Source: Fibrobacter sp. UWR4
GTDB taxonomy: Bacteria; Fibrobacterota; Fibrobacteria; Fibrobacterales; Fibrobacteraceae
Assembly (NCBI RefSeq): GCF_003149045.1
Contig: NZ_QGDU01000023.1
Span: 1-56,491, forward strand
Direction: 5' to 3'
DNA length: 56,491 nucleotides
Both the position numbers and the translations under genes were made by a program. Position 1 is the stretch's first letter; every line of letters begins with the position of its first letter. Below the pieces are notes generated by a model, which saw only the letters and a list, made by a program, of their open reading frames with translations, did no database searches and was not told the origin of the DNA. Below are positions 1 to 56,491 of this stretch, piece by piece.

Positions 1-95
1 TGTAGATGTAAAGATAGCCTACGAATGGGAATCGGAATCGAGAGAATCATCTAGCAAGGCTGCCTAAATGCTTCCACACATGTTGATGATGCCTC
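1..95. repeat. 95-bp terminal inverted repeat, left copy
   Basis: Positions 1-95 are the exact reverse complement of 56397-56491, and identity stops at 95 (the next base differs). Identity runs to the very end of the window on both sides, so the repeat continues outside. On the + strand, 2-67 reads as the C-terminal end of a protein followed by TAA. This fits the end of an insertion element or another multicopy gene on which assembly stopped. The element family cannot be named from this fragment. Confidence 0.9.
2..67 (+). CDS. 3' end of a repeated gene (partial, possibly transposase)
   Basis: This is an open frame from the window edge to TAA at 65-67. It encodes a hydrophilic C-terminus ending IAYEWESESRESSSKAA. 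The identical tail is encoded on the minus strand at 56425-56490, so the parent gene occurs at least twice. I infer an insertion-sequence protein because the shared block ends 28 bases after the stop codon and appears to interrupt the next gene. Only 21 residues are visible, so the function is not established. Confidence 0.35.
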   Translation, partial: VDVKIAYEWESESRESSSKAA

Positions 96-247
96 GTTCT
101 TCTGATTTATTCTCACGATTGCAAAAATACGACATCGTAAAAAGCGGCTTGTTTGCATTTTACGAGGAACTGCATACACAGAGCCTTGACTGGGTCTCCG
201 ATTTCATCATCGAATCCTTGCAAAATCGGGAGGCTCAAAACATATGA
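68..247 (+). pseudogene. DUF3791-like protein, N-terminus truncated by the repeat
   Basis: The frame reads from an ATG inside the repeat (68) to TGA at 245-247. From about residue 9 (position 92) it reads like the second half of a DUF3791 domain (DLFSRLQKYDIVKSGLFAFY, then ELHTQSLDWVSDFI). The usual N-terminal part is absent: residues 1-8 come from the repeat, so the gene was probably interrupted by insertion at about position 95. Its stop overlaps the next ATG (ATGA), which suggests the two were translationally coupled. Whether the 59-residue remnant is expressed is unknown. Confidence 0.55.
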
Positions 248-732
248 TTCTTTTTCACGGTTCCGACATAGCTGTAGAAAAGCCAATTGCCAATTACGGG
301 CGTAACAAGGTTGATTTCGGCCAAGGATTTTATCTTACAAGTTTACGCGAGCAAGCCGTAAAGTGGGCCAAGATCATAGCCTTCAAAAAGGGCGTCAAAA
401 AGGCGTTTGTCACTGAATTCAATTTTGACGAAGACTTCCTAGCTTCACTTGGTTCGCGTTACAAGAAATTCCAGGTTTATGACATGGAATGGCTTGATTA
501 TGTAGTCGATTGTCGCAACGGTGGAAATTTGCAAAGTCTATACGACGTTATTGAAGGCGGTGTCGCCAACGACAACGTTATCGATACTGTTGAGAACTAC
601 GAGAACGGGATTATAACCACAGAACAAGCTCTTGGGCAGTTACAATACAAAAAGGTCAATCATCAAATTTGCTTCCGTTCCCAAGAAGTTTTGGATAAAT
701 CATTGAGTTTCGTTCGCTGGGAGGAGGTCTAG
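244..732 (+). CDS. DUF3990 family protein (ADP-ribosyltransferase-like fold)
   Basis: A 162-residue cytosolic protein. The N-terminus MILFHGSDIAVEKP and the following DFGQGFYLTSLREQAVKWA match the DUF3990 pattern, in which an (L/Y)-H-G-S strand and a G-x-G-F-Y-x-T segment resemble the NAD-binding core of ADP-ribosyltransferases. No signal peptide or membrane segment is seen. DUF3990 genes commonly sit between small DUF3791 genes, as here (68-247 before, 735-932 after, with 4-base overlap and 2-base gap). That arrangement suggests a toxin-antitoxin or modification module, but this is inference; the activity of this protein is not shown by the sequence. Confidence 0.75.
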   Translation: MILFHGSDIAVEKPIANYGRNKVDFGQGFYLTSLREQAVKWAKIIAFKKGVKKAFVTEFNFDEDFLASLGSRYKKFQVYDMEWLDYVVDCRNGGNLQSLYDVIEGGVANDNVIDTVENYENGIITTEQALGQLQYKKVNHQICFRSQEVLDKSLSFVRWEEV

Positions 733-734
733 CC

Positions 735-932
735 ATGCAAAATGGAGTTCTTTGGCGTAAGGAAGCAAGACTTGTAAAGAAACTGGCCGAAGCCAAGAAT
801 ATTGATAGCGCAACAGCTTTATCAATCTTTTTCGCATCCAACACCCACAAGTTACTTCTGCAGCCTGAAACTGGTTTGCAGCTTATGAGCGACGGCTACA
901 TTCTCGAAGACTTGCTCAACGAACTTCGCTAA
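735..932 (+). CDS. DUF3791 family small protein
   Basis: A 65-residue protein that starts two bases after the DUF3990 stop; a GGAGG lies just before that stop (721-725). The segment from about residue 12 (LVKKLAEAKNIDSATALSIF, then ASNTHKLLLQPETGLQLMSD) fits the helical DUF3791 pattern, ending in a YILEDLLNEL helix. It probably partners the DUF3990 protein, for example as an antitoxin or accessory subunit. The partner role is inferred from gene order only. Confidence 0.65.
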   Translation: MQNGVLWRKEARLVKKLAEAKNIDSATALSIFFASNTHKLLLQPETGLQLMSDGYILEDLLNELR

Positions 933-1011
933 GAAAAAGAGAACGTCGGCTAGTGCCGCGACAGCAAAGGCTCCCACAGCGATCTCCACACCCAAACCGC
1001 AAAAATTCCCC

Positions 1012-1041
1012 TTGTCCTCCCCACTCTCCGTTTGATATACT
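1012..1041 (+). promoter_or_regulatory. Likely sigma-70 promoter for the PTPS-like gene
   Basis: TTGTCC (1012-1017) and TATACT (1036-1041) are separated by 18 bases and lie about 45 bases upstream of the ATG at 1086. The match is to the general -35/-10 consensus; no start site is known. Confidence 0.45.
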
Positions 1042-1085
1042 GCAGGTATAACCATCAACGTTCGCCATGCGGACAAGGAGAAATC

Positions 1086-1655
1086 ATGAGAAGCTACACA
1101 ACGTTCAGCCTGCAGTACGCCCACCGTTTCTACGGTTTCAAGGGAGAGGCGCAGTATCTTCACGGTCACACGGGGATCTTGACCATCGAAGTGGAGGATT
1201 CCATCAATGCGGGGGTGAACATGGTGTTCCCCTGCAACGAAATCCAGAAGACGGCCTGGGACATTCTGCGGAATTTCGACCACGCACTCATTCTGCGTGA
1301 AGACGACCCGCTGCTCCCCGCGATTCTGGACGTGTACGAAAAGCAGGGCATCAGGAATGGCCATCCGCAAAACAAGATGAAGGGGCCTGCGTTCAAGACG
1401 GCACTGGCCACGGCTTACCCGGATTGTCGCCTGGTGGTGACGAAGGAGACCATGACGGTGGAAGGCATGATCAAGATTGTCTACGACCTTCTGAAAATGA
1501 AGCTGAACATCGCAAAGATTACATTCACCAGCGGAGTGAACGCCGCCTCCCAGGAATTCCCTGTCTCCAGCACTGTCAAGCGTTGCCCTCTCTGCGGAAT
1601 CGCCCTGGACGAAAACGGCGTTTGCCCCAAGTGCGGATATAAGGAAAAAGCGTAA
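1086..1655 (+). CDS. 6-pyruvoyl-tetrahydropterin synthase/QueD-like protein with C-terminal zinc ribbon
   Basis: A 189-residue protein of the PTPS/6-carboxytetrahydropterin synthase family, which acts on 7,8-dihydroneopterin triphosphate in queuosine or biopterin-type pathways. The zinc-binding histidines are visible as YAHRF near residue 11 and LHGHTG near residue 26, and a TKETMTVEG segment lies near residue 120. The start at 1086 was chosen over the in-frame ATG at 1032 because AAGGAG lies seven bases upstream and the family begins at this point. Unusually, the last 25 residues hold two CPxCG knuckles (CPLCG and CPKCG), a zinc ribbon not normal for QueD. No other queuosine genes are nearby, so the product is uncertain. 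Confidence 0.75.
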   Translation: MRSYTTFSLQYAHRFYGFKGEAQYLHGHTGILTIEVEDSINAGVNMVFPCNEIQKTAWDILRNFDHALILREDDPLLPAILDVYEKQGIRNGHPQNKMKGPAFKTALATAYPDCRLVVTKETMTVEGMIKIVYDLLKMKLNIAKITFTSGVNAASQEFPVSSTVKRCPLCGIALDENGVCPKCGYKEKA

Positions 1656-1691
1656 TTCGCGATTCGCCCACTCGGTGCAAAACAATCTTAG

Positions 1692-1724
1692 AGGTCGCCC
1701 ATCGATTTTGGGGCGGCCTTTTTT
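1692..1724 (+). terminator. Rho-independent terminator after the PTPS-like gene
   Basis: AGGTCGCCC pairs with GGGCGGCCT across a short loop, followed by a run of T. Confidence 0.8.
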
Positions 1725-1830
1725 ATGACGATTTTTTCTTAAACTGTTAAGACAATTTTATTATTCACTTTCAATTTATAATTTCCATTATTTTCTAATT
1801 TCCTTATTTTGTATATTAAAGGATTTCTAT

Positions 1831-2784
1831 ATGAGACATCGCATTCTTAAAACTTTAATTACAGCGGCCGTATGCCTCATCGCTGCTGGTTGCAGTTCCA
1901 CCAAGCCTGTCCCTTCTTCCGAAAACTTCGGCAATTTGTTCATTGGTGCATGGGTGGGCGGCCCGGAAGAAGTTCCCCAGCCCACTGTCGCCAACGTAGA
2001 GGCATTCGAGAAACTGCAGAACCGTCACCTGGACGTGATCAACCACTTTGTTCTCTGGCAGTACAATGACTGGGCATGGACCAAGCCCTACGTCGAAATG
2101 GCAAAGAGCCGCGGCTCCATCATGATGATCACCTGGATGCCTCAGCCCTACACCGCCCAGGATATTCTAGACGGCAAAACCGACGCCTACCTGGATGACT
2201 TCGCCAAGGGCGTCAAGGAATTCGGCGCAGAAATCTGGTTGCGTCCCCTCCACGAATCCAATGGAGACTGGTACACCTGGGGAACCGGCAAGGATCCCGC
2301 AAACAACGCCGAAGAAAAGGTGGCCGCCGCATTCCGCCACATCGTGGAACGGTTCCGCGCACAAGGCGCCACTAACGCGAAATGGATCTGGACAACCAAC
2401 GCAGGCAGCAGCGCAGGCGCCACACTCACCGGCTCCTACCCTGGCGACGACTATGTGGACTACACTTCCATCGACGGCTACAACTGGGGAACCGCCCAAA
2501 ACTGGTCCCATTGGCAATCCTTCTCCGAAGTTTTCAAGCCCGCCTACGATGCACTTTCCGCATACGACAAGCCCATGTTCCTGGCAGAATTTTCCTGCAC
2601 GGAACACGGCGGCAGCAAGGGCGAATGGTTCAAGAACTTGTTCGAAGTTCTGCCCACAGAATTTCCGAAAATCAAGGGTCTCGTCATCTTTAGCCAAAGC
2701 AAGAGCTACGAAGCCGACTGGGGCGTTGACACTTCCGAAGATGCTCTAAATGCCTGGAAGAACGGCATCGCCGCCTCAAAGTAA
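1831..2784 (+). CDS. GH26 family beta-mannanase-like lipoprotein (copy 1)
   Basis: A 317-residue secreted lipoprotein: basic N-terminus, hydrophobic core and lipobox with the lipidated cysteine at residue 21. The catalytic domain fills residues 34-315. Motifs fit clan GH-A family GH26: the acid/base glutamate in LRPLHESNGDW (E142) and the nucleophile in KPMFLAEFSC (E253), with IDGYNWG between them. GH26 enzymes mostly cleave beta-1,4-mannan; exact specificity (mannan, beta-glucan or xylan) cannot be read from the motifs. The protein likely sits on the cell envelope. A closely similar paralogue follows 163 bases downstream, pointing to tandem duplication. Confidence 0.85.
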   Translation: MRHRILKTLITAAVCLIAAGCSSTKPVPSSENFGNLFIGAWVGGPEEVPQPTVANVEAFEKLQNRHLDVINHFVLWQYNDWAWTKPYVEMAKSRGSIMMITWMPQPYTAQDILDGKTDAYLDDFAKGVKEFGAEIWLRPLHESNGDWYTWGTGKDPANNAEEKVAAAFRHIVERFRAQGATNAKWIWTTNAGSSAGATLTGSYPGDDYVDYTSIDGYNWGTAQNWSHWQSFSEVFKPAYDALSAYDKPMFLAEFSCTEHGGSKGEWFKNLFEVLPTEFPKIKGLVIFSQSKSYEADWGVDTSEDALNAWKNGIAASK

Positions 2785-2947
2785 GAATTTTTCGAATTTC
2801 CGTTTATTTTTTTTACAAAATCAATTTCACTTATTTTTTCCAAATTCTCGAACAAAATAACAGTTGCAACAGTTTTTATCGTTGCAGCCATTAAAAAAGT
2901 AAGTTTTTCTGTAAAAACTTTTATTATGGGACGTTGGAGGAAACAAA

Positions 2948-4117
2948 GTGAAAAACTTCTTTTTAAAATCATTGGTTGCAGCCTGTGCCTGCAGCTTCTT
3001 CTTCGGTTGTGGTTCAGACAAGTCTACCGCACCTAACGATAACCCCATCAGTTCTGCCTTAGATATTCCTGCCAGTTCTGCAGCGAACATCCCTCTGATT
3101 CCCCAAAGTTCCTCTTCATCACAGGCTTTCACTCCCGTCAGCTCTTCTTCTCTAATTTATATTCCCTTAAGTTCATCTTCTGAAATTTCTAATCTTCCAG
3201 AATCTTCTTCTGCAGAAGTTCAGACAACATCTTCAAGTTCCGAAACATTTAAGTCCATGTTCATTGGCGCCTGGGTAGGCGGTTCCGAAGAAACCCCTCA
3301 ACCAACAGCGGCCAACGTTGACGCTTTCGAAAGATTACAGGGGCGTCACCTGGATATTATTCACCATTTCGTGCTATGGCAATACAACGACTGGAACTGG
3401 ACAAGGCGTTATGCAGACATGGCAAAGAATCGTGGGTCCATCATGATGATTTCATGGATGCCCGACCCCTATACCGCGCAGGACATTTTAAACGGTCTAG
3501 CCAATGACTACATCGATGATTTTGCCAATGGCGTCAAGGATTTCGGTTCCGAAATTTGGCTTCGTCCCCTTCACGAATCCAACGGAGATTGGTACACTTG
3601 GGGCACCGGCAAGGATCCCGAGAACAACGCCGAAGACAAAGTGGCTGCAGCATACCGTCATATCGTGAACCGTTTCCGAGCCCTTAACGTCACTAACGTC
3701 AAATGGGTTTGGACTACCAACGCTAGCAATAGCGGATCCAAATCCACATTGAAGGGTTCTTATCCCGGCAACGATTACGTGGACTACACTTCCATCGACG
3801 GCTACAATTGGGGAACCGCGCAAAGCTGGTCTAGCTGGCAATCCTTCTCCCAGGTTTTTAAGCCCGCCTATAAAGCTATCGAAGGTTTTAACAAGCCCAT
3901 GTTCATCGCAGAATTTTCCTGCAGCGAACACGGCGGTAGCAAGGCGGAATGGTTCAAGAACATGTTCGAGGTGTTGCCCACAGAATTCCCGAAAATCAAG
4001 GGGCTCGTGATCTTTAGCCAGAGCAAGAGTCACGAAGCGGATTGGGGCATCGATACTTCCAACGAATCCCTGAACGCCTGGAAGGCCGGCATAGCAGCCT
4101 TCCCCGCAGCAAGGTAA
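2948..4117 (+). CDS. GH26 family beta-mannanase-like lipoprotein with Ser-rich linker (copy 2)
   Basis: A 389-residue paralogue of the preceding gene. It starts at a GTG preceded by TTGGAGG (2934-2940). The lipidated cysteine is residue 21. Residues 25-100 form a low-complexity linker with repeated SSSS blocks, typical of surface lipoproteins of this lineage and missing from copy 1. The GH26 domain covers residues 104-385 with acid/base E210 (LRPLHESNGDW) and nucleophile E322 (KPMFIAEFSC). The long linker suggests that this copy reaches further from the membrane than copy 1. Its stop lies two bases from the stop of the convergent kinase gene, with no terminator between. Confidence 0.85.
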   Translation: MKNFFLKSLVAACACSFFFGCGSDKSTAPNDNPISSALDIPASSAANIPLIPQSSSSSQAFTPVSSSSLIYIPLSSSSEISNLPESSSAEVQTTSSSSETFKSMFIGAWVGGSEETPQPTAANVDAFERLQGRHLDIIHHFVLWQYNDWNWTRRYADMAKNRGSIMMISWMPDPYTAQDILNGLANDYIDDFANGVKDFGSEIWLRPLHESNGDWYTWGTGKDPENNAEDKVAAAYRHIVNRFRALNVTNVKWVWTTNASNSGSKSTLKGSYPGNDYVDYTSIDGYNWGTAQSWSSWQSFSQVFKPAYKAIEGFNKPMFIAEFSCSEHGGSKAEWFKNMFEVLPTEFPKIKGLVIFSQSKSHEADWGIDTSNESLNAWKAGIAAFPAAR

Positions 4118-4118
4118 A

Positions 4119-7100
4119 CTAACTCAGCAAATCAGCTAATGTCTCCATCAGCTTATTGATGTCAATGGGCTTTGCCAGATGTTCGTTCATACCAGAAGCA
4201 ATAGCCTTTTGACGATCTTCTTCAAAGGCATTCGCGGTCATCGCCACAATGAGTACATTTGCCTTTGCAGGATCATTCATCTTACGAATCATCCTAGCGG
4301 CTTCATAACCATCCATCACAGGCATCTGGATATCCATCAGCACCAGCTTGTATGTATCCGCAGGAACATCCTGAATTTTCTGGACAGCATCCTGGCCGTC
4401 AACAGCCACATCCACAACGAATCCTGCTTCCGTCAAAATTGTAGAAGCAATTTCCTGGTTGAGCAAGTTGTCTTCCACAAGAAGGATGCGCGTTCCCTTG
4501 AAGTCAAAGTCAATAGGCTTAGAGGAGGCATTTCCAACTTCACCCTCGCCGACCTTGAACTGCAACGTAACAATGAATTCCGTACCACACCCAGCTTCCG
4601 AGATCACCTGAATATCGCCCCCCATCATGGTTACGATATTCTTTGTAATAGCCATGCCTAGGCCGGTGCCCTGAATTCCAGAAACTGTAGAAGTTTCTTC
4701 TCGAGCAAAAGCTTCAAAAATTCGTTCCTGGAACTTCGGACTAATACCGATACCATTATCCTTCACGCGGAATTCATAACGAGCATGACCAGCTAAGTCG
4801 CAAGGCTGTTCACAAACATTCAGGCTGATAGAACCACCTTCCTTCGTAAACTTGATTGCATTGCTCAGCAGGTTCAAAAGGATTTGATTCAAGCGGAGTT
4901 TATCCGTCACAATATTTTCGTTGTTCACAGAAACATGGAAGGCCAGGTCCTGATTCTTGTGACGAACGTTTGCCTGCACGATAGTCTTTACATCCTGCAG
5001 TAAATCCGGAAGATGAATTTCCTGTTCTTCCAATTTGACACGACCACTTTCAATACGTCGCATATCCAGCACGTCGTTAATCAGGGAAAGCAAGTGCTCA
5101 CTGGAAGTATTAATCTTGGATAAATAATCCTGCAGGCGATTCTTGTCATCAATATGGCTTGAAGCAAGGGCTGTAAAGCCAATGATGGCATTCATGGGTG
5201 TTCGAATATCATGGCTCATATTATTCAGGAAGAACGTCTTGGCATTATTAGCCTGTTCCGCCTGAACCAGGGCGTCGTGAAGTTTACGCTCGGCCATTTT
5301 TTGTTCATTAATTTCCTGAGAAATATAAATCACATGAGAAGGATTCCCCTTCTTATCGCGTCGGGCCACAAGAATCGTCACCCTACACCACCCAAGAACA
5401 TTGCCCTCATATTCCGCACTATAGGAATCGCGAGAACCAAGGGTATTCTTCCATTCAGAGATGGTATTGAATCGATGCAAGATAGGTTTGTACTTTTCAA
5501 GGACCATCTGGTCAGCCATAAGGAACAGAGCCTTCTGCGCATCCTTTTTTAGAGGGCTTATAACCTTATCGACAAAATCCAAAGTATGGATAGTTTCAAA
5601 GGAATTGTCGACCACATCCACAAGGAACACGCTATGATACAAATCGCTGATGGTCCGAATCACATCCAGCTGCATTTCAAGTCTTTCATTCTGGGCAAGT
5701 TCCCTCGCGGCCTGTTTCTTGGTGCGCCTAAGCCAGAAAATCAACAGCAAGAAGATGACACTCACGAAGGAGGCCGATATTGAAATAACCATTTCCAGAT
5801 AGTCAGTCAAATCATCCAGCAGGGATGGTTTATAAAGGGATGCCACATACTTGTAGGACAGATTCAGAGCAAAATCATCCCCCATCAAGGCAATACCGCG
5901 GTTCAGAAGTTTCAGCAATGGTTCATCACCGACCGCAACACCAAAGTACTTGTCATTGGGGATATTCAGAAGCTTTACGGACAAGCTGGAGAACTTTCGA
6001 TTTTTAAGGATGTAGGATGCGCGCTGATTTCCAATTACAACGGCACTGGCTTCACCATCAAGAATTGCATTTAGGCAATCTTCAACAGTAGCATAAAACT
6101 TGATTTCTGCGTCGGGGAAATGATCCCGGACCAAAAATTCCATCATCCTGCTGTTTCTATTGATCGCGAAAGTCTTAACAGTAGCGTCGTTAAAGCGGCC
6201 CTTAAAAACAAGACTTACATCAGAACGAACTACAGGAGCGGATTCTCGGATTCCGTTTTTTTCTGCCCAATACAAACTGCCGCCTACAGGGAAGCCAACG
6301 TCAACCTGTTTCTGGGCAATAGAGGAAACCAAGTTCTCGTAATCATCAAAGGCCGTGTAGTGAAGAATAATGTTCTTGGAAGAAATGTACCGATTCATTT
6401 CATAGAACACATCCGCCACCATCCCCGTAGGAATGTCACCCAAAATAACAACATCACTGGGGACGTAATGTTCTCGACGTTTCTGGTCAGAGAGCACATC
6501 ACTATAGGGTAGCAGCTTCTTCAGGTAACCAATTTTCAAAGTATCGTGGCTAGCAAGCCATGCTCTTTCCGGACCAGTCAAAGACTTACTGATGGCGCTA
6601 GGACGAATATACTTGTTGAAAAGCTTTGCTGTAACAATGGGGTCGTCTTCCATCAACTGCCCCAAGGCACGGTTTAATTCCCCCAGCAAATCCGGACGTT
6701 TCTTGGTAACGCACAGGAAGTAGAAGGAATTACTCATCTTGAAGAAAATTTCAAAATTCGGCCCAATTTTCAAGCCAAGATTTTCCACAACAGCTGCATT
6801 CACAGAATCACAAGCCAAGGCAGAATCACGAGCGGCAACATCCTTATAGACCTTCACTTCGGCTTCAATTTTATTTTCCGCAAGGAACCTACGTAAAGTC
6901 TCCTCCATAGCACCACGCAAAGTTCCGATCTTTTTTCCCTGCATGGACATAGGATTCGGGAAAAGGGACTGATCCGTCTTTTTCTTCATGAATTGAAAAA
7001 CTTCTCGACCCATAGGCACTTTAGAGAAGTACATCAACGGTTCACGATCCTTAGAGAATGCTAGACCCGCCATCAGGTCCACCTCACCTCTCAAGAATTT

Positions 7101-7331
7101 CTGGTAGATTTCATCTACAGAACCGAACACATATTCATAACGCCAGCCGGTATACTGAGCCACCCGCTGGTAGTATTCATACGCATAGCCATTAAGGGAC
7201 GTTTCCTGAGTTCCTTCCTGGAAATTTTCACTTTGGAAATATCCAACACGGACCGTCTTAGGACCACCTTCAGCACAAAAGGCGATTCCTGCAAAAATTG
7301 CCAAAAAGCACAAAAAAACAAATTTTCGCAT
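4119..7331 (-). CDS. Hybrid histidine kinase with two periplasmic solute-binding domains (BvgS/EvgS type)
   Basis: A 1070-residue membrane sensor. A signal peptide (residues 1-20) is followed by two SBP_bac_3-type domains, about 25-245 and 262-500. A membrane helix spans 512-534. A divergent PAS-like region follows at about 555-680, then HisKA with the phospho-accepting H707 (NNMSHDIRTPMN), HATPase with NAIKF, DNGIG and GTGLGMAI boxes at about 825-895, and a receiver domain with LVEDN and phosphoacceptor D1000 (LVLMDIQMPVMDGYE). No output domain is attached, so a separate regulator or phosphotransfer protein is needed; none is visible nearby. Convergence with the GH26 pair suggests sensing of nutrients or cell-wall products, but that link is inference. 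Confidence 0.85.
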   Translation of the reverse strand: MRKFVFLCFLAIFAGIAFCAEGGPKTVRVGYFQSENFQEGTQETSLNGYAYEYYQRVAQYTGWRYEYVFGSVDEIYQKFLRGEVDLMAGLAFSKDREPLMYFSKVPMGREVFQFMKKKTDQSLFPNPMSMQGKKIGTLRGAMEETLRRFLAENKIEAEVKVYKDVAARDSALACDSVNAAVVENLGLKIGPNFEIFFKMSNSFYFLCVTKKRPDLLGELNRALGQLMEDDPIVTAKLFNKYIRPSAISKSLTGPERAWLASHDTLKIGYLKKLLPYSDVLSDQKRREHYVPSDVVILGDIPTGMVADVFYEMNRYISSKNIILHYTAFDDYENLVSSIAQKQVDVGFPVGGSLYWAEKNGIRESAPVVRSDVSLVFKGRFNDATVKTFAINRNSRMMEFLVRDHFPDAEIKFYATVEDCLNAILDGEASAVVIGNQRASYILKNRKFSSLSVKLLNIPNDKYFGVAVGDEPLLKLLNRGIALMGDDFALNLSYKYVASLYKPSLLDDLTDYLEMVISISASFVSVIFLLLIFWLRRTKKQAARELAQNERLEMQLDVIRTISDLYHSVFLVDVVDNSFETIHTLDFVDKVISPLKKDAQKALFLMADQMVLEKYKPILHRFNTISEWKNTLGSRDSYSAEYEGNVLGWCRVTILVARRDKKGNPSHVIYISQEINEQKMAERKLHDALVQAEQANNAKTFFLNNMSHDIRTPMNAIIGFTALASSHIDDKNRLQDYLSKINTSSEHLLSLINDVLDMRRIESGRVKLEEQEIHLPDLLQDVKTIVQANVRHKNQDLAFHVSVNNENIVTDKLRLNQILLNLLSNAIKFTKEGGSISLNVCEQPCDLAGHARYEFRVKDNGIGISPKFQERIFEAFAREETSTVSGIQGTGLGMAITKNIVTMMGGDIQVISEAGCGTEFIVTLQFKVGEGEVGNASSKPIDFDFKGTRILLVEDNLLNQEIASTILTEAGFVVDVAVDGQDAVQKIQDVPADTYKLVLMDIQMPVMDGYEAARMIRKMNDPAKANVLIVAMTANAFEEDRQKAIASGMNEHLAKPIDINKLMETLADLLS

Positions 7332-7596
7332 GATACCAAACTCTCTATATATTCCCCAATCAAAATTAATTTTTTTCAGAAAAAAACAATTTCGTACAAG
7401 TTTTCAAACATACGTCCAAATTGGGCTAAAATTACACTAGCCACAGATTGTATCATTTGCAAGAGCGTCTGTTTCATATACGCAATTATTCTTTAAAAAC
7501 TAGCCGTTTTACACGATTTTTTGTAAAAATCCATAACTTTTGTATCATTCGTCAATTTATCTTATGAGAAAAGAAATTAAATTATTGGAGAACATC

Positions 7597-8670
7597 ATGA
7601 AGCTGCATTCTAAATTCATCATTAGCGCATCCGCAATCGCCTGTTCTGCGTTCCTTTTCGCAGGATGTTCCGACAGCACATCTGCAAACGACGTTATCGA
7701 AAATCAGCCCATGATTGAAGAAATCCCCACACCGGAACAGCCACAGGGCATCCTGGTAGAGGAACAGCCCGCGGATACAACGTCCTTGGCCACAAAGGAC
7801 TCCTTTGAGGAGCCGAACGAAGTCGAACCGCCCCTTGATGAAAAGTATTTATGCGAAAATGATGCCTACGCCAATACGATTGTCGACCCTGAAGGAAAAA
7901 CCTTTACGTATAATGACCGTACCGCCGACTATTCCTTCAAGGGAGACACCTTGATCATTCGCTGGCGAGACATGCGTCCGGCAATGGACTGCGGCCCCAA
8001 CTGCTACGGAACTGCCGACGGTATTATGCTTGTAGGTGGTATTGAAGGCAAGCTGGAGGGTGGTTCCTGGGAAATGATTCCCTATATCCAGGAAAATTCC
8101 TTTGGAGCTAGTGGAACCATCACTCATGTGAACAACATGAGAACCGCCACCTACACCTTTACCGAGATGTGCGAAAATGTCTATCACCTAGCCACCACGG
8201 AACAGGAATCATTCGACATGGAAAAATCAGATGACCTGATGAATTCCACCTTCATGGCAATCCTGTACAAAAACATCTATAGTGCAAAGAATAAGGATGA
8301 AATCCTCTATTACGACGGATACTTTCCTTCCTACGCAGACTATTTGCTCTACGACAACAAAAAGGATGTAGAGAACAATATTTCCAAGTATGACGTAGAG
8401 GTTCTTGAAAAGACGAATACTAGCGAAACATTCTCTATGTACGGGAAGACTTTTACTGTAACCGTAGATTTCGCAAACGCCTTCCCTCTAGGGGACAAGT
8501 TTAAAATCGGAAAGTCCATTGTGAACGAAAAAACATCTTTCACCATCAAGTCTGGCGAAGTTTCCTGTAGCTACAAATACAACTACAATCCCAAGGATAA
8601 CGATCCTGCCAGAAACGAAGCCAACGACACCTACGCCGATTGCTTTGAAAATCTTGTAAACTTTGATTGA
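7597..8670 (+). CDS. Secreted lipoprotein of unknown function
   Basis: A 357-residue lipoprotein. The start at ATG 7597 was preferred over 7540 because TTGGAG lies just upstream and it gives a clean signal peptide (MKLHSKFIISASAIACSAFL) with lipobox FAGC. Residues 28-85 are acidic and proline-rich, and the remainder is a mature domain with scattered cysteines (CGPNC, YLCEND, and a closing YADCFEN). I do not recognise a family. It is first in a four-gene cluster with the TIGR02147 gene eight bases downstream, so the two are probably co-transcribed and functionally linked. Confidence 0.6.
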   Translation: MKLHSKFIISASAIACSAFLFAGCSDSTSANDVIENQPMIEEIPTPEQPQGILVEEQPADTTSLATKDSFEEPNEVEPPLDEKYLCENDAYANTIVDPEGKTFTYNDRTADYSFKGDTLIIRWRDMRPAMDCGPNCYGTADGIMLVGGIEGKLEGGSWEMIPYIQENSFGASGTITHVNNMRTATYTFTEMCENVYHLATTEQESFDMEKSDDLMNSTFMAILYKNIYSAKNKDEILYYDGYFPSYADYLLYDNKKDVENNISKYDVEVLEKTNTSETFSMYGKTFTVTVDFANAFPLGDKFKIGKSIVNEKTSFTIKSGEVSCSYKYNYNPKDNDPARNEANDTYADCFENLVNFD

Positions 8671-8678
8671 GTCCAATA

Positions 8679-9494
8679 ATGAAGCCTGTTTTTGAATACC
8701 AAGACTACCGCTCCTTTATGATGGAGTACTACGAGGATCGAAAGAAAAAGTCAGCCTTTACCTGGCGCGACTTTTCCAAAGCCGCAGGTTTTGCATCCCC
8801 TTCGTATTTGAAGCTGGTCTGTGATGGCAAGAGTTCCTTGAGCCGTGTCGGTATTCCGAAAGTAGCTTCCGCCATGGGACTTTCTGGCGCAGAAAGCACA
8901 TTCTTCGAAGCTCTGGTCGAGTTCGGGAATGCCAAGGACGACAAGAAGAAAACTCTTTTCTTGAACAAGATGACCCGCATCGCAGCGGAGCAGCAAGTCC
9001 GTGTTCTTTACGCAGACACCTTCGCCTACTATGATTCCGCAGTCAATTCCATTGTCCGTGAATTGGCTCCTTTGATGCCAGGCGCCCTTCCCAACGACAT
9101 GGCGAAAAAAATCATGCACACATTTTCCGCCCAGCACGTACGAGAATCGCTAGTATTCCTGGTAAAAGCGGGACTTCTACGCGAAACGACTACAAACACA
9201 TACGAACAGACGGACAAAGCCATCACAGGATCCAAGGAGGCCATTCCTCTCGCCATCCGTTCCATGAATAGGCAGATGATTGATCTGGCCAGAGAATCTT
9301 TAGATAAAGTAGACACTAGTGAGAGAAATATTTCTGGCGTTACCATGGGCGTAAATGCAGAGACTTATGCAGAAATTGCCCAGGAAATTGAAGCATGTCG
9401 CAAGAAAATCATTGCAATTGCGAACAAATGTCAAGACATTGACCGTGTTTATCGATTAAATTTACAACTGTTCCCTTTGACAGAAACGGTTTAG
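8679..9494 (+). CDS. TIGR02147 family protein (DUF4423-like)
   Basis: A 271-residue cytosolic protein that begins MKPVFEYQDYRSFMMEYYED, followed by FTWRDFSKAAGFASPSYLKL and DGKSSLSRVGIPK. This is the typical N-terminal half of the TIGR02147 family, a paralogous group best known from Fibrobacter and related to DUF4423 proteins. The N-terminal half reads like a helix-turn-helix unit, so a regulatory role is plausible but unproven. The ATG at 8679 is chosen over an in-frame TTG at 8667 because family members start MKP. It is sandwiched between lipoprotein genes, and its stop codon overlaps the ribosome-binding site of the next gene. Confidence 0.8.
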   Translation: MKPVFEYQDYRSFMMEYYEDRKKKSAFTWRDFSKAAGFASPSYLKLVCDGKSSLSRVGIPKVASAMGLSGAESTFFEALVEFGNAKDDKKKTLFLNKMTRIAAEQQVRVLYADTFAYYDSAVNSIVRELAPLMPGALPNDMAKKIMHTFSAQHVRESLVFLVKAGLLRETTTNTYEQTDKAITGSKEAIPLAIRSMNRQMIDLARESLDKVDTSERNISGVTMGVNAETYAEIAQEIEACRKKIIAIANKCQDIDRVYRLNLQLFPLTETV

Positions 9495-9503
9495 GAGATA
9501 AGC

Positions 9504-10277
9504 ATGAACGCACGAAAGCAATCAACAGCAACAAAGCTAGTGAAAGCAGTTTCATTCGGGCTATGTCTCATATCCGTTTTTAGCGCTTGTTCCACCAATG
9601 TTGCAGGCACTGATGAACAAGGAAATACCATTGCCGCGGATTCCTCCACGGACGCGCCCACACCAGCATCTTCCACCAGCGTCAATGTCACTGATGTTCC
9701 GTCTTCTAACAGCAGTTCAAGTACAATTGTTGAATCTTCCAGCAGCATCCAAATAACGATTCCTGTTAATCCTGTCGATCCAGAAAAGAGTGAGCCAGGC
9801 TCCAATCCGAGTTCAGGTTCAACAGGATCTATAGGTAACTCCGAAAACCTGGAGCATATTCTCAACGCAGCAGCGAATAACGTCATTCTCACTACCGGAG
9901 TTGACCTTCCCGATTTACCGCCTAGTTCATCCGATTCGGGAGGCACCCCCATTCAATCAATGATTCAAGTCAGCGTTGAAAACGGATCTCTTACATATTC
10001 AACAAAAGAAAATAGAGCATTCGTCGCCTGCGACGAAAACAACTTCGATACCCATTCCTACCTCGTCCTGTTAAATAGCGATGTTGCAATCAAGGAATTC
10101 GTATCAAATTCTGCAGAGGACCACGAACTTTTCAAGACGCTTTGCGAATCCCAGAACGGAACGTACTCGTCCAAAGAAGAAAATACTTCGACCTGCAGGA
10201 TATCCGCAATGGATATCTACAAAGATCCAGACTGGATGACCTTCAGCAATAAGGTCATCAGCCATTGTAGAACATAA
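9504..10277 (+). CDS. Lipoprotein with Ser-rich linker, unknown function
   Basis: A 257-residue lipoprotein preceded by TAGGAGAT, which overlaps the upstream stop. The lipobox is VFSAC. A Ser/Thr/Pro-rich linker runs from about residue 35 to 115, and the C-terminal 120 residues contain cysteines in the pattern LCESQNGTYSSKEENTSTC. The next, broken gene holds a similar C-x-E-x-GTYS-x-C segment, so the two are probably diverged paralogues. Co-transcription with the TIGR02147 gene is likely. No enzymatic motif is seen. Confidence 0.6.
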   Translation: MNARKQSTATKLVKAVSFGLCLISVFSACSTNVAGTDEQGNTIAADSSTDAPTPASSTSVNVTDVPSSNSSSSTIVESSSSIQITIPVNPVDPEKSEPGSNPSSGSTGSIGNSENLEHILNAAANNVILTTGVDLPDLPPSSSDSGGTPIQSMIQVSVENGSLTYSTKENRAFVACDENNFDTHSYLVLLNSDVAIKEFVSNSAEDHELFKTLCESQNGTYSSKEENTSTCRISAMDIYKDPDWMTFSNKVISHCRT

Positions 10278-10288
10278 AAGGAGGACCA

Positions 10289-11223
10289 ATCACGAGATCC
10301 ACACTCAAGACCATTATGACCGGGGCGGTCGGAATGGCGTTCTTCGCCTGTGGCGATAACGAAAGCAGCACTGCTCCAGAAAACGGCAACATGCCCGAAA
10401 GCAACATCGTACCGGAATCTTCCGCAGCGCAAGAAGTTTTATCAAGTTCCGATGCATTCCATAAAGAATCCTTGCAACGATGGATCAAGGAGAACTACGT
10501 CACCAATATGGTGACAATCGATTGTCCCACCACAGGACCACAAGAAGCTCATTCTTGTGCCGAAGAGCGGCTGCGAATCGGAGCCAACACCCTAACTCAC
10601 GCATGGATTGGGCACAGTAATTACTTCGCATGCGAAACCGATTGCGAGGCCGAGCAGGGAACATACTCTGTTGACAGCGATGGCGTATCCTTCTGCATTG
10701 TGGAGGTTCCTCCAATTCCATCACCAGTTTATGCAAGGATGAACCCATCGAGGGACTCACCCACTCCAATCGCATCAAAACGGGAGAATGCAAGGTCGAC
10801 GGCTTCTCAGTTCATTCAGCACTAGCAAAGGATGGTGCGGTAGAATCGTCCAAGGCAAAGATAATTGACGAAGAAAACGGCTACGAAATCATGATTCCAG
10901 ACATCAGCGATTATTGCGAAATTGACGTAGGCCTCGTTAGAAAATTAGTGGGAGATATACTATACATCCAATACGACATGGATTGCAAGGAACACGAAGC
11001 CCATTTCAATTCATTAGGAAACGACGGCTGTGATGAAAATGCCTGCATCACAATAGCACCCATTCGTAAGCAATTTGATGAAACCTGCTCTCCAGCCATC
11101 GCATCAAAATGCATGTGCATCAGCGACCACTATTTCCCTGTTGGTTTAGATTATTTACGTGGAGCAAAGTTCGTCGTTTTCAACGATGTCACCTACCCCA
11201 TTGAAAATCCTATAAGCCCGTAA
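10289..11223 (+). pseudogene. Frameshifted lipoprotein gene, probable paralogue of the preceding one
   Basis: AAGGAGG (10278-10284) sits four bases before ATC (10289-10291), where an ATG would be expected. From there the frame reads a signal peptide with lipobox FFAC. The frame stays open to 10825, but the sensible sequence (GTYSVDSDGVSFCIVEVP) shifts at about 10700-10735 into another frame, starting near TSLCKDEPIEGLTHSN and running to TAA at 11221-11223 with paired cysteines. A one-base loss, or two-base gain, would explain it. An intact first part could start at ATG 10316 but would lose half the signal peptide. The gene is either decayed, affected by sequencing error, or uses unusual decoding. 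Confidence 0.65.
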
Positions 11224-11247
11224 TATTTTTATTCATCTCTCCTAAAC

Positions 11248-11283
11248 AAAGAACCCCGCACCTTTCGGCGCGAGGTTCTTTTT
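11248..11283. terminator. Bidirectional terminator between the lipoprotein cluster and amtB
   Basis: AAAGAACC with CGC pairs with GCG and GGTTCTTTTT around an ACCTTTC loop; A and T runs flank both sides, so it can serve both convergent units. Confidence 0.75.
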
Positions 11284-11327
11284 ACGTTTATTATGGCTTT
11301 TAAATCATTTCGGCTTATGCCGCGATC

Positions 11328-12737
11328 CTACATGTTGCTGAAGATCTGGAAGCCACCGTAAGATTCCTGACCATGTTCGGAGAGGTCGAGACCGCGGAGT
11401 TCTTCCTTTTCGCTAACGCGGAGGCCCATAGTCTTCTTGATCACGATGAAGATCAGGCAAGCAGAGAGGAAGCAGGGGATTGCGTAGGCAACGACACCGA
11501 GAAGCTGGGTGGAGAAGTTGAAGCGGCCGGTGTAATCGAAGATACCAACTGCAAGGGTACCCCAGATACCGTTGACCAGGTGAACGGAGAGAGCACCAAC
11601 CGGGTCGTCCAAGCGGAGCTTTTCGAAGAAGTACACAGCCAGGACTACGATCACACCACCGATTGCACCAATGATCCAGGCACTGAGCGGGGAAACAGTA
11701 TCAGCAGGAGCGGTGATTGCAACCAGACCAGCCAAGCATCCGTTGAGAGCCATGGTGGCATCGGGCTTCTTTGCGATAATCCAGGAAGTTGCAGTTGCGG
11801 TAATGATGCCAGCCACAGCAGCCAAGTTAGTAGTCACAAGAATCAGAGAGGTATCGAAGGGGTTGCCAGAGAGAGCGGAACCACCGTTGAATCCCCACCA
11901 GCCGAACCACAGGATAAACACACCGATAGTTGCCAGCGGAACGTTGTGAGCGGGAATTGCATGAGCCTTGCCGTTCACATACTTGCCGATACGGGGTCCG
12001 AGAATGATTACGCCAGCGAGAGCGCCCCAGCCACCCACGGAGTGAACCAGTTCAGAACCAGCCAGGTCGTGGAAGCCTTCTGCACCGAATGCAGCGAAGT
12101 TGGAGAGCCAACCACCACCCCAAACCCAGGAACCAACTACCGGGTAGACGAATGCTACGTAGAAGAAGGTGAACACCAGGAAGGAGGAAAGCTTGATACG
12201 TTCAGCAACGGCACCGGAAACGATGGTTGCAGCGGTAGCGGCAAACATAGCCTGGAACAGCCAGTCGGTGAACAGGGAGAAGTGACCGTTGTAGGCGGCA
12301 GTGAAGTTTGCGGGGTTAAGCCAATCGCCAATGCCGAAGCCTGCAAAGCCAAGCCAACCGTTAAATTCACCCGGGTACATCAGGCCGAAGCCCAGGAGTG
12401 CGTACACGGAAATACCGATTGCAGGTACAGCCACGTTCTTAAAGCAGATGTTGGATGCGCTCTTTGCGCGGCAAAGACCGGATTCAACGCAAGCAAAGCC
12501 AAGGCCCATGATGAACACCAGCATTGCAGAAATCATGATCCAGATATTTTCGGTCATGAAGATTGCTTCGCCCACAGTGGGAGCGGCTTCTGCAGCAGGA
12601 GCAGCGGCAGCTTCGACGGCGGCAGCAACAGGAGCAGCAGCTTCGGCAACAGTTTCAACAACGGCTGCAGCTGCGGAAGAAACGGTATCAGCCACGGCAG
12701 CGGCGGTATCGACGATAGTAGAAAGAGTATCAGCCAT
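11328..12737 (-). CDS. amtB: Ammonium transporter, Amt family
   Basis: A 469-residue inner-membrane ammonium channel with 11 predicted helices. Visible signatures are FACVESGLCRAK, the pore twin histidines in SELVHSVGG and LSVHLVNGIWG, and WFGWWGFNGGSA. It is preceded by AAGGAGGT and lies 15 bases downstream of glnK, the usual pairing in which PII blocks the channel. The odd feature is the first 55 residues: an Ala/Val/Glu low-complexity stretch before the first true helix (TENIWIMISAML), far longer than usual, with no clean signal-peptide cleavage site. It may be a leader that is removed or an extension outside the membrane. Expression probably depends on the sigma-54 promoter at 13141-13158. 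Confidence 0.92.
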   Translation of the reverse strand: MADTLSTIVDTAAAVADTVSSAAAAVVETVAEAAAPVAAAVEAAAAPAAEAAPTVGEAIFMTENIWIMISAMLVFIMGLGFACVESGLCRAKSASNICFKNVAVPAIGISVYALLGFGLMYPGEFNGWLGFAGFGIGDWLNPANFTAAYNGHFSLFTDWLFQAMFAATAATIVSGAVAERIKLSSFLVFTFFYVAFVYPVVGSWVWGGGWLSNFAAFGAEGFHDLAGSELVHSVGGWGALAGVIILGPRIGKYVNGKAHAIPAHNVPLATIGVFILWFGWWGFNGGSALSGNPFDTSLILVTTNLAAVAGIITATATSWIIAKKPDATMALNGCLAGLVAITAPADTVSPLSAWIIGAIGGVIVVLAVYFFEKLRLDDPVGALSVHLVNGIWGTLAVGIFDYTGRFNFSTQLLGVVAYAIPCFLSACLIFIVIKKTMGLRVSEKEELRGLDLSEHGQESYGGFQIFSNM

Positions 12738-12752
12738 TTTTATACCTCCTTA

Positions 12753-13094
12753 TTAGCCAATAGCTTCCGGGCCAGTTTCACCGGTACGGATACGGATACA
12801 TTGTTCAAGGTTCGTAACGAAAATCTTGCCGTCACCGATGTTTCCAGAGCGGGCGCCGGCGATAATTGCATCGATGCAAGGCTGAACGAACTCATCGTTC
12901 ACGGCAATGCGGATGCAAATCTTCTTGAGCAGGTTCACTTCAGTTTCGACACCACGATAAACCTGAGTGTGACCCTTCTGCTGGCCGCAACCCAGAACGT
13001 TGGTGACAGACATCTTGAAGATTTCGGCTTCGTAAAGCGACTGCTTTACGCTATTAAGCCTTTCGGGTTGAATGTAAGCTGTAACGAGCTTCAT
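12753..13094 (-). CDS. glnK: Nitrogen regulatory protein PII lacking the uridylylation tyrosine
   Basis: A 113-residue PII trimer subunit that binds ATP/ADP and 2-oxoglutarate and controls AmtB. Conserved parts are the start [14 protein letters not shown] before the T-loop, GDGKIFV (about 87-93) and IRIRTGE near the end. In the T-loop, YRGVETEV carries threonine at position 51 where proteobacterial GlnB/GlnK have the uridylylated tyrosine; Tyr46 is kept. Control by GlnD-type uridylylation at residue 51 is therefore not possible, and regulation is probably by ligand binding alone. It is first gene of the glnK-amtB operon, 37-47 bases downstream of a sigma-54 promoter. Confidence 0.93.
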
Positions 13095-13140
13095 GTTTTC
13101 GTCCTTGTGTTGAGGTTTTCTTTTTGTTTACGCCCTCAAT

Positions 13141-13158
13141 ATGCAAAGACCGTGCCAA
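13141..13158 (-). promoter_or_regulatory. Sigma-54 (RpoN) promoter of glnK-amtB
   Basis: On the minus strand the sequence reads TTGGCACGGTCTTTGCAT. This is a full match to the -24/-12 consensus TTGGCACG-N4-TTGC, with the glnK start about 47 bases downstream. Such promoters need an AAA+ activator, usually NtrC-like for nitrogen genes. Confidence 0.88.
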
Positions 13159-13280
13159 CTTTCATTTTATGATTAAGACACAAGATGTAAAAGCTCGTAT
13201 TTCCTTATAAATCAAGGAAATAAAGCAATTTTCAACAATTTTGGGAAAGCACAAATCGTCCTAGGGGATCGTTTTTTACA

Positions 13281-13329
13281 ATTACACTTTATGAAGCACC
13301 CAAACAAAGTGTTTTACAAATTGTGTAAT
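13281..13329. promoter_or_regulatory. Nested inverted repeats upstream of the sigma-54 promoter (possible activator site)
   Basis: ATTACAC (13281-13287) pairs with GTGTAAT (13323-13329). Inside it, ACACTTT (13284-13290) pairs with AAAGTGT (13306-13312). The centre lies about 155 bases upstream of the sigma-54 promoter, a normal distance for enhancer sites. It does not match the enteric NtrC consensus, so the binding protein is unknown. The rest of 13159-13448 is AT-rich with no gene seen. Confidence 0.35.
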
Positions 13330-13448
13330 TTTACCAGATTTTTTCTTATTACAAGTTGGAATACGGGTTCAACCAGCGCCTTAAGGGTCAATAACAGAAA
13401 TTCGTAATTTTCATTTTTTGTAATAAGCCAATTCGATTTTCTATAAAC

Positions 13449-13479
13449 AAAAAAAGCCCCTTCACAAGGGCTTTTTTTT
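13449..13479. terminator. Bidirectional terminator downstream of the PorU operon
   Basis: AAAAAAGCCC and GGGCTTTTTT form a stem around a TTCAC-type loop, with A and T tracts on both sides. It serves the minus-strand operon that ends at 13496. Confidence 0.8.
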
Positions 13480-13495
13480 CGCATTTTCAATGAAA

Positions 13496-14398
13496 TTATT
13501 TCTTGGAAGATTTCTTTGCAGTCTTCTTTTTCTTGTCCTTCATTTCAACACGGCGGCTACCGGAGCGAAGGCGTTCCCAGGGAGCAAAGGTCATAACGGG
13601 GAACTGGATCACGAAGAACCACAGATTAAACACAAAGAAGAAAAGAACCGCACCCCAGATGTTCGCATTCTTGGCAGGCTGAGCAGCCCCTTCAACCACC
13701 TGAACGTTCGGCATATCGAAAGCAATAGCTGTTACCACCAGCAAGGAGGACACCAGCATAGGAACCACCATCTGCTTAGCAGCTTTCACCATGGCACCTC
13801 CCTTGGGCATCCCTTCGCCAAGATACTTCCCCGCCAAAGCGGACAACCCCATTGTGCCAGCAAAACCAAGAGCGGAGAGAGCCGCCCATACCAGATAAGA
13901 AGGTTCCAGGGACGGCTGAAGAACAGCGACCAAGGCACTCAAGAACAACCAGCCCAGCACAAAGGGGAACAAGCCGCAGGCAACACCCATCTTTACGAAG
14001 AGAATGCAGACAATAGATACAAGAGCCAGTACTCCAAAGAAAATCAGGGGCATAGTCTCGTTGCCATCCATCAGCACAAGACTTCCCACAAAGAGGGCAA
14101 TGGAAGCCACCGCACTTACGCCTGCACGAACTTTTCCAAAGACAAAGCTCAAGACCACAGTCGCAATAGTCGCAACCACCAGATACTGGGCGGAATTCCA
14201 GGCATTTGCCACACTAAAATCAGGCAGCCATTCAACAAGAGCACCAGAAGCGCCTACCGGAAGGGAAACAATGTTCTGCCAGCTGGAAGCAAGAACGGCA
14301 ATCGTTGCAACGACCAGTCCCACCAGGGACAAAAGACGAATTCGCATCAAAATTTCCAGAATTTTCTGGACCTTGCCCGGTTTTTCTCTCAAATCCAT
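13496..14398 (-). CDS. Polytopic membrane protein of unknown function
   Basis: A 300-residue integral membrane protein with about eight hydrophobic segments between residues 22 and 270, and a strongly basic tail ending KKKKTAKKSSKK. It starts four bases after the stop of the PorU-like sortase gene, so the two are surely co-transcribed. No family motif is recognised. Its position suggests a part in envelope biogenesis or export, but this is only context. Confidence 0.6.
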   Translation of the reverse strand: MDLREKPGKVQKILEILMRIRLLSLVGLVVATIAVLASSWQNIVSLPVGASGALVEWLPDFSVANAWNSAQYLVVATIATVVLSFVFGKVRAGVSAVASIALFVGSLVLMDGNETMPLIFFGVLALVSIVCILFVKMGVACGLFPFVLGWLFLSALVAVLQPSLEPSYLVWAALSALGFAGTMGLSALAGKYLGEGMPKGGAMVKAAKQMVVPMLVSSLLVVTAIAFDMPNVQVVEGAAQPAKNANIWGAVLFFFVFNLWFFVIQFPVMTFAPWERLRSGSRRVEMKDKKKKTAKKSSKK

Positions 14399-14402
14399 AT
14401 CA

Positions 14403-17400
14403 TTACCTCGAAATCAATAGTTTCTGCTTTTTAGTGAAAGTCTTCTTGCCGTTAGGGGTAGACACCTGTGAGCGGACAACGTAGTGATACAGGCCATTAG
14501 CCAGAAGTCTGCCATGGTTATCACGGCCATCCCAGTGGGTTACACCGGATTCAGCATTCTTTATGACCTTTACCAACTTACCATTCTGATTGTAGATGAA
14601 AATTTCCACCTTAGCATTCTTATCTACAGCAAGATCCTTAAAGTAGAAGACAGTTCCCTTCTTGCCCATGGGATTGGGCACGTTATAGACATTCTGAAGA
14701 CCTGCAGTCAAGCCATCCGTAATGTCCAGATATACCATCTTTACGCTGCGATTACCCAACACATCCAATGCACGAACCTTAAAGATGTAATTTCCTGCAG
14801 GATAAAGATTTTCACTAAAGTTCATGCGCATCTTTGCACGTTTGGATGTCTGTTCCAGATAAGGCCAGGGATGGAACGGATCCTTTACGCCAGCGATTTC
14901 AAAAGTAATACCTTCATCAGCCTGTTCCCTAAAGTCGAGAGCGGTTGAATCTTCCACCACGACCTGCAAGCAGGCAGGTGCCTGAAGTTTAACGGTTTCG
15001 CCATTGGTAAAGCCCGTTTTCTCCCCCATATTGCAAGGCTGTATGGTAATGACAGGAGGAACAGTGTCCTGCAAGGAATCCGCATAGCTGGATACACCTT
15101 CAATGCGTATATCCCTATGCAGGTACTTGGACACCTCAGGTTTCTTGTTATCAAACGCCCACATACGGATTTCAGAGGTGGAATCCCCGAAGGAAAGTTT
15201 CTTGGGCGTAATGAACTGGGTTTCGAAGCGGCCGTTTTTCACAGGGACTTCTTCAGAGAACACCAGGTTACCCTCATTAAAGATGGTAATGGAGTCCTCA
15301 TCTACCTGCAAGGATATGCGACGGCTGAATCGACCTTCTGTAATCATCAAGTCTACGTAGCCGTCCTGGATGTTGTCAACTGTACCAGAAAGCACGACCT
15401 TGTCCAGAGCCCGTAAAGTATCCAATTCACGGTCAAGATGCACTAAGCCTGTAAAGTTAGGAAGCGGGATTACAGGTTCACCAAACAAGGTGTAACGTTC
15501 TTCATTATAGCGGTCAGAATTATAGACTGCTTTGCCAGCGCCAGCCTTCTTTCCATAACGGAACGCATCCCCCAATCTCGATCTGCCATTCACTAGACCA
15601 CCCAGCATGTAGGCTTCAGCAAATTTCTTGTTGGAGGAAGCCCAGGTTTCACGAGTCGCACCAACGGAAGCAATAGCACCCACATCCTTTGCCAGGACAA
15701 ATTCTTCGGATAATGACTTCTTGGCGCCAAAATCAAAACGGCCCACCGTGCAGGAGAACGAGCCAAGAATCGTATTACGCCCCTTGTTATTCAGGCGGGT
15801 CACATACCCAACCTTCATCAAGCCTTCACTAGCCCAGTCCGTCATGGAGCCATGACCAAAATAAGACGTAAACAATGCGCCCTGATTCAGCACATTCATA
15901 AAGTCCTCTGCAGCATCCTTCTTCTGGGCTGCAGCGTCTTCTTCGTAGTCAATCAGGTAAACTTTCTTGAAGTTCCAGCGAATGCCATGCTTCAAGGATG
16001 CGCTATCAATCGTCGCAATCAGGCTTTCCGTAGACATGGTGTGCCTCGAATAGTCCACGGATCCGCTATTCTTACCATCATCTGCAGAAACAAGCAGGGA
16101 GGAACGCCAGTTGGAGAAATCCATGGAGCCGGACATTTCATAGTCCTTTGCCTTGCGGTAATAATTTACCAGTTCCGTATTGCTAGATACAGGCAGTCGG
16201 GCGATCGACATATCCAGATCATAAGTACCATACATAATCTGTTCACCCGAATCAAGAACGGCATAGAAGTCATCCACCGCCTTGTCTTCTATTTCGAAGG
16301 GCGGAATATAGATAGGGCCAAGCTTGCTATTCATACCACGATAGTCGTAATGACCAGAGCCTGCCAGAAGCACATAATTCAGGTTGGGACAAACCTCTCG
16401 GGCATAGGCAATGTAGTTACGAATAGCCACCGGAGACATTCGACCTGCGGTATACTTGCGGTAGATATCTTCCACAGTCACAATAGCCGTAGGAATAGTG
16501 GAAGAAGCCTTTCCGCTGGAACGGAATTCAGCCAGAGAATCTGCCCCAGCCACAAATTCCGAGGGAACGATAATCAAGTATTCAATTTTGGAATTAGGAC
16601 GGCTAAGGTCAGAAATCACCCCGTCCCTCCTGGCGGGAATGCCGGCAACCTTCAAGCCCGTGCGGAACATGTTGTTCTTTACAGCCAGATAACGAACATC
16701 CTCATAAGATTTTACACTATCCTTTGCAATTCCATTTGAACCGTCCAGAAGGCCCACCGGCTGCAAGTCCACAAACTTCATGACCTGAGTCCCTGCAGGA
16801 ACAGGAACATTAATTACGCCGGATACGGCCCCCGGCAAAAGCCATTCAGCAGAATCAACCACGGGCTTCCACTGATAGGCAACGCTGTAACCATCGAATC
16901 GTTCAAAACGACCGGAAGGAAGCATGGTCAAGGCATACTGGTTTCCATCAGCCTTCAAGACGGCATTATCCATACGGAAATTGCCCCCCGGCATAAGAGT
17001 CACCTTTTCTTCCGAGCCCATGGGACTGGATGTGGCTTTGGAACCATTCACATCCATGGTGAACCAAATTTCATCCATTCGTTCCTTGTACGGTTTCCCA
17101 CTCAAGCCGGATACATTCTGCTGGCCGCCGTACTTAGTATTATCCCATACGGAACGATTCGGGAAGTAGGAAATCGCTACATAGCTCTTGCCACCTTCAA
17201 TGAAGCCCGGCAAGGTAGAAGTTTCCCTGGCATGCAAAGTGGAGGGAGCAACTTCAACCGTATCGGATACTTCGCCCCAGGCCCAGAACCATTCCTTACC
17301 CGTAGAGGATTCCCAGTCCAGGTCTTTACCGAAGTAGGTATCACGCAGAATGGCGTCCTTTTCAGCGCGGACGTAGCGCATCCAGTCCACATCCTTACCA

Positions 17401-18500
17401 GCGGCATTAACCACAGGAAGCTTTTCGCTTAAACGCAGGCCACTACCGTTTTCCTTGACGCCAAAGAGGAAACTCTGGATGTAGGAATAGGGGGAATAGG
17501 AATGGAAATAATCCATAGTCCCATTGACGTAGGAAGAATCTTCACGGTCCGCACGCTTCCAGAAGCCGTTGCCATAGCCAATAAAGACGATGGAGTCACC
17601 TTCGTTGAAAGTTCCATCGGCAACAGAACTTCCATTCGGAGAATGATCTCGGACTTCAATGGGAATTTCAAAAATATGGTTAGGGTTGCGGGCGTCCGCT
17701 CCTGGTCCCATAGAGGACAGTGTATCCGGAGACGCCCCGAACAGGCAAAGCTGATCCACCGCAATGCCATCTAAATCATTCTGACGTCCAAGAGACAGGA
17801 GGGACGTGCGAATGGTCTTGAAATCTACGGCATAAAGACCGTCTTCACTGAGAGAGCCAGGACGGTTCTTATCCCCTGTAACTTGCAACTGGGCAAGGAA
17901 CGTCACATTGGAGGTTTGATCAGCGCTAGCCTTACGACGAGCCTTGCGAGATGCACTCATGGACACGCCGAACTTTTCGGCAGCCTTAGCGTTTACTACG
18001 GACGAGAGGGCGCGTTTCCCCGGATTCACACCGAGGGTAGCATTTTCAAACTTGACGTTCAGCCTGTAGCTCTTACGGAGGGAGGAGCCATTCCCACTTT
18101 TTACATACAGCGGGACACGAATGTCTGTAACCCAGAGTCCATCCTTGAAGTACGGCTCAGAAACCTTGAGAGATGTGTAACGAAGGGGCGCGCGGGCAAA
18201 ATCCATCTTATCGCAAGCGGATTCATCCTGAAGCGCATTTCCCAAGGGCAAAAGTCTTTCCCCACTTAGGGAGACCACAGGACTATTCTTGGAAGGCAAT
18301 GCCACACGATACAGACGATAGGGCACGCCGTTGTCATCATCCACAAAAGACCTTTCCGGATCAGCACATTTGCTTACCTGGCTATTGACAACTTCGTCAT
18401 CCAGCACAAACCTAGATCTGGAATCTTCCACAATAATTGACGCCAGGGCAGGAACTGCCGCAAGCATCGCAAGACATGTTTTTAAGACAGGGAACTTCAC
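14403..18500 (-). CDS. porU: PorU-like type IX secretion sortase (gingipain/C25 family)
   Basis: A 1365-residue exported protein, GTG start, signal peptide residues 1-20 ending ALAS. The C25 cysteine-peptidase region covers about 640-1015, with catalytic H883 in YFGHGSMTDWAS and C917 in LGSFSCTVGRFD. The C-terminal region (about 1275-1365, from NVPNPMGKKGTVFYF to the end, with IYNQNGKLVKV and WDGRDNHGRLLANGLYHY) is a FlgD/type IX CTD-like beta domain. PorU removes the sorting domain of type IX cargo and attaches it to the surface; the size and domain order fit. Other type IX components are not in this window. It lies in an operon with a lipoprotein and a secreted protein upstream and a membrane protein downstream. 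Confidence 0.78.
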   Translation of the reverse strand: MKFPVLKTCLAMLAAVPALASIIVEDSRSRFVLDDEVVNSQVSKCADPERSFVDDDNGVPYRLYRVALPSKNSPVVSLSGERLLPLGNALQDESACDKMDFARAPLRYTSLKVSEPYFKDGLWVTDIRVPLYVKSGNGSSLRKSYRLNVKFENATLGVNPGKRALSSVVNAKAAEKFGVSMSASRKARRKASADQTSNVTFLAQLQVTGDKNRPGSLSEDGLYAVDFKTIRTSLLSLGRQNDLDGIAVDQLCLFGASPDTLSSMGPGADARNPNHIFEIPIEVRDHSPNGSSVADGTFNEGDSIVFIGYGNGFWKRADREDSSYVNGTMDYFHSYSPYSYIQSFLFGVKENGSGLRLSEKLPVVNAAGKDVDWMRYVRAEKDAILRDTYFGKDLDWESSTGKEWFWAWGEVSDTVEVAPSTLHARETSTLPGFIEGGKSYVAISYFPNRSVWDNTKYGGQQNVSGLSGKPYKERMDEIWFTMDVNGSKATSSPMGSEEKVTLMPGGNFRMDNAVLKADGNQYALTMLPSGRFERFDGYSVAYQWKPVVDSAEWLLPGAVSGVINVPVPAGTQVMKFVDLQPVGLLDGSNGIAKDSVKSYEDVRYLAVKNNMFRTGLKVAGIPARRDGVISDLSRPNSKIEYLIIVPSEFVAGADSLAEFRSSGKASSTIPTAIVTVEDIYRKYTAGRMSPVAIRNYIAYAREVCPNLNYVLLAGSGHYDYRGMNSKLGPIYIPPFEIEDKAVDDFYAVLDSGEQIMYGTYDLDMSIARLPVSSNTELVNYYRKAKDYEMSGSMDFSNWRSSLLVSADDGKNSGSVDYSRHTMSTESLIATIDSASLKHGIRWNFKKVYLIDYEEDAAAQKKDAAEDFMNVLNQGALFTSYFGHGSMTDWASEGLMKVGYVTRLNNKGRNTILGSFSCTVGRFDFGAKKSLSEEFVLAKDVGAIASVGATRETWASSNKKFAEAYMLGGLVNGRSRLGDAFRYGKKAGAGKAVYNSDRYNEERYTLFGEPVIPLPNFTGLVHLDRELDTLRALDKVVLSGTVDNIQDGYVDLMITEGRFSRRISLQVDEDSITIFNEGNLVFSEEVPVKNGRFETQFITPKKLSFGDSTSEIRMWAFDNKKPEVSKYLHRDIRIEGVSSYADSLQDTVPPVITIQPCNMGEKTGFTNGETVKLQAPACLQVVVEDSTALDFREQADEGITFEIAGVKDPFHPWPYLEQTSKRAKMRMNFSENLYPAGNYIFKVRALDVLGNRSVKMVYLDITDGLTAGLQNVYNVPNPMGKKGTVFYFKDLAVDKNAKVEIFIYNQNGKLVKVIKNAESGVTHWDGRDNHGRLLANGLYHYVVRSQVSTPNGKKTFTKKQKLLISR

Positions 18501-18518
18501 ATTCCCAAAATAGCAATT

Positions 18519-19421
18519 TTACTTCTTCGTTTTGATTTCTAGAATGGATAATCCGGACCCATTTGTCCTTAATTCTACGGATTCCCCCTTTGGAGTGGTA
18601 GCCCTGAACAAAACGAAAAACTCAGGTGTAATGCCACGGGAAAGAATCGCTTCCAATTCGTCCTGTTTCATCATGAATTTTCCATTCCAGGAAGGCATAT
18701 ACCAATGCCAAGCCTGCCAATTGAAAATACTGCGAGTGGACTGGACGAAAGCACGAAGCATCAAGGAATACTCATACTTGAAATAGTCGTCAAAATCACG
18801 CAAAATCACACGTTTTTCAACCATATTCTTCTTGGAAAATTCAGGATCGAGGATCAGCGGGTTCTCCCCCTTCTTTTCGTAGGACAGACGGATGGTATTC
18901 CTGGTAACGTAAGCCTTCAGGTTAGGCTGGTCTCGATGGACGAATTCGTTATCGTTCACTTGTCTGTAATCACGTAAAACCACCAGCGGATCCAGGACCC
19001 CATTGATGGCAAGATCTACAGGCTTTGCATCCAGATCCTTCAATTCGTAAAACACGATGGTCTCACCAGCGCCCTTGGGAAGGAGCACCGCCATCAAGGG
19101 CTTCCTGTTTTCCCCATCACGTTCCGTAAGGATCCAGACCATCTTAGGCTTGTTGCTGGACTTCAGGAGAGGATTCAGGACATCCATTACAGAAGGATCC
19201 TTAACGCCATTGACGTCCCACTCCATCCAGGTACCGGAACCACCCACAGAGTCCAGCACCGCAAAAAGGCGGTCCCCATCAAATAGACTCCTGGATTCCA
19301 CAGCCCCAAGGACGGAAGCGGAACCAGCGGTAAGCCAGCCACTCTTGCTAGCCTTGACGGGAGCGGCGACGGACATGACGGCGGCAGCCAGCAGAATAAT
19401 CAAAAAAGAAATCTTTCTCAC
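18519..19421 (-). CDS. Secreted protein of unknown function, PorU operon
   Basis: A 300-residue protein with a signal peptide (MRKISFLIILLAAAVMSVAA, cleavage probably after VAAPVKA). The mature part is mixed alpha/beta with few cysteines and no recognised motif. It lies 18 bases upstream of the PorU-like gene and about 50 bases downstream of a lipoprotein gene, so a periplasmic role beside the sortase is plausible. No similarity can be claimed from reading alone. Confidence 0.55.
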   Translation of the reverse strand: MRKISFLIILLAAAVMSVAAPVKASKSGWLTAGSASVLGAVESRSLFDGDRLFAVLDSVGGSGTWMEWDVNGVKDPSVMDVLNPLLKSSNKPKMVWILTERDGENRKPLMAVLLPKGAGETIVFYELKDLDAKPVDLAINGVLDPLVVLRDYRQVNDNEFVHRDQPNLKAYVTRNTIRLSYEKKGENPLILDPEFSKKNMVEKRVILRDFDDYFKYEYSLMLRAFVQSTRSIFNWQAWHWYMPSWNGKFMMKQDELEAILSRGITPEFFVLFRATTPKGESVELRTNGSGLSILEIKTKK

Positions 19422-19471
19422 AAAACCTTCCTAAGGAACAAGTAAAATACGTGCCTTAACAGACCGCGGCA

Positions 19472-20209
19472 CTAGAAACCGATAGGTTCGCAGAGGGAAT
19501 CGTCCAGACGGCTATACTGCAAATGGTATTCCTGGTCCAGCCAGTAGAGAGCCAGTTTCTTGTTGCTCCAGTTCTTCTTGGAGGCGGTGGCTTCGATGCC
19601 CTTGGTAATCAGGGGAACCGTTTCTACCAGGTCCAATTTCCAGGCGCTATCATCCCAAGTAAAAAGCATAATGGGAACTTCCGGACTCTTTGCAAGGCCG
19701 ACGCTACCGCGGTCATTCTTAATCTTTACAGGTCCAAGATTCAGGCTAGTAAAGCGTTCGAACATACCACCCTTGGAAAGGAACAGCCAAAGCATCTTGT
19801 ATTCGGAAACTTCCCACAGATGTTCACGTTCATACAGACGATACAGCAGAATGGAATAAGCTTCATAGAACTGACAGGTATCCAAGTCTTCCGGAGTGTA
19901 GCTTTTTGCATGTGCTTCCAGAGTGTCCAGCCAGTATTCAGAAGAATCCGTAAGCATTTCCAGCAATTGTTCGGAAGTAGAGCCATTGGAAACCGCACTT
20001 ACAAAACTCTGGAACATATTTTCCAGCAAGGACTGCTTATCCTGTTCACGGGCCTGGACCTTGGCATCCTTCTGGTCGGCGGACTGACCAAGTGCAGCGT
20101 CCAGGGCATTAGGCTTTGCGCCATCGGTATTGGAACCAGCACAGCCTGCAAAAATGGAAAGGGCGACGCCCATGAGAACCGTAAGTATTTTATTTTTCAG
20201 TACATGCAT
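19472..20209 (-). CDS. Lipoprotein of unknown function, first gene of the PorU operon
   Basis: A 245-residue lipoprotein with lipobox IFAGC at about residues 19-23. Residues 30-70 are polar and helical; the rest is a helical plus beta domain rich in aromatic residues (EYKMLWLFLSKG, PEVPIMLFTWDDSAWKLDLV), which resembles small NTF2-like folds, a weak impression. It heads a minus-strand operon with three further envelope genes and diverges from the release-factor-like gene at 20228. Confidence 0.55.
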   Translation of the reverse strand: MHVLKNKILTVLMGVALSIFAGCAGSNTDGAKPNALDAALGQSADQKDAKVQAREQDKQSLLENMFQSFVSAVSNGSTSEQLLEMLTDSSEYWLDTLEAHAKSYTPEDLDTCQFYEAYSILLYRLYEREHLWEVSEYKMLWLFLSKGGMFERFTSLNLGPVKIKNDRGSVGLAKSPEVPIMLFTWDDSAWKLDLVETVPLITKGIEATASKKNWSNKKLALYWLDQEYHLQYSRLDDSLCEPIGF

Positions 20210-20227
20210 CGTGATACCTACTTAAGA

Positions 20228-20695
20228 ATGAGTTTAGACGAACTTCTCCGTGCCTGCACCCTCAAGGGCTACCAGGGCAGTGGTCCCGGCGGACAGCACC
20301 GGAACAAGACCAATACGGGAGTTCTTCTGACACTTCGTGAGTTTAATTTAGAAATCAAATCCTGCGAAGGAAGAAGCGCCCACGAAAACAAGGTCCATGC
20401 ACTGCACCGAATGCAGATGGCCCTGGCCCTCCAGGTAAGATGCGAGCCCGCCAACCCGGAAATTCCCTTTCCCGGAAGCAATGGACATATCCAGACCTCC
20501 AACGCTCTGTTTCCCTTATTTGTCGCCCACGTATTTGACATTATGGCAAGTAAGGGCGGAGACACGAAAATGGCGGCTGCGGCATTTAAGCTTACCCCCA
20601 GCGCCCTTGTCAAAATCTTAAGGCAGGATAAAGCCTGCGCCACGAAACTTCAGGGCAACCGCCAGCAGAATGGACAAAAGCCTTTGAAGCTGTAA
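20228..20695 (+). CDS. Release-factor-like (RF-1 domain) protein with GGQ motif
   Basis: A 155-residue protein. Residues 13-28 read GYQGSGPGGQHRNKTN, the GGQ peptidyl-tRNA hydrolysis motif in its usual setting. The first 70 residues match the catalytic RF-1 domain of ArfB/PrfH-type factors, while residues 75-155 form a helical extension ending in a basic tail. There is no codon-recognition domain, so it probably releases peptides from stalled ribosomes. An open frame extends far upstream (to 19523), but it overlaps the divergent lipoprotein gene; the ATG at 20228 fits the family start. It is interesting next to the tmRNA array in the same window, a second rescue route. Confidence 0.75.
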   Translation: MSLDELLRACTLKGYQGSGPGGQHRNKTNTGVLLTLREFNLEIKSCEGRSAHENKVHALHRMQMALALQVRCEPANPEIPFPGSNGHIQTSNALFPLFVAHVFDIMASKGGDTKMAAAAFKLTPSALVKILRQDKACATKLQGNRQQNGQKPLKL

Positions 20696-20717
20696 AAAAC
20701 ATTTTACAGCTTTTTTC
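20687..20717 (+). terminator. Terminator overlapping the stop codon of the RF-like gene
   Basis: GCTGTAAAA and TTTTACAGC form a perfect stem followed by TTTTTT. The stem includes the last sense codon and the TAA at 20693-20695, a very compact arrangement. Confidence 0.8.
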
Positions 20718-20785
20718 GGGAAAAACTGAAACATTGGGACATTTCCCTCGTTTTAGTATGTAGGACACCAACAAACGGAGGTTTT

Positions 20786-22033
20786 ATGAGTCCTACAATC
20801 AAGAACCGCGGCATCTTCGGTACCGCGGCAATCATCCTGTGTGCAGCCACGTTATGGAACTGCTCTACAGACAGCGCAAATGACAATAGTTCTGCAGCAT
20901 TGAATGGCACATCCACCAATGTGGCACTGAAACTGGAATACAACGCCCCGCCCCTACTGGACAGTCTTGTACTGGACTGCTATGGCGCAGACACGCTCCA
21001 TCTGGTCCACGCCGCCAATGACGGCAACTTTAGCCTGGACCTGTTCCCCAGCGATCACTGGAACTTCCAGGCAAAAGTATACGCCAATGGAGCCCTCATG
21101 CAGGTAGGTGAACTGGAAACAAAGCTGGATGCAGGCACCAATGTAAACCTGAACATCCAGATGCATCCCATTGTGGGATTTGTCTATGTGGAAATTCCCT
21201 TAGGTCTAGGCAATGCAGCCGGTATCAGAACCGGCGTCATGACGCTCTCCTCAAAGGAAAACCATTATGAGATTCCCATGACAATTACCGCCAGCAAGGG
21301 CTATTTCAAGAGCGAGATGCTTAAGCTGGGAGCAACTTACGACGTGACCATTTCCCTTCAGGATGCCGACGGAAATGAGATCTACGCCCTGTCAGACAAG
21401 TTCCTGTTAAGCGAAGACAGTCCTAATCCGGATTTGTCCCTCAATTCCCTCAGGGCACAGATTTCCATTGCCATCCAGGCGGCAGCAGAAAAGAACGTGA
21501 ACCTCACGTTACCGCTTCCTGCAGGCTACCGTCTCCCTCGGGCAGAGGAACTTCTGATTACCGAATACTTTTCCGCCCCCGATTCCAAGGATAGTAGTCA
21601 GTATGAGTTCGTGGAAATATTCAACGGTAGTCTGGACACTTTGATTCTGGACGACTGCACCTTGAACGTTACCAGCGGCAGCACCAGCAAAAGCTTACCC
21701 TTGACCGTGAGCGAAATTCCTCCCGCAGGAATCCTGGTGCTAGGCTCCGCCAACTCCGAGAAAACTCCCGCGGGAAACGTAAACACCGAGGGTTGGCTCG
21801 ACCTTGGGAACTCCAAGGGAGCGGTCGCTCTCAAATGCGGAAACGAAGTGATGGATGAAATCTACTATGCTACAGAGCCCGACAGTCTCCACGCAAACGT
21901 GGTTCCGGCCCTAGGTTCCAGCAAGTACGGAAGTTCTGGTCAACTGGACATTGACCAATGGAATAACCGCAAGGAAACAACCGCCTGGTGCCTCGGCGCT
22001 CCCACCCCAGGCAAACTCTCCTTCTGCAACTAA
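20786..22033 (+). CDS. Lipoprotein with C-terminal lamin-tail domain
   Basis: A 415-residue lipoprotein: signal peptide with lipobox LWNC, preceded by ACGGAGG. Residues 45-235 form beta-rich repeats of unknown function. Residues 250-415 match the lamin-tail (LTD) fold: LLITEYFSAPDSKDSSQYEF with VEIFNGSLDTLILDD, then ILVLGSANSE and a closing WCLGAPTPGKLSFCN. LTDs in bacteria occur on surface proteins and may mediate protein or carbohydrate contacts. It stands alone between terminators and a repeat array. Confidence 0.7.
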   Translation: MSPTIKNRGIFGTAAIILCAATLWNCSTDSANDNSSAALNGTSTNVALKLEYNAPPLLDSLVLDCYGADTLHLVHAANDGNFSLDLFPSDHWNFQAKVYANGALMQVGELETKLDAGTNVNLNIQMHPIVGFVYVEIPLGLGNAAGIRTGVMTLSSKENHYEIPMTITASKGYFKSEMLKLGATYDVTISLQDADGNEIYALSDKFLLSEDSPNPDLSLNSLRAQISIAIQAAAEKNVNLTLPLPAGYRLPRAEELLITEYFSAPDSKDSSQYEFVEIFNGSLDTLILDDCTLNVTSGSTSKSLPLTVSEIPPAGILVLGSANSEKTPAGNVNTEGWLDLGNSKGAVALKCGNEVMDEIYYATEPDSLHANVVPALGSSKYGSSGQLDIDQWNNRKETTAWCLGAPTPGKLSFCN

Positions 22034-22034
22034 A

Positions 22035-22305
22035 CATTCATTCCAGAGGCGAACCCGAGAGTACGCGCTCCTATCTTGAATTAGCACAATCCTAACGCAG
22101 GTTTTTCTCCCGACGAACGGGATTGTGCGGGCTTTCATGAGCGAAGGCCCGCTACGAAAGCAGGCCTTTTGCAATCTTTACGGTCTCATTCATTCCAGAG
22201 GCGAACCCGAAAGTACGCGCTCCTATCCTGAATTAGCACAATCCTAACGCAGGTTTTTCTCCCGACGAACGGGATTGTGCGGGCTTTCATGAGCGAAGGT
22301 CCGGT
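22035..22305. repeat. Tandem repeat A, two copies of about 119 bp
   Basis: CATTCATTCCAGAGGCGAAC starts at 22035 and again at 22187 (period 152); the two copies differ at only a few bases. Each copy holds CACAATCC and GGGATTGTG about 24 bases apart (hairpin), and ends near CATGAGCGAAGG. The spacer between copies contains a terminator-like AGGCCCGC/GCAGGCCTTTT hairpin. No coding capacity is seen. Confidence 0.8.
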
Positions 22306-22479
22306 CAACACCGGGCCTTTTGCGAGCGCGAGGGTTCGTTCGCTTGGCCGAGCCAAGCGATAAAGAAGCCCGAGCTTTTATTTCATGAGCGAAGGCCCGG
22401 TCAACACCGGGCCTTTCGCGAGCGCGAGGGTTCGTTCGCTTGGCCGAGCCAAGCGATAAAGAAGCCCGAGCTTTTATTA
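22288..22479. repeat. Tandem repeat B, two copies of 96 bp
   Basis: CATGAGCGAAGG begins at 22288 and 22384, period 96. Each copy carries the hairpin GGTCCGGT or GGCCCGGT-CAAC-ACCGGGCC followed by T, then GCTTGGC-CGA-GCCAAGC, and ends near CCCGAGCTTTTATT. It overlaps the end of repeat A. The structure suggests an interspersed palindromic repeat family that also terminates transcription. Confidence 0.8.
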
Positions 22480-22932
22480 TTACGCGTGGATTTGAGAATT
22501 AGCGCGTTCCACGTCGAACAGTCTGCGGAGCAGTTCTGTACGAGCCGGTTCGCGTTCTTCAGCCAAGGTCAGCGGCCCCATATTGATAGCCACCAGGATA
22601 GAACCCGGATAATTGTTGGCATTCTTGATGAATTCGCTTTCGGAAACACCTTCAGTATAGAAGTCAACGACAAAGGTATCCCACTCGTCACTTTCCAGCT
22701 GTTCCTGTGCTTCGGCTTCAGTCTTTACAGCCTTGATGGTTGCACCCACCAGAAGATCCGTGAGAACTTCCAGGCAAGCGTCGCGACGAGCATCATCGTC
22801 TTCCCAGATCAGGATATGACGGTCACTGTAGTCACGAACTTGGTTAGCAGAACCATCGGATTCATCCTCGAGGAATGCTTCGGCGGATTCGTCCATTTCT
22901 TCATCATCAAAATCTTCAATATTCTTTGCCAT
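22480..22932 (-). CDS. Receiver-like protein with acidic N-terminus
   Basis: A 150-residue protein. Residues 1-35 are acidic and low-complexity. Residues 38-150 look like a response-regulator receiver fold: HILIWEDDDARRD supplies the acidic pair at the first strand, and TFVVDFYTEGVSESEF supplies the likely phosphoacceptor aspartate with an insertion-free loop. The conserved late lysine is not obvious, so phosphorylation is doubtful. It may act as a stand-alone or degenerate receiver. It diverges from typA, with the typA promoter in between. Confidence 0.5.
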   Translation of the reverse strand: MAKNIEDFDDEEMDESAEAFLEDESDGSANQVRDYSDRHILIWEDDDARRDACLEVLTDLLVGATIKAVKTEAEAQEQLESDEWDTFVVDFYTEGVSESEFIKNANNYPGSILVAINMGPLTLAEEREPARTELLRRLFDVERANSQIHA

Positions 22933-22967
22933 AGTGACCCAAATATAGTAAAACCCCTTCTAAAAAC

Positions 22968-22996
22968 TTGCCATATATAGGGCATTTTTCTATCTT
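22968..22996 (+). promoter_or_regulatory. Sigma-70 promoter of typA
   Basis: TTGCCA (22968-22973) and TATCTT (22991-22996) have a 17-base spacer and lie 41 bases upstream of the typA ATG. Confidence 0.6.
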
Positions 22997-23037
22997 TGGG
23001 CGCAAAAAATCAACCTCTCTTATAAAAAGAAGGCCTT

Positions 23038-24870
23038 ATGGATCAGTCTAAAATCAGAAACGTCGCCATTATCGCCCACGTTGACCACGGTAAAACTACC
23101 CTGGTGGACCAGCTCCTCAAGCAGTGCGGAACTTTCCACGAAGGCGAAGAAGTCAACGAACGCGTGATGGACTCCGACAACCTGGAACGCGAACGCGGCA
23201 TTACCATCCTTTCCAAGAACACCAACGTGATGTACAAGGGCTACCGCGTGAACATCGTGGATACCCCGGGGCATGCCGACTTCGGTGGCCAGGTGGAACG
23301 CGTTCTCGGTACCGTTGACGGCGTGATTCTGGTGGTGGACGCTTTCGAAGGTCCTATGGCCCAGACTCGTTTCGTTACCCAGAAGGCTCTCCAGATGGGC
23401 CTTATGCCTATCGTCGTGGTGAACAAGATCGACCGCGATGGCTGTAATCCTCATGGCGCCCTGGACAAGGTGTTTGACCTGTTCTGCGAACTTGATGCAA
23501 CTGAAGAACAGCTGGACTTCGACAAGGTGTTCGGTTCCGGCCGTAAGGGCATCTGCAAGGCAGAAATGGAAGATCCGGATGGCGACTTTTCCATCCTCAT
23601 GGACAAGATCATTGAACGCATTCCGGCTCCCAAGGGCGATCCCAATGCAGAACCCCTCATGCAGATCACTTCTCTGGAATACTCCGGCTTCCTCGGCCGT
23701 TTGGCTGTGGGCCGCGTCCAGAACGGTATTTTCAAGCCGGGTCTCACCGTCGCTCAGTCTTCCGTAGACGGCAAGTTCAAGAACGTCCGTCTCCAGAAGG
23801 TTCTCCGTTACGATGGCCTTACCCCGCAACCGGTGGAAGAAGCAGGTCCGGGTGACATCGTCCTCCTGGCCGGTTTCGACAACTTCGATATCGGTGATAC
23901 CCTGTCCGCCCCCAGCAATCCGGTGGAACTGCCCCGTATCCATATCGACCCGCCCACCATCTCCATGCTGTTCACCGTGAACACATCTCCCCTCGCTGGT
24001 AAGTACGGTGGAAAGTTCATGACTGGTAACCAGCTGCAGGAACGTCTGGAACGCGCTCACATGGCTGACCCCGCCCTCCTGGTGGAAAAGGTGGATGGCG
24101 CATCTACATTCAAGGTTTCCGGTCGTGGTATCCTCCATCTGACCATCCTGGTGGAAAATATGCGTCGTGAACTCTATGAATTCACCATCGGTTCTCCCCA
24201 GGTGATTTTCCAGAACGACGAAAACGGCAAGCTCCTGGAACCTATCGAAGAATTCAAGGTTGAAGTGCCCAGCGAATATAGCGGCGCCTGCATTGAAGAA
24301 ATCGGCAAGCGCAAGGGCGAAATGGTCAACATGGTCACCGACGACAACGACCGAGTGACTTTGGAATACCTGGTTCCCTCTCGTGGCCTTATCGGAATTC
24401 GTCCCAAGCTGTTGTCCCTGTCCAAGGGTTACGCCATCAGCCAGTCCATCTTCAAGGCATACGAACCGTACAAGGGAGAAATTCCCGCTCGTATCAACGG
24501 TGTGCTCATTGCCAAGGAACCGGGCGAAGCTGCTAGCTATGCACTTTCCAACCTGGAAGACCGCGGCTACCTCATCATCGGACCGGGTGCAGAAGTTTAT
24601 CCGGGTATGATCGTGGGCGAACACAACCGCGACGTGGATATTACCGTGAACGTGACCAAGGGTAAGCACCTTACCAACATGCGTTCCAAGTCCGCTGACG
24701 ATATGATCCAGCTGACTCCGTACCGCCGCCTGACTTTGGAAGAATGCGTCACCTTCATCAACGAAGACGAATGCATCGAAGTCACTCCGGAAGTGCTGCG
24801 CCTGCGCAAGACCGAGCTCGACCCCATCAAGCGTAAGCAGCTCTCCAAGAAGCCGGTGGAAGAAGACTAA
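23038..24870 (+). CDS. typA: Ribosome-associated GTPase TypA/BipA
   Basis: A 610-residue translational GTPase of the EF-G superfamily. GTP-binding motifs are clear: [10 protein letters not shown] (P-loop, about residues 14-23), ERERGITI (switch I), [10 protein letters not shown] (G3) and NKIDRDG (G4). Domains II, III and V and the TypA-specific C-terminal domain (from about 480, [12 protein letters not shown] to [11 protein letters not shown]) are present at normal length. The protein binds 70S ribosomes and helps assembly and stress adaptation. It is a single-gene unit with its own promoter and terminator. Confidence 0.97.
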
Positions 24871-24962
24871 TTAGAGGCTAGGATTTAGGATCTAGGGGCT
24901 AGGGAATGTTTGTGAAGAACGTTTCCTGAACCTAGAGCCAGCTGAATCCTCTGACTATACGA

Positions 24963-24993
24963 AAAAGGCCCGCTTTTAAAGCGGGTCTTTTTT
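24963..24993. terminator. Terminator between typA and thiD
   Basis: AAAGGCCCGC and GCGGGTCTTT around TTTTAAA, followed by T. It is placed between convergent genes. The 90 bases before it hold short GGCTAGG/GGATCTAGG repeats but no gene. Confidence 0.8.
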
Positions 24994-24997
24994 GCGT

Positions 24998-25738
24998 TTA
25001 ATGAATAAATCCCAGGCGGCCTTCCCCGCTTTTGAGGTATTCATTCATATAGTCTTTTGCAATCTTGCAAGCTTCAGGAAGACTCTTGCCTAGCGCCACA
25101 TTGGCAAGGATGGCAGAACTCAACACGCAGCCGGTTCCATGCTTTCCGCAGCCTGGCAAACGGGGGCTTGCAAACTTGTATTCCTTACCTTCATGGAGCA
25201 GCGTGTCGATGGACTCGGAACCTTCGCAATGGCCGCCCTTCAAGAGAACAGAGCAGTCCTTCCCCATCTGGATAACGCCCTTGGCCTGAGCCTCTTCCAA
25301 ACCCAGGAACTTGTATTCATCGGCATTGGGGGTAACAAGGTCAATCATCTTCATGACCGGCAAGAACTCATTTGCATCCCGCATAAAATGAAAGCCTGCG
25401 CTGGCACTGGCGATGGGATCCCAGACGATAAATGCATCGGGAGACTTTTCGCGGACAAACTCCACAATGCGTTTCAGGATCTTCGCCTTTTCCACAAGAC
25501 CTATTTTCACGTACTTGAAAGTGTGCTTCTTGAACAAAGTTTCCAGCTGGGCTTCGATACGTTCCCAGATGACCCAACCCGGAGCGACGAATTCATCTTC
25601 ATTTTGTTCTGTAAGTGCGGTACAAACGGCCTGACCATAGACACCGAAGTGGGACATGGTCTTGATATCCGAAATAAAGCCGGCACCCGCACTACCGTCA
25701 AAGCCGGCAATGGTCAAAGCATAAATCATCTCAGCCAT
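24998..25738 (-). CDS. thiD: Hydroxymethylpyrimidine/phosphomethylpyrimidine kinase
   Basis: A 246-residue PfkB-type kinase of thiamine synthesis, which phosphorylates HMP and HMP-P. Motifs are TIAGFDGSAGAGFISDIKT at the N-terminus, VWDPIASASAG, LLKGGH and the C-terminal anion-hole segment GCGKHGTGCVLSSAI with the catalytic base region. The usual DSSGGAG of the first motif reads DGSAGAG. No thi genes are adjacent and no TPP riboswitch is seen, so it may work in salvage. Confidence 0.88.
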   Translation of the reverse strand: MAEMIYALTIAGFDGSAGAGFISDIKTMSHFGVYGQAVCTALTEQNEDEFVAPGWVIWERIEAQLETLFKKHTFKYVKIGLVEKAKILKRIVEFVREKSPDAFIVWDPIASASAGFHFMRDANEFLPVMKMIDLVTPNADEYKFLGLEEAQAKGVIQMGKDCSVLLKGGHCEGSESIDTLLHEGKEYKFASPRLPGCGKHGTGCVLSSAILANVALGKSLPEACKIAKDYMNEYLKSGEGRLGFIH

Positions 25739-25816
25739 TTCAAATCCTTTGCAGAAATTCTTTTTTCTGTGCTGTTAGTAAAATAAAAAAGACCGTTCAA
25801 CGAAATCCAAGCAGAT

Positions 25817-27115
25817 CTACAAATAGAAGGCTATTAAGCCGCCAGTCACAGCACAAATCAGGACCACCGCAGGGATAATAGGCTTCCGCATGGATTTTGC
25901 ACCCAGGAAGAACACCAGGCCGCCCTTGGTCAGCGTATTGGCAAGGCTCGCAAAGAGGAACGCAAGGACCAGCTCCCGAACACCCAGGCCTGCCTTCAGG
26001 TGCATGTCGATGACGGAGAATGCCACCGCATCCATTTCGGCGGCACCGCCCAGAAAACTACAGGCAAGGAGCGCTCCTGATCCAAGATAAACGCGGGCGG
26101 CGTTAGCCACAAACATGACTGCGGTAAATACCAGGCCAAACTTGATGGCGGGAAGCAGCTTGAAGGGATTGCTGAAATCCGCAGTTTTCGCCTGGTGGTT
26201 TCGGCTCGCACGATTTTTCAGGAACAGGGCGTACCCCAACCCAGGTACGACAGGCAATAGGAGGGGCAAGGCAAGAGGCACTGCCAGACTTCCGCTTAAC
26301 ACTACACAGATAAGGTAGAGACGAACATACATCACCGACCAGCTAAGAACAATTCCCAGGGTAAAGTCCGGAGCATACTCCTGGTTATCCTTGCTGCGCC
26401 CCGCAAGATTCAATGTAAGTGCAGTGCTGCTGGCAATGCCGCCCAAAAGTCCGGTCAACCAAATTCCCTTGCCTGGCCCCACCAGCTTAATGAGAACGTA
26501 CCCCACAAAGCCAATGCCGGAAATAAACACCACAAACAGCCAAATGGTATGGGGATTTAGAACCTGCAGACCAGGCGGGCCAAATGCCTGATCCGGAAGA
26601 AACGGCAAAATCAATGCGGAAATCACCGCAAACTTCAACGTGGCAAGAATATCTTCGCGGGACAATTTCTGGGCAAAGCTATGGAGCTGTTCCTTGGCCG
26701 TAAGAATCCAGAGGATTACCACCATAATGGCGCAGGATTCCAGCAAACGATTATGCCAGCACAAGGCGCCCAGCAGGTACACAATGACAAGAGCTACACT
26801 AGTGGTAATGCCTGCAGTAACAAAGGCAGCCATGGGGGTTCCAGGTTCTTCCCGATGATTCATGCCAAACGCAATATGACTGGCCGTAAGCAACAGACCA
26901 ATGACAATAAAACCAGAAACAAAGGGAGCGACCCCACCCATCAGCGCCGACAGATAGGCCGCCATTGCTCCACCCAAACCCACAAGCGTAAACGTCCGAA
27001 CACCAGCCGGATGCCGATCCGCCTGGTTTCCATAAGTGTGTTCACGCTGCAAGCCAATAATCAGGCCAATACCAATGGCTGCAGCCAAACGATATAAAAC
27101 ACTGAATTCTATCAT
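25817..27115 (-). CDS. MgtC/SapB and DUF4010 domain membrane protein
   Basis: A 432-residue polytopic membrane protein. The N-terminal 140 residues match MgtC/SapB (LAAAIGIGLIIGLQREHT, HPAGVRTFTLVGLGGA), and residues 180-425 match DUF4010 (LPDQAFGPPGLQVLNPHTIW, GLLGGIASSTALTLNLAGRS, GAAEMDAVAFSVIDM). About 12 helices are expected. Related proteins are linked to magnesium stress, but transport function is not proven. It is monocistronic between thiD and the GGDEF gene. Confidence 0.85.
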   Translation of the reverse strand: MIEFSVLYRLAAAIGIGLIIGLQREHTYGNQADRHPAGVRTFTLVGLGGAMAAYLSALMGGVAPFVSGFIVIGLLLTASHIAFGMNHREEPGTPMAAFVTAGITTSVALVIVYLLGALCWHNRLLESCAIMVVILWILTAKEQLHSFAQKLSREDILATLKFAVISALILPFLPDQAFGPPGLQVLNPHTIWLFVVFISGIGFVGYVLIKLVGPGKGIWLTGLLGGIASSTALTLNLAGRSKDNQEYAPDFTLGIVLSWSVMYVRLYLICVVLSGSLAVPLALPLLLPVVPGLGYALFLKNRASRNHQAKTADFSNPFKLLPAIKFGLVFTAVMFVANAARVYLGSGALLACSFLGGAAEMDAVAFSVIDMHLKAGLGVRELVLAFLFASLANTLTKGGLVFFLGAKSMRKPIIPAVVLICAVTGGLIAFYL

Positions 27116-27201
27116 ATTTTTTAATCTATACTATTTTCAAAAAAAAGAAGAGGCGTTTTTTGGACACCTCTCTCTAAGTTGAACTATTCAGCCCAAAGAC
27201 G

Positions 27202-28908
27202 TTAACGACGTACTAGTTTCGACTTGGATTCCTGCTTCATCTTGTACATACGCTTGTCCGCCATACGATAGACATCCTTAGCTTTGCAGCAATCAATACA
27301 TTCGCTACGTTTAGCTACGCCATAGGAAGCCTCCAGAGGAACCGGAAGCCCTTCAGAATTTTTCACAGCCAGGACATCCATACGTTCTTTCACCATGTGG
27401 ATTTCTGAAAGATGGGATTGACGTACGACGACCACAAACTCATCGCCACCCATACGGATTGCAGTTCCTATTCCTACCACAGCTTCCTGCAAGGCACTTG
27501 CAAAACAGGATATCAGAAGATCGCCATTGGAATGCCCATGGGAATCATTCACCATTTTCAGACCGTTCATATCGATACTGACAATGGCAAAATCTGCATC
27601 TTCCTGATCCAGTACATCGAAAATCTGTTCGCACTTTGTTCTATTGTACAGTCCCGTCAGGGCATCCTTATAAGCAAGTTCCGCAAGGACCTCCTTTTCC
27701 GCCTTGGCAGCCACAGCCTCATACACATAAACCGCATAGGCTAGAATAAGACATAGAATGAACAACAGTGCGCCCCAGGGAGTCCAGGTGGTACTCATGA
27801 AATCGCCGGAAAACAGGAAATGGTACAGAAGATTATACCGGACGATATCAAGTAATGCCACCGCAAAGAAAATTACCAGGCCTACCGAGAAAATCTTCTC
27901 CGATTTGCCCATATTCCTTGAATAAACCAGACCAGAGGCCATCGCATAGACTGTAAGTAGACATAGGAATACGTGGTATGGAGTAATAAAGTGAGAAACC
28001 AGGGCGACATTCGAGAAATGCAGGACCGCCACGCTCGCAACAAACATTGTACAAAGAATCGTGATCATTCTAAGCATCTTGTGCTTAAAAGGATTAAGCT
28101 TCCCCTTGTGCATATCCTGCAACAATAGCAGGAACGGGATGGGAATCGAATAAAGGCACATGTATTCCATAAAGTTTGTGGTCACAAAATCCAAGGAACA
28201 CACCTGGATAACCTTCGTATAGCACATGCTCCAGACGCCAATCAAAAGCGACATGATTCCAATCAGGACAAATCGATAGAACTTCCTACTAAACCCACAG
28301 GCGATCAGCCCCAATACAGTTCCCAGGAAGCCTAGCACCACAAGAAAGATGCCAATATAGAGGGAGTATGCATGGCGGGCCAGATAATCGGTATAGGCAA
28401 CCTCGGTAGAGAGCATTTCAAAAGTGTTCACCCTGTCCAGAGGCTGTCTGAAGCCCCCATAGTAAGTCACATTTAAGACCTTACCATTGGCGGTGTAAGG
28501 AACCGGAACAGAGAAAATACCCGTCCCGATAAAACGATGTTGCATAAGACGATCAAATCCGTACATGAAAACGGTCCAATCTTCAATCTGGACCTTCACA
28601 GCCGCATGGTTCGTCTTAATACGGAACATGTAGGGCGGGCGGCCTTTAAAGACAAATCTCTTGGAGAAGGTAATGGAATCCTTATACCCTAGCGGCCCTT
28701 CCGGAAACTTGTACACGTCTATCGTCTGATTTTCATAAACGTGACCATTCTGAGTAACAGTCCAACCATCCTTCATTATCTGGACGTTTGAATCAATACC
28801 ACCAGCACGGAAAACATCAAAAACAAGAGTCAACAAGAAAACAGCCAATAGCGCCGCAAGGCTCCATAGCACATGTCTTCTCTTTATCTTTTTTACCAAC
28901 TTAAGCAC
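27202..28908 (-). CDS. Membrane GGDEF protein (putative diguanylate cyclase)
   Basis: A 568-residue protein, GTG start two bases after the folA stop. An N-terminal membrane helix (13-32) is followed by a periplasmic beta region (about 40-175) and seven helices (about 183-400), a 7TMR-DISM-like layout. The GGDEF domain runs from about 410 to 560, starting DALTGLYNRT, with an intact GGDEF signature at 487-491. The RxxD inhibitory site five residues upstream is absent, so product inhibition of the usual kind is unlikely. It should make c-di-GMP if active. Its place in the folate operon may only be polycistronic packing. Confidence 0.82.
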   Translation of the reverse strand: MLKLVKKIKRRHVLWSLAALLAVFLLTLVFDVFRAGGIDSNVQIMKDGWTVTQNGHVYENQTIDVYKFPEGPLGYKDSITFSKRFVFKGRPPYMFRIKTNHAAVKVQIEDWTVFMYGFDRLMQHRFIGTGIFSVPVPYTANGKVLNVTYYGGFRQPLDRVNTFEMLSTEVAYTDYLARHAYSLYIGIFLVVLGFLGTVLGLIACGFSRKFYRFVLIGIMSLLIGVWSMCYTKVIQVCSLDFVTTNFMEYMCLYSIPIPFLLLLQDMHKGKLNPFKHKMLRMITILCTMFVASVAVLHFSNVALVSHFITPYHVFLCLLTVYAMASGLVYSRNMGKSEKIFSVGLVIFFAVALLDIVRYNLLYHFLFSGDFMSTTWTPWGALLFILCLILAYAVYVYEAVAAKAEKEVLAELAYKDALTGLYNRTKCEQIFDVLDQEDADFAIVSIDMNGLKMVNDSHGHSNGDLLISCFASALQEAVVGIGTAIRMGGDEFVVVVRQSHLSEIHMVKERMDVLAVKNSEGLPVPLEASYGVAKRSECIDCCKAKDVYRMADKRMYKMKQESKSKLVRR

Positions 28909-28911
28909 GGA

Positions 28912-29400
28912 CTAATCCCTTTCCCATACCTGGAATACAGTCGGAAATTCGTTCTTTTCGTCGGCGGGGAAATTTTCTTCGTCCACCTTGCGCCAGCCTT
29001 CCCCCCAGTCCGGAAAGAATACATCGCCCTGTATTTGAGCAAGAACGCGAGTGACGTACATCTTCTTTACAAGAGGCATGGCTTCGCCATAGATTGCAGC
29101 ACCGCCAATAATGAAGCATTCCGTTTCGCCAGCAGTCTCGCAGGCACGAATTGCAGCATCTAGGGAATTGCACACAACGCACCCCGGAGCCTCAAAGGAT
29201 GTATTGCGGGTCAGCACGTAATTAGTACGGTTTGGTAACGGACGTCCAATATCGTCGTAGTTCTTGCGACCTAGGATGATGGAATGACCTGTAGTAATGG
29301 CCTTAAAACGCTTGAGATCTGCAGAAAGGCGCCACGGCAAATGTCCATCGCGTCCAATCACATTGTTTTCAGAAACAGCAACAATTGCAGATATCCGCAT
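28912..29400 (-). CDS. folA: Dihydrofolate reductase
   Basis: A 162-residue DHFR that reduces dihydrofolate to tetrahydrofolate with NADPH. Motifs are ISAIVAVSENNVIGRDGHLPW at the start, GHSIILGRKNYDDIGRPLPNRTN in the middle and CFIIGGAAIYGEAMPLV. It starts eight bases after thyA, which regenerates its substrate, and the gene order thyA-folA is common. Confidence 0.95.
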   Translation of the reverse strand: MRISAIVAVSENNVIGRDGHLPWRLSADLKRFKAITTGHSIILGRKNYDDIGRPLPNRTNYVLTRNTSFEAPGCVVCNSLDAAIRACETAGETECFIIGGAAIYGEAMPLVKKMYVTRVLAQIQGDVFFPDWGEGWRKVDEENFPADEKNEFPTVFQVWERD

Positions 29401-29408
29401 TTTAACCT

Positions 29409-30221
29409 CTACACAGCGATGGGAGCCTTGATGGTGGGATACGGATCGTAGTCCACCAGTTCAAAATCTTCAAACTTGAATTCAAAGAGATCCTTCACTT
29501 CCGGATTCAACTTCATGGTGGGAAGCTTACGAGGCGTACGGGACAACTGTTCCTTCACCTGTTCAAAGTGGTTGGAATACAGATGGGTATCGCCCAAGGT
29601 ATGGATGAACTCACCCGGTTCGTAATCGCAGACCTGGGCAAGCATCAGAGTCAAAAGGGCATAGCTTGCAATATTGAAGGGAACACCCAGGAAGGTATCT
29701 GCGCTACGCTGGTACAGCTGGCAGGAAAGCTTGCGCTTACCAGAGGCGCCAACACCGCCAACGTAGAACTGGAACAGGCAGTGACAAGGAGGCAAAGCCA
29801 TCTTATCCACCTCGGAAACATTCCAGGCGCAAACCAGGTGGCGACGGGAATCCGGATTATTCTTCAGGCTATTGACCAAGTTCTTGATCTGGTCAATGTG
29901 GCCTCCCTCAGGAGTAGGCCAACTACGCCACTGATGACCGTAAACGGGACCCAGGTCGCCATTTTCGTCGGCCCATTCGTCCCAGATGGTCACCTTGTTA
30001 TCGTGAAGATACTTGATGTTGGTGTCCCCCATCAGGAACCACAGAAGTTCGTGAATGATGGAGCGCAAGTGCAGTTTCTTAGTGGTGAGGCAAGGAAAAC
30101 CCTTGGACAAGTCATAACGGCACTGACGACCAAATACAGAACGAGTACCCGTACCAGTACGGTCGGAACGGTCCACCCCGTTATCCATAATATCTTTCAA
30201 GAGGTCCAGATACTGCTGCAT
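29409..30221 (-). CDS. thyA: Thymidylate synthase
   Basis: A 270-residue ThyA that methylates dUMP using methylenetetrahydrofolate. Catalytic cysteine is in [22 protein letters not shown] (nucleotide loop), [18 protein letters not shown] and [12 protein letters not shown] are all present. The start at 30221 is taken, one base after the stop of the upstream small gene, because [15 protein letters not shown] is the family N-terminus; the longer frame to 30323 overlaps the upstream gene. Confidence 0.96.
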
Positions 30222-30222
30222 A

Positions 30223-30498
30223 TTAAACCTCTTCTGCAGCATCATCTGCCGCGGTATTTTCAACCATAGGGAAAAGGTCAGCGCGTTTATAGCTCTTTGC
30301 GCCCTCCACTTCCTTTTCCACAAGCAGCTGGTTCAACGCATTCAAAATCAAGTCCTGAGTATGGCGAGGAACAGGCTTCTTGCCCAAGCGAGCCTTCTGC
30401 ACCATTTTATGATTCAAGTGAGCGGCATCCATTTCTACCACGTCGTGGTTAGATGCTCCAATAGCAGTCAAAATTTCGTCAAGTTTAGTCATATACAT
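30223..30498 (-). CDS. Small protein of unknown function upstream of thyA
   Basis: A 91-residue protein, alternative start at the second ATG (30492). The centre ([19 protein letters not shown], then [14 protein letters not shown]) reads like a basic helix-turn-helix segment; the C-terminus is acidic ([12 protein letters not shown]). It heads the thyA-folA-GGDEF operon, so a DNA-binding role in that operon is possible but not shown. Confidence 0.55.
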
Positions 30499-30510
30499 AA
30501 AGATACATTA

Positions 30511-30544
30511 AAAAAAATCCCCCGGAACGAGTCCGAGGGATTTT
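30511..30544 (-). terminator. Terminator after the OmpA/TSP3 gene
   Basis: On the minus strand TCCCTCGG pairs with CCGGGGGA, followed by a run of T. Confidence 0.75.
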
Positions 30545-30565
30545 AAGCATTCCTAGCTCTAAAGA

Positions 30566-33529
30566 TTACTGAGCGTAGTTGCTATGGCAACTCATACCGT
30601 CATCATCGGGGCTTACGAAGAGCATTTCGATACGGCGGTTCATTTCACGGCCATCAGCAGTGGAGTTATCGTCCACAGGGCATGTAGGTCCAAGACCGAT
30701 TGCCTTGATACGATTCTTCTTAACGCCAGCCTTGGTGAGTTCCTTCATCACGGCTTCAGCGCGCTGCTGAGACAGCTTAATGTTCTTGGCTTCCTTACCA
30801 ACGTTGTCAGTATGGCCCTGGATAACAATCTGCAGATCCTTGTATTCGTCGACTTCGTTGAGCTTCTTAGCGATGCTCTTCAAGATCTTCTTAGCATTGG
30901 ATTCGAGAGTTGCCTTACCAGACTTGAAGGTCACACCATCGAGCTTTTCTGCAGCCTTCTTCGGGCAGCCATGACCGTCATCGCCAGCCACATCCGGGCA
31001 GCGGTCAATACCGGTACATACGCTTTCGAACTGCTTCTGAAGCTTCTTGTTGGTCACCCATTCAGAGCAGACGCCATCCTTATCAGCATCCGGATCTTCG
31101 TCAGACGGGCAGCCGTTATTCCATTCCGGGCCATTTTCGTCTTCGCAACGGTCATAGCCGTGGCAAACATCCTTATACTGTTCCAGCATCTTCTGCTTGG
31201 TCACCCACGGAGAGCAGAGGCTATCCTGGTCCGGGTCCGGATCATCAGCCGGGCAACCCTTATTCCATGCAGGACCTGCTTCGTCTTCACACTGGTCCTT
31301 ACCAGTACAAATATCCTTGAACTGGTCAAGCATCTTCTGCTTGGTCACCCACGGAGAGCAGACACCATCCTGGTCCGGGTCCGGATCATCAGCCGGGCAG
31401 CCCTTATTCCATGCAGGACCTGCTTCAGCCGGGCACTTATCCAAGCCATGGCAAACATTTGCAAACTGGTCAAGCATATTCTTTTCAGTTACCCAAGGTG
31501 CGCAGAGGCTATCGCCGTCAGCATCCGGATTGTCCATGGGGCAACCATCAGCAAAGGCTTCACCAGCTTCGTTGGGGCACTTATCGATACCGGAGCAGAT
31601 ACCGTCGTACTGGTCAAGCATACCACGTTCGGTTACCCAAGCGTCGCAGATGCCATCCTGGTCGGTATCCGGGTTACCCAGCGGGCAACCTTCGTTATTG
31701 GCAGGACCGAATTCAGTCGGGCACTTATCGATACCCTTACAGGTCTTTTCGATAGCGTATTCCTTCTTCAGGTCTTCGTTTTCAGCAGCCTTTTCGAAGT
31801 AGTAGCCCATCTTCTTCTGGGTCACCCATTCGTCGCAGAGACCGTCGTTATCGGAGTCAGGATCATCCCACGGGCAGCCCTTATTTGCCTTGGCACCAGC
31901 TTCACCCGGGCACATATCGTAACCCTTACATACACCAGCGAACTGATCAAGAGCGCCTTCGTCAGTTACCCACGGAGAGCAGAGACCGTCACCATCCGGG
32001 TCCGGCTGCTTGGTCGGGCAACCATTGAACTGGGCAGAACCAGCCTGTGCCGGGCATTCATCGATGCCTTCGCAGACATCCTTGAACTTCTTGGACATCT
32101 TCTTCTGGCTTACCCAAGGATCGCAAACGCCGTCCTTATCCGGGTCCGGGTCATCCAGCGGGCAACCATCGTCGCCTTCGCCAGCTTCGTTGGGGCACTG
32201 GTCAACGCCTTCGCAGACGTCAGCAAATTCGGACTGGAAGCCCTTTTCAGCAACCCAGGAATCGCAAACGCCGTCTTCGTCAGCATCGGGGTTACCCAGC
32301 GGGCAGCCCTGGTTCAGACGATGACCATAGTCATCCGGGCACTTATCTTCGTCATCCGTAACGCCATCGCCATCGCGGTCCTGAGCAAGCAGGAAGCCGC
32401 TCCAGGTGATACCGCCATAGACGGTGTACTGCGGGGTAACGCGGATACGGTCAGCCTTTACACTGAATTCGCCTACACCACCGATGTTTTCGTTCTTACG
32501 GTCACCATTAGACAGTACATAAACATTGTTCAGGTAGTTGTCTGCACCGCCCAGATAGTAGGAAGCACCCATGTGGATGTCCATACCGATCGGCAGGTGG
32601 AATACGATACCACCCGTAATAGACTTCATGTCCAGCTTCTGTTCGATGGTCTGGCCAATCGGGTCAAGATAGGTAAACGGATCCAACTGCATGTCCCAGA
32701 AGAATTCTGCAAACAAGGAGAGGAAATCCATCACATAGACTTCGGCAGCACCGCTGATGAACGGATTGGACATGTAGTCTGCATTCATCACATAGTTGTA
32801 ACCACCGTTAATATGGACGAGGAACGGGAAACCGTCGCCACCATCCAGCTTGCTAAAGTCTGCGGTAACAGCAAGACCGCCGTTAATAGCGGTATTCTTG
32901 GTACCATAAGGCAGAGCAACGCCGTTATTCTTGTTGATGTAGCTGAGATGACGGATCCACAGGCCCTGCTTAGTCACGTTGGCAGTACCTGCTTCGACAC
33001 CACCGAAAATGGCCAAGTCGATGGGCTGGTCATCGGGCAGCGGGAAACGGAACTTCAAGTCGCCCTTCAGGTTACCGATATAACCCATCTTGACGCCACT
33101 AATGTCTGCTTCACCCACAATAGGTTCGTCGTCGCCATTGGTAACACGCAGGTTACCATGAGCAGTCATCTGATCATAGTAAACGGGAAGGGTTACGCCG
33201 ATATCGAAGTAGCTACCGATACCGATTGCGAAACCGACGTTGGCGCTGGCACCCATAAAGTCTGCTACAGGAGCGTCAATTGTCTGTGCACCGGAGTCGT
33301 AAGCATATTTCTGAGTAAGAGCAGCTCCAGTTACGTCGTTGTTCGGGAACATGTCGTTACCGAATGTTCCGTCGCCTAAAAGGGTAAAGACTAACTTAGA
33401 GCTACCCAAGGACTGAGCAGATTGGGTCTTGTTGACACCAACGAAGCCTTCCTTATTGATGGTCTGGGGATGCGCTGCAAAGGCAGAACCTGCCAAAGCG
33501 AGGGCAGCACCCATAGCTATTTTTTTCAT
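30566..33529 (-). CDS. Outer-membrane OmpA-family protein with thrombospondin type-3 repeats
   Basis: A 987-residue protein. Signal peptide residues 1-18 (AGSAFAA). Residues 45-390 form a beta-barrel-like domain. Residues about 395-850 hold some nine Asp-rich TSP3 calcium-binding units (DRDGDGVTDDEDKCPDDYG type). From the second unit on each carries an extra segment of the form DGVCxxWVTxKKMxxQFxxVC followed by GxDxCPxxAG, so units reach about 50 residues instead of the normal 12-25. Residues 865-985 are an OmpA peptidoglycan-binding domain (QIVIQGHTDNVG, LSQQRAEAVMKEL, NRRIEM). It probably bridges outer membrane and cell wall and may act in adhesion to fibre. Confidence 0.88.
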   Translation of the reverse strand: MKKIAMGAALALAGSAFAAHPQTINKEGFVGVNKTQSAQSLGSSKLVFTLLGDGTFGNDMFPNNDVTGAALTQKYAYDSGAQTIDAPVADFMGASANVGFAIGIGSYFDIGVTLPVYYDQMTAHGNLRVTNGDDEPIVGEADISGVKMGYIGNLKGDLKFRFPLPDDQPIDLAIFGGVEAGTANVTKQGLWIRHLSYINKNNGVALPYGTKNTAINGGLAVTADFSKLDGGDGFPFLVHINGGYNYVMNADYMSNPFISGAAEVYVMDFLSLFAEFFWDMQLDPFTYLDPIGQTIEQKLDMKSITGGIVFHLPIGMDIHMGASYYLGGADNYLNNVYVLSNGDRKNENIGGVGEFSVKADRIRVTPQYTVYGGITWSGFLLAQDRDGDGVTDDEDKCPDDYGHRLNQGCPLGNPDADEDGVCDSWVAEKGFQSEFADVCEGVDQCPNEAGEGDDGCPLDDPDPDKDGVCDPWVSQKKMSKKFKDVCEGIDECPAQAGSAQFNGCPTKQPDPDGDGLCSPWVTDEGALDQFAGVCKGYDMCPGEAGAKANKGCPWDDPDSDNDGLCDEWVTQKKMGYYFEKAAENEDLKKEYAIEKTCKGIDKCPTEFGPANNEGCPLGNPDTDQDGICDAWVTERGMLDQYDGICSGIDKCPNEAGEAFADGCPMDNPDADGDSLCAPWVTEKNMLDQFANVCHGLDKCPAEAGPAWNKGCPADDPDPDQDGVCSPWVTKQKMLDQFKDICTGKDQCEDEAGPAWNKGCPADDPDPDQDSLCSPWVTKQKMLEQYKDVCHGYDRCEDENGPEWNNGCPSDEDPDADKDGVCSEWVTNKKLQKQFESVCTGIDRCPDVAGDDGHGCPKKAAEKLDGVTFKSGKATLESNAKKILKSIAKKLNEVDEYKDLQIVIQGHTDNVGKEAKNIKLSQQRAEAVMKELTKAGVKKNRIKAIGLGPTCPVDDNSTADGREMNRRIEMLFVSPDDDGMSCHSNYAQ

Positions 33530-33588
33530 AGCGTCTCCTTAAGAAGGGGAACCCTACCAAACAAAGGATTCCCAAATTAACTAAGGTA

Positions 33589-33616
33589 AATATAACTTAT
33601 GTTTACATACCCACAA
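33589..33616 (-). promoter_or_regulatory. Possible promoter of the OmpA/TSP3 gene
   Basis: On the minus strand TTGTGG (33616-33611) and TATATT (33594-33589) have a 16-base spacer and lie about 60 bases upstream of the start. The leader between them and the ATG is otherwise featureless. Confidence 0.35.
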
Positions 33617-33735
33617 AATTTGACAGGGAGAAATGAAACGAAAATCACAAAAACAGGGGCAAAATCGCCTATTGAAAACAATTATTTACAAATTAGCATG
33701 AGCCGCAAGCTGTTGTGTTTTTCACATCACCCGCG

Positions 33736-34461
33736 CTAAATATTTCTCTGAAACGAATCCTCGAATATTTCGGGATGAGTCCTGCAGATGCTAGTAAAAC
33801 CTCTCTTTCCCACAATGATGTGGTCCAGTACCGGAATCTGGAGGATCTTTCCCGAAAGGCAGAGAGAGCGGGTAATGGACATGTCTTCCGGGCTCGGCAA
33901 CAGGGAGCCAGACGGATGATTATGGGCAAAGATAACCGAGACGGCACGATCCTCGATAGCCTTTACGAAAGCCTCCCTCGGATGCACCGGAGTCTGATTC
34001 ACCAAGCCCGTAGTAAGTTCATGAACCCGAATAACGTAATTTGCGGAATTCAAGGTTACAAGCACTAGGTGCTCCTGCGTCTCATACTTCAAATAGGAAA
34101 GCCGGGAAATCAAATCTTCAGGCGCCCCCACTGGAATTGCCTTTTCGCTGAGGATATAGCGTCCGGAGAGTTCCAGGCAGGCAAGAATTTGCAAGGCCTT
34201 CACCTTTCCCAGACCACGGATCTTGCGCAAGTTCTCTAAAGTCGGCACAGACGTTTCCGTAGCCAAGTATTCCGAAATACTCCGGGACAATTCAAATACA
34301 TCGCAATTCTGACAACCGCTCCCAAGGATCAAGGCCAAAAGTTCTTCGTTACTCAAGGCAGCGGGCCCATATTGCTCCATTTTCTCCCGAGGAAGGAGAT
34401 GGGCTACCGGCAAGTAATTTTGAACAGGCTTCAAGGGATTATCGCAAACATATCCATTCAT
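33736..34461 (-). CDS. radC: RadC family JAB-domain protein
   Basis: A 241-residue protein with an N-terminal helix-hairpin-helix segment (LRKIRGLGKVKALQI, about 84-98) and a C-terminal JAB/MPN metalloprotease-like domain. The metal-binding pattern is intact: HNHPSGSLLPSPEDMSITRS with VLDHIIVG after it. RadC was once named a DNA repair protein; its actual role is unsettled. It diverges from ilvB. Confidence 0.92.
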   Translation of the reverse strand: MNGYVCDNPLKPVQNYLPVAHLLPREKMEQYGPAALSNEELLALILGSGCQNCDVFELSRSISEYLATETSVPTLENLRKIRGLGKVKALQILACLELSGRYILSEKAIPVGAPEDLISRLSYLKYETQEHLVLVTLNSANYVIRVHELTTGLVNQTPVHPREAFVKAIEDRAVSVIFAHNHPSGSLLPSPEDMSITRSLCLSGKILQIPVLDHIIVGKRGFTSICRTHPEIFEDSFQRNI

Positions 34462-34854
34462 AGGAGTCCTTTTTTAGTGGTACAACCTTTCCTAAACGTT
34501 TTCATCACAGCGATTGAACAGACTTTTTATGAAAAATGAAGTTTACGTTAGTACATTTGAGCTTTCAACGACAGTGAAGACGGATTCAAGAGTCTGTTTT
34601 TACAATTACAAGGGGGTCCTTTTCCGCATTTACCAAAAAAGAAAAGCATTTTTAATTTATACAAAACAACATTTTTCAAAATTTCCAGTAAAAAACACCG
34701 CTTTTCAGAAGTTCTTTCCGTAACAAAAATCACTTTTGTCAATTTTCTCGTCACTTTTTTCAACTTTTTCACACATTTCCCCTCCATTTTCAAATTCTTT
34801 GACTATATTTTCGGCATTAAAATTTGAAGTTTAACTATCCGAAAAGGAAATTTT
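34462..34854. other. AT-rich divergent intergenic region radC/ilvB
   Basis: This 393-base stretch has no supported gene. A 69-codon frame at 34514-34723 lacks a good ribosome-binding site and reads like random AT-rich sequence. TTGACT at 34799-34804 could be a -35 box for ilvB, but no well-spaced -10 follows. No leader peptide with branched-chain codons and no T-box was seen. Confidence 0.5.
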
Positions 34855-36573
34855 ATGGCAAATAAAACCTTAAGCGGTGCAGAAGTGATCATCGAATGCC
34901 TCAAGCGTGAAGGCATCGACACCATCTTCGGCTATCCTGGTGGATCCGCAATTCCGATGTTTGACGCAATCCTTGATTCCAACATTAAGGTTGTCCTCAC
35001 CCGTCATGAACAGGGTGCAACCCACATGGCTGACGGCTATGCACGTCAGACCGGCAAGGTGGGTGTCGCTCTCGTGACCTCCGGCCCGGGCGCCACCAAT
35101 ACCTTCACTGGTATTTATACTGCTCTTATGGATTCTAGCCCCATCGTCGTGCTGGCCGCACAGACCACCACCCCGAACCTGGGTAAGGACGCTTTCCAGG
35201 AATGCGACACCAGCGGTATGACTTTCGCTGCAGTCAAGCACTCCTACCTGGTGAAGGATCCCAACGACCTTCCTCGCATCATGAAGGAAGCTTTCCACAT
35301 TGCACGCACAGGCCGTCCGGGTCCCGTGCTCATCGACCTCCCGAAGGACGTGACCGCAGGTGCCTGCACCGCTCCGTTCACCGACCAGATGGACCTCCCG
35401 GGCTACAAGATTCCTACCTACGCACCTACCGAAGCTGTGGAAAAGGCAGCTGAATACCTGAAGAAGGCTAAGAAGCCCCTCCTCCTGGTTGGCCACGGCG
35501 CAATGATTTCCGGCGCATCCCGCCAGGTGAAGGAACTGGCCGAAAAGCTCCAGGCTCCGGTGGCTTGCACCTTGCTGGGCCTCGGCACCTTCCCCACCGA
35601 CCACGAACTTTCCCTGGGCATGCTGGGCATGCACGGTACCGTGTACGCCAACAAGGCCGTTCTGGACTGCGACTTGATCCTCTCCATCGGTTCCCGCTGG
35701 GACGACCGTATTACCGGTAAGCTGGAAGTGTTCTGCAAGGACGCTATCAAGATGCACATCGACATCGACCCTGCCGAAGAAGGAAAGGTTCTCCAGCCGG
35801 ATGTGTTCATGTGCGGCGACGCAAAGATGGTTCTTGAACAGCTCCTGCCCCTCGTTGGCAAGTTGGACACCGCCGAATGGATCAAGACCTGCCAGACTTG
35901 GAAGAAGCGCTTCCCGCTGACCTACCCGAAGCAGGGCGGTCTCCGTATGCAGCACATTGTCCAGACTGTCAGCGACCTCACCAAGGGTAACGCCATCGTT
36001 ACGACCGACGTGGGCCAGCATCAGATGTGGGTGGCTCAGTACTTCCATATCAACCATCCTCGTCAGCTCCACTCCAGTGGTGGCGCAGGCACCATGGGCT
36101 TCGGCCTTCCGTCTGCAATCGGTGCCGCATTCGGCAACACTACTGGTTGGCCGGTCTGCAGCTTCAGCGGCGACGGTGGCTTCCAGATGACCGAATTCGA
36201 ACTTGCAACCGCAGCACTCCACAAGTTGCCCATCAAGATCTTCGTTCTTGACAACAAGTACCTGGGCATGGTGCGTCAGTGGCAGGAACTCTTCTACGAT
36301 CACCGCTACAGTAGCGTTGACATGCAGGGCAACCCCGACTTCGTGAAGCTTGCAGAAGCTTACGGCATTCCGGGTCTGCGCATCAAGCGCGCTGCAGACG
36401 CTGAACGCATGATCCAGAAGGCTCTGGACTATAATGATGGTCCTATCGTTATCTGGTGCGAATGCGAAAAGGAAGACAACGTGTTCCCGATGATTCCGGC
36501 AGGTGCTCCGCTCACCTCCATGATTACTGAACAGCCCAAGGCTCAGCTCGAAAAGCCGACCGGATCGACCTAA
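34855..36573 (+). CDS. ilvB: Acetolactate synthase, catalytic subunit
   Basis: A 572-residue ThDP enzyme that makes acetolactate/acetohydroxybutyrate for branched-chain amino acids. Visible motifs are the catalytic glutamate region LTRHEQGATHMADGYAR, GPGATN, FQECDTSGMT, and the ThDP/Mg site GDGGFQMTEFELATA followed by LDNKYLGMVRQWQELFY. Preceded by AAAAGGAAAT. The regulatory subunit gene ilvN follows 21 bases downstream. Confidence 0.97.
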   Translation: MANKTLSGAEVIIECLKREGIDTIFGYPGGSAIPMFDAILDSNIKVVLTRHEQGATHMADGYARQTGKVGVALVTSGPGATNTFTGIYTALMDSSPIVVLAAQTTTPNLGKDAFQECDTSGMTFAAVKHSYLVKDPNDLPRIMKEAFHIARTGRPGPVLIDLPKDVTAGACTAPFTDQMDLPGYKIPTYAPTEAVEKAAEYLKKAKKPLLLVGHGAMISGASRQVKELAEKLQAPVACTLLGLGTFPTDHELSLGMLGMHGTVYANKAVLDCDLILSIGSRWDDRITGKLEVFCKDAIKMHIDIDPAEEGKVLQPDVFMCGDAKMVLEQLLPLVGKLDTAEWIKTCQTWKKRFPLTYPKQGGLRMQHIVQTVSDLTKGNAIVTTDVGQHQMWVAQYFHINHPRQLHSSGGAGTMGFGLPSAIGAAFGNTTGWPVCSFSGDGGFQMTEFELATAALHKLPIKIFVLDNKYLGMVRQWQELFYDHRYSSVDMQGNPDFVKLAEAYGIPGLRIKRAADAERMIQKALDYNDGPIVIWCECEKEDNVFPMIPAGAPLTSMITEQPKAQLEKPTGST

Positions 36574-36594
36574 TCGCGGAAAGGAGATTTAAAA

Positions 36595-37089
36595 ATGATT
36601 TCTACAGCTCATTCTATTAGCTTGTTAGTTGCAAACCGCCCGGGCGTGCTCGTTCGCATCGCTCTGGTGTTCTCCCGCCGTGGTTACAACATCGACTCTC
36701 TGGTCGTGTCCCCCACGCTGGATCCCAATTTCAGCCGCATGAACATTGTGGCTCATGGTAACCCGGAAATCTTGATGCAGATCATCAAGCAGTTGGAAAA
36801 GCTGGTTGACGTCGTGCAAGCCAAGGACCATACCAACATGAACGTGGTGGAAAAGGAACTTGCCTTGATCAAGGTTCGTTGCGCTCCGGAACAGCGTACC
36901 GAAATCCTGCAGCTCTGCGACCACTTCAAGGCTGTTACCGTTGACATGACCGAAAACTCCATGATCATCCAGATTACCGGAAACACCGATAAGATCGATG
37001 CCATGAAGAGCCTGTGCCAGAAGTTCGAAATTGTCGAATACATCCGCACCGGTAAGGTCATCATGCTCCGCGGTGAAGATAAGACCTAG
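36595..37089 (+). CDS. ilvN: Acetolactate synthase, regulatory subunit
   Basis: A 164-residue small subunit. The N-terminal ACT domain (HSISLLVANRPGVLVRIALV to about residue 78) binds the feedback inhibitor valine, and the C-terminal half (from about 85) matches the ALS_ss_C domain. It is preceded by AAAGGAG and followed by a terminator. Confidence 0.95.
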   Translation: MISTAHSISLLVANRPGVLVRIALVFSRRGYNIDSLVVSPTLDPNFSRMNIVAHGNPEILMQIIKQLEKLVDVVQAKDHTNMNVVEKELALIKVRCAPEQRTEILQLCDHFKAVTVDMTENSMIIQITGNTDKIDAMKSLCQKFEIVEYIRTGKVIMLRGEDKT

Positions 37090-37108
37090 TCTTATTTTCT
37101 AGACCAAT

Positions 37109-37141
37109 AAAAAGTCCTCGGTGATGAACCGAGGGCTTTTT
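37109..37141 (+). terminator. Terminator of ilvBN
   Basis: AAGTCCTCGG pairs with CCGAGGGCTT around TGATGAA, with A and T runs on either side. Confidence 0.85.
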
Positions 37142-37219
37142 CTTACATTCGACAGATTGCCGAACAGTAGCGGCTTAAGTAATTACGAGTTACGAGACCG
37201 CTATGGATTCTTCACACCT

Positions 37220-37267
37220 GCGGTGTTCAGAATGACGTGATAGAGCGGTGTTCAGAATGACGTGATA
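37220..37267. repeat. Two direct repeats of 23 bp
   Basis: GCGGTGTTCAGAATGACGTG plus ATA occurs at 37220-37242 and 37245-37267, period 25. The core TTCAGAATGACG resembles the GTCATTCTGAAC-type interspersed repeat common in bacterial intergenic DNA. Confidence 0.7.
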
Positions 37268-37293
37268 ATGACGGTTTCTGAACGACAACAAAG

Positions 37294-37710
37294 TCAAAAG
37301 CCTAGCACAGCTTCGGAGATTTCATTAGCTTCGTCGGAGCCGTCGTCCGCCCAGTCGGAGATGAATTCACCCCAGCCATCGCTAGTGCCACAGCCGACGC
37401 CCACATCAAAGCTGGACCACTTGAGGGCTCCAAATACATGCTCAAAACGTTCCATCAGGTCGCCAAAGAAATCTTCCGGGAATTCATCTTCCTCCACCAT
37501 GATGCTTCCATCCATAGCAAGCAATTCCCCTTCGGGAAGTTCCTCGAAACGGCATTCGTATTCGTCCATCATGACATCGTCGACGGAGTACCAGTCCCCG
37601 CAATCTTCGCTGGGAAGTTCCGCTTCGGGAAACTGTTCCATAATGGCATCATACAGTTCAGCCAGCTGGCTGCTGACACCCACAAAACGGACAAGAACTC
37701 TGTAGCTCAT
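37294..37710 (-). CDS. Acidic protein of unknown function
   Basis: A 138-residue cytosolic protein, very rich in Asp and Glu, with one beta-like N-terminal segment (MSYRVLVRFVGVSSQLAELY) and several cysteines (EDCGDW, CRFEEL, VGCGTS). A good ribosome-binding site (AAGGAG) precedes the ATG. No family is recognised. It is isolated between ilvN and the MetX-MetW gene. Confidence 0.55.
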   Translation of the reverse strand: MSYRVLVRFVGVSSQLAELYDAIMEQFPEAELPSEDCGDWYSVDDVMMDEYECRFEELPEGELLAMDGSIMVEEDEFPEDFFGDLMERFEHVFGALKWSSFDVGVGCGTSDGWGEFISDWADDGSDEANEISEAVLGF

Positions 37711-37918
37711 GAAGACTCCTTATATGAACGAGTTAACATTACGTTCCTAATCACAAATATAAATACGGAAAGACGAAACGAGCCAACATCGTCATAAATC
37801 GGGTATATTGCGGGCAATAGTTTTTGCTTATTATAGCCCCATTCTATTTCAAATTACTAGCTCTTGAATCCCGCAGATTATAATAGATCAAGGAACAACT
37901 TTCTATATTTGCAGCCGT

Positions 37919-39712
37919 ATGAGTGAATTTTTGTTGAAGAATAGTATCGGTCCCGTAGTTCCCCAGACCTTCGTGAAGGATTATGGCGAACAGGGTTTCA
38001 TGCTGGAAAATGGAAAGACTTTGCCGGCGCTGGAAATCCGATACGAGACTTACGGTAAGCTGAACGCGGAAAGAAACAATACGGTCTGGGTCACATCCCC
38101 CCTGACCGCAGACGCCCATGTGGCAGGATATTACACCCCGGAAGACAAGAAACCCGGTTGGTGGGACGCCCTCATTGGCCCGGGCAAGCCGGTGGATACG
38201 GACCGTTTTTTCGTGGTCTGCAGCAACATCCTGGGTGGTTGTAAGGGTTCTACGGGCCCCGCAAGCATCAACCCGCGCACAGGCAAGCCCTACGGCAGCA
38301 CCTTCCCCACCATTACCATCGGGGACATGGTCCACGCCCAGAAGGAACTGGCCGATTATCTTGGAATCAAGGACATTTACTGCGTCATTGGCGGTTCCAT
38401 GGGCGGTTTCCAGGCCATGAAGTGGGCCATCTACTATCCGGAACAGGTAAAACGTTGCGTCCTCATTGCAACGTCCCCCCGCTTTAGCAGCCAGGCCCTG
38501 GGCTTTGAAATTGTGGCCCGTGACGTCATTACCCAGGACCCCAACTACAACAACGGCGACTACTACGAAACCGCTCATCCGGACGTAGGTCTTTCCAATG
38601 CACGTAAGCTGGCCCATATCACCTACCTCAGCGCCGTGGGCATGGAGAAGAAGTTCAAGCGCGCCCAGGATCACGAGCACAGGAACCACGCCATTACCTA
38701 CAGCACCCCGTTCGACCTGGATTTGCCCCTGGAAAGCTACCTGCGTTATCAGGGCGCCAAGTTCGTGGACCGTTTTGACGCCAACAGTTACCTGCACATT
38801 GCACACGCCACCGACTGCTTCGACCTGGAAACTGAATACGGTTCCCTTGAAAACGCCTTCAAGGACGTGAAGGCTGAAGTACTGAACGTGAACCTTTCTA
38901 CGGACTGGCTCTTCCCGCCCCACGAGTCCCGTCGCATTACCAGCGCTCTCCTGAATTCAGGCAAGGTGGTGACAAGCCTTGAACTGGACACCCTGTTCGG
39001 CCACGACGGTTTCCTTATTGAAGACGAAGACCTGGGCAAGGCTGTAGGCCGTTTCCTGGACAGCAAGTATGGCGCACTGACCGGCAAGCAGACCATTCCC
39101 GTGTTCCACGACCAGCAGGACTTTGAACTGCTCGGCTCCATGGTTACCGATGGCGCCAAGGTCCTGGATCTTGGTTGCGGCAGCGGCGACCTGATCGACT
39201 ATCTCCGTCGCACCAAGAACGCAACCGGCCTCGGCATCGAAAAGCGCATGAAGGACATCATGGACTGTCTGGAAAACGACGTGCCCGTGGTGCAGCGTGA
39301 CCTGGATGAGCGCGGCATTTCCGACATCAAGGACGACAGTTACGACTACGCCATCATTAACCGTACCATCCAGGAAATTCGCGATCCGGTGGCATTGTTG
39401 AACGAAATTCTCCGTGTGGCAAAACGCGTTATCGTGACCTTCCCCAATTTCGGGCACTGGTCCGCCCGTGGTTCCCTCATGCTTCATGGCCGTATGCCTA
39501 AGTCCAAGGAGCTTCCCTACGAATGGTACAACACGCCGAACATCCGCCTGTTGACCGTGAAGGACTTCTACACCCTGTGCGAAAAGGAAGGCCTGAAGAT
39601 CGAAAAGATGGCTTTCCAGAACGAACAGCTGATGAGCAAGATCCTTACCGCTCTGGGCCAGAAGAACTTCGGCGCAGAACATGTGATTGCGATGGTCTCT
39701 AAAAAGGTTTAA
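37919..39712 (+). CDS. metX: MetX-MetW fusion: homoserine O-acetyltransferase plus methionine-biosynthesis MetW domain
   Basis: A 597-residue protein. Residues 1-385 are MetX of the alpha/beta-hydrolase fold, with catalytic S160 (GGSMGGFQ), D329 (STDWLFPP) and H362 (GHDGFL); it acylates homoserine for methionine synthesis. Residues 395-597 are a MetW class I methyltransferase-like domain with VLDLGCGSGDLIDYL at 415-429 and TFPNFGHWSARG. MetX and MetW are usually separate adjacent genes, and MetW supports MetX activity; here they form one chain. The acyl donor (acetyl or succinyl) cannot be told by reading. YicC follows four bases downstream. Confidence 0.93.
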   Translation: MSEFLLKNSIGPVVPQTFVKDYGEQGFMLENGKTLPALEIRYETYGKLNAERNNTVWVTSPLTADAHVAGYYTPEDKKPGWWDALIGPGKPVDTDRFFVVCSNILGGCKGSTGPASINPRTGKPYGSTFPTITIGDMVHAQKELADYLGIKDIYCVIGGSMGGFQAMKWAIYYPEQVKRCVLIATSPRFSSQALGFEIVARDVITQDPNYNNGDYYETAHPDVGLSNARKLAHITYLSAVGMEKKFKRAQDHEHRNHAITYSTPFDLDLPLESYLRYQGAKFVDRFDANSYLHIAHATDCFDLETEYGSLENAFKDVKAEVLNVNLSTDWLFPPHESRRITSALLNSGKVVTSLELDTLFGHDGFLIEDEDLGKAVGRFLDSKYGALTGKQTIPVFHDQQDFELLGSMVTDGAKVLDLGCGSGDLIDYLRRTKNATGLGIEKRMKDIMDCLENDVPVVQRDLDERGISDIKDDSYDYAIINRTIQEIRDPVALLNEILRVAKRVIVTFPNFGHWSARGSLMLHGRMPKSKELPYEWYNTPNIRLLTVKDFYTLCEKEGLKIEKMAFQNEQLMSKILTALGQKNFGAEHVIAMVSKKV

Positions 39713-39716
39713 TACA

Positions 39717-40607
39717 ATGGCAAACAATCCTATTCTTTCCATGACTGGCTTTGGCAAGAGTGAATCCATGTTCCAAGGCACTCCTTGCGTGATCGAAGTC
39801 CGTAGCGTCAACAACCGTTTTCTGGACATCAGCTGCAAGCTGCCGAAGAACCTCGCCTATCTCGAAAATTCCTTCAAGAACCAGATCAAGGAAAAGCTGG
39901 TTCGCGGTTCCGTAATTTTCAGCGTCACTCTGGGCGCAGGCACAAGCGGCAACGTTCCCGTATCCTACAACGAACAGGCTATCGCAAAGTTTGTGGAAAT
40001 TACAAAGACAATGCAGGCCAAGTTTGGCATCGCAGGCGACATTAAGTTGGAAAACATCTTGACTCTTCCCGAAGTCCTGCAGTTTACCGATAGCGGAGCT
40101 GACGCAGAAGCTTTGGAAAAACATTTGGCAGACGAGCTGAATAAGGCATTGGATAAAGTAACAGAAATGCGCGCAAAGGAAGGAGCAAACCTGGTTGTTG
40201 ACCTGACCAATCGCGTGAACCACCTGAACTCAGTCCTTGAAAGGATTGAAGTTCTGGACCCGAAACGCATTGACAACTGGAAGACAAAGTTCCGCGATCG
40301 CATCAATGTCCTGTTGAAGGATTCCGAAATTGACGAAGTCCGCCTGCTGCAGGAAGCATGCATCATGGCCGACAAGTTGGACATCAAGGAAGAAATCACC
40401 CGATTCAAGAGCCACAACAAGCTGTTCCTCAACGCCCTGAAGGAAGGCGGCGCACAGGGCAAGAACCTGAGTTTTATCCTTCAGGAAATGGGACGTGAAG
40501 CAAATACATTAGGAACAAAGTGTCAGGATGCAGACATCGCCGCTTTGGCCATTGAGTTGAAGAACGAAGTGGAATGCATCCGCGAACAGAGCCTTAACAT
40601 CGCTTAA
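39717..40607 (+). CDS. yicC: YicC/YloC family endoribonuclease-type protein
   Basis: A 296-residue protein with the YicC N-terminal domain (LSMTGFGKSESMFQGTPCVI) and the C-terminal DUF1732 domain ending with GKNLSFILQEMGREANTLG and a terminal EQSLNIA. Family members have RNase activity in E. coli and B. subtilis. The ATG at 39717 is preferred to the in-frame 39687 because the latter lies inside the upstream gene. Confidence 0.92.
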   Translation: MANNPILSMTGFGKSESMFQGTPCVIEVRSVNNRFLDISCKLPKNLAYLENSFKNQIKEKLVRGSVIFSVTLGAGTSGNVPVSYNEQAIAKFVEITKTMQAKFGIAGDIKLENILTLPEVLQFTDSGADAEALEKHLADELNKALDKVTEMRAKEGANLVVDLTNRVNHLNSVLERIEVLDPKRIDNWKTKFRDRINVLLKDSEIDEVRLLQEACIMADKLDIKEEITRFKSHNKLFLNALKEGGAQGKNLSFILQEMGREANTLGTKCQDADIAALAIELKNEVECIREQSLNIA

Positions 40608-40699
40608 CGCCTTTCAAAAAGTGATGCAGAGCACATTTTGATACAGCCGATACGTTTTTTTTCTTGTTTTTACAAAAAATTACGTATTTTGCCCTCCAC

Positions 40700-40826
40700 A
40701 AAAATAAAAACTCTTATTAAGTTTAGGACATCAAGGAACAAGGTTCCTGTCACTCTGAAAAAGAGTTTGTGTAGAGCCTCCTAACCCCCCTGGGTCGGAT
40801 TCCGCAAGGAGTCCGACCCTTTTTTA
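40700..40826 (+). ncRNA. Candidate small RNA with C-rich single-stranded region
   Basis: Between yicC and the alcohol dehydrogenase there is a compact, gene-free block. AAACTC (about 40706) pairs with GAGTTT (about 40762), enclosing a small GGAAC-AA-GGTTCC hairpin. An unpaired CCTCCTAACCCCCCT follows, then a strong 12-bp terminator stem (40792-40819) and T run. CCTCC is complementary to Shine-Dalgarno sites, a feature of many trans-acting RNAs. No known RNA family was recognised, and the 5' end is only a guess. The rest of 40608-40962 is AT-rich and holds no gene. Confidence 0.4.
40792..40825 (+). terminator. Strong intrinsic terminator in the yicC-adh gap
   Basis: GGGTCGGATTCC-GCAA-GGAGTCCGACCC, 12 bp with one wobble, followed by TTTTTT. 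Confidence 0.9.
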
Positions 40827-40962
40827 TTTATACTGCTGGCCCGAACAGTCCGTATTTAAGACAAACTCGGGTTACCCTTGTATACGGAAACCAGATGAAT
40901 TTAATTAGTTTCGGATCATATTTCATATATCTTTACACAAGAAAAACTTAACAGAGGAATAT

Positions 40963-42135
40963 ATGGAAAACTTTAACTTCTACAGCCCCACAGAATTCGT
41001 ATTTGGTAAGGACCGCGAAAATGAATGCGGTGCTTTGGTCAAGAAGTATGGTGGTACCAAGGTTCTTGTTCATTTCGGTGGTGGTTCCGCTGTAAAGTCC
41101 GGTCTGATTGGTCGCGTTTTAGCATCCCTGGATGCTGCAGGAATTCCTCATGTGGAACTGGGCGGAGTTCATCCCAATCCCATTGATACTAAGGTTTACG
41201 AAGGCATTGAACTTTGCCGTAAGGAAGGCGTTGATTTCATTCTCGCTGTAGGCGGCGGTTCTTCCATCGATAGCGCCAAGGCCATTGCTATGGGCGTTCC
41301 CTACGAAGGTGACTTCTGGGATTTCTATAGCGGCAAGGCTCCGGCTGCAGCCCTCCCAGTGGCAACAGTCTTGACCATCGCCGCCGCTGGTTCCGAAGGT
41401 TCCGGCGATTCCGTCATTACCAAGGTGGACGGCATGCTGAAGCGTGGCGCAGGCAGCGACCTCATTCGCCCCCGCTTCTCCATCTTGAATCCGGCACTCA
41501 CTTGCACCTTGCCGGCTTACCAGACTGCCTGCGGCATTACCGACATTATGGCTCACGTCTTTGAACGCTACTTCACCAACACCACCGAAGTGGAAATCAC
41601 AGACCGCCTCTGCGAAGCCGTCTTGATGACCATGGTGAAGGAAGCTCCCCGTGTGATCGCTGACCCCAACAATTACGAAGCCCGCGCCAACATCATGTGG
41701 GCAGGCATGGTAGCTCACAACAACGTTTGCGGTGTAGGCCGCGGCCAGGACTGGAACAGTCACGCTATCGAGCACGAACTCTCCGCCATGTACGACTGCG
41801 CCCACGGCGCAGGTCTTGCTGTGATTATGCCGTCCTGGATGGAATACGTGGTGGACCATAACCCCATGCGCTTTGCCCAGATGGCTACCCGCGTATTCGG
41901 CTGCGCCATGAACTTCGAAAACCCGAAGGCAACGGCTCTCGCAGGAATCAAGGCCTTCCGCAGTTTCCTCAAGAGCATCGGCATGCCTATCAACTTTGCT
42001 GAACTGGGCGCCAAGGAAGAAGACATTCCGGCCATGGTTGAAAAGCTGAATCCGGGTGACGGTTGGGGCTTCCAGCCGTTGAAGGCTGCCGACGTTACTG
42101 CCATCTACAAGATTGCTGTAAAGGCAACTGTTTAA
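40963..42135 (+). CDS. Iron-containing alcohol dehydrogenase (BDH-like)
   Basis: A 390-residue group III alcohol dehydrogenase, likely an NAD(P)H-dependent aldehyde/butanol-type enzyme of fermentation. The nucleotide loop GGGSSIDSAKAIA (about 96-108) is intact, as are metal ligands in GITDIMAHVFERY, NSHAIEHELSA and DCAHGAGLAV. It is preceded by AGAGGAAT. Substrate cannot be deduced. Inverted repeats follow it. Confidence 0.9.
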   Translation: MENFNFYSPTEFVFGKDRENECGALVKKYGGTKVLVHFGGGSAVKSGLIGRVLASLDAAGIPHVELGGVHPNPIDTKVYEGIELCRKEGVDFILAVGGGSSIDSAKAIAMGVPYEGDFWDFYSGKAPAAALPVATVLTIAAAGSEGSGDSVITKVDGMLKRGAGSDLIRPRFSILNPALTCTLPAYQTACGITDIMAHVFERYFTNTTEVEITDRLCEAVLMTMVKEAPRVIADPNNYEARANIMWAGMVAHNNVCGVGRGQDWNSHAIEHELSAMYDCAHGAGLAVIMPSWMEYVVDHNPMRFAQMATRVFGCAMNFENPKATALAGIKAFRSFLKSIGMPINFAELGAKEEDIPAMVEKLNPGDGWGFQPLKAADVTAIYKIAVKATV

Positions 42136-42141
42136 CGTAGT

Positions 42142-42212
42142 AGACAGTAGGAAGTAGACAGGATTATTCTGTTGAAAGTTGACTTCCTACTTCCTACTTC
42201 TAACTTCCTACT
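42142..42212. repeat. Inverted and direct TAGGAAGTAG repeats after the alcohol dehydrogenase gene
   Basis: GTAGGAAGTAGACAG on one side faces CTTCCTACTTCCTACTTC on the other, with short direct repetition inside each arm. It could act as a hairpin terminator or belong to a dispersed intergenic repeat. Confidence 0.6.
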
Positions 42213-42217
42213 AAATT

Positions 42218-43267
42218 ATGCGTGCACTTTTTATCGGTGGAACTGGAACTATCAGCATGGCCATCACCCGCTTGGCAGTGGAACGTGGCTGGGAAATTTA
42301 TTTACTGAACCGTGGCAATAGGGCTGATTTGCCTTGTGCGACACTGGCCGACGGGCCTCAAAAGGGTACGCCTGCAGTAAAGCAGATTGTGGCGGACATC
42401 TACGACGAAGCGGATGTGGCAACGAAGATTGCGGACTTGCAGTTTGATGTGGTCTGCGACTTTATCGCCTTCCATTACAGCGCCCTGGAGCGTGACTACC
42501 GCCTGTTCAAGAACAAGACGAAACAGTTCATGTACATCAGTTCCGCCAGCGCCTACCAGAAACCTCTTTCGGATTACCGCATTACCGAAGGCACCCCGCT
42601 TTCCAATCCTTATTGGGAATACTCCCGGAATAAAATCGCCGGCGAGGAATATCTCATGAAGATGTATCGGGAGGAAGGCTTCCCCATCACCATCGTGCGC
42701 CCCAGTCATACTTACGACGAACGCAAAATTCCTCTGGGCGTTCACGGCAAGAAAGGGAGCTGGCAGGTGGCCAAGCGCATGCTTGAAGGCAAGTCTGTTA
42801 TCATTCACGGTGACGGCACCAGCCTCTGGACCATGACCCACAACTCTGATTTTGCCAAGGGCTTTGTAGGCCTCATGGGCAACGTCCATGCCATTGGTGA
42901 ATCCTTCCAGATTACCAGCGACGAAACGGTGACCTGGAATCAGGTGTACAAGGCAATCGCCGACGTGCTAGGTGTTGAACTCCGCGCATGCCATGTGGCT
43001 TCTGAATTTTTGGCCGCAGTCGGTGATAAGCACGGATTTGACTTTACCGGAAGTTTAATTGGGGACAAGGCCAATTCTGTGGTGTTCGAAAACACCAAAC
43101 TGAAGAAGGCAGTGCCTGAATTCTGTGCAACCACTCGCTTTGACCAGGGCATACGCAAGACTATTGAGAACGTCCTAGCCCATCCGGAATTGCAGGAAGA
43201 CGATCCTGAATTCGACGAATGGTGCGACAAGGTCATTGCTGCGCTGGAAAATGCGAAGAAGATTTGA
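42218..43267 (+). CDS. NAD-dependent epimerase/dehydratase-type SDR protein
   Basis: A 349-residue extended short-chain dehydrogenase-like protein. The Rossmann motif is FIGGTGTISMAI at residues 5-16, a variant of GxxGxxG. The catalytic Tyr/Lys pair is not in the standard YxxxK form (EYSRNKIAGEEYL is the nearest segment). SSASAYQK and VRPSHTYDER match the SDR core. Such atypical forms occur in chloroplast CSP41-like and nucleotide-sugar proteins; the substrate is unknown. Confidence 0.8.
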   Translation: MRALFIGGTGTISMAITRLAVERGWEIYLLNRGNRADLPCATLADGPQKGTPAVKQIVADIYDEADVATKIADLQFDVVCDFIAFHYSALERDYRLFKNKTKQFMYISSASAYQKPLSDYRITEGTPLSNPYWEYSRNKIAGEEYLMKMYREEGFPITIVRPSHTYDERKIPLGVHGKKGSWQVAKRMLEGKSVIIHGDGTSLWTMTHNSDFAKGFVGLMGNVHAIGESFQITSDETVTWNQVYKAIADVLGVELRACHVASEFLAAVGDKHGFDFTGSLIGDKANSVVFENTKLKKAVPEFCATTRFDQGIRKTIENVLAHPELQEDDPEFDEWCDKVIAALENAKKI

Positions 43268-43348
43268 CAAAACGTGGGGAGAGGAACGATATAAAAAGTG
43301 TAGTAGATTGAAATAGTTTACTATATTTGTGTTACCTCAAGTAGAACA

Positions 43349-43440
43349 GGGGTGCTTTGACCTTTCAGGGCTAGCACCGCGGTTCGGTCATGAAAATGAG
43401 CTAGCTCATTTTCGCGACACTCACCTGGGGGTGCTTTGAC
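43349..43440. repeat. Two elements starting with the tmRNA-like motif GGGGTGCTTTGAC
   Basis: GGGGTGCTTTGAC occurs at 43349-43361 and again at 43428-43440 (preceded by another G). It resembles the tmRNA 5' end GGGGGTGCTCTGG at 43557. The first element contains a perfect 22-bp palindrome (43392-43413) and ends at ACTCACC (43418-43424). Confidence 0.7.
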
Positions 43441-43472
43441 GCCTACGGCGTCCGCTGCTTCGGCTCGGATAT

Positions 43473-43494
43473 GCAGAAACATAAATGTTTCTGC
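43473..43494. repeat. Perfect 10-bp inverted repeat upstream of tmRNA copy 1
   Basis: GCAGAAACAT, two bases, ATGTTTCTGC. It belongs to the second GGGGTGCT element, which ends near ACTCGCCTCGCAC (43500-43512). A further hairpin GGTTTC-TTC-GAAACC follows at 43519-43533. Confidence 0.75.
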
Positions 43495-43556
43495 GCATCA
43501 CTCGCCTCGCACGCTTTTGGTTTCTTCGAAACCAGAGAAAGCAAATAAATAAACGC

Positions 43557-43913
43557 GGGGGTGCTCTGGTTTCGACAGGGTTACTGAAGTGTTAGTTGCA
43601 AGCCGGGGTCTCAGACGAGGGCACCCGTTAAAAAGTCTGAAAAAAAATAAGTGCTGAAGAAAACTACGCACTCGCAGCCTAATTAGCGGCTACGCCGGGC
43701 CTCGACTCACTCCCATTGGGTAGTACGTCCGGACGCAATATGGGATAGGGAAATGTAATGCCTGGGTGCAGGTCCCGAGATTCACTAGGCTGGTCAAAGT
43801 CTGCGCCGACCTTCTTGGGCGTGGATCAGACGAGATCTTAAATACGAAGGGAAAGCTTGTAGGAATGGACAGGGATGTGATCTTGGACAGGGGTTCGACT
43901 CCCCTCACCTCCA
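43557..43913 (+). ncRNA. ssrA: tmRNA (ssrA), intact copy 1
   Basis: A complete one-piece tmRNA for rescue of stalled ribosomes. The 5' end GGGGGTG pairs with CACCTCC (43906-43912) as the acceptor stem, with discriminator A at 43913; CCA is not encoded. The D-loop region reads CTCTGGTTTCGAC. The T-arm is AGGGG-TTCGACT-CCCCT. The tag frame resumes at GCT 43653 and encodes AEENYALAA, then TAA (43680-43682). A terminator follows. It lies among repeated elements and is followed by two partial-homology copies. Confidence 0.93.
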
Positions 43914-43916
43914 CTG

Positions 43917-43951
43917 AAAAAAAGCTCCGCAATCACAGCGGGGCTTTTTTT
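43917..43951 (+). terminator. Terminator of tmRNA copy 1
   Basis: AAGCTCCGC-AATCACA-GCGGGGCTT followed by a T run. Confidence 0.85.
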
Positions 43952-43992
43952 GTGTTCTTGAGCCTGGTCTTGCTCAGTCTCCGCAAACCCAA

Positions 43993-44444
43993 GGGGTGCT
44001 CTGGTTTGCTTCGTTCGCGCTGTTCGCACTCGCTCACCCCTACGGGGCCTTTCGCAAGTTTCACTTGCTCAAGGGCCAAAATACTCGCCAGCTCGTATTT
44101 TGTCGACAGGGTTACTGAAGTGTTAGTTGCAAGCCGGGGTCTCAGACGAGGGCACCCGTTAAAAAGTCTGAAGAAAAATAAGTGCTGAAGAAAACTACGC
44201 ACTCGCAGCCTAATTAGCGGCTACACCGGGCCTCGACTCACTCCCATTGGGTAGTACGTCCGGACGCAATATGGGATAGGGAAATGTAATGCCTGGGTGC
44301 AGGTCCCGAGATTCACTAGGCTGGTCAAAGTCTGCGCCGACCTTCTTGGGCGTGGATCAGACGAGATCTTAAATACGAAGGGAAAGCTTGTAGGAATGGA
44401 CAGGGATGTGATCTTGGACAGGGGTTCGACTCCCCTCACCTCCA
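43993..44444 (+). ncRNA. ssrA: tmRNA copy 2, 5' end split by a 96-nt insert
   Basis: GGGGTGCTCTGGTTT (43993-44007) is the tmRNA 5' piece. It is separated by 44008-44103 from CGACAGGG (44104), where the body resumes and stays near-identical to copy 1 up to discriminator A at 44444. The tag AEENYALAA is encoded at 44184-44210. The acceptor strand begins AGGGGTG, so only six of the seven pairs form with CACCTCC. As a linear transcript it would not fold into a normal D-arm unless the insert is removed. It may be a processed two-piece tmRNA or a non-functional copy. Confidence 0.75.
44008..44103. repeat. 96-nt hairpin-rich insert in tmRNA copy 2
   Basis: The insert contains CCCC-TAC-GGGG (44037-44047), GCAAG-TTTCA-CTTGC (44054-44068) within a GGCC/GGCC outer stem, and AAAATAC/GTATTTT (44078-44084, 44095-44101) right before the body resumes. 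CACCCC at 44035-44040 can also pair with GGGGTG of the 5' tmRNA piece and compete with the acceptor stem. It shows no open reading frame of note. Confidence 0.75.
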
Positions 44445-44450
44445 CTGAAA

Positions 44451-44483
44451 AAAAAGCTCCGCAATCACAGCGGGGCTTTTTTT
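44451..44483 (+). terminator. Terminator of tmRNA copy 2
   Basis: Same hairpin as after copy 1 (AAGCTCCGC-AATCACA-GCGGGGCTT plus T run). Confidence 0.85.
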
Positions 44484-44524
44484 GTGTTCTTGAGCCTGGT
44501 CTTGCTCAGTCTCCGCAAAACCTA

Positions 44525-44977
44525 GGGGTGCTCTGGTTTGCTTCGCTCGCGCTGTTCGCACTCGCTCACCCCTACGGGGCCTTTCGCAAGTTTCACTTGC
44601 TCAAGGGCCAAAATACTCGCCAGCTCGTATTTTGTCGACAGGGTTACTGAAGTGTTAGTTGCAAGCCGGGGTCTCAGACGAGGGCTCCCGTTAAAAAGTC
44701 TGAAAAAAAATAAGTGCTGAAGAAAACTACGCACTCGCTGCCTAATTAATCGGCAACGCCGGGCCTCGACTCACTCCCATTGGGTAGTACGTCCGGACGC
44801 AATATGGGATAGGGAAACGTCATGCCTGGGGGCGGTTCTCGAGATTCACTAGGCTGGTCAAAGTCTGCGCCGACCTTCTTGGGCGTGGATCAGACGAGAT
44901 CTTAAATCCGAAGGGAAAGCTTGTAGGAATGGACAGGGATGTGATCTTGGACAGGGGTTCGACTCCCCTCACCTCCA
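44525..44977 (+). ncRNA. ssrA: tmRNA copy 3, 5' end split by a 96-nt insert
   Basis: It has the same design as copy 2: 5' piece GGGGTGCTCTGGTTT (44525-44539), insert 44540-44635, body from CGACAGGG (44636) to discriminator A 44977. The body is more diverged than copy 2: changes cluster after the tag stop and around 44820-44840, where parts of pseudoknots would lie. The tag (44716-44742) still reads AEENYALAA, with one synonymous change (GCA to GCT). Keeping the tag while other bases change suggests either selection or a fairly young duplication. Confidence 0.75.
44540..44635. repeat. 96-nt insert in tmRNA copy 3
   Basis: It differs from the insert in copy 2 by one base (TTCGCTCGCG instead of TTCGTTCGCG) and has the same hairpins and the same borders. 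Confidence 0.75.
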
Positions 44978-44980
44978 CTA

Positions 44981-45009
44981 AAAAGGCTCCAGTTTTACCG
45001 GAGCCTTTT
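44981..45009. terminator. Bidirectional terminator between tmRNA copy 3 and nadK
   Basis: AAAAGGCTCC and GGAGCCTTTT around AGTTTTACC. Both convergent units can use it. Confidence 0.85.
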
Positions 45010-45026
45010 CCCATTACAAGCGCTAG

Positions 45027-45908
45027 TTACCCGCGTTTACCGGTCCAGCCTAGTTTTTCGCGGAGGGCGCCCACAAATCCTGTATGGCGCATACGGAGGA
45101 ATGTGGTAAAGGACTTGCTCTGGGTCAAGACCACATGGTCATTGGGTTCCAGGGCAATGCAAGAACGGCCATCAAAGACCAAGTCCAAAGTCTTTCCTGC
45201 AGCAGATTTCAATTCCAGCTGTTTATCCGTCAGGGACATGACCAGCGGGCGCACGGAAAGGCTGCTAGGAGCCACCGGTGTAAGGACCACTGCATAGGTC
45301 GCGGGATGGATAATAGGGCCACCTGCAGCCAAGTTGTAGGCTGTAGAACCCGTGGGAGTGGAAACAAGCAGGGAATCCGCCCAATATTCCGTGTAATCCG
45401 TACCATTGTAGATGACATTCACGTTTACCATGCGTTCTGGAGCATGGGCACGAACGTGGACTTCATTCAGCACGGTCTGCTTTGCAATACGCTTTTTGCC
45501 GCGATAGACGGTAGCGTCAATCATCATGCGGTCACGGGTAGAAAAATCCCCCGCCAGGAGATCGTCCAAAGTCTGAGGCAGGCTCTTGACGCGAGTTTCC
45601 GCCAGGAACCCTACGTGTCCCGCATTAACACCCAGGATAGGAATGTGGTGACCCAAGGCCATGTGAGCTGCAGAAAGGACGGTTCCGTCACCGCCAACCG
45701 CCAGCAGCAAATCGGACTTCAGGAGAGAGGATTCCTTCACGACTTTAATGGGAGCCTTTACCTGTTCCTTCAGGTTTTCCAGAACGCAGAACTTTACCTG
45801 AGGATGTTCAGTGGCCCACTGGATAATCTGTTCCAGAGCGAAAGCCAGTTCAGGACTTTTTTCCTTCCAGCCAATAATGCCGATCTGTTTGAAGGTAATC
45901 TTCTGCAT
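45027..45908 (-). CDS. nadK: NAD kinase
   Basis: A 293-residue ATP-NAD kinase that makes NADP. Motifs are AVGGDGTVLSAAH (GGDGT, catalytic Asp), VNAGHVGFLAE, LNEVHVRAHAP and STPTGSTAYNLAAGG. Start chosen at 45908 because AGGAAGG lies five bases upstream; a longer frame (45947) overlaps the preceding gene. It is last in the operon with aromatic amino-acid genes. Confidence 0.95.
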   Translation of the reverse strand: MQKITFKQIGIIGWKEKSPELAFALEQIIQWATEHPQVKFCVLENLKEQVKAPIKVVKESSLLKSDLLLAVGGDGTVLSAAHMALGHHIPILGVNAGHVGFLAETRVKSLPQTLDDLLAGDFSTRDRMMIDATVYRGKKRIAKQTVLNEVHVRAHAPERMVNVNVIYNGTDYTEYWADSLLVSTPTGSTAYNLAAGGPIIHPATYAVVLTPVAPSSLSVRPLVMSLTDKQLELKSAAGKTLDLVFDGRSCIALEPNDHVVLTQSKSFTTFLRMRHTGFVGALREKLGWTGKRG

Positions 45909-45918
45909 AGCATCCTTC

Positions 45919-47295
45919 CTACTTTTCTTCGGATTCCTGCTTTTCATTCTTCAGGTTCATTACCTGATTTAGTTTTTCCAGAATTCCTGGGAAACGTTTT
46001 TCCACAATATCGCTATGGGCTACTGGTTCATTATTTTCCAGAGCGATGGAGAGGACACTGAGGGCAAGGCCTATTTCAGGACATTCCCCGCCGTCAAAGT
46101 CACTGCCGTTCACAACCGTTTCCAAGCCTCGAATCACGAGACCATCGTCATAGACGCCCACTTCGGCTCCTGTCTTACGGAGATTTTCCGCAAGGGCATC
46201 GTTGATGGGACGAAGTTTGGCGCGGCTTTCCTTAGGCACGCGAAGGATGGTTTCGCCTTCGGCAAAACAGGCTGCCACAGCAAGGAATGCATATTCCCCC
46301 ATGCCAGTAGCAATGGCATCTTCGGAGAAGCGACGTCCCTGCAGTCTCTTACCAGGATTCAGAGGGAACACTTCAATATCCCCGTAAACATCTCCATAAC
46401 GTTCACGGCGGCTTACGGTTTCGAAACTTGCACCCATACGCTTAAAGCAGGTCAATGCTCCAGCTCGACTGGAGTTCAGGTCCACATTCTTGATGCAGAC
46501 TTTCGCAGTCTTGGGCAAGCTACCGATGGTCATCAGCAAGGCGATGGCCATGGCTTCCGTAGAGTCCCCAGGCACATAATATTCACGGGCGGTAATGACC
46601 TTCGTCTCCGTCATTTCCGTAAACTGAGTACGTTCCACCTTTTGTCCGCGAGCAATCATCATACGGCGTTCCAGCTCGCTCAGCTGTTCCATGCCACGAC
46701 CTTCGTACTTCATCTTGACACCAAAGTACATGAGCATCTTGGTCCACTGGTCATGAACCGTAGAACGTTCTTCGAAGGTAATGTAATCGGAGCGGATCAC
46801 CCCGCGCAACAAAAGGCGGTTGCGCATGATGTACGGGACATTTCCCAGGGAATCCTTTTTAATTACAGGCTCCTCGAATCCAAAGGTGAAGGTAAACTTG
46901 GCCGGTTCATCGGAAACGGCCTTCACCTTGAAGTATTTCTGCAAGGTTTCCTTGGCACTAGCCACCTGGGCAATGCCTGTTTCATCCGCCTCTGCAGCAA
47001 AGGTGTATACCTGTTCCACATCCTTGGATGCCAAGGTCCACAACATTACATTGCATTCCTCGTCGAATTCCATGGGAAGCAAGGATGGCAAGTCATACTG
47101 GAATCCCCTGCCCGTCAGCACCAGCTGGTGACCCTGTTGGGCATATTCCAGGCCAAATTCCTTTAGGGCATTGGCAAAGCGTTCGACGCCAGCAGCCCAG
47201 GCGAAATCTTCAAGAACCGTGCGGCCATTCACCAGCAGCGCCATGACCAAAGTCAGTTGAAAGCGTTCCCGATCCGGGTTCAGCACAAAATCCAT
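45919..47295 (-). CDS. Divergent EPSP synthase-like (AroA family) protein
   Basis: A 458-residue protein with the two-lobed EPSP synthase/MurA fold. The second lobe is recognisable: VPGDSTEAMAIALLM, VCIKNVDLNSSRAGALTCFK and MGASFE. However, key parts of the first lobe are changed: the PEP-binding LPGSKSxSNR signature reads LNPDRERFQL, and the GNSGTTMRL loop is replaced by EECNVMLWTLAS. It could be a shikimate enzyme of unusual type or a derived protein without EPSPS activity. Its start overlaps the tyrA stop by one base, and tyrA and chorismate mutase in the same operon support a role in aromatic synthesis. Confidence 0.7.
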   Translation of the reverse strand: MDFVLNPDRERFQLTLVMALLVNGRTVLEDFAWAAGVERFANALKEFGLEYAQQGHQLVLTGRGFQYDLPSLLPMEFDEECNVMLWTLASKDVEQVYTFAAEADETGIAQVASAKETLQKYFKVKAVSDEPAKFTFTFGFEEPVIKKDSLGNVPYIMRNRLLLRGVIRSDYITFEERSTVHDQWTKMLMYFGVKMKYEGRGMEQLSELERRMMIARGQKVERTQFTEMTETKVITAREYYVPGDSTEAMAIALLMTIGSLPKTAKVCIKNVDLNSSRAGALTCFKRMGASFETVSRRERYGDVYGDIEVFPLNPGKRLQGRRFSEDAIATGMGEYAFLAVAACFAEGETILRVPKESRAKLRPINDALAENLRKTGAEVGVYDDGLVIRGLETVVNGSDFDGGECPEIGLALSVLSIALENNEPVAHSDIVEKRFPGILEKLNQVMNLKNEKQESEEK

Positions 47296-48443
47296 TAGCG
47301 ATCCTTTACGTCGTAATCAAGAACAGCCAGAATCTGGATAGCACGACGTGCCTCCTCGGGAGTCTTGAAGGCAAGCAGCAAGGTGCCTGCCACATTTTCA
47401 CGAACCTTCATCAATTCAATATCACGAACATTGAGCCCGGCTTCAGCAAGAGGCTTCAGGACATTCAGCAAGGCGCCCGGCTGATCCTTCAGCGGGACCG
47501 TCACTTCGGAGAAGGAAGAGGCTGCATTACGGCCCGGAGCAAACAGACTTGCACGGCCATCGTTACCAGCCTTGAAAACCTTTTCCAGACTTTCAGAGCA
47601 GTCATTTTCAGCAGGCTTGCCTTCGGTCACCACCTGGAGGCGGTCCATGGCGGCAATGGTTTCGTCCAGGCCTTCACGGACCTCACGGAGGGCGCGAACC
47701 GTTTCGCCACGATTAGTCACGGCAATGTCGTGCCACATATTCCAGCCGGAAGCGGCAATACGGGTCATATCCCTGAACGCTCGACCGGCATAATGCTGGT
47801 AATTGTAATTCAACAGGCGTTCCGGAATGTTAGCAGCCAACGTGGAGCTAAGCATCTGCGGCATATGGCTCACCCAGGCCATGGTACGGTCATGATGTTC
47901 CGGCGGGAACACCACGGAATGGGCGCCAACAAAATCAATCAGCTGCAGCAAAGGCTTGTAGTCTTCTTCCTTTGTACCATCGGGAGGACAGACAAACCAG
48001 TATGCGTTTTCAAAAATGGAGGGATCGTTGTATTCCAGGGTTCTCTTTTCGGAACCAGCCATAGGATGACTACCAACGAACACAAAAGGCGAAGGAAGTT
48101 TAGTTCCAGCCTTGCAAATTTCCACCTTGGTGCTGCCAATGTCACTGACAAGAATTTTGCGGGACAACCCCTGCAAGAGATTTTCAGGCAATTTGGATAG
48201 ATCGTCCAAAGTCTTCAGGATATGCAGAATAGGGCTGCACAACAGGATGACATCCGTATCCTTCACCCATTCGGAGGTCTGGTCGTAACCGAAGAATTCG
48301 TCCGCCAGGTTCATCTGACGGGCACGTTCCAGAGTAGACGGGGAACTCACCGCACGTACTTTTACAGGCAGGTTCGCCTGTTTGATTGCGGAGGCCACGG
48401 AACTGGCCAAAAGGCCGAAACCAACCAACGTGATGCGATCCAT
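47295..48443 (-). CDS. tyrA: Prephenate dehydrogenase with C-terminal ACT domain
   Basis: A 382-residue enzyme of tyrosine synthesis. The NAD-binding start is ITLVGFGLLASSVASAI, a variant of GxGxxG (GFGLLA). SDIGSTKVEIC, VGSHPMAGSEKRTLEYND and SHMPQMLSSTLAA follow, with a catalytic His in the HPMAGSE motif. Residues about 310-382 form an ACT domain (VPLKDQPGALLNVLKPLAEA) for amino-acid feedback. It lies one base before the EPSPS-like gene and just after chorismate mutase. Confidence 0.9.
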   Translation of the reverse strand: MDRITLVGFGLLASSVASAIKQANLPVKVRAVSSPSTLERARQMNLADEFFGYDQTSEWVKDTDVILLCSPILHILKTLDDLSKLPENLLQGLSRKILVSDIGSTKVEICKAGTKLPSPFVFVGSHPMAGSEKRTLEYNDPSIFENAYWFVCPPDGTKEEDYKPLLQLIDFVGAHSVVFPPEHHDRTMAWVSHMPQMLSSTLAANIPERLLNYNYQHYAGRAFRDMTRIAASGWNMWHDIAVTNRGETVRALREVREGLDETIAAMDRLQVVTEGKPAENDCSESLEKVFKAGNDGRASLFAPGRNAASSFSEVTVPLKDQPGALLNVLKPLAEAGLNVRDIELMKVRENVAGTLLLAFKTPEEARRAIQILAVLDYDVKDR

Positions 48444-48444
48444 C

Positions 48445-48699
48445 TTAATCCTCCACCTTGCGGGTTTCAGCCATGATGGTGCGGAAAATTTCCTTGATGG
48501 AATCCGAGGAAAGAGGGCCCTTCGTCATGGAGCCCACTTTTTCGAGGACAGCGTCCTCTCGAGCCTGGTCCAAAACCGGCAATCCCAATTCTTTCTTGAT
48601 CTTGCCAATTTCAGTAGCGAATGACGCCCTCTTATTCAGAAGAGCAATCAGTTCCTCGTTCAATTCATCAATACGGATACGCCAATCATCAATTTTCAT
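48445..48699 (-). CDS. Chorismate mutase (AroQ type)
   Basis: An 84-residue AroQ-fold mutase converting chorismate to prephenate. The characteristic string is DDWRIRIDELNEELIALLNK, then RASFATEIGKIKKELGLP and DQAREDAVLEKV. Start taken at 48699 because upstream in-frame sequence overlaps the preceding gene and reads poorly. The TyrA gene begins right after, so the two work in sequence. Confidence 0.88.
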   Translation of the reverse strand: MKIDDWRIRIDELNEELIALLNKRASFATEIGKIKKELGLPVLDQAREDAVLEKVGSMTKGPLSSDSIKEIFRTIMAETRKVED

Positions 48700-48730
48700 A
48701 TTGAAGAATGTAGAAAATCTCCCTCCCCCG

Positions 48731-49423
48731 TTAGCCACGACCATAGAAATGATCGCCGAATTTGCCCTTCACAAGAGCCTTAACCGCATTCATGTAGTTA
48801 TAGGAAGTCTGTCGAGTTACCCCCATTGCGGCAGCAACGCAGGTAATGGGATTTTTCTTGGTATTTCCAAGCTTAAGCCAGGTATCCACAAACTCGTCCA
48901 GTTCAGGAGTATCACACTTGCGAATATAGGAGCGAATCTGCTCCATACCTTCGGCAGTCAAGACGTCTTCCTCATGGGCGGCATCCATTTCCAAATCGCC
49001 CTGACGGAATACATCCGTGGATGCAGCCATCACATCTTCCTCACAGCGTTTCCAACCGTCAGGATTACGATCGTCCACCCAATCATGGGCACGCTTGGCA
49101 AACACCCCACGGACCCATGCCATAAAGGGTTTGCCGCTATCCATATCGTAACGGAGGGCGCACTCACGGAAGCAAATGTAACAGTAGCCAGAAGCTTCCT
49201 CGTAGCAGGCCCCCTCACTACTCCAGGAAAAACCAAACTGTTTGGGATGAGTACCGTCAGGACCATAGCGATGCATGGAAATCACCTCTCCCTGATGGTT
49301 CATATAAAGTCTATTGCAGGCAATTTCATCCCCACGTTGAGTGGCCTGCAGAAGGATGAAGTCTTCCATGGTTAATCCGGTTCGATTTTCCATACCAGTA
49401 ATTTTTTTGCAATTGAAGTCCAT
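48731..49423 (-). CDS. Sigma-factor-like (ECF-type) protein
   Basis: A 230-residue protein. LTMEDFILLQATQRGDEIACNRLY resembles the region 2 start of ECF sigma factors, and the C-terminus TCVAAAMGVTRQTSYNYMNAV resembles the sigma region 4 helix-turn-helix. The middle, with several cysteines (ASGYCYICFRECALRYDMD), is longer and more unusual than in typical sigma factors. Start taken at 49423 (GGGAG eight bases upstream). It heads the chorismate mutase-tyrA-nadK operon. Sigma activity is a guess. Confidence 0.45.
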   Translation of the reverse strand: MDFNCKKITGMENRTGLTMEDFILLQATQRGDEIACNRLYMNHQGEVISMHRYGPDGTHPKQFGFSWSSEGACYEEASGYCYICFRECALRYDMDSGKPFMAWVRGVFAKRAHDWVDDRNPDGWKRCEEDVMAASTDVFRQGDLEMDAAHEEDVLTAEGMEQIRSYIRKCDTPELDEFVDTWLKLGNTKKNPITCVAAAMGVTRQTSYNYMNAVKALVKGKFGDHFYGRG

Positions 49424-49806
49424 AATCATTGCTCCCGAAATGATTTTTATAAGGTGTTAGGTCAAAACCGCCTCGGCAAACAAGCCGAGAACCGAGACCA
49501 CCGACGTGCACAAAAAACCTGAAAGTCGACAATCCGACAATCACGCCTTCGCGCTTATTTTTCCACCTCTAACAGCGATTTAAATGGTTGATGCCAAATA
49601 TACAAATACAGACGCTCAAGAACACACACACGCAAAAGTTTTTATGGATTTTACAAAGGTCCAATTACAGGCTTTTTTAAAGGGACCATAATTTACATTT
49701 CTCAAATCCACGACTATAATATAGGAAATTGGAGTGTCATATAATGACACTCCACGCCTTTTCAAGAAATTATTTTTTCGTCAAAAATCTATCGACAAGT
49801 TATGCA
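49424..49806. other. Intergenic region upstream of the sigma-like gene
   Basis: 383 bases without a supported gene. It contains the palindrome at 49731-49753 and otherwise AT-rich sequence; no clear promoter with standard spacing was found. Confidence 0.5.
49731..49753. terminator. Perfect palindrome downstream of the GH53 gene
   Basis: GGAGTGTCAT-ATA-ATGACACTCC, a 10-bp stem with a 3-base loop. Only short T tracts follow, so it may be a terminator for the minus-strand GH53 gene or a protein-binding site. Confidence 0.5.
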
Positions 49807-51282
49807 CTAAAACAGCACTTTGTACTCGTCGAAAGCCTTCGGGTTTGCCTTCAGATCATTTCCCACCCAGTCAAACATGGAAGTGCCCCAGGCCCCAGAG
49901 CGTTCCGGTTCCCAGATAAAGGCGCCCAGTCCACGCGGCACTTGTTCCATTACTTGCTGGGTTCTCACGCGGGACCCATCCCAGGCGTAGTAATCGGATT
50001 TGGAAGCTCCGTTGTATTCTGCAATGAGGAATTCAAGGTTCTGGAATTTGGAGGCCAGATGAGTGAACAAGGTTTTCCAGGAATCGGGATTACCGTGCTC
50101 ATAGGCGGTGTAGGCGGAAAACGCCATCACATCGGGAGAAACTTTGGAATCACTGATAATGGATTTCATCCACCAGTCCACCGTGGACGTCTTATGAGGG
50201 CTTTCGATGTGGAACACGGTCTTGATGCTATTCGAAACTTCCTTCACAGCACGGGAACCTGCGGCAAGGTACTTCGCCGTATTTGCAATTCCCGTAGAAT
50301 TGCTCATGACACCGCTAACGGAACTTTTCGCCAGGTCCACATCATTCCCCCAGCAATCAGTCTTGCTGTTGGGAACATCACGGAGCAAGCCATTGGTAAT
50401 TTCGTTACCCACCTGAACCATTTCGGGAAGGGCGCCTGCAGCCTTCAATGCATTCAGCACATCCTTCGTATAACGATAGACAGAGTCTGCCATTACGTCG
50501 GAACTGGAAATATTGCGCCAGCGTTCCGGAATGATCTGCTTGCCCGGATCGGCCCAGTTATCGCTATAATGGAAATCCAGCAACAGTTTGAAGCCCGCCG
50601 CCTTTGCACGCTTGGCATAGGCAACCACATGTTCCTTATCGCCAAAAGCTTCGGAATTGCTGCCGAAGGTTCCCGCCCCTTGATCGCAACTACCTTCAGC
50701 GTAACCATACTTGGACTTGGGACTTACAAAAGTTTTTAAACGGACGTAATTGAAACCATGGTCTCGAAACAATTCAAAGACATCCTTGGGAGTACCATCC
50801 ACATCCAGGACTCGAGTTCCCTTGGCTTCAAATTCCTGCATCTGGGAAATATCCACACCCAGAATCTTTGCATAACGGGGATGGATAGGATCCGAGGAAG
50901 AACTCATCGGCACAAGTTCAACGGAACTGCTACTAGAAAGCTGATTCTGAGAAGAACTTAAAATGACAATTTCAGAGGATGACAAAGCCGATTCCGAACC
51001 AAGTTCGGAATGACTACTAGAACTCGATAGCTGATTCTGAGACGAACTCAGAAAGGCATCGGATGAGGACAAGGCTGATTCCGAACCAAGTTCGGAATGA
51101 CTACTGGAAACCGGTTCAACACGATTGCTGGATAAAAGTTCCGAAATGTCGGTGAACGAGGAGGACGACTGTCCAATCACCTCATAATCATATCCGGATT
51201 CAGTAGCGGAGCCAGAATCACCACAAGCCGCCAGAGCCAAAGCTCCGGCAACGCCAATCACAATTCCCTTCATTTTTTTCAT
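49807..51282 (-). CDS. GH53 endo-beta-1,4-galactanase lipoprotein
   Basis: A 491-residue surface lipoprotein. The lipidated cysteine is residue 20 (ALAAC). Residues 38-130 are a Ser-rich linker with a near-exact repeat of about 31 residues (HSELGSESALSSS and SQNQLSSSSS each occur twice). The GH53 domain runs from about 136 to the end. LLLDFHYSDNWADPGKQ, acid/base E294 (VQVGNEITNG) and nucleophile E422 (FLIAEYNG) are intact. GH53 cleaves type I arabinogalactan. Its linker repeat suggests recent duplication within the gene. Confidence 0.93.
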   Translation of the reverse strand: MKKMKGIVIGVAGALALAACGDSGSATESGYDYEVIGQSSSSFTDISELLSSNRVEPVSSSHSELGSESALSSSDAFLSSSQNQLSSSSSHSELGSESALSSSEIVILSSSQNQLSSSSSVELVPMSSSSDPIHPRYAKILGVDISQMQEFEAKGTRVLDVDGTPKDVFELFRDHGFNYVRLKTFVSPKSKYGYAEGSCDQGAGTFGSNSEAFGDKEHVVAYAKRAKAAGFKLLLDFHYSDNWADPGKQIIPERWRNISSSDVMADSVYRYTKDVLNALKAAGALPEMVQVGNEITNGLLRDVPNSKTDCWGNDVDLAKSSVSGVMSNSTGIANTAKYLAAGSRAVKEVSNSIKTVFHIESPHKTSTVDWWMKSIISDSKVSPDVMAFSAYTAYEHGNPDSWKTLFTHLASKFQNLEFLIAEYNGASKSDYYAWDGSRVRTQQVMEQVPRGLGAFIWEPERSGAWGTSMFDWVGNDLKANPKAFDEYKVLF

Positions 51283-51377
51283 AGAATAAAATTTACCCTA
51301 TTTCCAGGATAAAGGACTCTAAATTTTAGGATACAAAGGGTCTATTAGCGAGAAATACTATCTTTTGGGCAATACTT

Positions 51378-52709
51378 ATGTTCCATTCCGATTTGCTCAC
51401 TTCCGCCTCCGTACAGGATTTCATCCAGAGTGCCATCAAGAAGAAGATGGATGCCTTGCAGATATCCACCGCGCTGAACAAGGCCGGTTACAACAATGAG
51501 GACCGAGCCTCCATTATGGACTACATGGCCCTGGTTCCAAAATTTCGTGAAAAATTCTGGGGAGAGGCGGGCAAGAAAATCGACAAATTTTTATTGTGCG
51601 ACAGATTAGCTCTTGAACAAAGTACAGCCCAGGATATCGGGCGTTACAAGGCAAGCCTTTGGGACGCAGGCTTACAAGCCCTCGTAATGGAAGAAAAAAA
51701 TCCCGTTGTTCACGACTTGTGCTGCGGGATGGGCGGCGACAGCTATTTTATTCCCAGTGCGTTTTCTGTCGTAGGCGTAGACCTTGATGAAGACCGTCAA
51801 GCCATGTACCGCCATAACATTCAGGTCATGCGCGGCACCGCAGGCGAAACCCTCCTGGACGACGTCAGGGAAGTCGCCCGCAAAAACGGAACATCGGACA
51901 CCGCAGATATTTGCGTCGCAGATTTTTTCACCATTGATCCTGCCCGTCGTGCTGTCGAAGGGGAAAACCAGCGAGATCTTCGCAATTTGACGCCCACCTT
52001 CGAGGAAGTTCTGGAGATTTCCAAGCACTACAAGGGCGGCATGGCGAAGCTTCCCCCCGGCTACCCCACCGACGAAATTCCTCAGGACGCGGAACTGGTC
52101 TACCTGGGAAGTCACTCCGATTGCCGCGAATTGCTGGTCCTGTTCGGCAAGTTGGCCGTCCATCCCGGAAAAGTCCGTGCCATCATGGTTGACAAGAACG
52201 GGAACGAAATCGCCCAATGGAATGGCCTACTCAGCGAAATCCAGGCGGCCTCCAACAAGGATGCAGAACATGACTTGCCCGGCTGTGAACGCAGCTTCCG
52301 CAACGCCACCAGCGAAAGCGATTTGCCCGTAGGTGAGGTGGCGGAGTATCTTGCGGAACCTACCGCACTTTTGATTCGCAGCCACCTGTTTGGAAACGTG
52401 GCTGTGGCAGCGGCTCCTGACGCACACCTGATTTCCGAAGGCATCGCCTATGTGACTAGCGGAAGCCCGCTGCCCTCGCCCGCTTTTGCGAACTTCAGGA
52501 TTCTTGACAAGTGCGAGATAGCCACCAGCGCCGTACGCGACATGCTGAAACGTCATAACGTGGGAAAACTCACCATGAAGCTACGCGGTGTGAAGCTGGA
52601 TCCCGACGAAGAAATCAAGCGTTTAAAGCCCAAGGGCAAGGATTCCGCCATTCTTTTCTATACCCGATTCAAGGGCGAAAAGATTGCAATTCTCGCCAAC
52701 CGCCTTTAA
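51378..52709 (+). CDS. SAM-dependent methyltransferase with THUMP-like C-terminal domain
   Basis: A 443-residue protein. HDLCCGMGGDSYFIP (about 112-126) is a SAM-binding motif and VVGVDLDEDRQAMYRHN follows. ADFFTIDPARRAVEGENQRD matches the DPARR element of the family, and the C-terminal quarter (KRHNVGKLTMKLRGVKLDPD, LKPKGKDSAILFYTR) matches the THUMP-like domain. Substrate is unknown; RNA is likely given the fold. It diverges from the GH53 gene. Confidence 0.8.
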   Translation: MFHSDLLTSASVQDFIQSAIKKKMDALQISTALNKAGYNNEDRASIMDYMALVPKFREKFWGEAGKKIDKFLLCDRLALEQSTAQDIGRYKASLWDAGLQALVMEEKNPVVHDLCCGMGGDSYFIPSAFSVVGVDLDEDRQAMYRHNIQVMRGTAGETLLDDVREVARKNGTSDTADICVADFFTIDPARRAVEGENQRDLRNLTPTFEEVLEISKHYKGGMAKLPPGYPTDEIPQDAELVYLGSHSDCRELLVLFGKLAVHPGKVRAIMVDKNGNEIAQWNGLLSEIQAASNKDAEHDLPGCERSFRNATSESDLPVGEVAEYLAEPTALLIRSHLFGNVAVAAAPDAHLISEGIAYVTSGSPLPSPAFANFRILDKCEIATSAVRDMLKRHNVGKLTMKLRGVKLDPDEEIKRLKPKGKDSAILFYTRFKGEKIAILANRL

Positions 52710-52737
52710 AGAGATTTTAGGCAAATCCATCATTTTT

Positions 52738-52926
52738 ACCTATAAATTGCGATTCAGGCTTCTTTTTATGGGTAAAAAATTAATTTATCCGTAGTAAAAA
52801 CGGGTAAAAATCCAACATTTAACAACCCGAAGGTGCCAAAAAAAGGCTGATCCCCCCCACAAAATTACATACAAAATAAAACAATTACCTATAAATACGG
52901 GTTTATCTCTCGATTTATAGGTAAAA
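52738..52926. repeat. TTACCTATAAAT inverted repeat block
   Basis: Two imperfect inverted repeats lie close together: TTACCTATAAAT with ATTTATAGGTAA (about 52886-52925, perfect 12-bp arms) and TTTTTACCTATAAATTGCGA with TTTTTATGGGTAAAAA (about 52734-52783). The same motif occurs again near 56268. It may be a binding site or a short dispersed repeat. Confidence 0.65.
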
Positions 52927-52995
52927 AGCACTTTTTAAACGCCATACAGCTTAAACTCACCCGCCAAGCATTGCCGTTGTATTTATCTTTTAGAC

Positions 52996-53616
52996 ATGTT
53001 TAAAAGATGTTCTCTACTAGCAATCGTAACCTCCATTCTATTGGCCTGCGGCGATTCTTCCAGCGGTCCCGTTAACGAGGAACAGCCCGCCAGCTCTGCC
53101 AAAGCATCCTCTTCCAGCGAAGCTACCGCCAATAGTTCCAGCAGCATTGGGGACGTTTCCTCCAGCAGCACCAACGCTTCAGCAGAAAGCGGTAGCTGGC
53201 GCGAGCATTGCCTGGACGTCATCAACAAATACCGAGCTACAGAAGACCTGAAGGCACTTACTTTAGCACCCGAAGCAAAACAGACTTGTACAGACGATCA
53301 AGCAGCCGCCGATTTGAAGTCCAACAAGGCTCACGGGCATTTTGGAGACTGCGGCGAATTCGCACAGAATTCCGGCCCTAACATTTCCCTCTCCTGGAAA
53401 GGTTCAGAAGTTGAAATTGTAGACTACTATCTAAAAATGATGTGGGATGAAAAAGAACTCATCGAAAGTGGCAAAAGGGATCCCGAAAAGAAGGAAGACT
53501 ATTCCTACATAGGCCACTACCTGAACATGAGTAACACGAAGTACAGTACTGTAGCCTGTGGAATCGCAAAGTCCTCTGATGGCAAAACCGGCTGGCTGAA
53601 CATCAACTTCTTCTAA
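52996..53616 (+). CDS. CAP/SCP-domain lipoprotein
   Basis: A 206-residue lipoprotein: lipobox ILLAC, a Ser-rich linker to about residue 65, then a CAP-superfamily domain. Typical parts are LDVINKYRATEDLKALTLAP, KAHGHFGDCGEFAQN and YIGHYLNMSNTKYSTVACG. CAP proteins are secreted and often bind ligands or act as proteases, but the role in bacteria is usually unknown. ung follows 26 bases downstream. Confidence 0.78.
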   Translation: MFKRCSLLAIVTSILLACGDSSSGPVNEEQPASSAKASSSSEATANSSSSIGDVSSSSTNASAESGSWREHCLDVINKYRATEDLKALTLAPEAKQTCTDDQAAADLKSNKAHGHFGDCGEFAQNSGPNISLSWKGSEVEIVDYYLKMMWDEKELIESGKRDPEKKEDYSYIGHYLNMSNTKYSTVACGIAKSSDGKTGWLNINFF

Positions 53617-53642
53617 TCGCAAAAGTCTACTTGGAGAACCCC

Positions 53643-54320
53643 ATGTCCGTAAAACTTGAAGAATCCTGGTTGGACCTGCTCAATGACCAGTTCGAACAAC
53701 CCTACTTTAAGCAGATCAAGGAAACACTTGTAAAGGAAAAAGCCGCAGGACAGATCATCTACCCTCCAGGATCCAAGATTTTTGCAGCTTTGGATTTCTG
53801 CCCGGTGGAAAAAGTAAAGGCGGTCATTATCGGACAGGACCCTTACCACAATCCGGGACAAGCCCACGGTCTTTGCTTTTCCGTCCCCATGGGAATTGAG
53901 CCGCCGCCATCCCTCATCAACATCTTCAAGGAACTGCACGACGACTTAGGCATCGACCCTCCCCCTCACGGCAACCTGGAATCTTGGGCCCAACAGGGAA
54001 TTTTACTGCTGAACGCATCCCTGACGGTTCGAGCCCACCAGGCCGCCAGTCATGCAGGAATCGGTTGGCAGCAATTTACGGATACCATTATCCAAAGGCT
54101 TTCACAAACCCGGGAAAACCTGGTTTTCCTCCTGTGGGGCAGCTTTGCCATAAAAAAACAGGAACTTGTAGCCCCAAATCGAGGTCATCTTATTCTTACA
54201 GCACCTCATCCTAGCCCACTTTCCGCATACCGTGGTTTCTTTGGCTGTAAACACTTCAGCAAGGCAAATACCTACCTTCAAAGTAAGGGTCTCGAGCCTA
54301 TTGACTGGAGTATCCGCTAA
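53643..54320 (+). CDS. ung: Uracil-DNA glycosylase
   Basis: A 225-residue family 1 UDG that removes uracil from DNA. The water-activating loop GQDPYHNPGQAHGLCFSVP and the leucine/His loop HPSPLSAYRGFFGCKHF are intact. Start at 53643 is preferred over TTG 53631; TTGGAG lies seven bases before it. Confidence 0.96.
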   Translation: MSVKLEESWLDLLNDQFEQPYFKQIKETLVKEKAAGQIIYPPGSKIFAALDFCPVEKVKAVIIGQDPYHNPGQAHGLCFSVPMGIEPPPSLINIFKELHDDLGIDPPPHGNLESWAQQGILLLNASLTVRAHQAASHAGIGWQQFTDTIIQRLSQTRENLVFLLWGSFAIKKQELVAPNRGHLILTAPHPSPLSAYRGFFGCKHFSKANTYLQSKGLEPIDWSIR

Positions 54321-54344
54321 GCGATTTTTTCTATATTTGGACTC

Positions 54345-54668
54345 ATGAATCGAAAGAATACATTTGCACGTCTCGTGCTTTTTATTGTCCTGGGTTTGAT
54401 TATCGGCGGAGTCCTGGGCGAATGCCTCGGTGTGCTGTTCGGTCAGCTCGGTGAATTGATGAATGCGGGTGGTTACAACAACATTGTTCATAACGTATTT
54501 GTGTCCGCCCTGAATTTCAACATCGGTTTCCCCGACAAGCCGGAACCTGTGGTTCTTGACTTGTACATGATCAAGTTGGCCCTTGGTGTTGGTTTCAAGA
54601 TTAACTTCGCCAGCATCATTGGTATGGTTGTCGGCATCTACATTATGAAATGGTCCGGAGAAAGGTAA
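54345..54668 (+). CDS. DUF4321-like small membrane protein
   Basis: A 107-residue protein with an N-terminal hydrophobic helix (RLVLFIVLGLIIGGVLGECL) and a C-terminal one (INFASIIGMVVGIYIMKW). The fold matches the DUF4321 layout. Its stop overlaps the gatA start by one base, so it is probably co-transcribed with gatA. Confidence 0.65.
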   Translation: MNRKNTFARLVLFIVLGLIIGGVLGECLGVLFGQLGELMNAGGYNNIVHNVFVSALNFNIGFPDKPEPVVLDLYMIKLALGVGFKINFASIIGMVVGIYIMKWSGER

Positions 54669-56086
54669 TGATTACTATTGATGAACTGCAAGCTCAACTG
54701 GCAAGCGGCGCCACCACTTCTGTGAAGCTCACGGAAGATGCCCTCGCAAAGGTTGAAGCAACCAAGAATTTGAACGCATATATTTCCGTTCTCAATGAAC
54801 GCGCCCTTGCAAAGGCCGCTGAATCCGACAAGCGTCGTGCAGAAGGCAAGACTCTGGGTGCCCTGGACGGCATTCCTGTCGCTATCAAGGACAATATGTG
54901 CCTTGAAGGTACTCGTACTACCGCAGCCTCCAAGATTCTGGAAAACTTTGTGGCTCCCTACACCGCTACCGCTGTTGAAAAGTTGGAAGCAGCAGGAGCC
55001 ATCATCATCGGCAAGACCAACATGGATGAATTCGCCATGGGTTCTTCCAATGAAACCTCTTACTTTGGCCCTGTCAAGAATCCTCTGGACGAATCCCGCG
55101 TGCCAGGCGGTTCCTCCGGCGGTTCCGCAGTTGCAGTTGCCAGCGGCACTGTGGCCTGCGCACTTGGTTCCGACACTGGTGGATCTATCCGTCAGCCCGC
55201 AGCCTGCACTGGCGTTGTGGGTCTGAAGCCCACCTATGGCCGCGTATCCCGTTATGGTTTGCTGGCTTATGCAAGCTCTCTGGACCAGATTGGTCCCTTC
55301 GGTTCTACCGTTAAGGATGCCGCCCTCCTGATGAATGCAATCGTTGGCGTCGACGCTCACGATAACACCACCAGCACCCGCCCTGCCGAAGACTTTACCG
55401 CAAAGCTAGACGCAGGCGTAAAGGGCAAGGTCATCGGTGTTCCCAAGGAATACTTCGCCGAAGGTCTGGACCCGGAATGTAAGGCAGCTATCGAAGCCAT
55501 GCTGAAGAAGCTTGAAGCCGAAGGTGCTACCATCAAGGAAGTGAGCCTCCCCAATATCGGTTACGCCGTTTCCAGCTACTACATCATCGCCACTGCAGAA
55601 GCAAGCTCCAACTTGAGCCGCTACGATGGCGTTCGTTACGGCTACCGCAGCAAGGATGCCCGCAAACTTATCGACCTGTACTCCATGAGCCGCAGCGAAG
55701 CCTTCGGTAAGGAAGTCCAGCGCCGTATTCTCCTGGGCAGCTACGTTCTCTCTGCAGGCTTCTATGATGCTTACTACGTTCAGGCACAGAAGGTTCGTCG
55801 CCTCATTACCGACGACTTCAACAAGGCCTTCGAAGAATGCGACGTAATCGCCAGCCCCACCATGCCGGGCCTTCCGCTGAAGTGCGGCATGAACGAAAGC
55901 GATCCTATGGCAGTTTACCTGAGCGACATCTACACCGTTAGCTTGAACCTGGCCGGTCTCCCCGGCGTTAGCGTTCCTTGCGGTAAGGCCGGCGGCCTCC
56001 CCGTTGGTCTGCAGTGGATCGGCAAGCCCTTCCAGGAAGCCGACCTGCTCAGCGTCGCTGCAGCTACTGAACGTTTAAACAAGTAG
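54668..56086 (+). CDS. gatA: Glutamyl-tRNA(Gln) amidotransferase subunit A
   Basis: A 472-residue amidase of the GatCAB complex, which converts Glu-tRNA(Gln) to Gln-tRNA(Gln). The amidase triad is K74 (VAIKDN), S149 (PGGSSGGSAVAV) and nucleophile S173 (DTGGSIRQPAA). The start ATG overlaps the upstream stop. gatB and gatC are not in this window. A terminator lies about 120 bases downstream. Confidence 0.95.
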   Translation: MITIDELQAQLASGATTSVKLTEDALAKVEATKNLNAYISVLNERALAKAAESDKRRAEGKTLGALDGIPVAIKDNMCLEGTRTTAASKILENFVAPYTATAVEKLEAAGAIIIGKTNMDEFAMGSSNETSYFGPVKNPLDESRVPGGSSGGSAVAVASGTVACALGSDTGGSIRQPAACTGVVGLKPTYGRVSRYGLLAYASSLDQIGPFGSTVKDAALLMNAIVGVDAHDNTTSTRPAEDFTAKLDAGVKGKVIGVPKEYFAEGLDPECKAAIEAMLKKLEAEGATIKEVSLPNIGYAVSSYYIIATAEASSNLSRYDGVRYGYRSKDARKLIDLYSMSRSEAFGKEVQRRILLGSYVLSAGFYDAYYVQAQKVRRLITDDFNKAFEECDVIASPTMPGLPLKCGMNESDPMAVYLSDIYTVSLNLAGLPGVSVPCGKAGGLPVGLQWIGKPFQEADLLSVAAATERLNK

Positions 56087-56095
56087 CAAGCGAGT

Positions 56096-56173
56096 GTCGC
56101 ACAAGACACAGGTTGCGAGTTGCCGCAAGACGCGGGTCACCTCTGGTTAGTCGCAAGATAGCATAGGTTCGCC
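56096..56173. repeat. Three degenerate copies of a CGCAAGA-type sequence
   Basis: GTCGCACAAGACACAGG (56096), GCCGCAAGACGCGGGT (about 56122) and GTCGCAAGATAGCATAGGT (about 56150) are spaced by some 26-28 bases. Meaning is unknown; it may be a decayed repeat. Confidence 0.4.
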
Positions 56174-56207
56174 ACCCCCTCAAAACGGCATACATAGTTT
56201 ATTAGAT

Positions 56208-56241
56208 AAGGATTCGCCCTTTCGGGGGCGGATCCTTTTTA
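56208..56241 (+). terminator. Terminator downstream of gatA
   Basis: AAGGATTCGCCC-TTTC-GGGGGCGGATCCTT followed by T. Confidence 0.8.
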
Positions 56242-56261
56242 TTTAGAGAATTGTGTCCGCT

Positions 56262-56314
56262 AACGGAAATTACCTATAAATCAAACATTACAACGCGATT
56301 TATGGGTAATTTTT
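56262..56314. repeat. TTACCTATAAAT-type inverted repeat
   Basis: ATTACCTATAAATC and GATTTATGGGTAAT are separated by about 14 bases and followed by T. It matches the motif found at 52738-52926. The rest of 56315-56396 is AT-rich and holds no gene. Confidence 0.65.
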
Positions 56315-56396
56315 TAAACAAACTAACAATAAAATAGAATAGTAAGCAGACCAATCTCCATTTTGTACCCATAAGTCAACTTTATAGTTTTTTTTA

Positions 56397-56491
56397 GAGG
56401 CATCATCAACATGTGTGGAAGCATTTAGGCAGCCTTGCTAGATGATTCTCTCGATTCCGATTCCCATTCGTAGGCTATCTTTACATCTACA
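56397..56491. repeat. 95-bp terminal inverted repeat, right copy
   Basis: Exact reverse complement of 1-95. The encoded C-terminus reads on the minus strand here. Confidence 0.9.
56425..56490 (-). CDS. 3' end of the same repeated gene (partial)
   Basis: Identical to 2-67: an open frame from outside the window ending with a TAA at 56425-56427. The parent gene therefore occurs in at least two copies in this genome. Confidence 0.35.
   Translation of the reverse strand, partial: VDVKIAYEWESESRESSSKAA

Follow-up and report, generated by a model that had tools for sequence, protein, structure and literature searches.

A TIGR02147 protein of Fibrobacter sp. UWR4 as a probable DNA-binding regulator of its own operon and exported partner

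The window analysed here is the whole 56,491-nt stretch of contig NZ_QGDU01000023.1 from Fibrobacter sp. UWR4, and the operon under study lies on its forward strand (Table 1). The original prediction placed a TIGR02147 protein between lipoprotein genes at distances of eight to nine bases; this order was borne out, with gaps of 8 and 9 nt. Both direct neighbours are indeed lipoprotein genes, while the third lipoprotein of the cluster is not intact and has to be regarded as a pseudogene. Judged against intact relatives of 400 and 424 aa, it has ACG at the position of the start codon, one internal deletion, and a frameshift near 10715-10730 accompanied by a further deletion; these several separate lesions rule out a sequencing error as the sole cause. 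The cysteine-bounded GTYS motif noticed earlier in two of the lipoproteins is real and belongs to a four-Cys ectodomain common to the partner and the decayed gene that follows it; this is the confidently modelled part of the partner (block pLDDT about 79-98). The lipoprotein gene upstream of the regulator lies within the operon and is an insertion that the genus does not conserve: of the orthologous loci that were read, only the window and G094 have it. As it is missing from most orthologous loci, it was ruled out as a core part. The gene downstream of the regulator encodes a bacterial lipoprotein with a predicted lipidated Cys, and the overlap of its Shine-Dalgarno sequence with the stop codon of the regulator is a sequence signature of translational coupling.

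Table 1. Coordinates of the features discussed, numbered from the first letter of the window.
Feature	Position	Strand	Details
Putative operator box 1, TGTATCAT	7449..7456	+	phylogenetic footprint; box 2 follows at exactly 21 nt
Putative operator box 2, TGTTTCAT	7470..7477	+	phylogenetic footprint
Putative operator box 3, TGTATCAT	7541..7548	+	71 nt after box 2
Upstream lipoprotein	7597..8670	+	357 aa; FAGC-SDSTSAND lipobox; between operator and regulator
TIGR02147 / DUF4423 regulator	8679..9494	+	271 aa; 309 bits to TIGR02147; AlphaFold2 model
Predicted HTH core	8763..8873	+	residues 29-65 of the regulator
Shine-Dalgarno AGGAG of the partner gene	9493..9497	+	overlaps regulator stop codon; from sequence
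Partner lipoprotein	9504..10277	+	257 aa; predicted lipid Cys-29; lipobox FSAC-STNVAGT; in 14/14 orthologous loci read an orthologous partner follows by +8 to +12 nt
Post-Cys motif VAGTDEQGN	9600..9626	+	residues 33-41 of the partner; orthologue comparison
Four-Cys ectodomain	9951..10274	+	C176, C214, C231, C255; 'GTYS' and 'YxDPxW' motifs
Decayed second downstream lipoprotein	10292..11223	+	intact in G099 and G090

Profile matches that cover the whole protein and exceed the curated cut-offs place the regulator in its family at full length (NCBIfam TIGR02147: 309.2 bits, 2.5e-92, residues 1-269, cut-off 50; Pfam PF14394 DUF4423: 90.9 bits, cut-off 30). Its AlphaFold2 model (pLDDT 86) predicts a five-helix HTH-like N-terminus at residues 10-84 (helices 10-24, 29-36, 43-48, 58-65 and 71-84; block pLDDT about 90-97), a winged-helix-like region with two strands at residues 112-177, and two long C-terminal helices. 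The Pfam search returned no HTH match, and the profile matches in the PDB, to XRE HTH and to MarR/FadR winged helices, are all weak (XRE-type E 0.05-0.8; 0.05-1 overall), so the assignment of a DNA-binding fold rests on the secondary structure of the model together with the sequence. For the collection scan a diverse 17-member alignment proved too variable and a 4-member alignment worked. The regulator is a strong candidate for a DNA-binding protein, and the segment 'SPSYLKLV' (residues 41-48) is likely its recognition helix.

The family had been described as paralogous in Fibrobacter, and this genome holds 26 matches to it, 25 of them full length. A test of whether lipoprotein genes flank the family more often than expected had also been proposed. 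On the downstream side they do: a lipoprotein gene directly follows 22 of the 25 full-length copies, overlapping or nearly overlapping them (-17 to +11 nt), as compared with 11/100 close same-strand control neighbours (Fisher p about 2e-16), and three paralogues have no downstream partner. On the upstream side they do not, as 4/24 upstream neighbours are same-strand lipoproteins, which is about background. Offsets of -1, -4, -8 and -14 nt dominate among the pairs. The notion of a regulator-surface protein system was thus right in essence, the unit being TIGR02147 plus the gene immediately downstream and not both flanks. The unit is not lineage-specific, a possibility raised earlier: it spans Fibrobacterota and Bdellovibrionota, with scattered MAGs labelled Desulfobacterales or Deltaproteobacteria. 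Pairing is kept in all 58 testable loci of other Fibrobacterota and, when any exported protein is counted, in 28/29 top-scoring Bdellovibrionota loci, the weakly scoring members of that phylum often being without a motif-bearing partner. TIGR02147 was present in 169 of the 192 Bdellovibrionota genomes sampled, was represented by as many as 88 candidates in one further genome of the Fibrobacterota, and was not found on plasmids. One could argue that such pairs arise by chance or by operon hitch-hiking with no functional linkage, as lipoproteins abound in Fibrobacter (13% of control genes). However, the enrichment within a single genome and the recurrence in two phyla with a common motif leave this reading a negligible probability, and as the sole explanation chance is refuted by the cross-phylum recurrence.

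Lipoboxes were found, by pattern or by eye, in the partner of the window and in all 22 partners of this genome. The partners are diverse and include carbohydrate-binding, FISUMP, pectate lyase and uncharacterised types; 12 of the 22 own partners carry a CarboxypepD_reg domain, and the partner in the window has no Pfam domain. Yet their mature N-termini share a motif, [AG]G-x-[TE][ED]-x-G-N, plain secreted partners included. Its form in the window, VAGTDEQGN, hardly varies among orthologues whose identity to the window partner is otherwise 22-35%. In a loose form the motif occurs in 61/80 partners as compared with 5/57 other lipoproteins. The idea of a general lipoprotein sorting signal was ruled out, because the motif is rare in other lipoproteins and present in partners which are not lipoproteins. 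A lipoprotein is not required as partner; what stays constant is export and the N-terminal G-x-E-x-G-N motif.

A predicted HTH regulator next to a gene whose product has a conserved N-terminal peptide could also bring to mind pheromone-like sensing. The regulator would then have as its ligand a peptide of the lipoprotein signal sequence or of the mature N-terminus, comparable to RRNPP systems in which pheromones derive from lipoproteins. We consider this very improbable: there is no conservation of the signal peptides themselves, no TPR family matched the regulator in the profile search, and its C-terminal half is predicted to form a winged helix and long helices and not a TPR array.

The region 7332-7596, which had been named earlier as a target for DNA-binding assays, holds an operator-like triple repeat; specific repeated sites are thus present upstream of the regulator's own operon, as in an autoregulated operon. 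The boxes and their geometry are conserved, with the exact 21 and 71 nt spacing kept in 20/28 genus loci, where the distance from box to ATG ranges from 30 to 169 nt. In most relatives TTGACT and TATATT promoter hexamers directly follow box 3, and the window's own subclade shows no clear -35/-10 there. The pattern of boxes 1 and 2 occurs once in the 3.6-Mb genome, at this operon, and paralogues bear different box sequences. In the independent paralogue clade C24_4254 a palindrome, TATAATACA-n3-TGTATTATA, is accompanied by a half-site 70-72 nt downstream, and the direct repeat is present in 23/29 loci; another paralogue of this genome carries TATGATACG-gag-CGTATCATA with a half-site 71 nt on. 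In a third paralogue clade GTGTTCCCA is repeated at other spacings, which rules out a universal 71-nt rule. The promoter of one paralogue contains TTGTAGTAT boxes. Because clades differ, the generic offset spectrum over all loci of the phylum shows no single spacing. A trinucleotide test for repeated 8-mers was weakly positive (10/96 vs 5/101), and therefore the operator claim rests on the within-clade footprints. The helix itself seems to go with the box: [YF]LKLV accompanies TGTATCAT boxes in 26/49 cases as compared with 1/145 other members. After collapsing at 65% identity this becomes 5/19 vs 1/74 (control promoters 0/101), which amounts to few independent events, as many of the promoter loci are orthologues; the code is also incomplete, 14 of the 19 LKLV clusters being without an exact box. 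Apparently, each copy has its own private DNA switch.

The differences in boxes between paralogue clades, and the single occurrence of the window's box pair in the genome, call for a locus-specific DNA-binding protein. It could be that another regulator acts on the boxes and that TIGR02147 works post-transcriptionally on its partner, for instance as a factor devoted to its translation or export, to which the strict cis pairing with overlapping genes would be well suited. However, the gene with the predicted HTH is the only regulator that is always present, and we hold this explanation to be unlikely. TIGR02147 is probably a DNA-binding autoregulator dedicated to the exported partner that it is paired with. 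The first conserved gene of the operon would produce a two-headed DNA-binding regulator (HTH and winged helix), which would bind the boxes in its own promoter region and set the level of the translationally coupled exported protein, most likely as an activator, since most relatives have the proximal box immediately before the -35 hexamer. We infer that TIGR02147 itself occupies the boxes and that the sign of regulation is activating. With a separate box sequence for every paralogue, one genome would then contain tens of regulator-partner switches, insulated from one another and serving different surface proteins.

What the regulator senses may be viewed in two ways. Under simple autoregulation it would respond to something else, the exported protein being only the output and the motif serving envelope localisation or processing. 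This is enough for the pairing and the operators, is in line with the carbohydrate-binding and FISUMP domains among the partners, and is a serious possibility that we place somewhat short of an even chance; however, it does not account for a motif that occurs mainly in regulator partners and persists across two phyla and two kinds of signal peptide. A tentative extension of the autoregulator reading, which we think rather unlikely, is export-gated feedback: the cytoplasmic regulator would bind the unexported precursor via G-x-E-x-G-N and thus report the export of its partner in the manner of FlgM or ExsE. The motif directly follows the signal peptide and is all that is conserved among partners with no other relationship, whether these are lipoproteins or plain secreted proteins; the second downstream lipoprotein of the operon has the ectodomain and is without the motif, and the gene overlap suggests that one polysome makes both products. 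However, once the protein is mature the motif lies outside the cytoplasm, where a receptor in the envelope is just as plausible a binding partner. The full picture of a cross-phylum module, in which an HTH regulator reads the export status of a co-translated partner through this tag, in tens of copies with private operators, must be called doubtful.

The autoregulator reading gives a testable role to dozens of unexplained genes of a large family for which the literature found proposes none. The TIGR02147/DUF4423 records consulted state no function, and the pairing, the motif and the operator were not found described in the literature searched, though a TIGRFAM curator note may already mention the neighbour. 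The two-gene unit is carried many times per genome by Fibrobacter and by predatory Bdellovibrio-like bacteria. Should every copy prove to be a private switch for a single surface protein, the cell surface of these bacteria would be controlled protein by protein. The F. succinogenes S85 genome paper reported few recognisable transcription regulators in the vicinity of cellulase genes and did not settle how cellulases are regulated. It is now possible to list the TIGR02147 regulators together with their DNA sites and partners and to put them to direct tests, and the common N-terminal motif offers a concrete way into what may be a new kind of coupling between regulator and export.

Among described proteins, the window regulator belongs as a full-length member to the TIGR02147 'Fsuc_second' paralogous family (PF14394, DUF4423). 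The envelope proteome of S85 contains the CarboxypepD_reg lipoproteins FSU_2817, FSU_1088, FSU_2134 and FSU_0627, which are expressed, at lower levels on cellulose (PMC6851124); the likeness to partners of this genome lies in this domain. With FecI-FecR, FlgM-FliA and ExsE-ExsC the pair shares a co-transcribed cytoplasmic regulator and an envelope or exported protein, and with FecI-FecR also the many paralogous copies per genome. It differs in having neither a transmembrane signalling protein nor a sigma/anti-sigma domain; no gene of the cluster matched sigma-70 region 2/4 or anti-sigma domains in Pfam or NCBIfam. The RRNPP systems (PlcR, Rgg, PrgX, ComR) likewise combine an HTH regulator, the HTH being predicted here, with an adjacent exported-product gene containing a conserved short segment, whereas here no TPR domain is predicted, the exported partner is large and the motif lies in the mature protein. 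XRE-type HTH autoregulators resemble the system in the boxes upstream of their own operon and in the HTH, which is predicted here. TIGR02147 differs from them by its predicted winged-helix half, by the 21/71-nt multi-box geometry, and by a copy number in the tens, every copy having a box of its own and a near-obligate exported partner.

The order originally noted, a TIGR02147/DUF4423 regulator gene between two lipoprotein genes with 8- and 9-nt gaps, was indeed found, and the regulator's stop codon is overlapped by the Shine-Dalgarno sequence of the second lipoprotein gene, which encodes its partner. The third lipoprotein gene, next in order, is broken in the window: ACG stands at the place of the start codon, an internal stretch is absent and a further deletion causes a frameshift; it is intact in the relatives G099 and G090 (400 and 424 aa). 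The extra lipoprotein between operator and regulator occurs in the window and in the relative G094.

Features of the window at and around the regulator operon
Feature	Position	Strand	Sequence or remark
DUF3990 gene and (weak) DUF3791 gene	244-932		2 nt apart
GH26 lipoprotein genes	1831-2784, 2948-4117		tandem paralogues
Hybrid histidine kinase gene	4119-7331		SBP_bac_3 sensor, receiver domain; divergent from operon
Box 1	7449		TGTATCAT; orthologue upstream alignment
Box 2	7470		TGTTTCAT; orthologue upstream alignment
Box 3	7541		TGTATCAT; orthologue upstream alignment
Upstream lipoprotein gene	7597-8670	+	8 nt before regulator gene
TIGR02147/DUF4423 regulator gene	8679-9494	+	9 nt before second lipoprotein gene
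Second lipoprotein gene (partner)	9504-10277	+	
Genes resembling ammonium transporter and PII-like protein	11328-13094		flank the cluster

Among the neighbours, the two lipoproteins with glycoside hydrolase family 26 domains stand directly upstream of the TIGR02147 pair, an order kept in G091-G094. A gene resembling the histidine kinase occupies the equivalent place in G099 and is missing from several relatives, and the transporter/PII-like pair is a synteny anchor in several relatives. The DUF3990/DUF3791 genes are possibly a small two-gene system; a similar-looking pair lies close to another TIGR02147 gene (locus L039, 5035-5809).

In the window's genome, of 3.6 Mb in 93 contigs, there are 26 TIGR02147 matches, 25 of them full length. 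All these loci with their flanks were compared with 17 control stretches, each of 20 kb; our own scripts, rather than Prodigal or SignalP, made the gene and lipobox calls, with a simple dicodon model for the genes. At 22 of 25 loci the following same-strand gene starts -17 to +11 nt from the regulator stop; every one of these 22 encodes a lipoprotein, 20 recognised by pattern and 2 by eye, compared with 11/100 control neighbours separated by no more than 20 nt (Fisher p about 2e-16 against 22/25). The expected flanking by lipoproteins thus holds downstream but not upstream, where same-strand lipoproteins made up 4/24 neighbours. The exceptions are C1:151676 (locus L041), with a motif-bearing lipoprotein on the opposite strand 207 nt upstream, C3:29547, with a lipoprotein upstream, and C32:14334, the third gene lacking a close downstream lipoprotein. 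At L041 a long palindrome, TATATGATTCATTGTGAATCATATA, lies between the two divergent genes.

The suspicion of a lineage-specific system did not survive a wider survey. The family is present in 157/168 Fibrobacterota genomes, and a lipoprotein gene comes next at all 58 loci of other Fibrobacterota whose downstream DNA was long enough (57 recognised with a relaxed pattern, 1 by eye); most of these genes start at -14 to +15 nt. Scanning named genomes located TIGR02147 loci in Bdellovibrionales, Halobacteriovoraceae and MAGs labelled Desulfobacterales and Deltaproteobacteria. In Bdellovibrionota, the phylum of the Halobacteriovoraceae genome, 169/192 genomes carry the family; at the 29 top-scoring loci an exported protein comes next in 28, and the downstream protein bears the motif described below in 26 by pattern and in one more by eye (L303, GTATGNP). 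Lipoproteins are only about half of these partners, and weaker-scoring members in one Bdellovibrionota genome often have no partner. Two kinds of partner were seen at L288-L316, lipoproteins with CGT[ED]TGNP and secreted proteins with GGVDVGNG-like starts, both with the same motif close to the mature N-terminus. An ectodomain start of the 'G-[VY]-AQKGPF' type is common to TIGR02147 partners of a Desulfobacterales-labelled MAG and of Fibrobacter (L166, L269, L274; C10:71765, C27:154 and C19:27704 in the window's genome), which suggests old or transferred regulator-partner units.

Partner length runs from about 70 to more than 700 aa; the domains seen in the 22 of the window's genome are CarboxypepD_reg (12), FISUMP (TIGR02145; 5), LamG (3), pectate lyase (1) and CBM (1). 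CarboxypepD_reg lipoproteins also occur in the envelope of Fibrobacter succinogenes S85, where they are lower on cellulose (PMC6851124). Common to partners, directly after the signal peptide, is [AG]G-x-[TE][ED]-x-G-N, as in CSTDVAGGVSEETN, CGTETGNP and GGVDVGNG. Its loose form was found in 61/80 Fibrobacterota partners versus 5/57 control lipoproteins; orthologues of the window partner share only 22-35% identity with it, yet [AST]GTDEQxN is nearly fixed; and the operon's next lipoprotein has the same four-Cys ectodomain but lacks the motif. The motif therefore tracks regulator partnership rather than lipoprotein status.

An AlphaFold2 model of the regulator (pLDDT 86, from an alignment of 25 paralogues of the same genome) predicts an N-terminus of five helices resembling an HTH, a middle part resembling a winged helix and two long helices at the C-terminus. 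Weak matches in a PDB-sequence profile search, to XRE-type HTHs at the N-terminus and MarR/FadR winged helices mid-protein, are consistent with this architecture. In Bdellovibrio, the proteins listed as upregulated when it grows in prey include Bd3700, a DUF4423 protein (PMC12546842).

The candidate operator boxes keep exact spacings of 21 and 71 nt at 20/28 genus loci, nearly all others being off by one base or missing one exact box, and the last box lies a variable 30 to 169 nt from the start codon. The window's genome has the box 1-box 2 pattern at a single place. Promoter-spaced TTGACT and TATATT come after box 3 in most relatives; since a box at this position is typical of activators, the regulator may act as one, which is unclear for the subclade of the window, with no obvious -35/-10 hexamers. 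As an independent test, a second paralogue clade has direct repeats 70-72 nt apart in 23/29 loci, the upstream copy usually within the palindrome TATAATACA-n3-TGTATTATA, and a third clade has repeated GTGTTCCCA. Upstream TGTATCAT was found for 26/49 members with the recognition-helix segment [YF]LKLV versus 1/145 others (by clusters, 5/19 versus 1/74) and in 0/101 controls, orthologous promoters being non-independent observations in these counts. Clade-specific boxes and their association with the helix are the trace that would be expected of dedicated autoregulators with diverging specificity, which would bind these boxes.

We regard the module as probably an autoregulated operon of a regulator and its exported partner. 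Through its motif the partner could also act back on the regulator while still unexported; we consider such export-gated feedback to be rather unlikely, and it is worth testing because the motif adjoins the signal peptide, is restricted to regulator partners and survives the change from lipoprotein to secreted protein. No mention of TIGR02147 was found in the literature searched; the pairing with lipoproteins may already stand in the family's curator note. How cellulases are regulated was left open by the paper on the S85 genome (PMC3079729). The known systems with which we compare the module are FecI-FecR, FlgM, ExsE and RRNPP.
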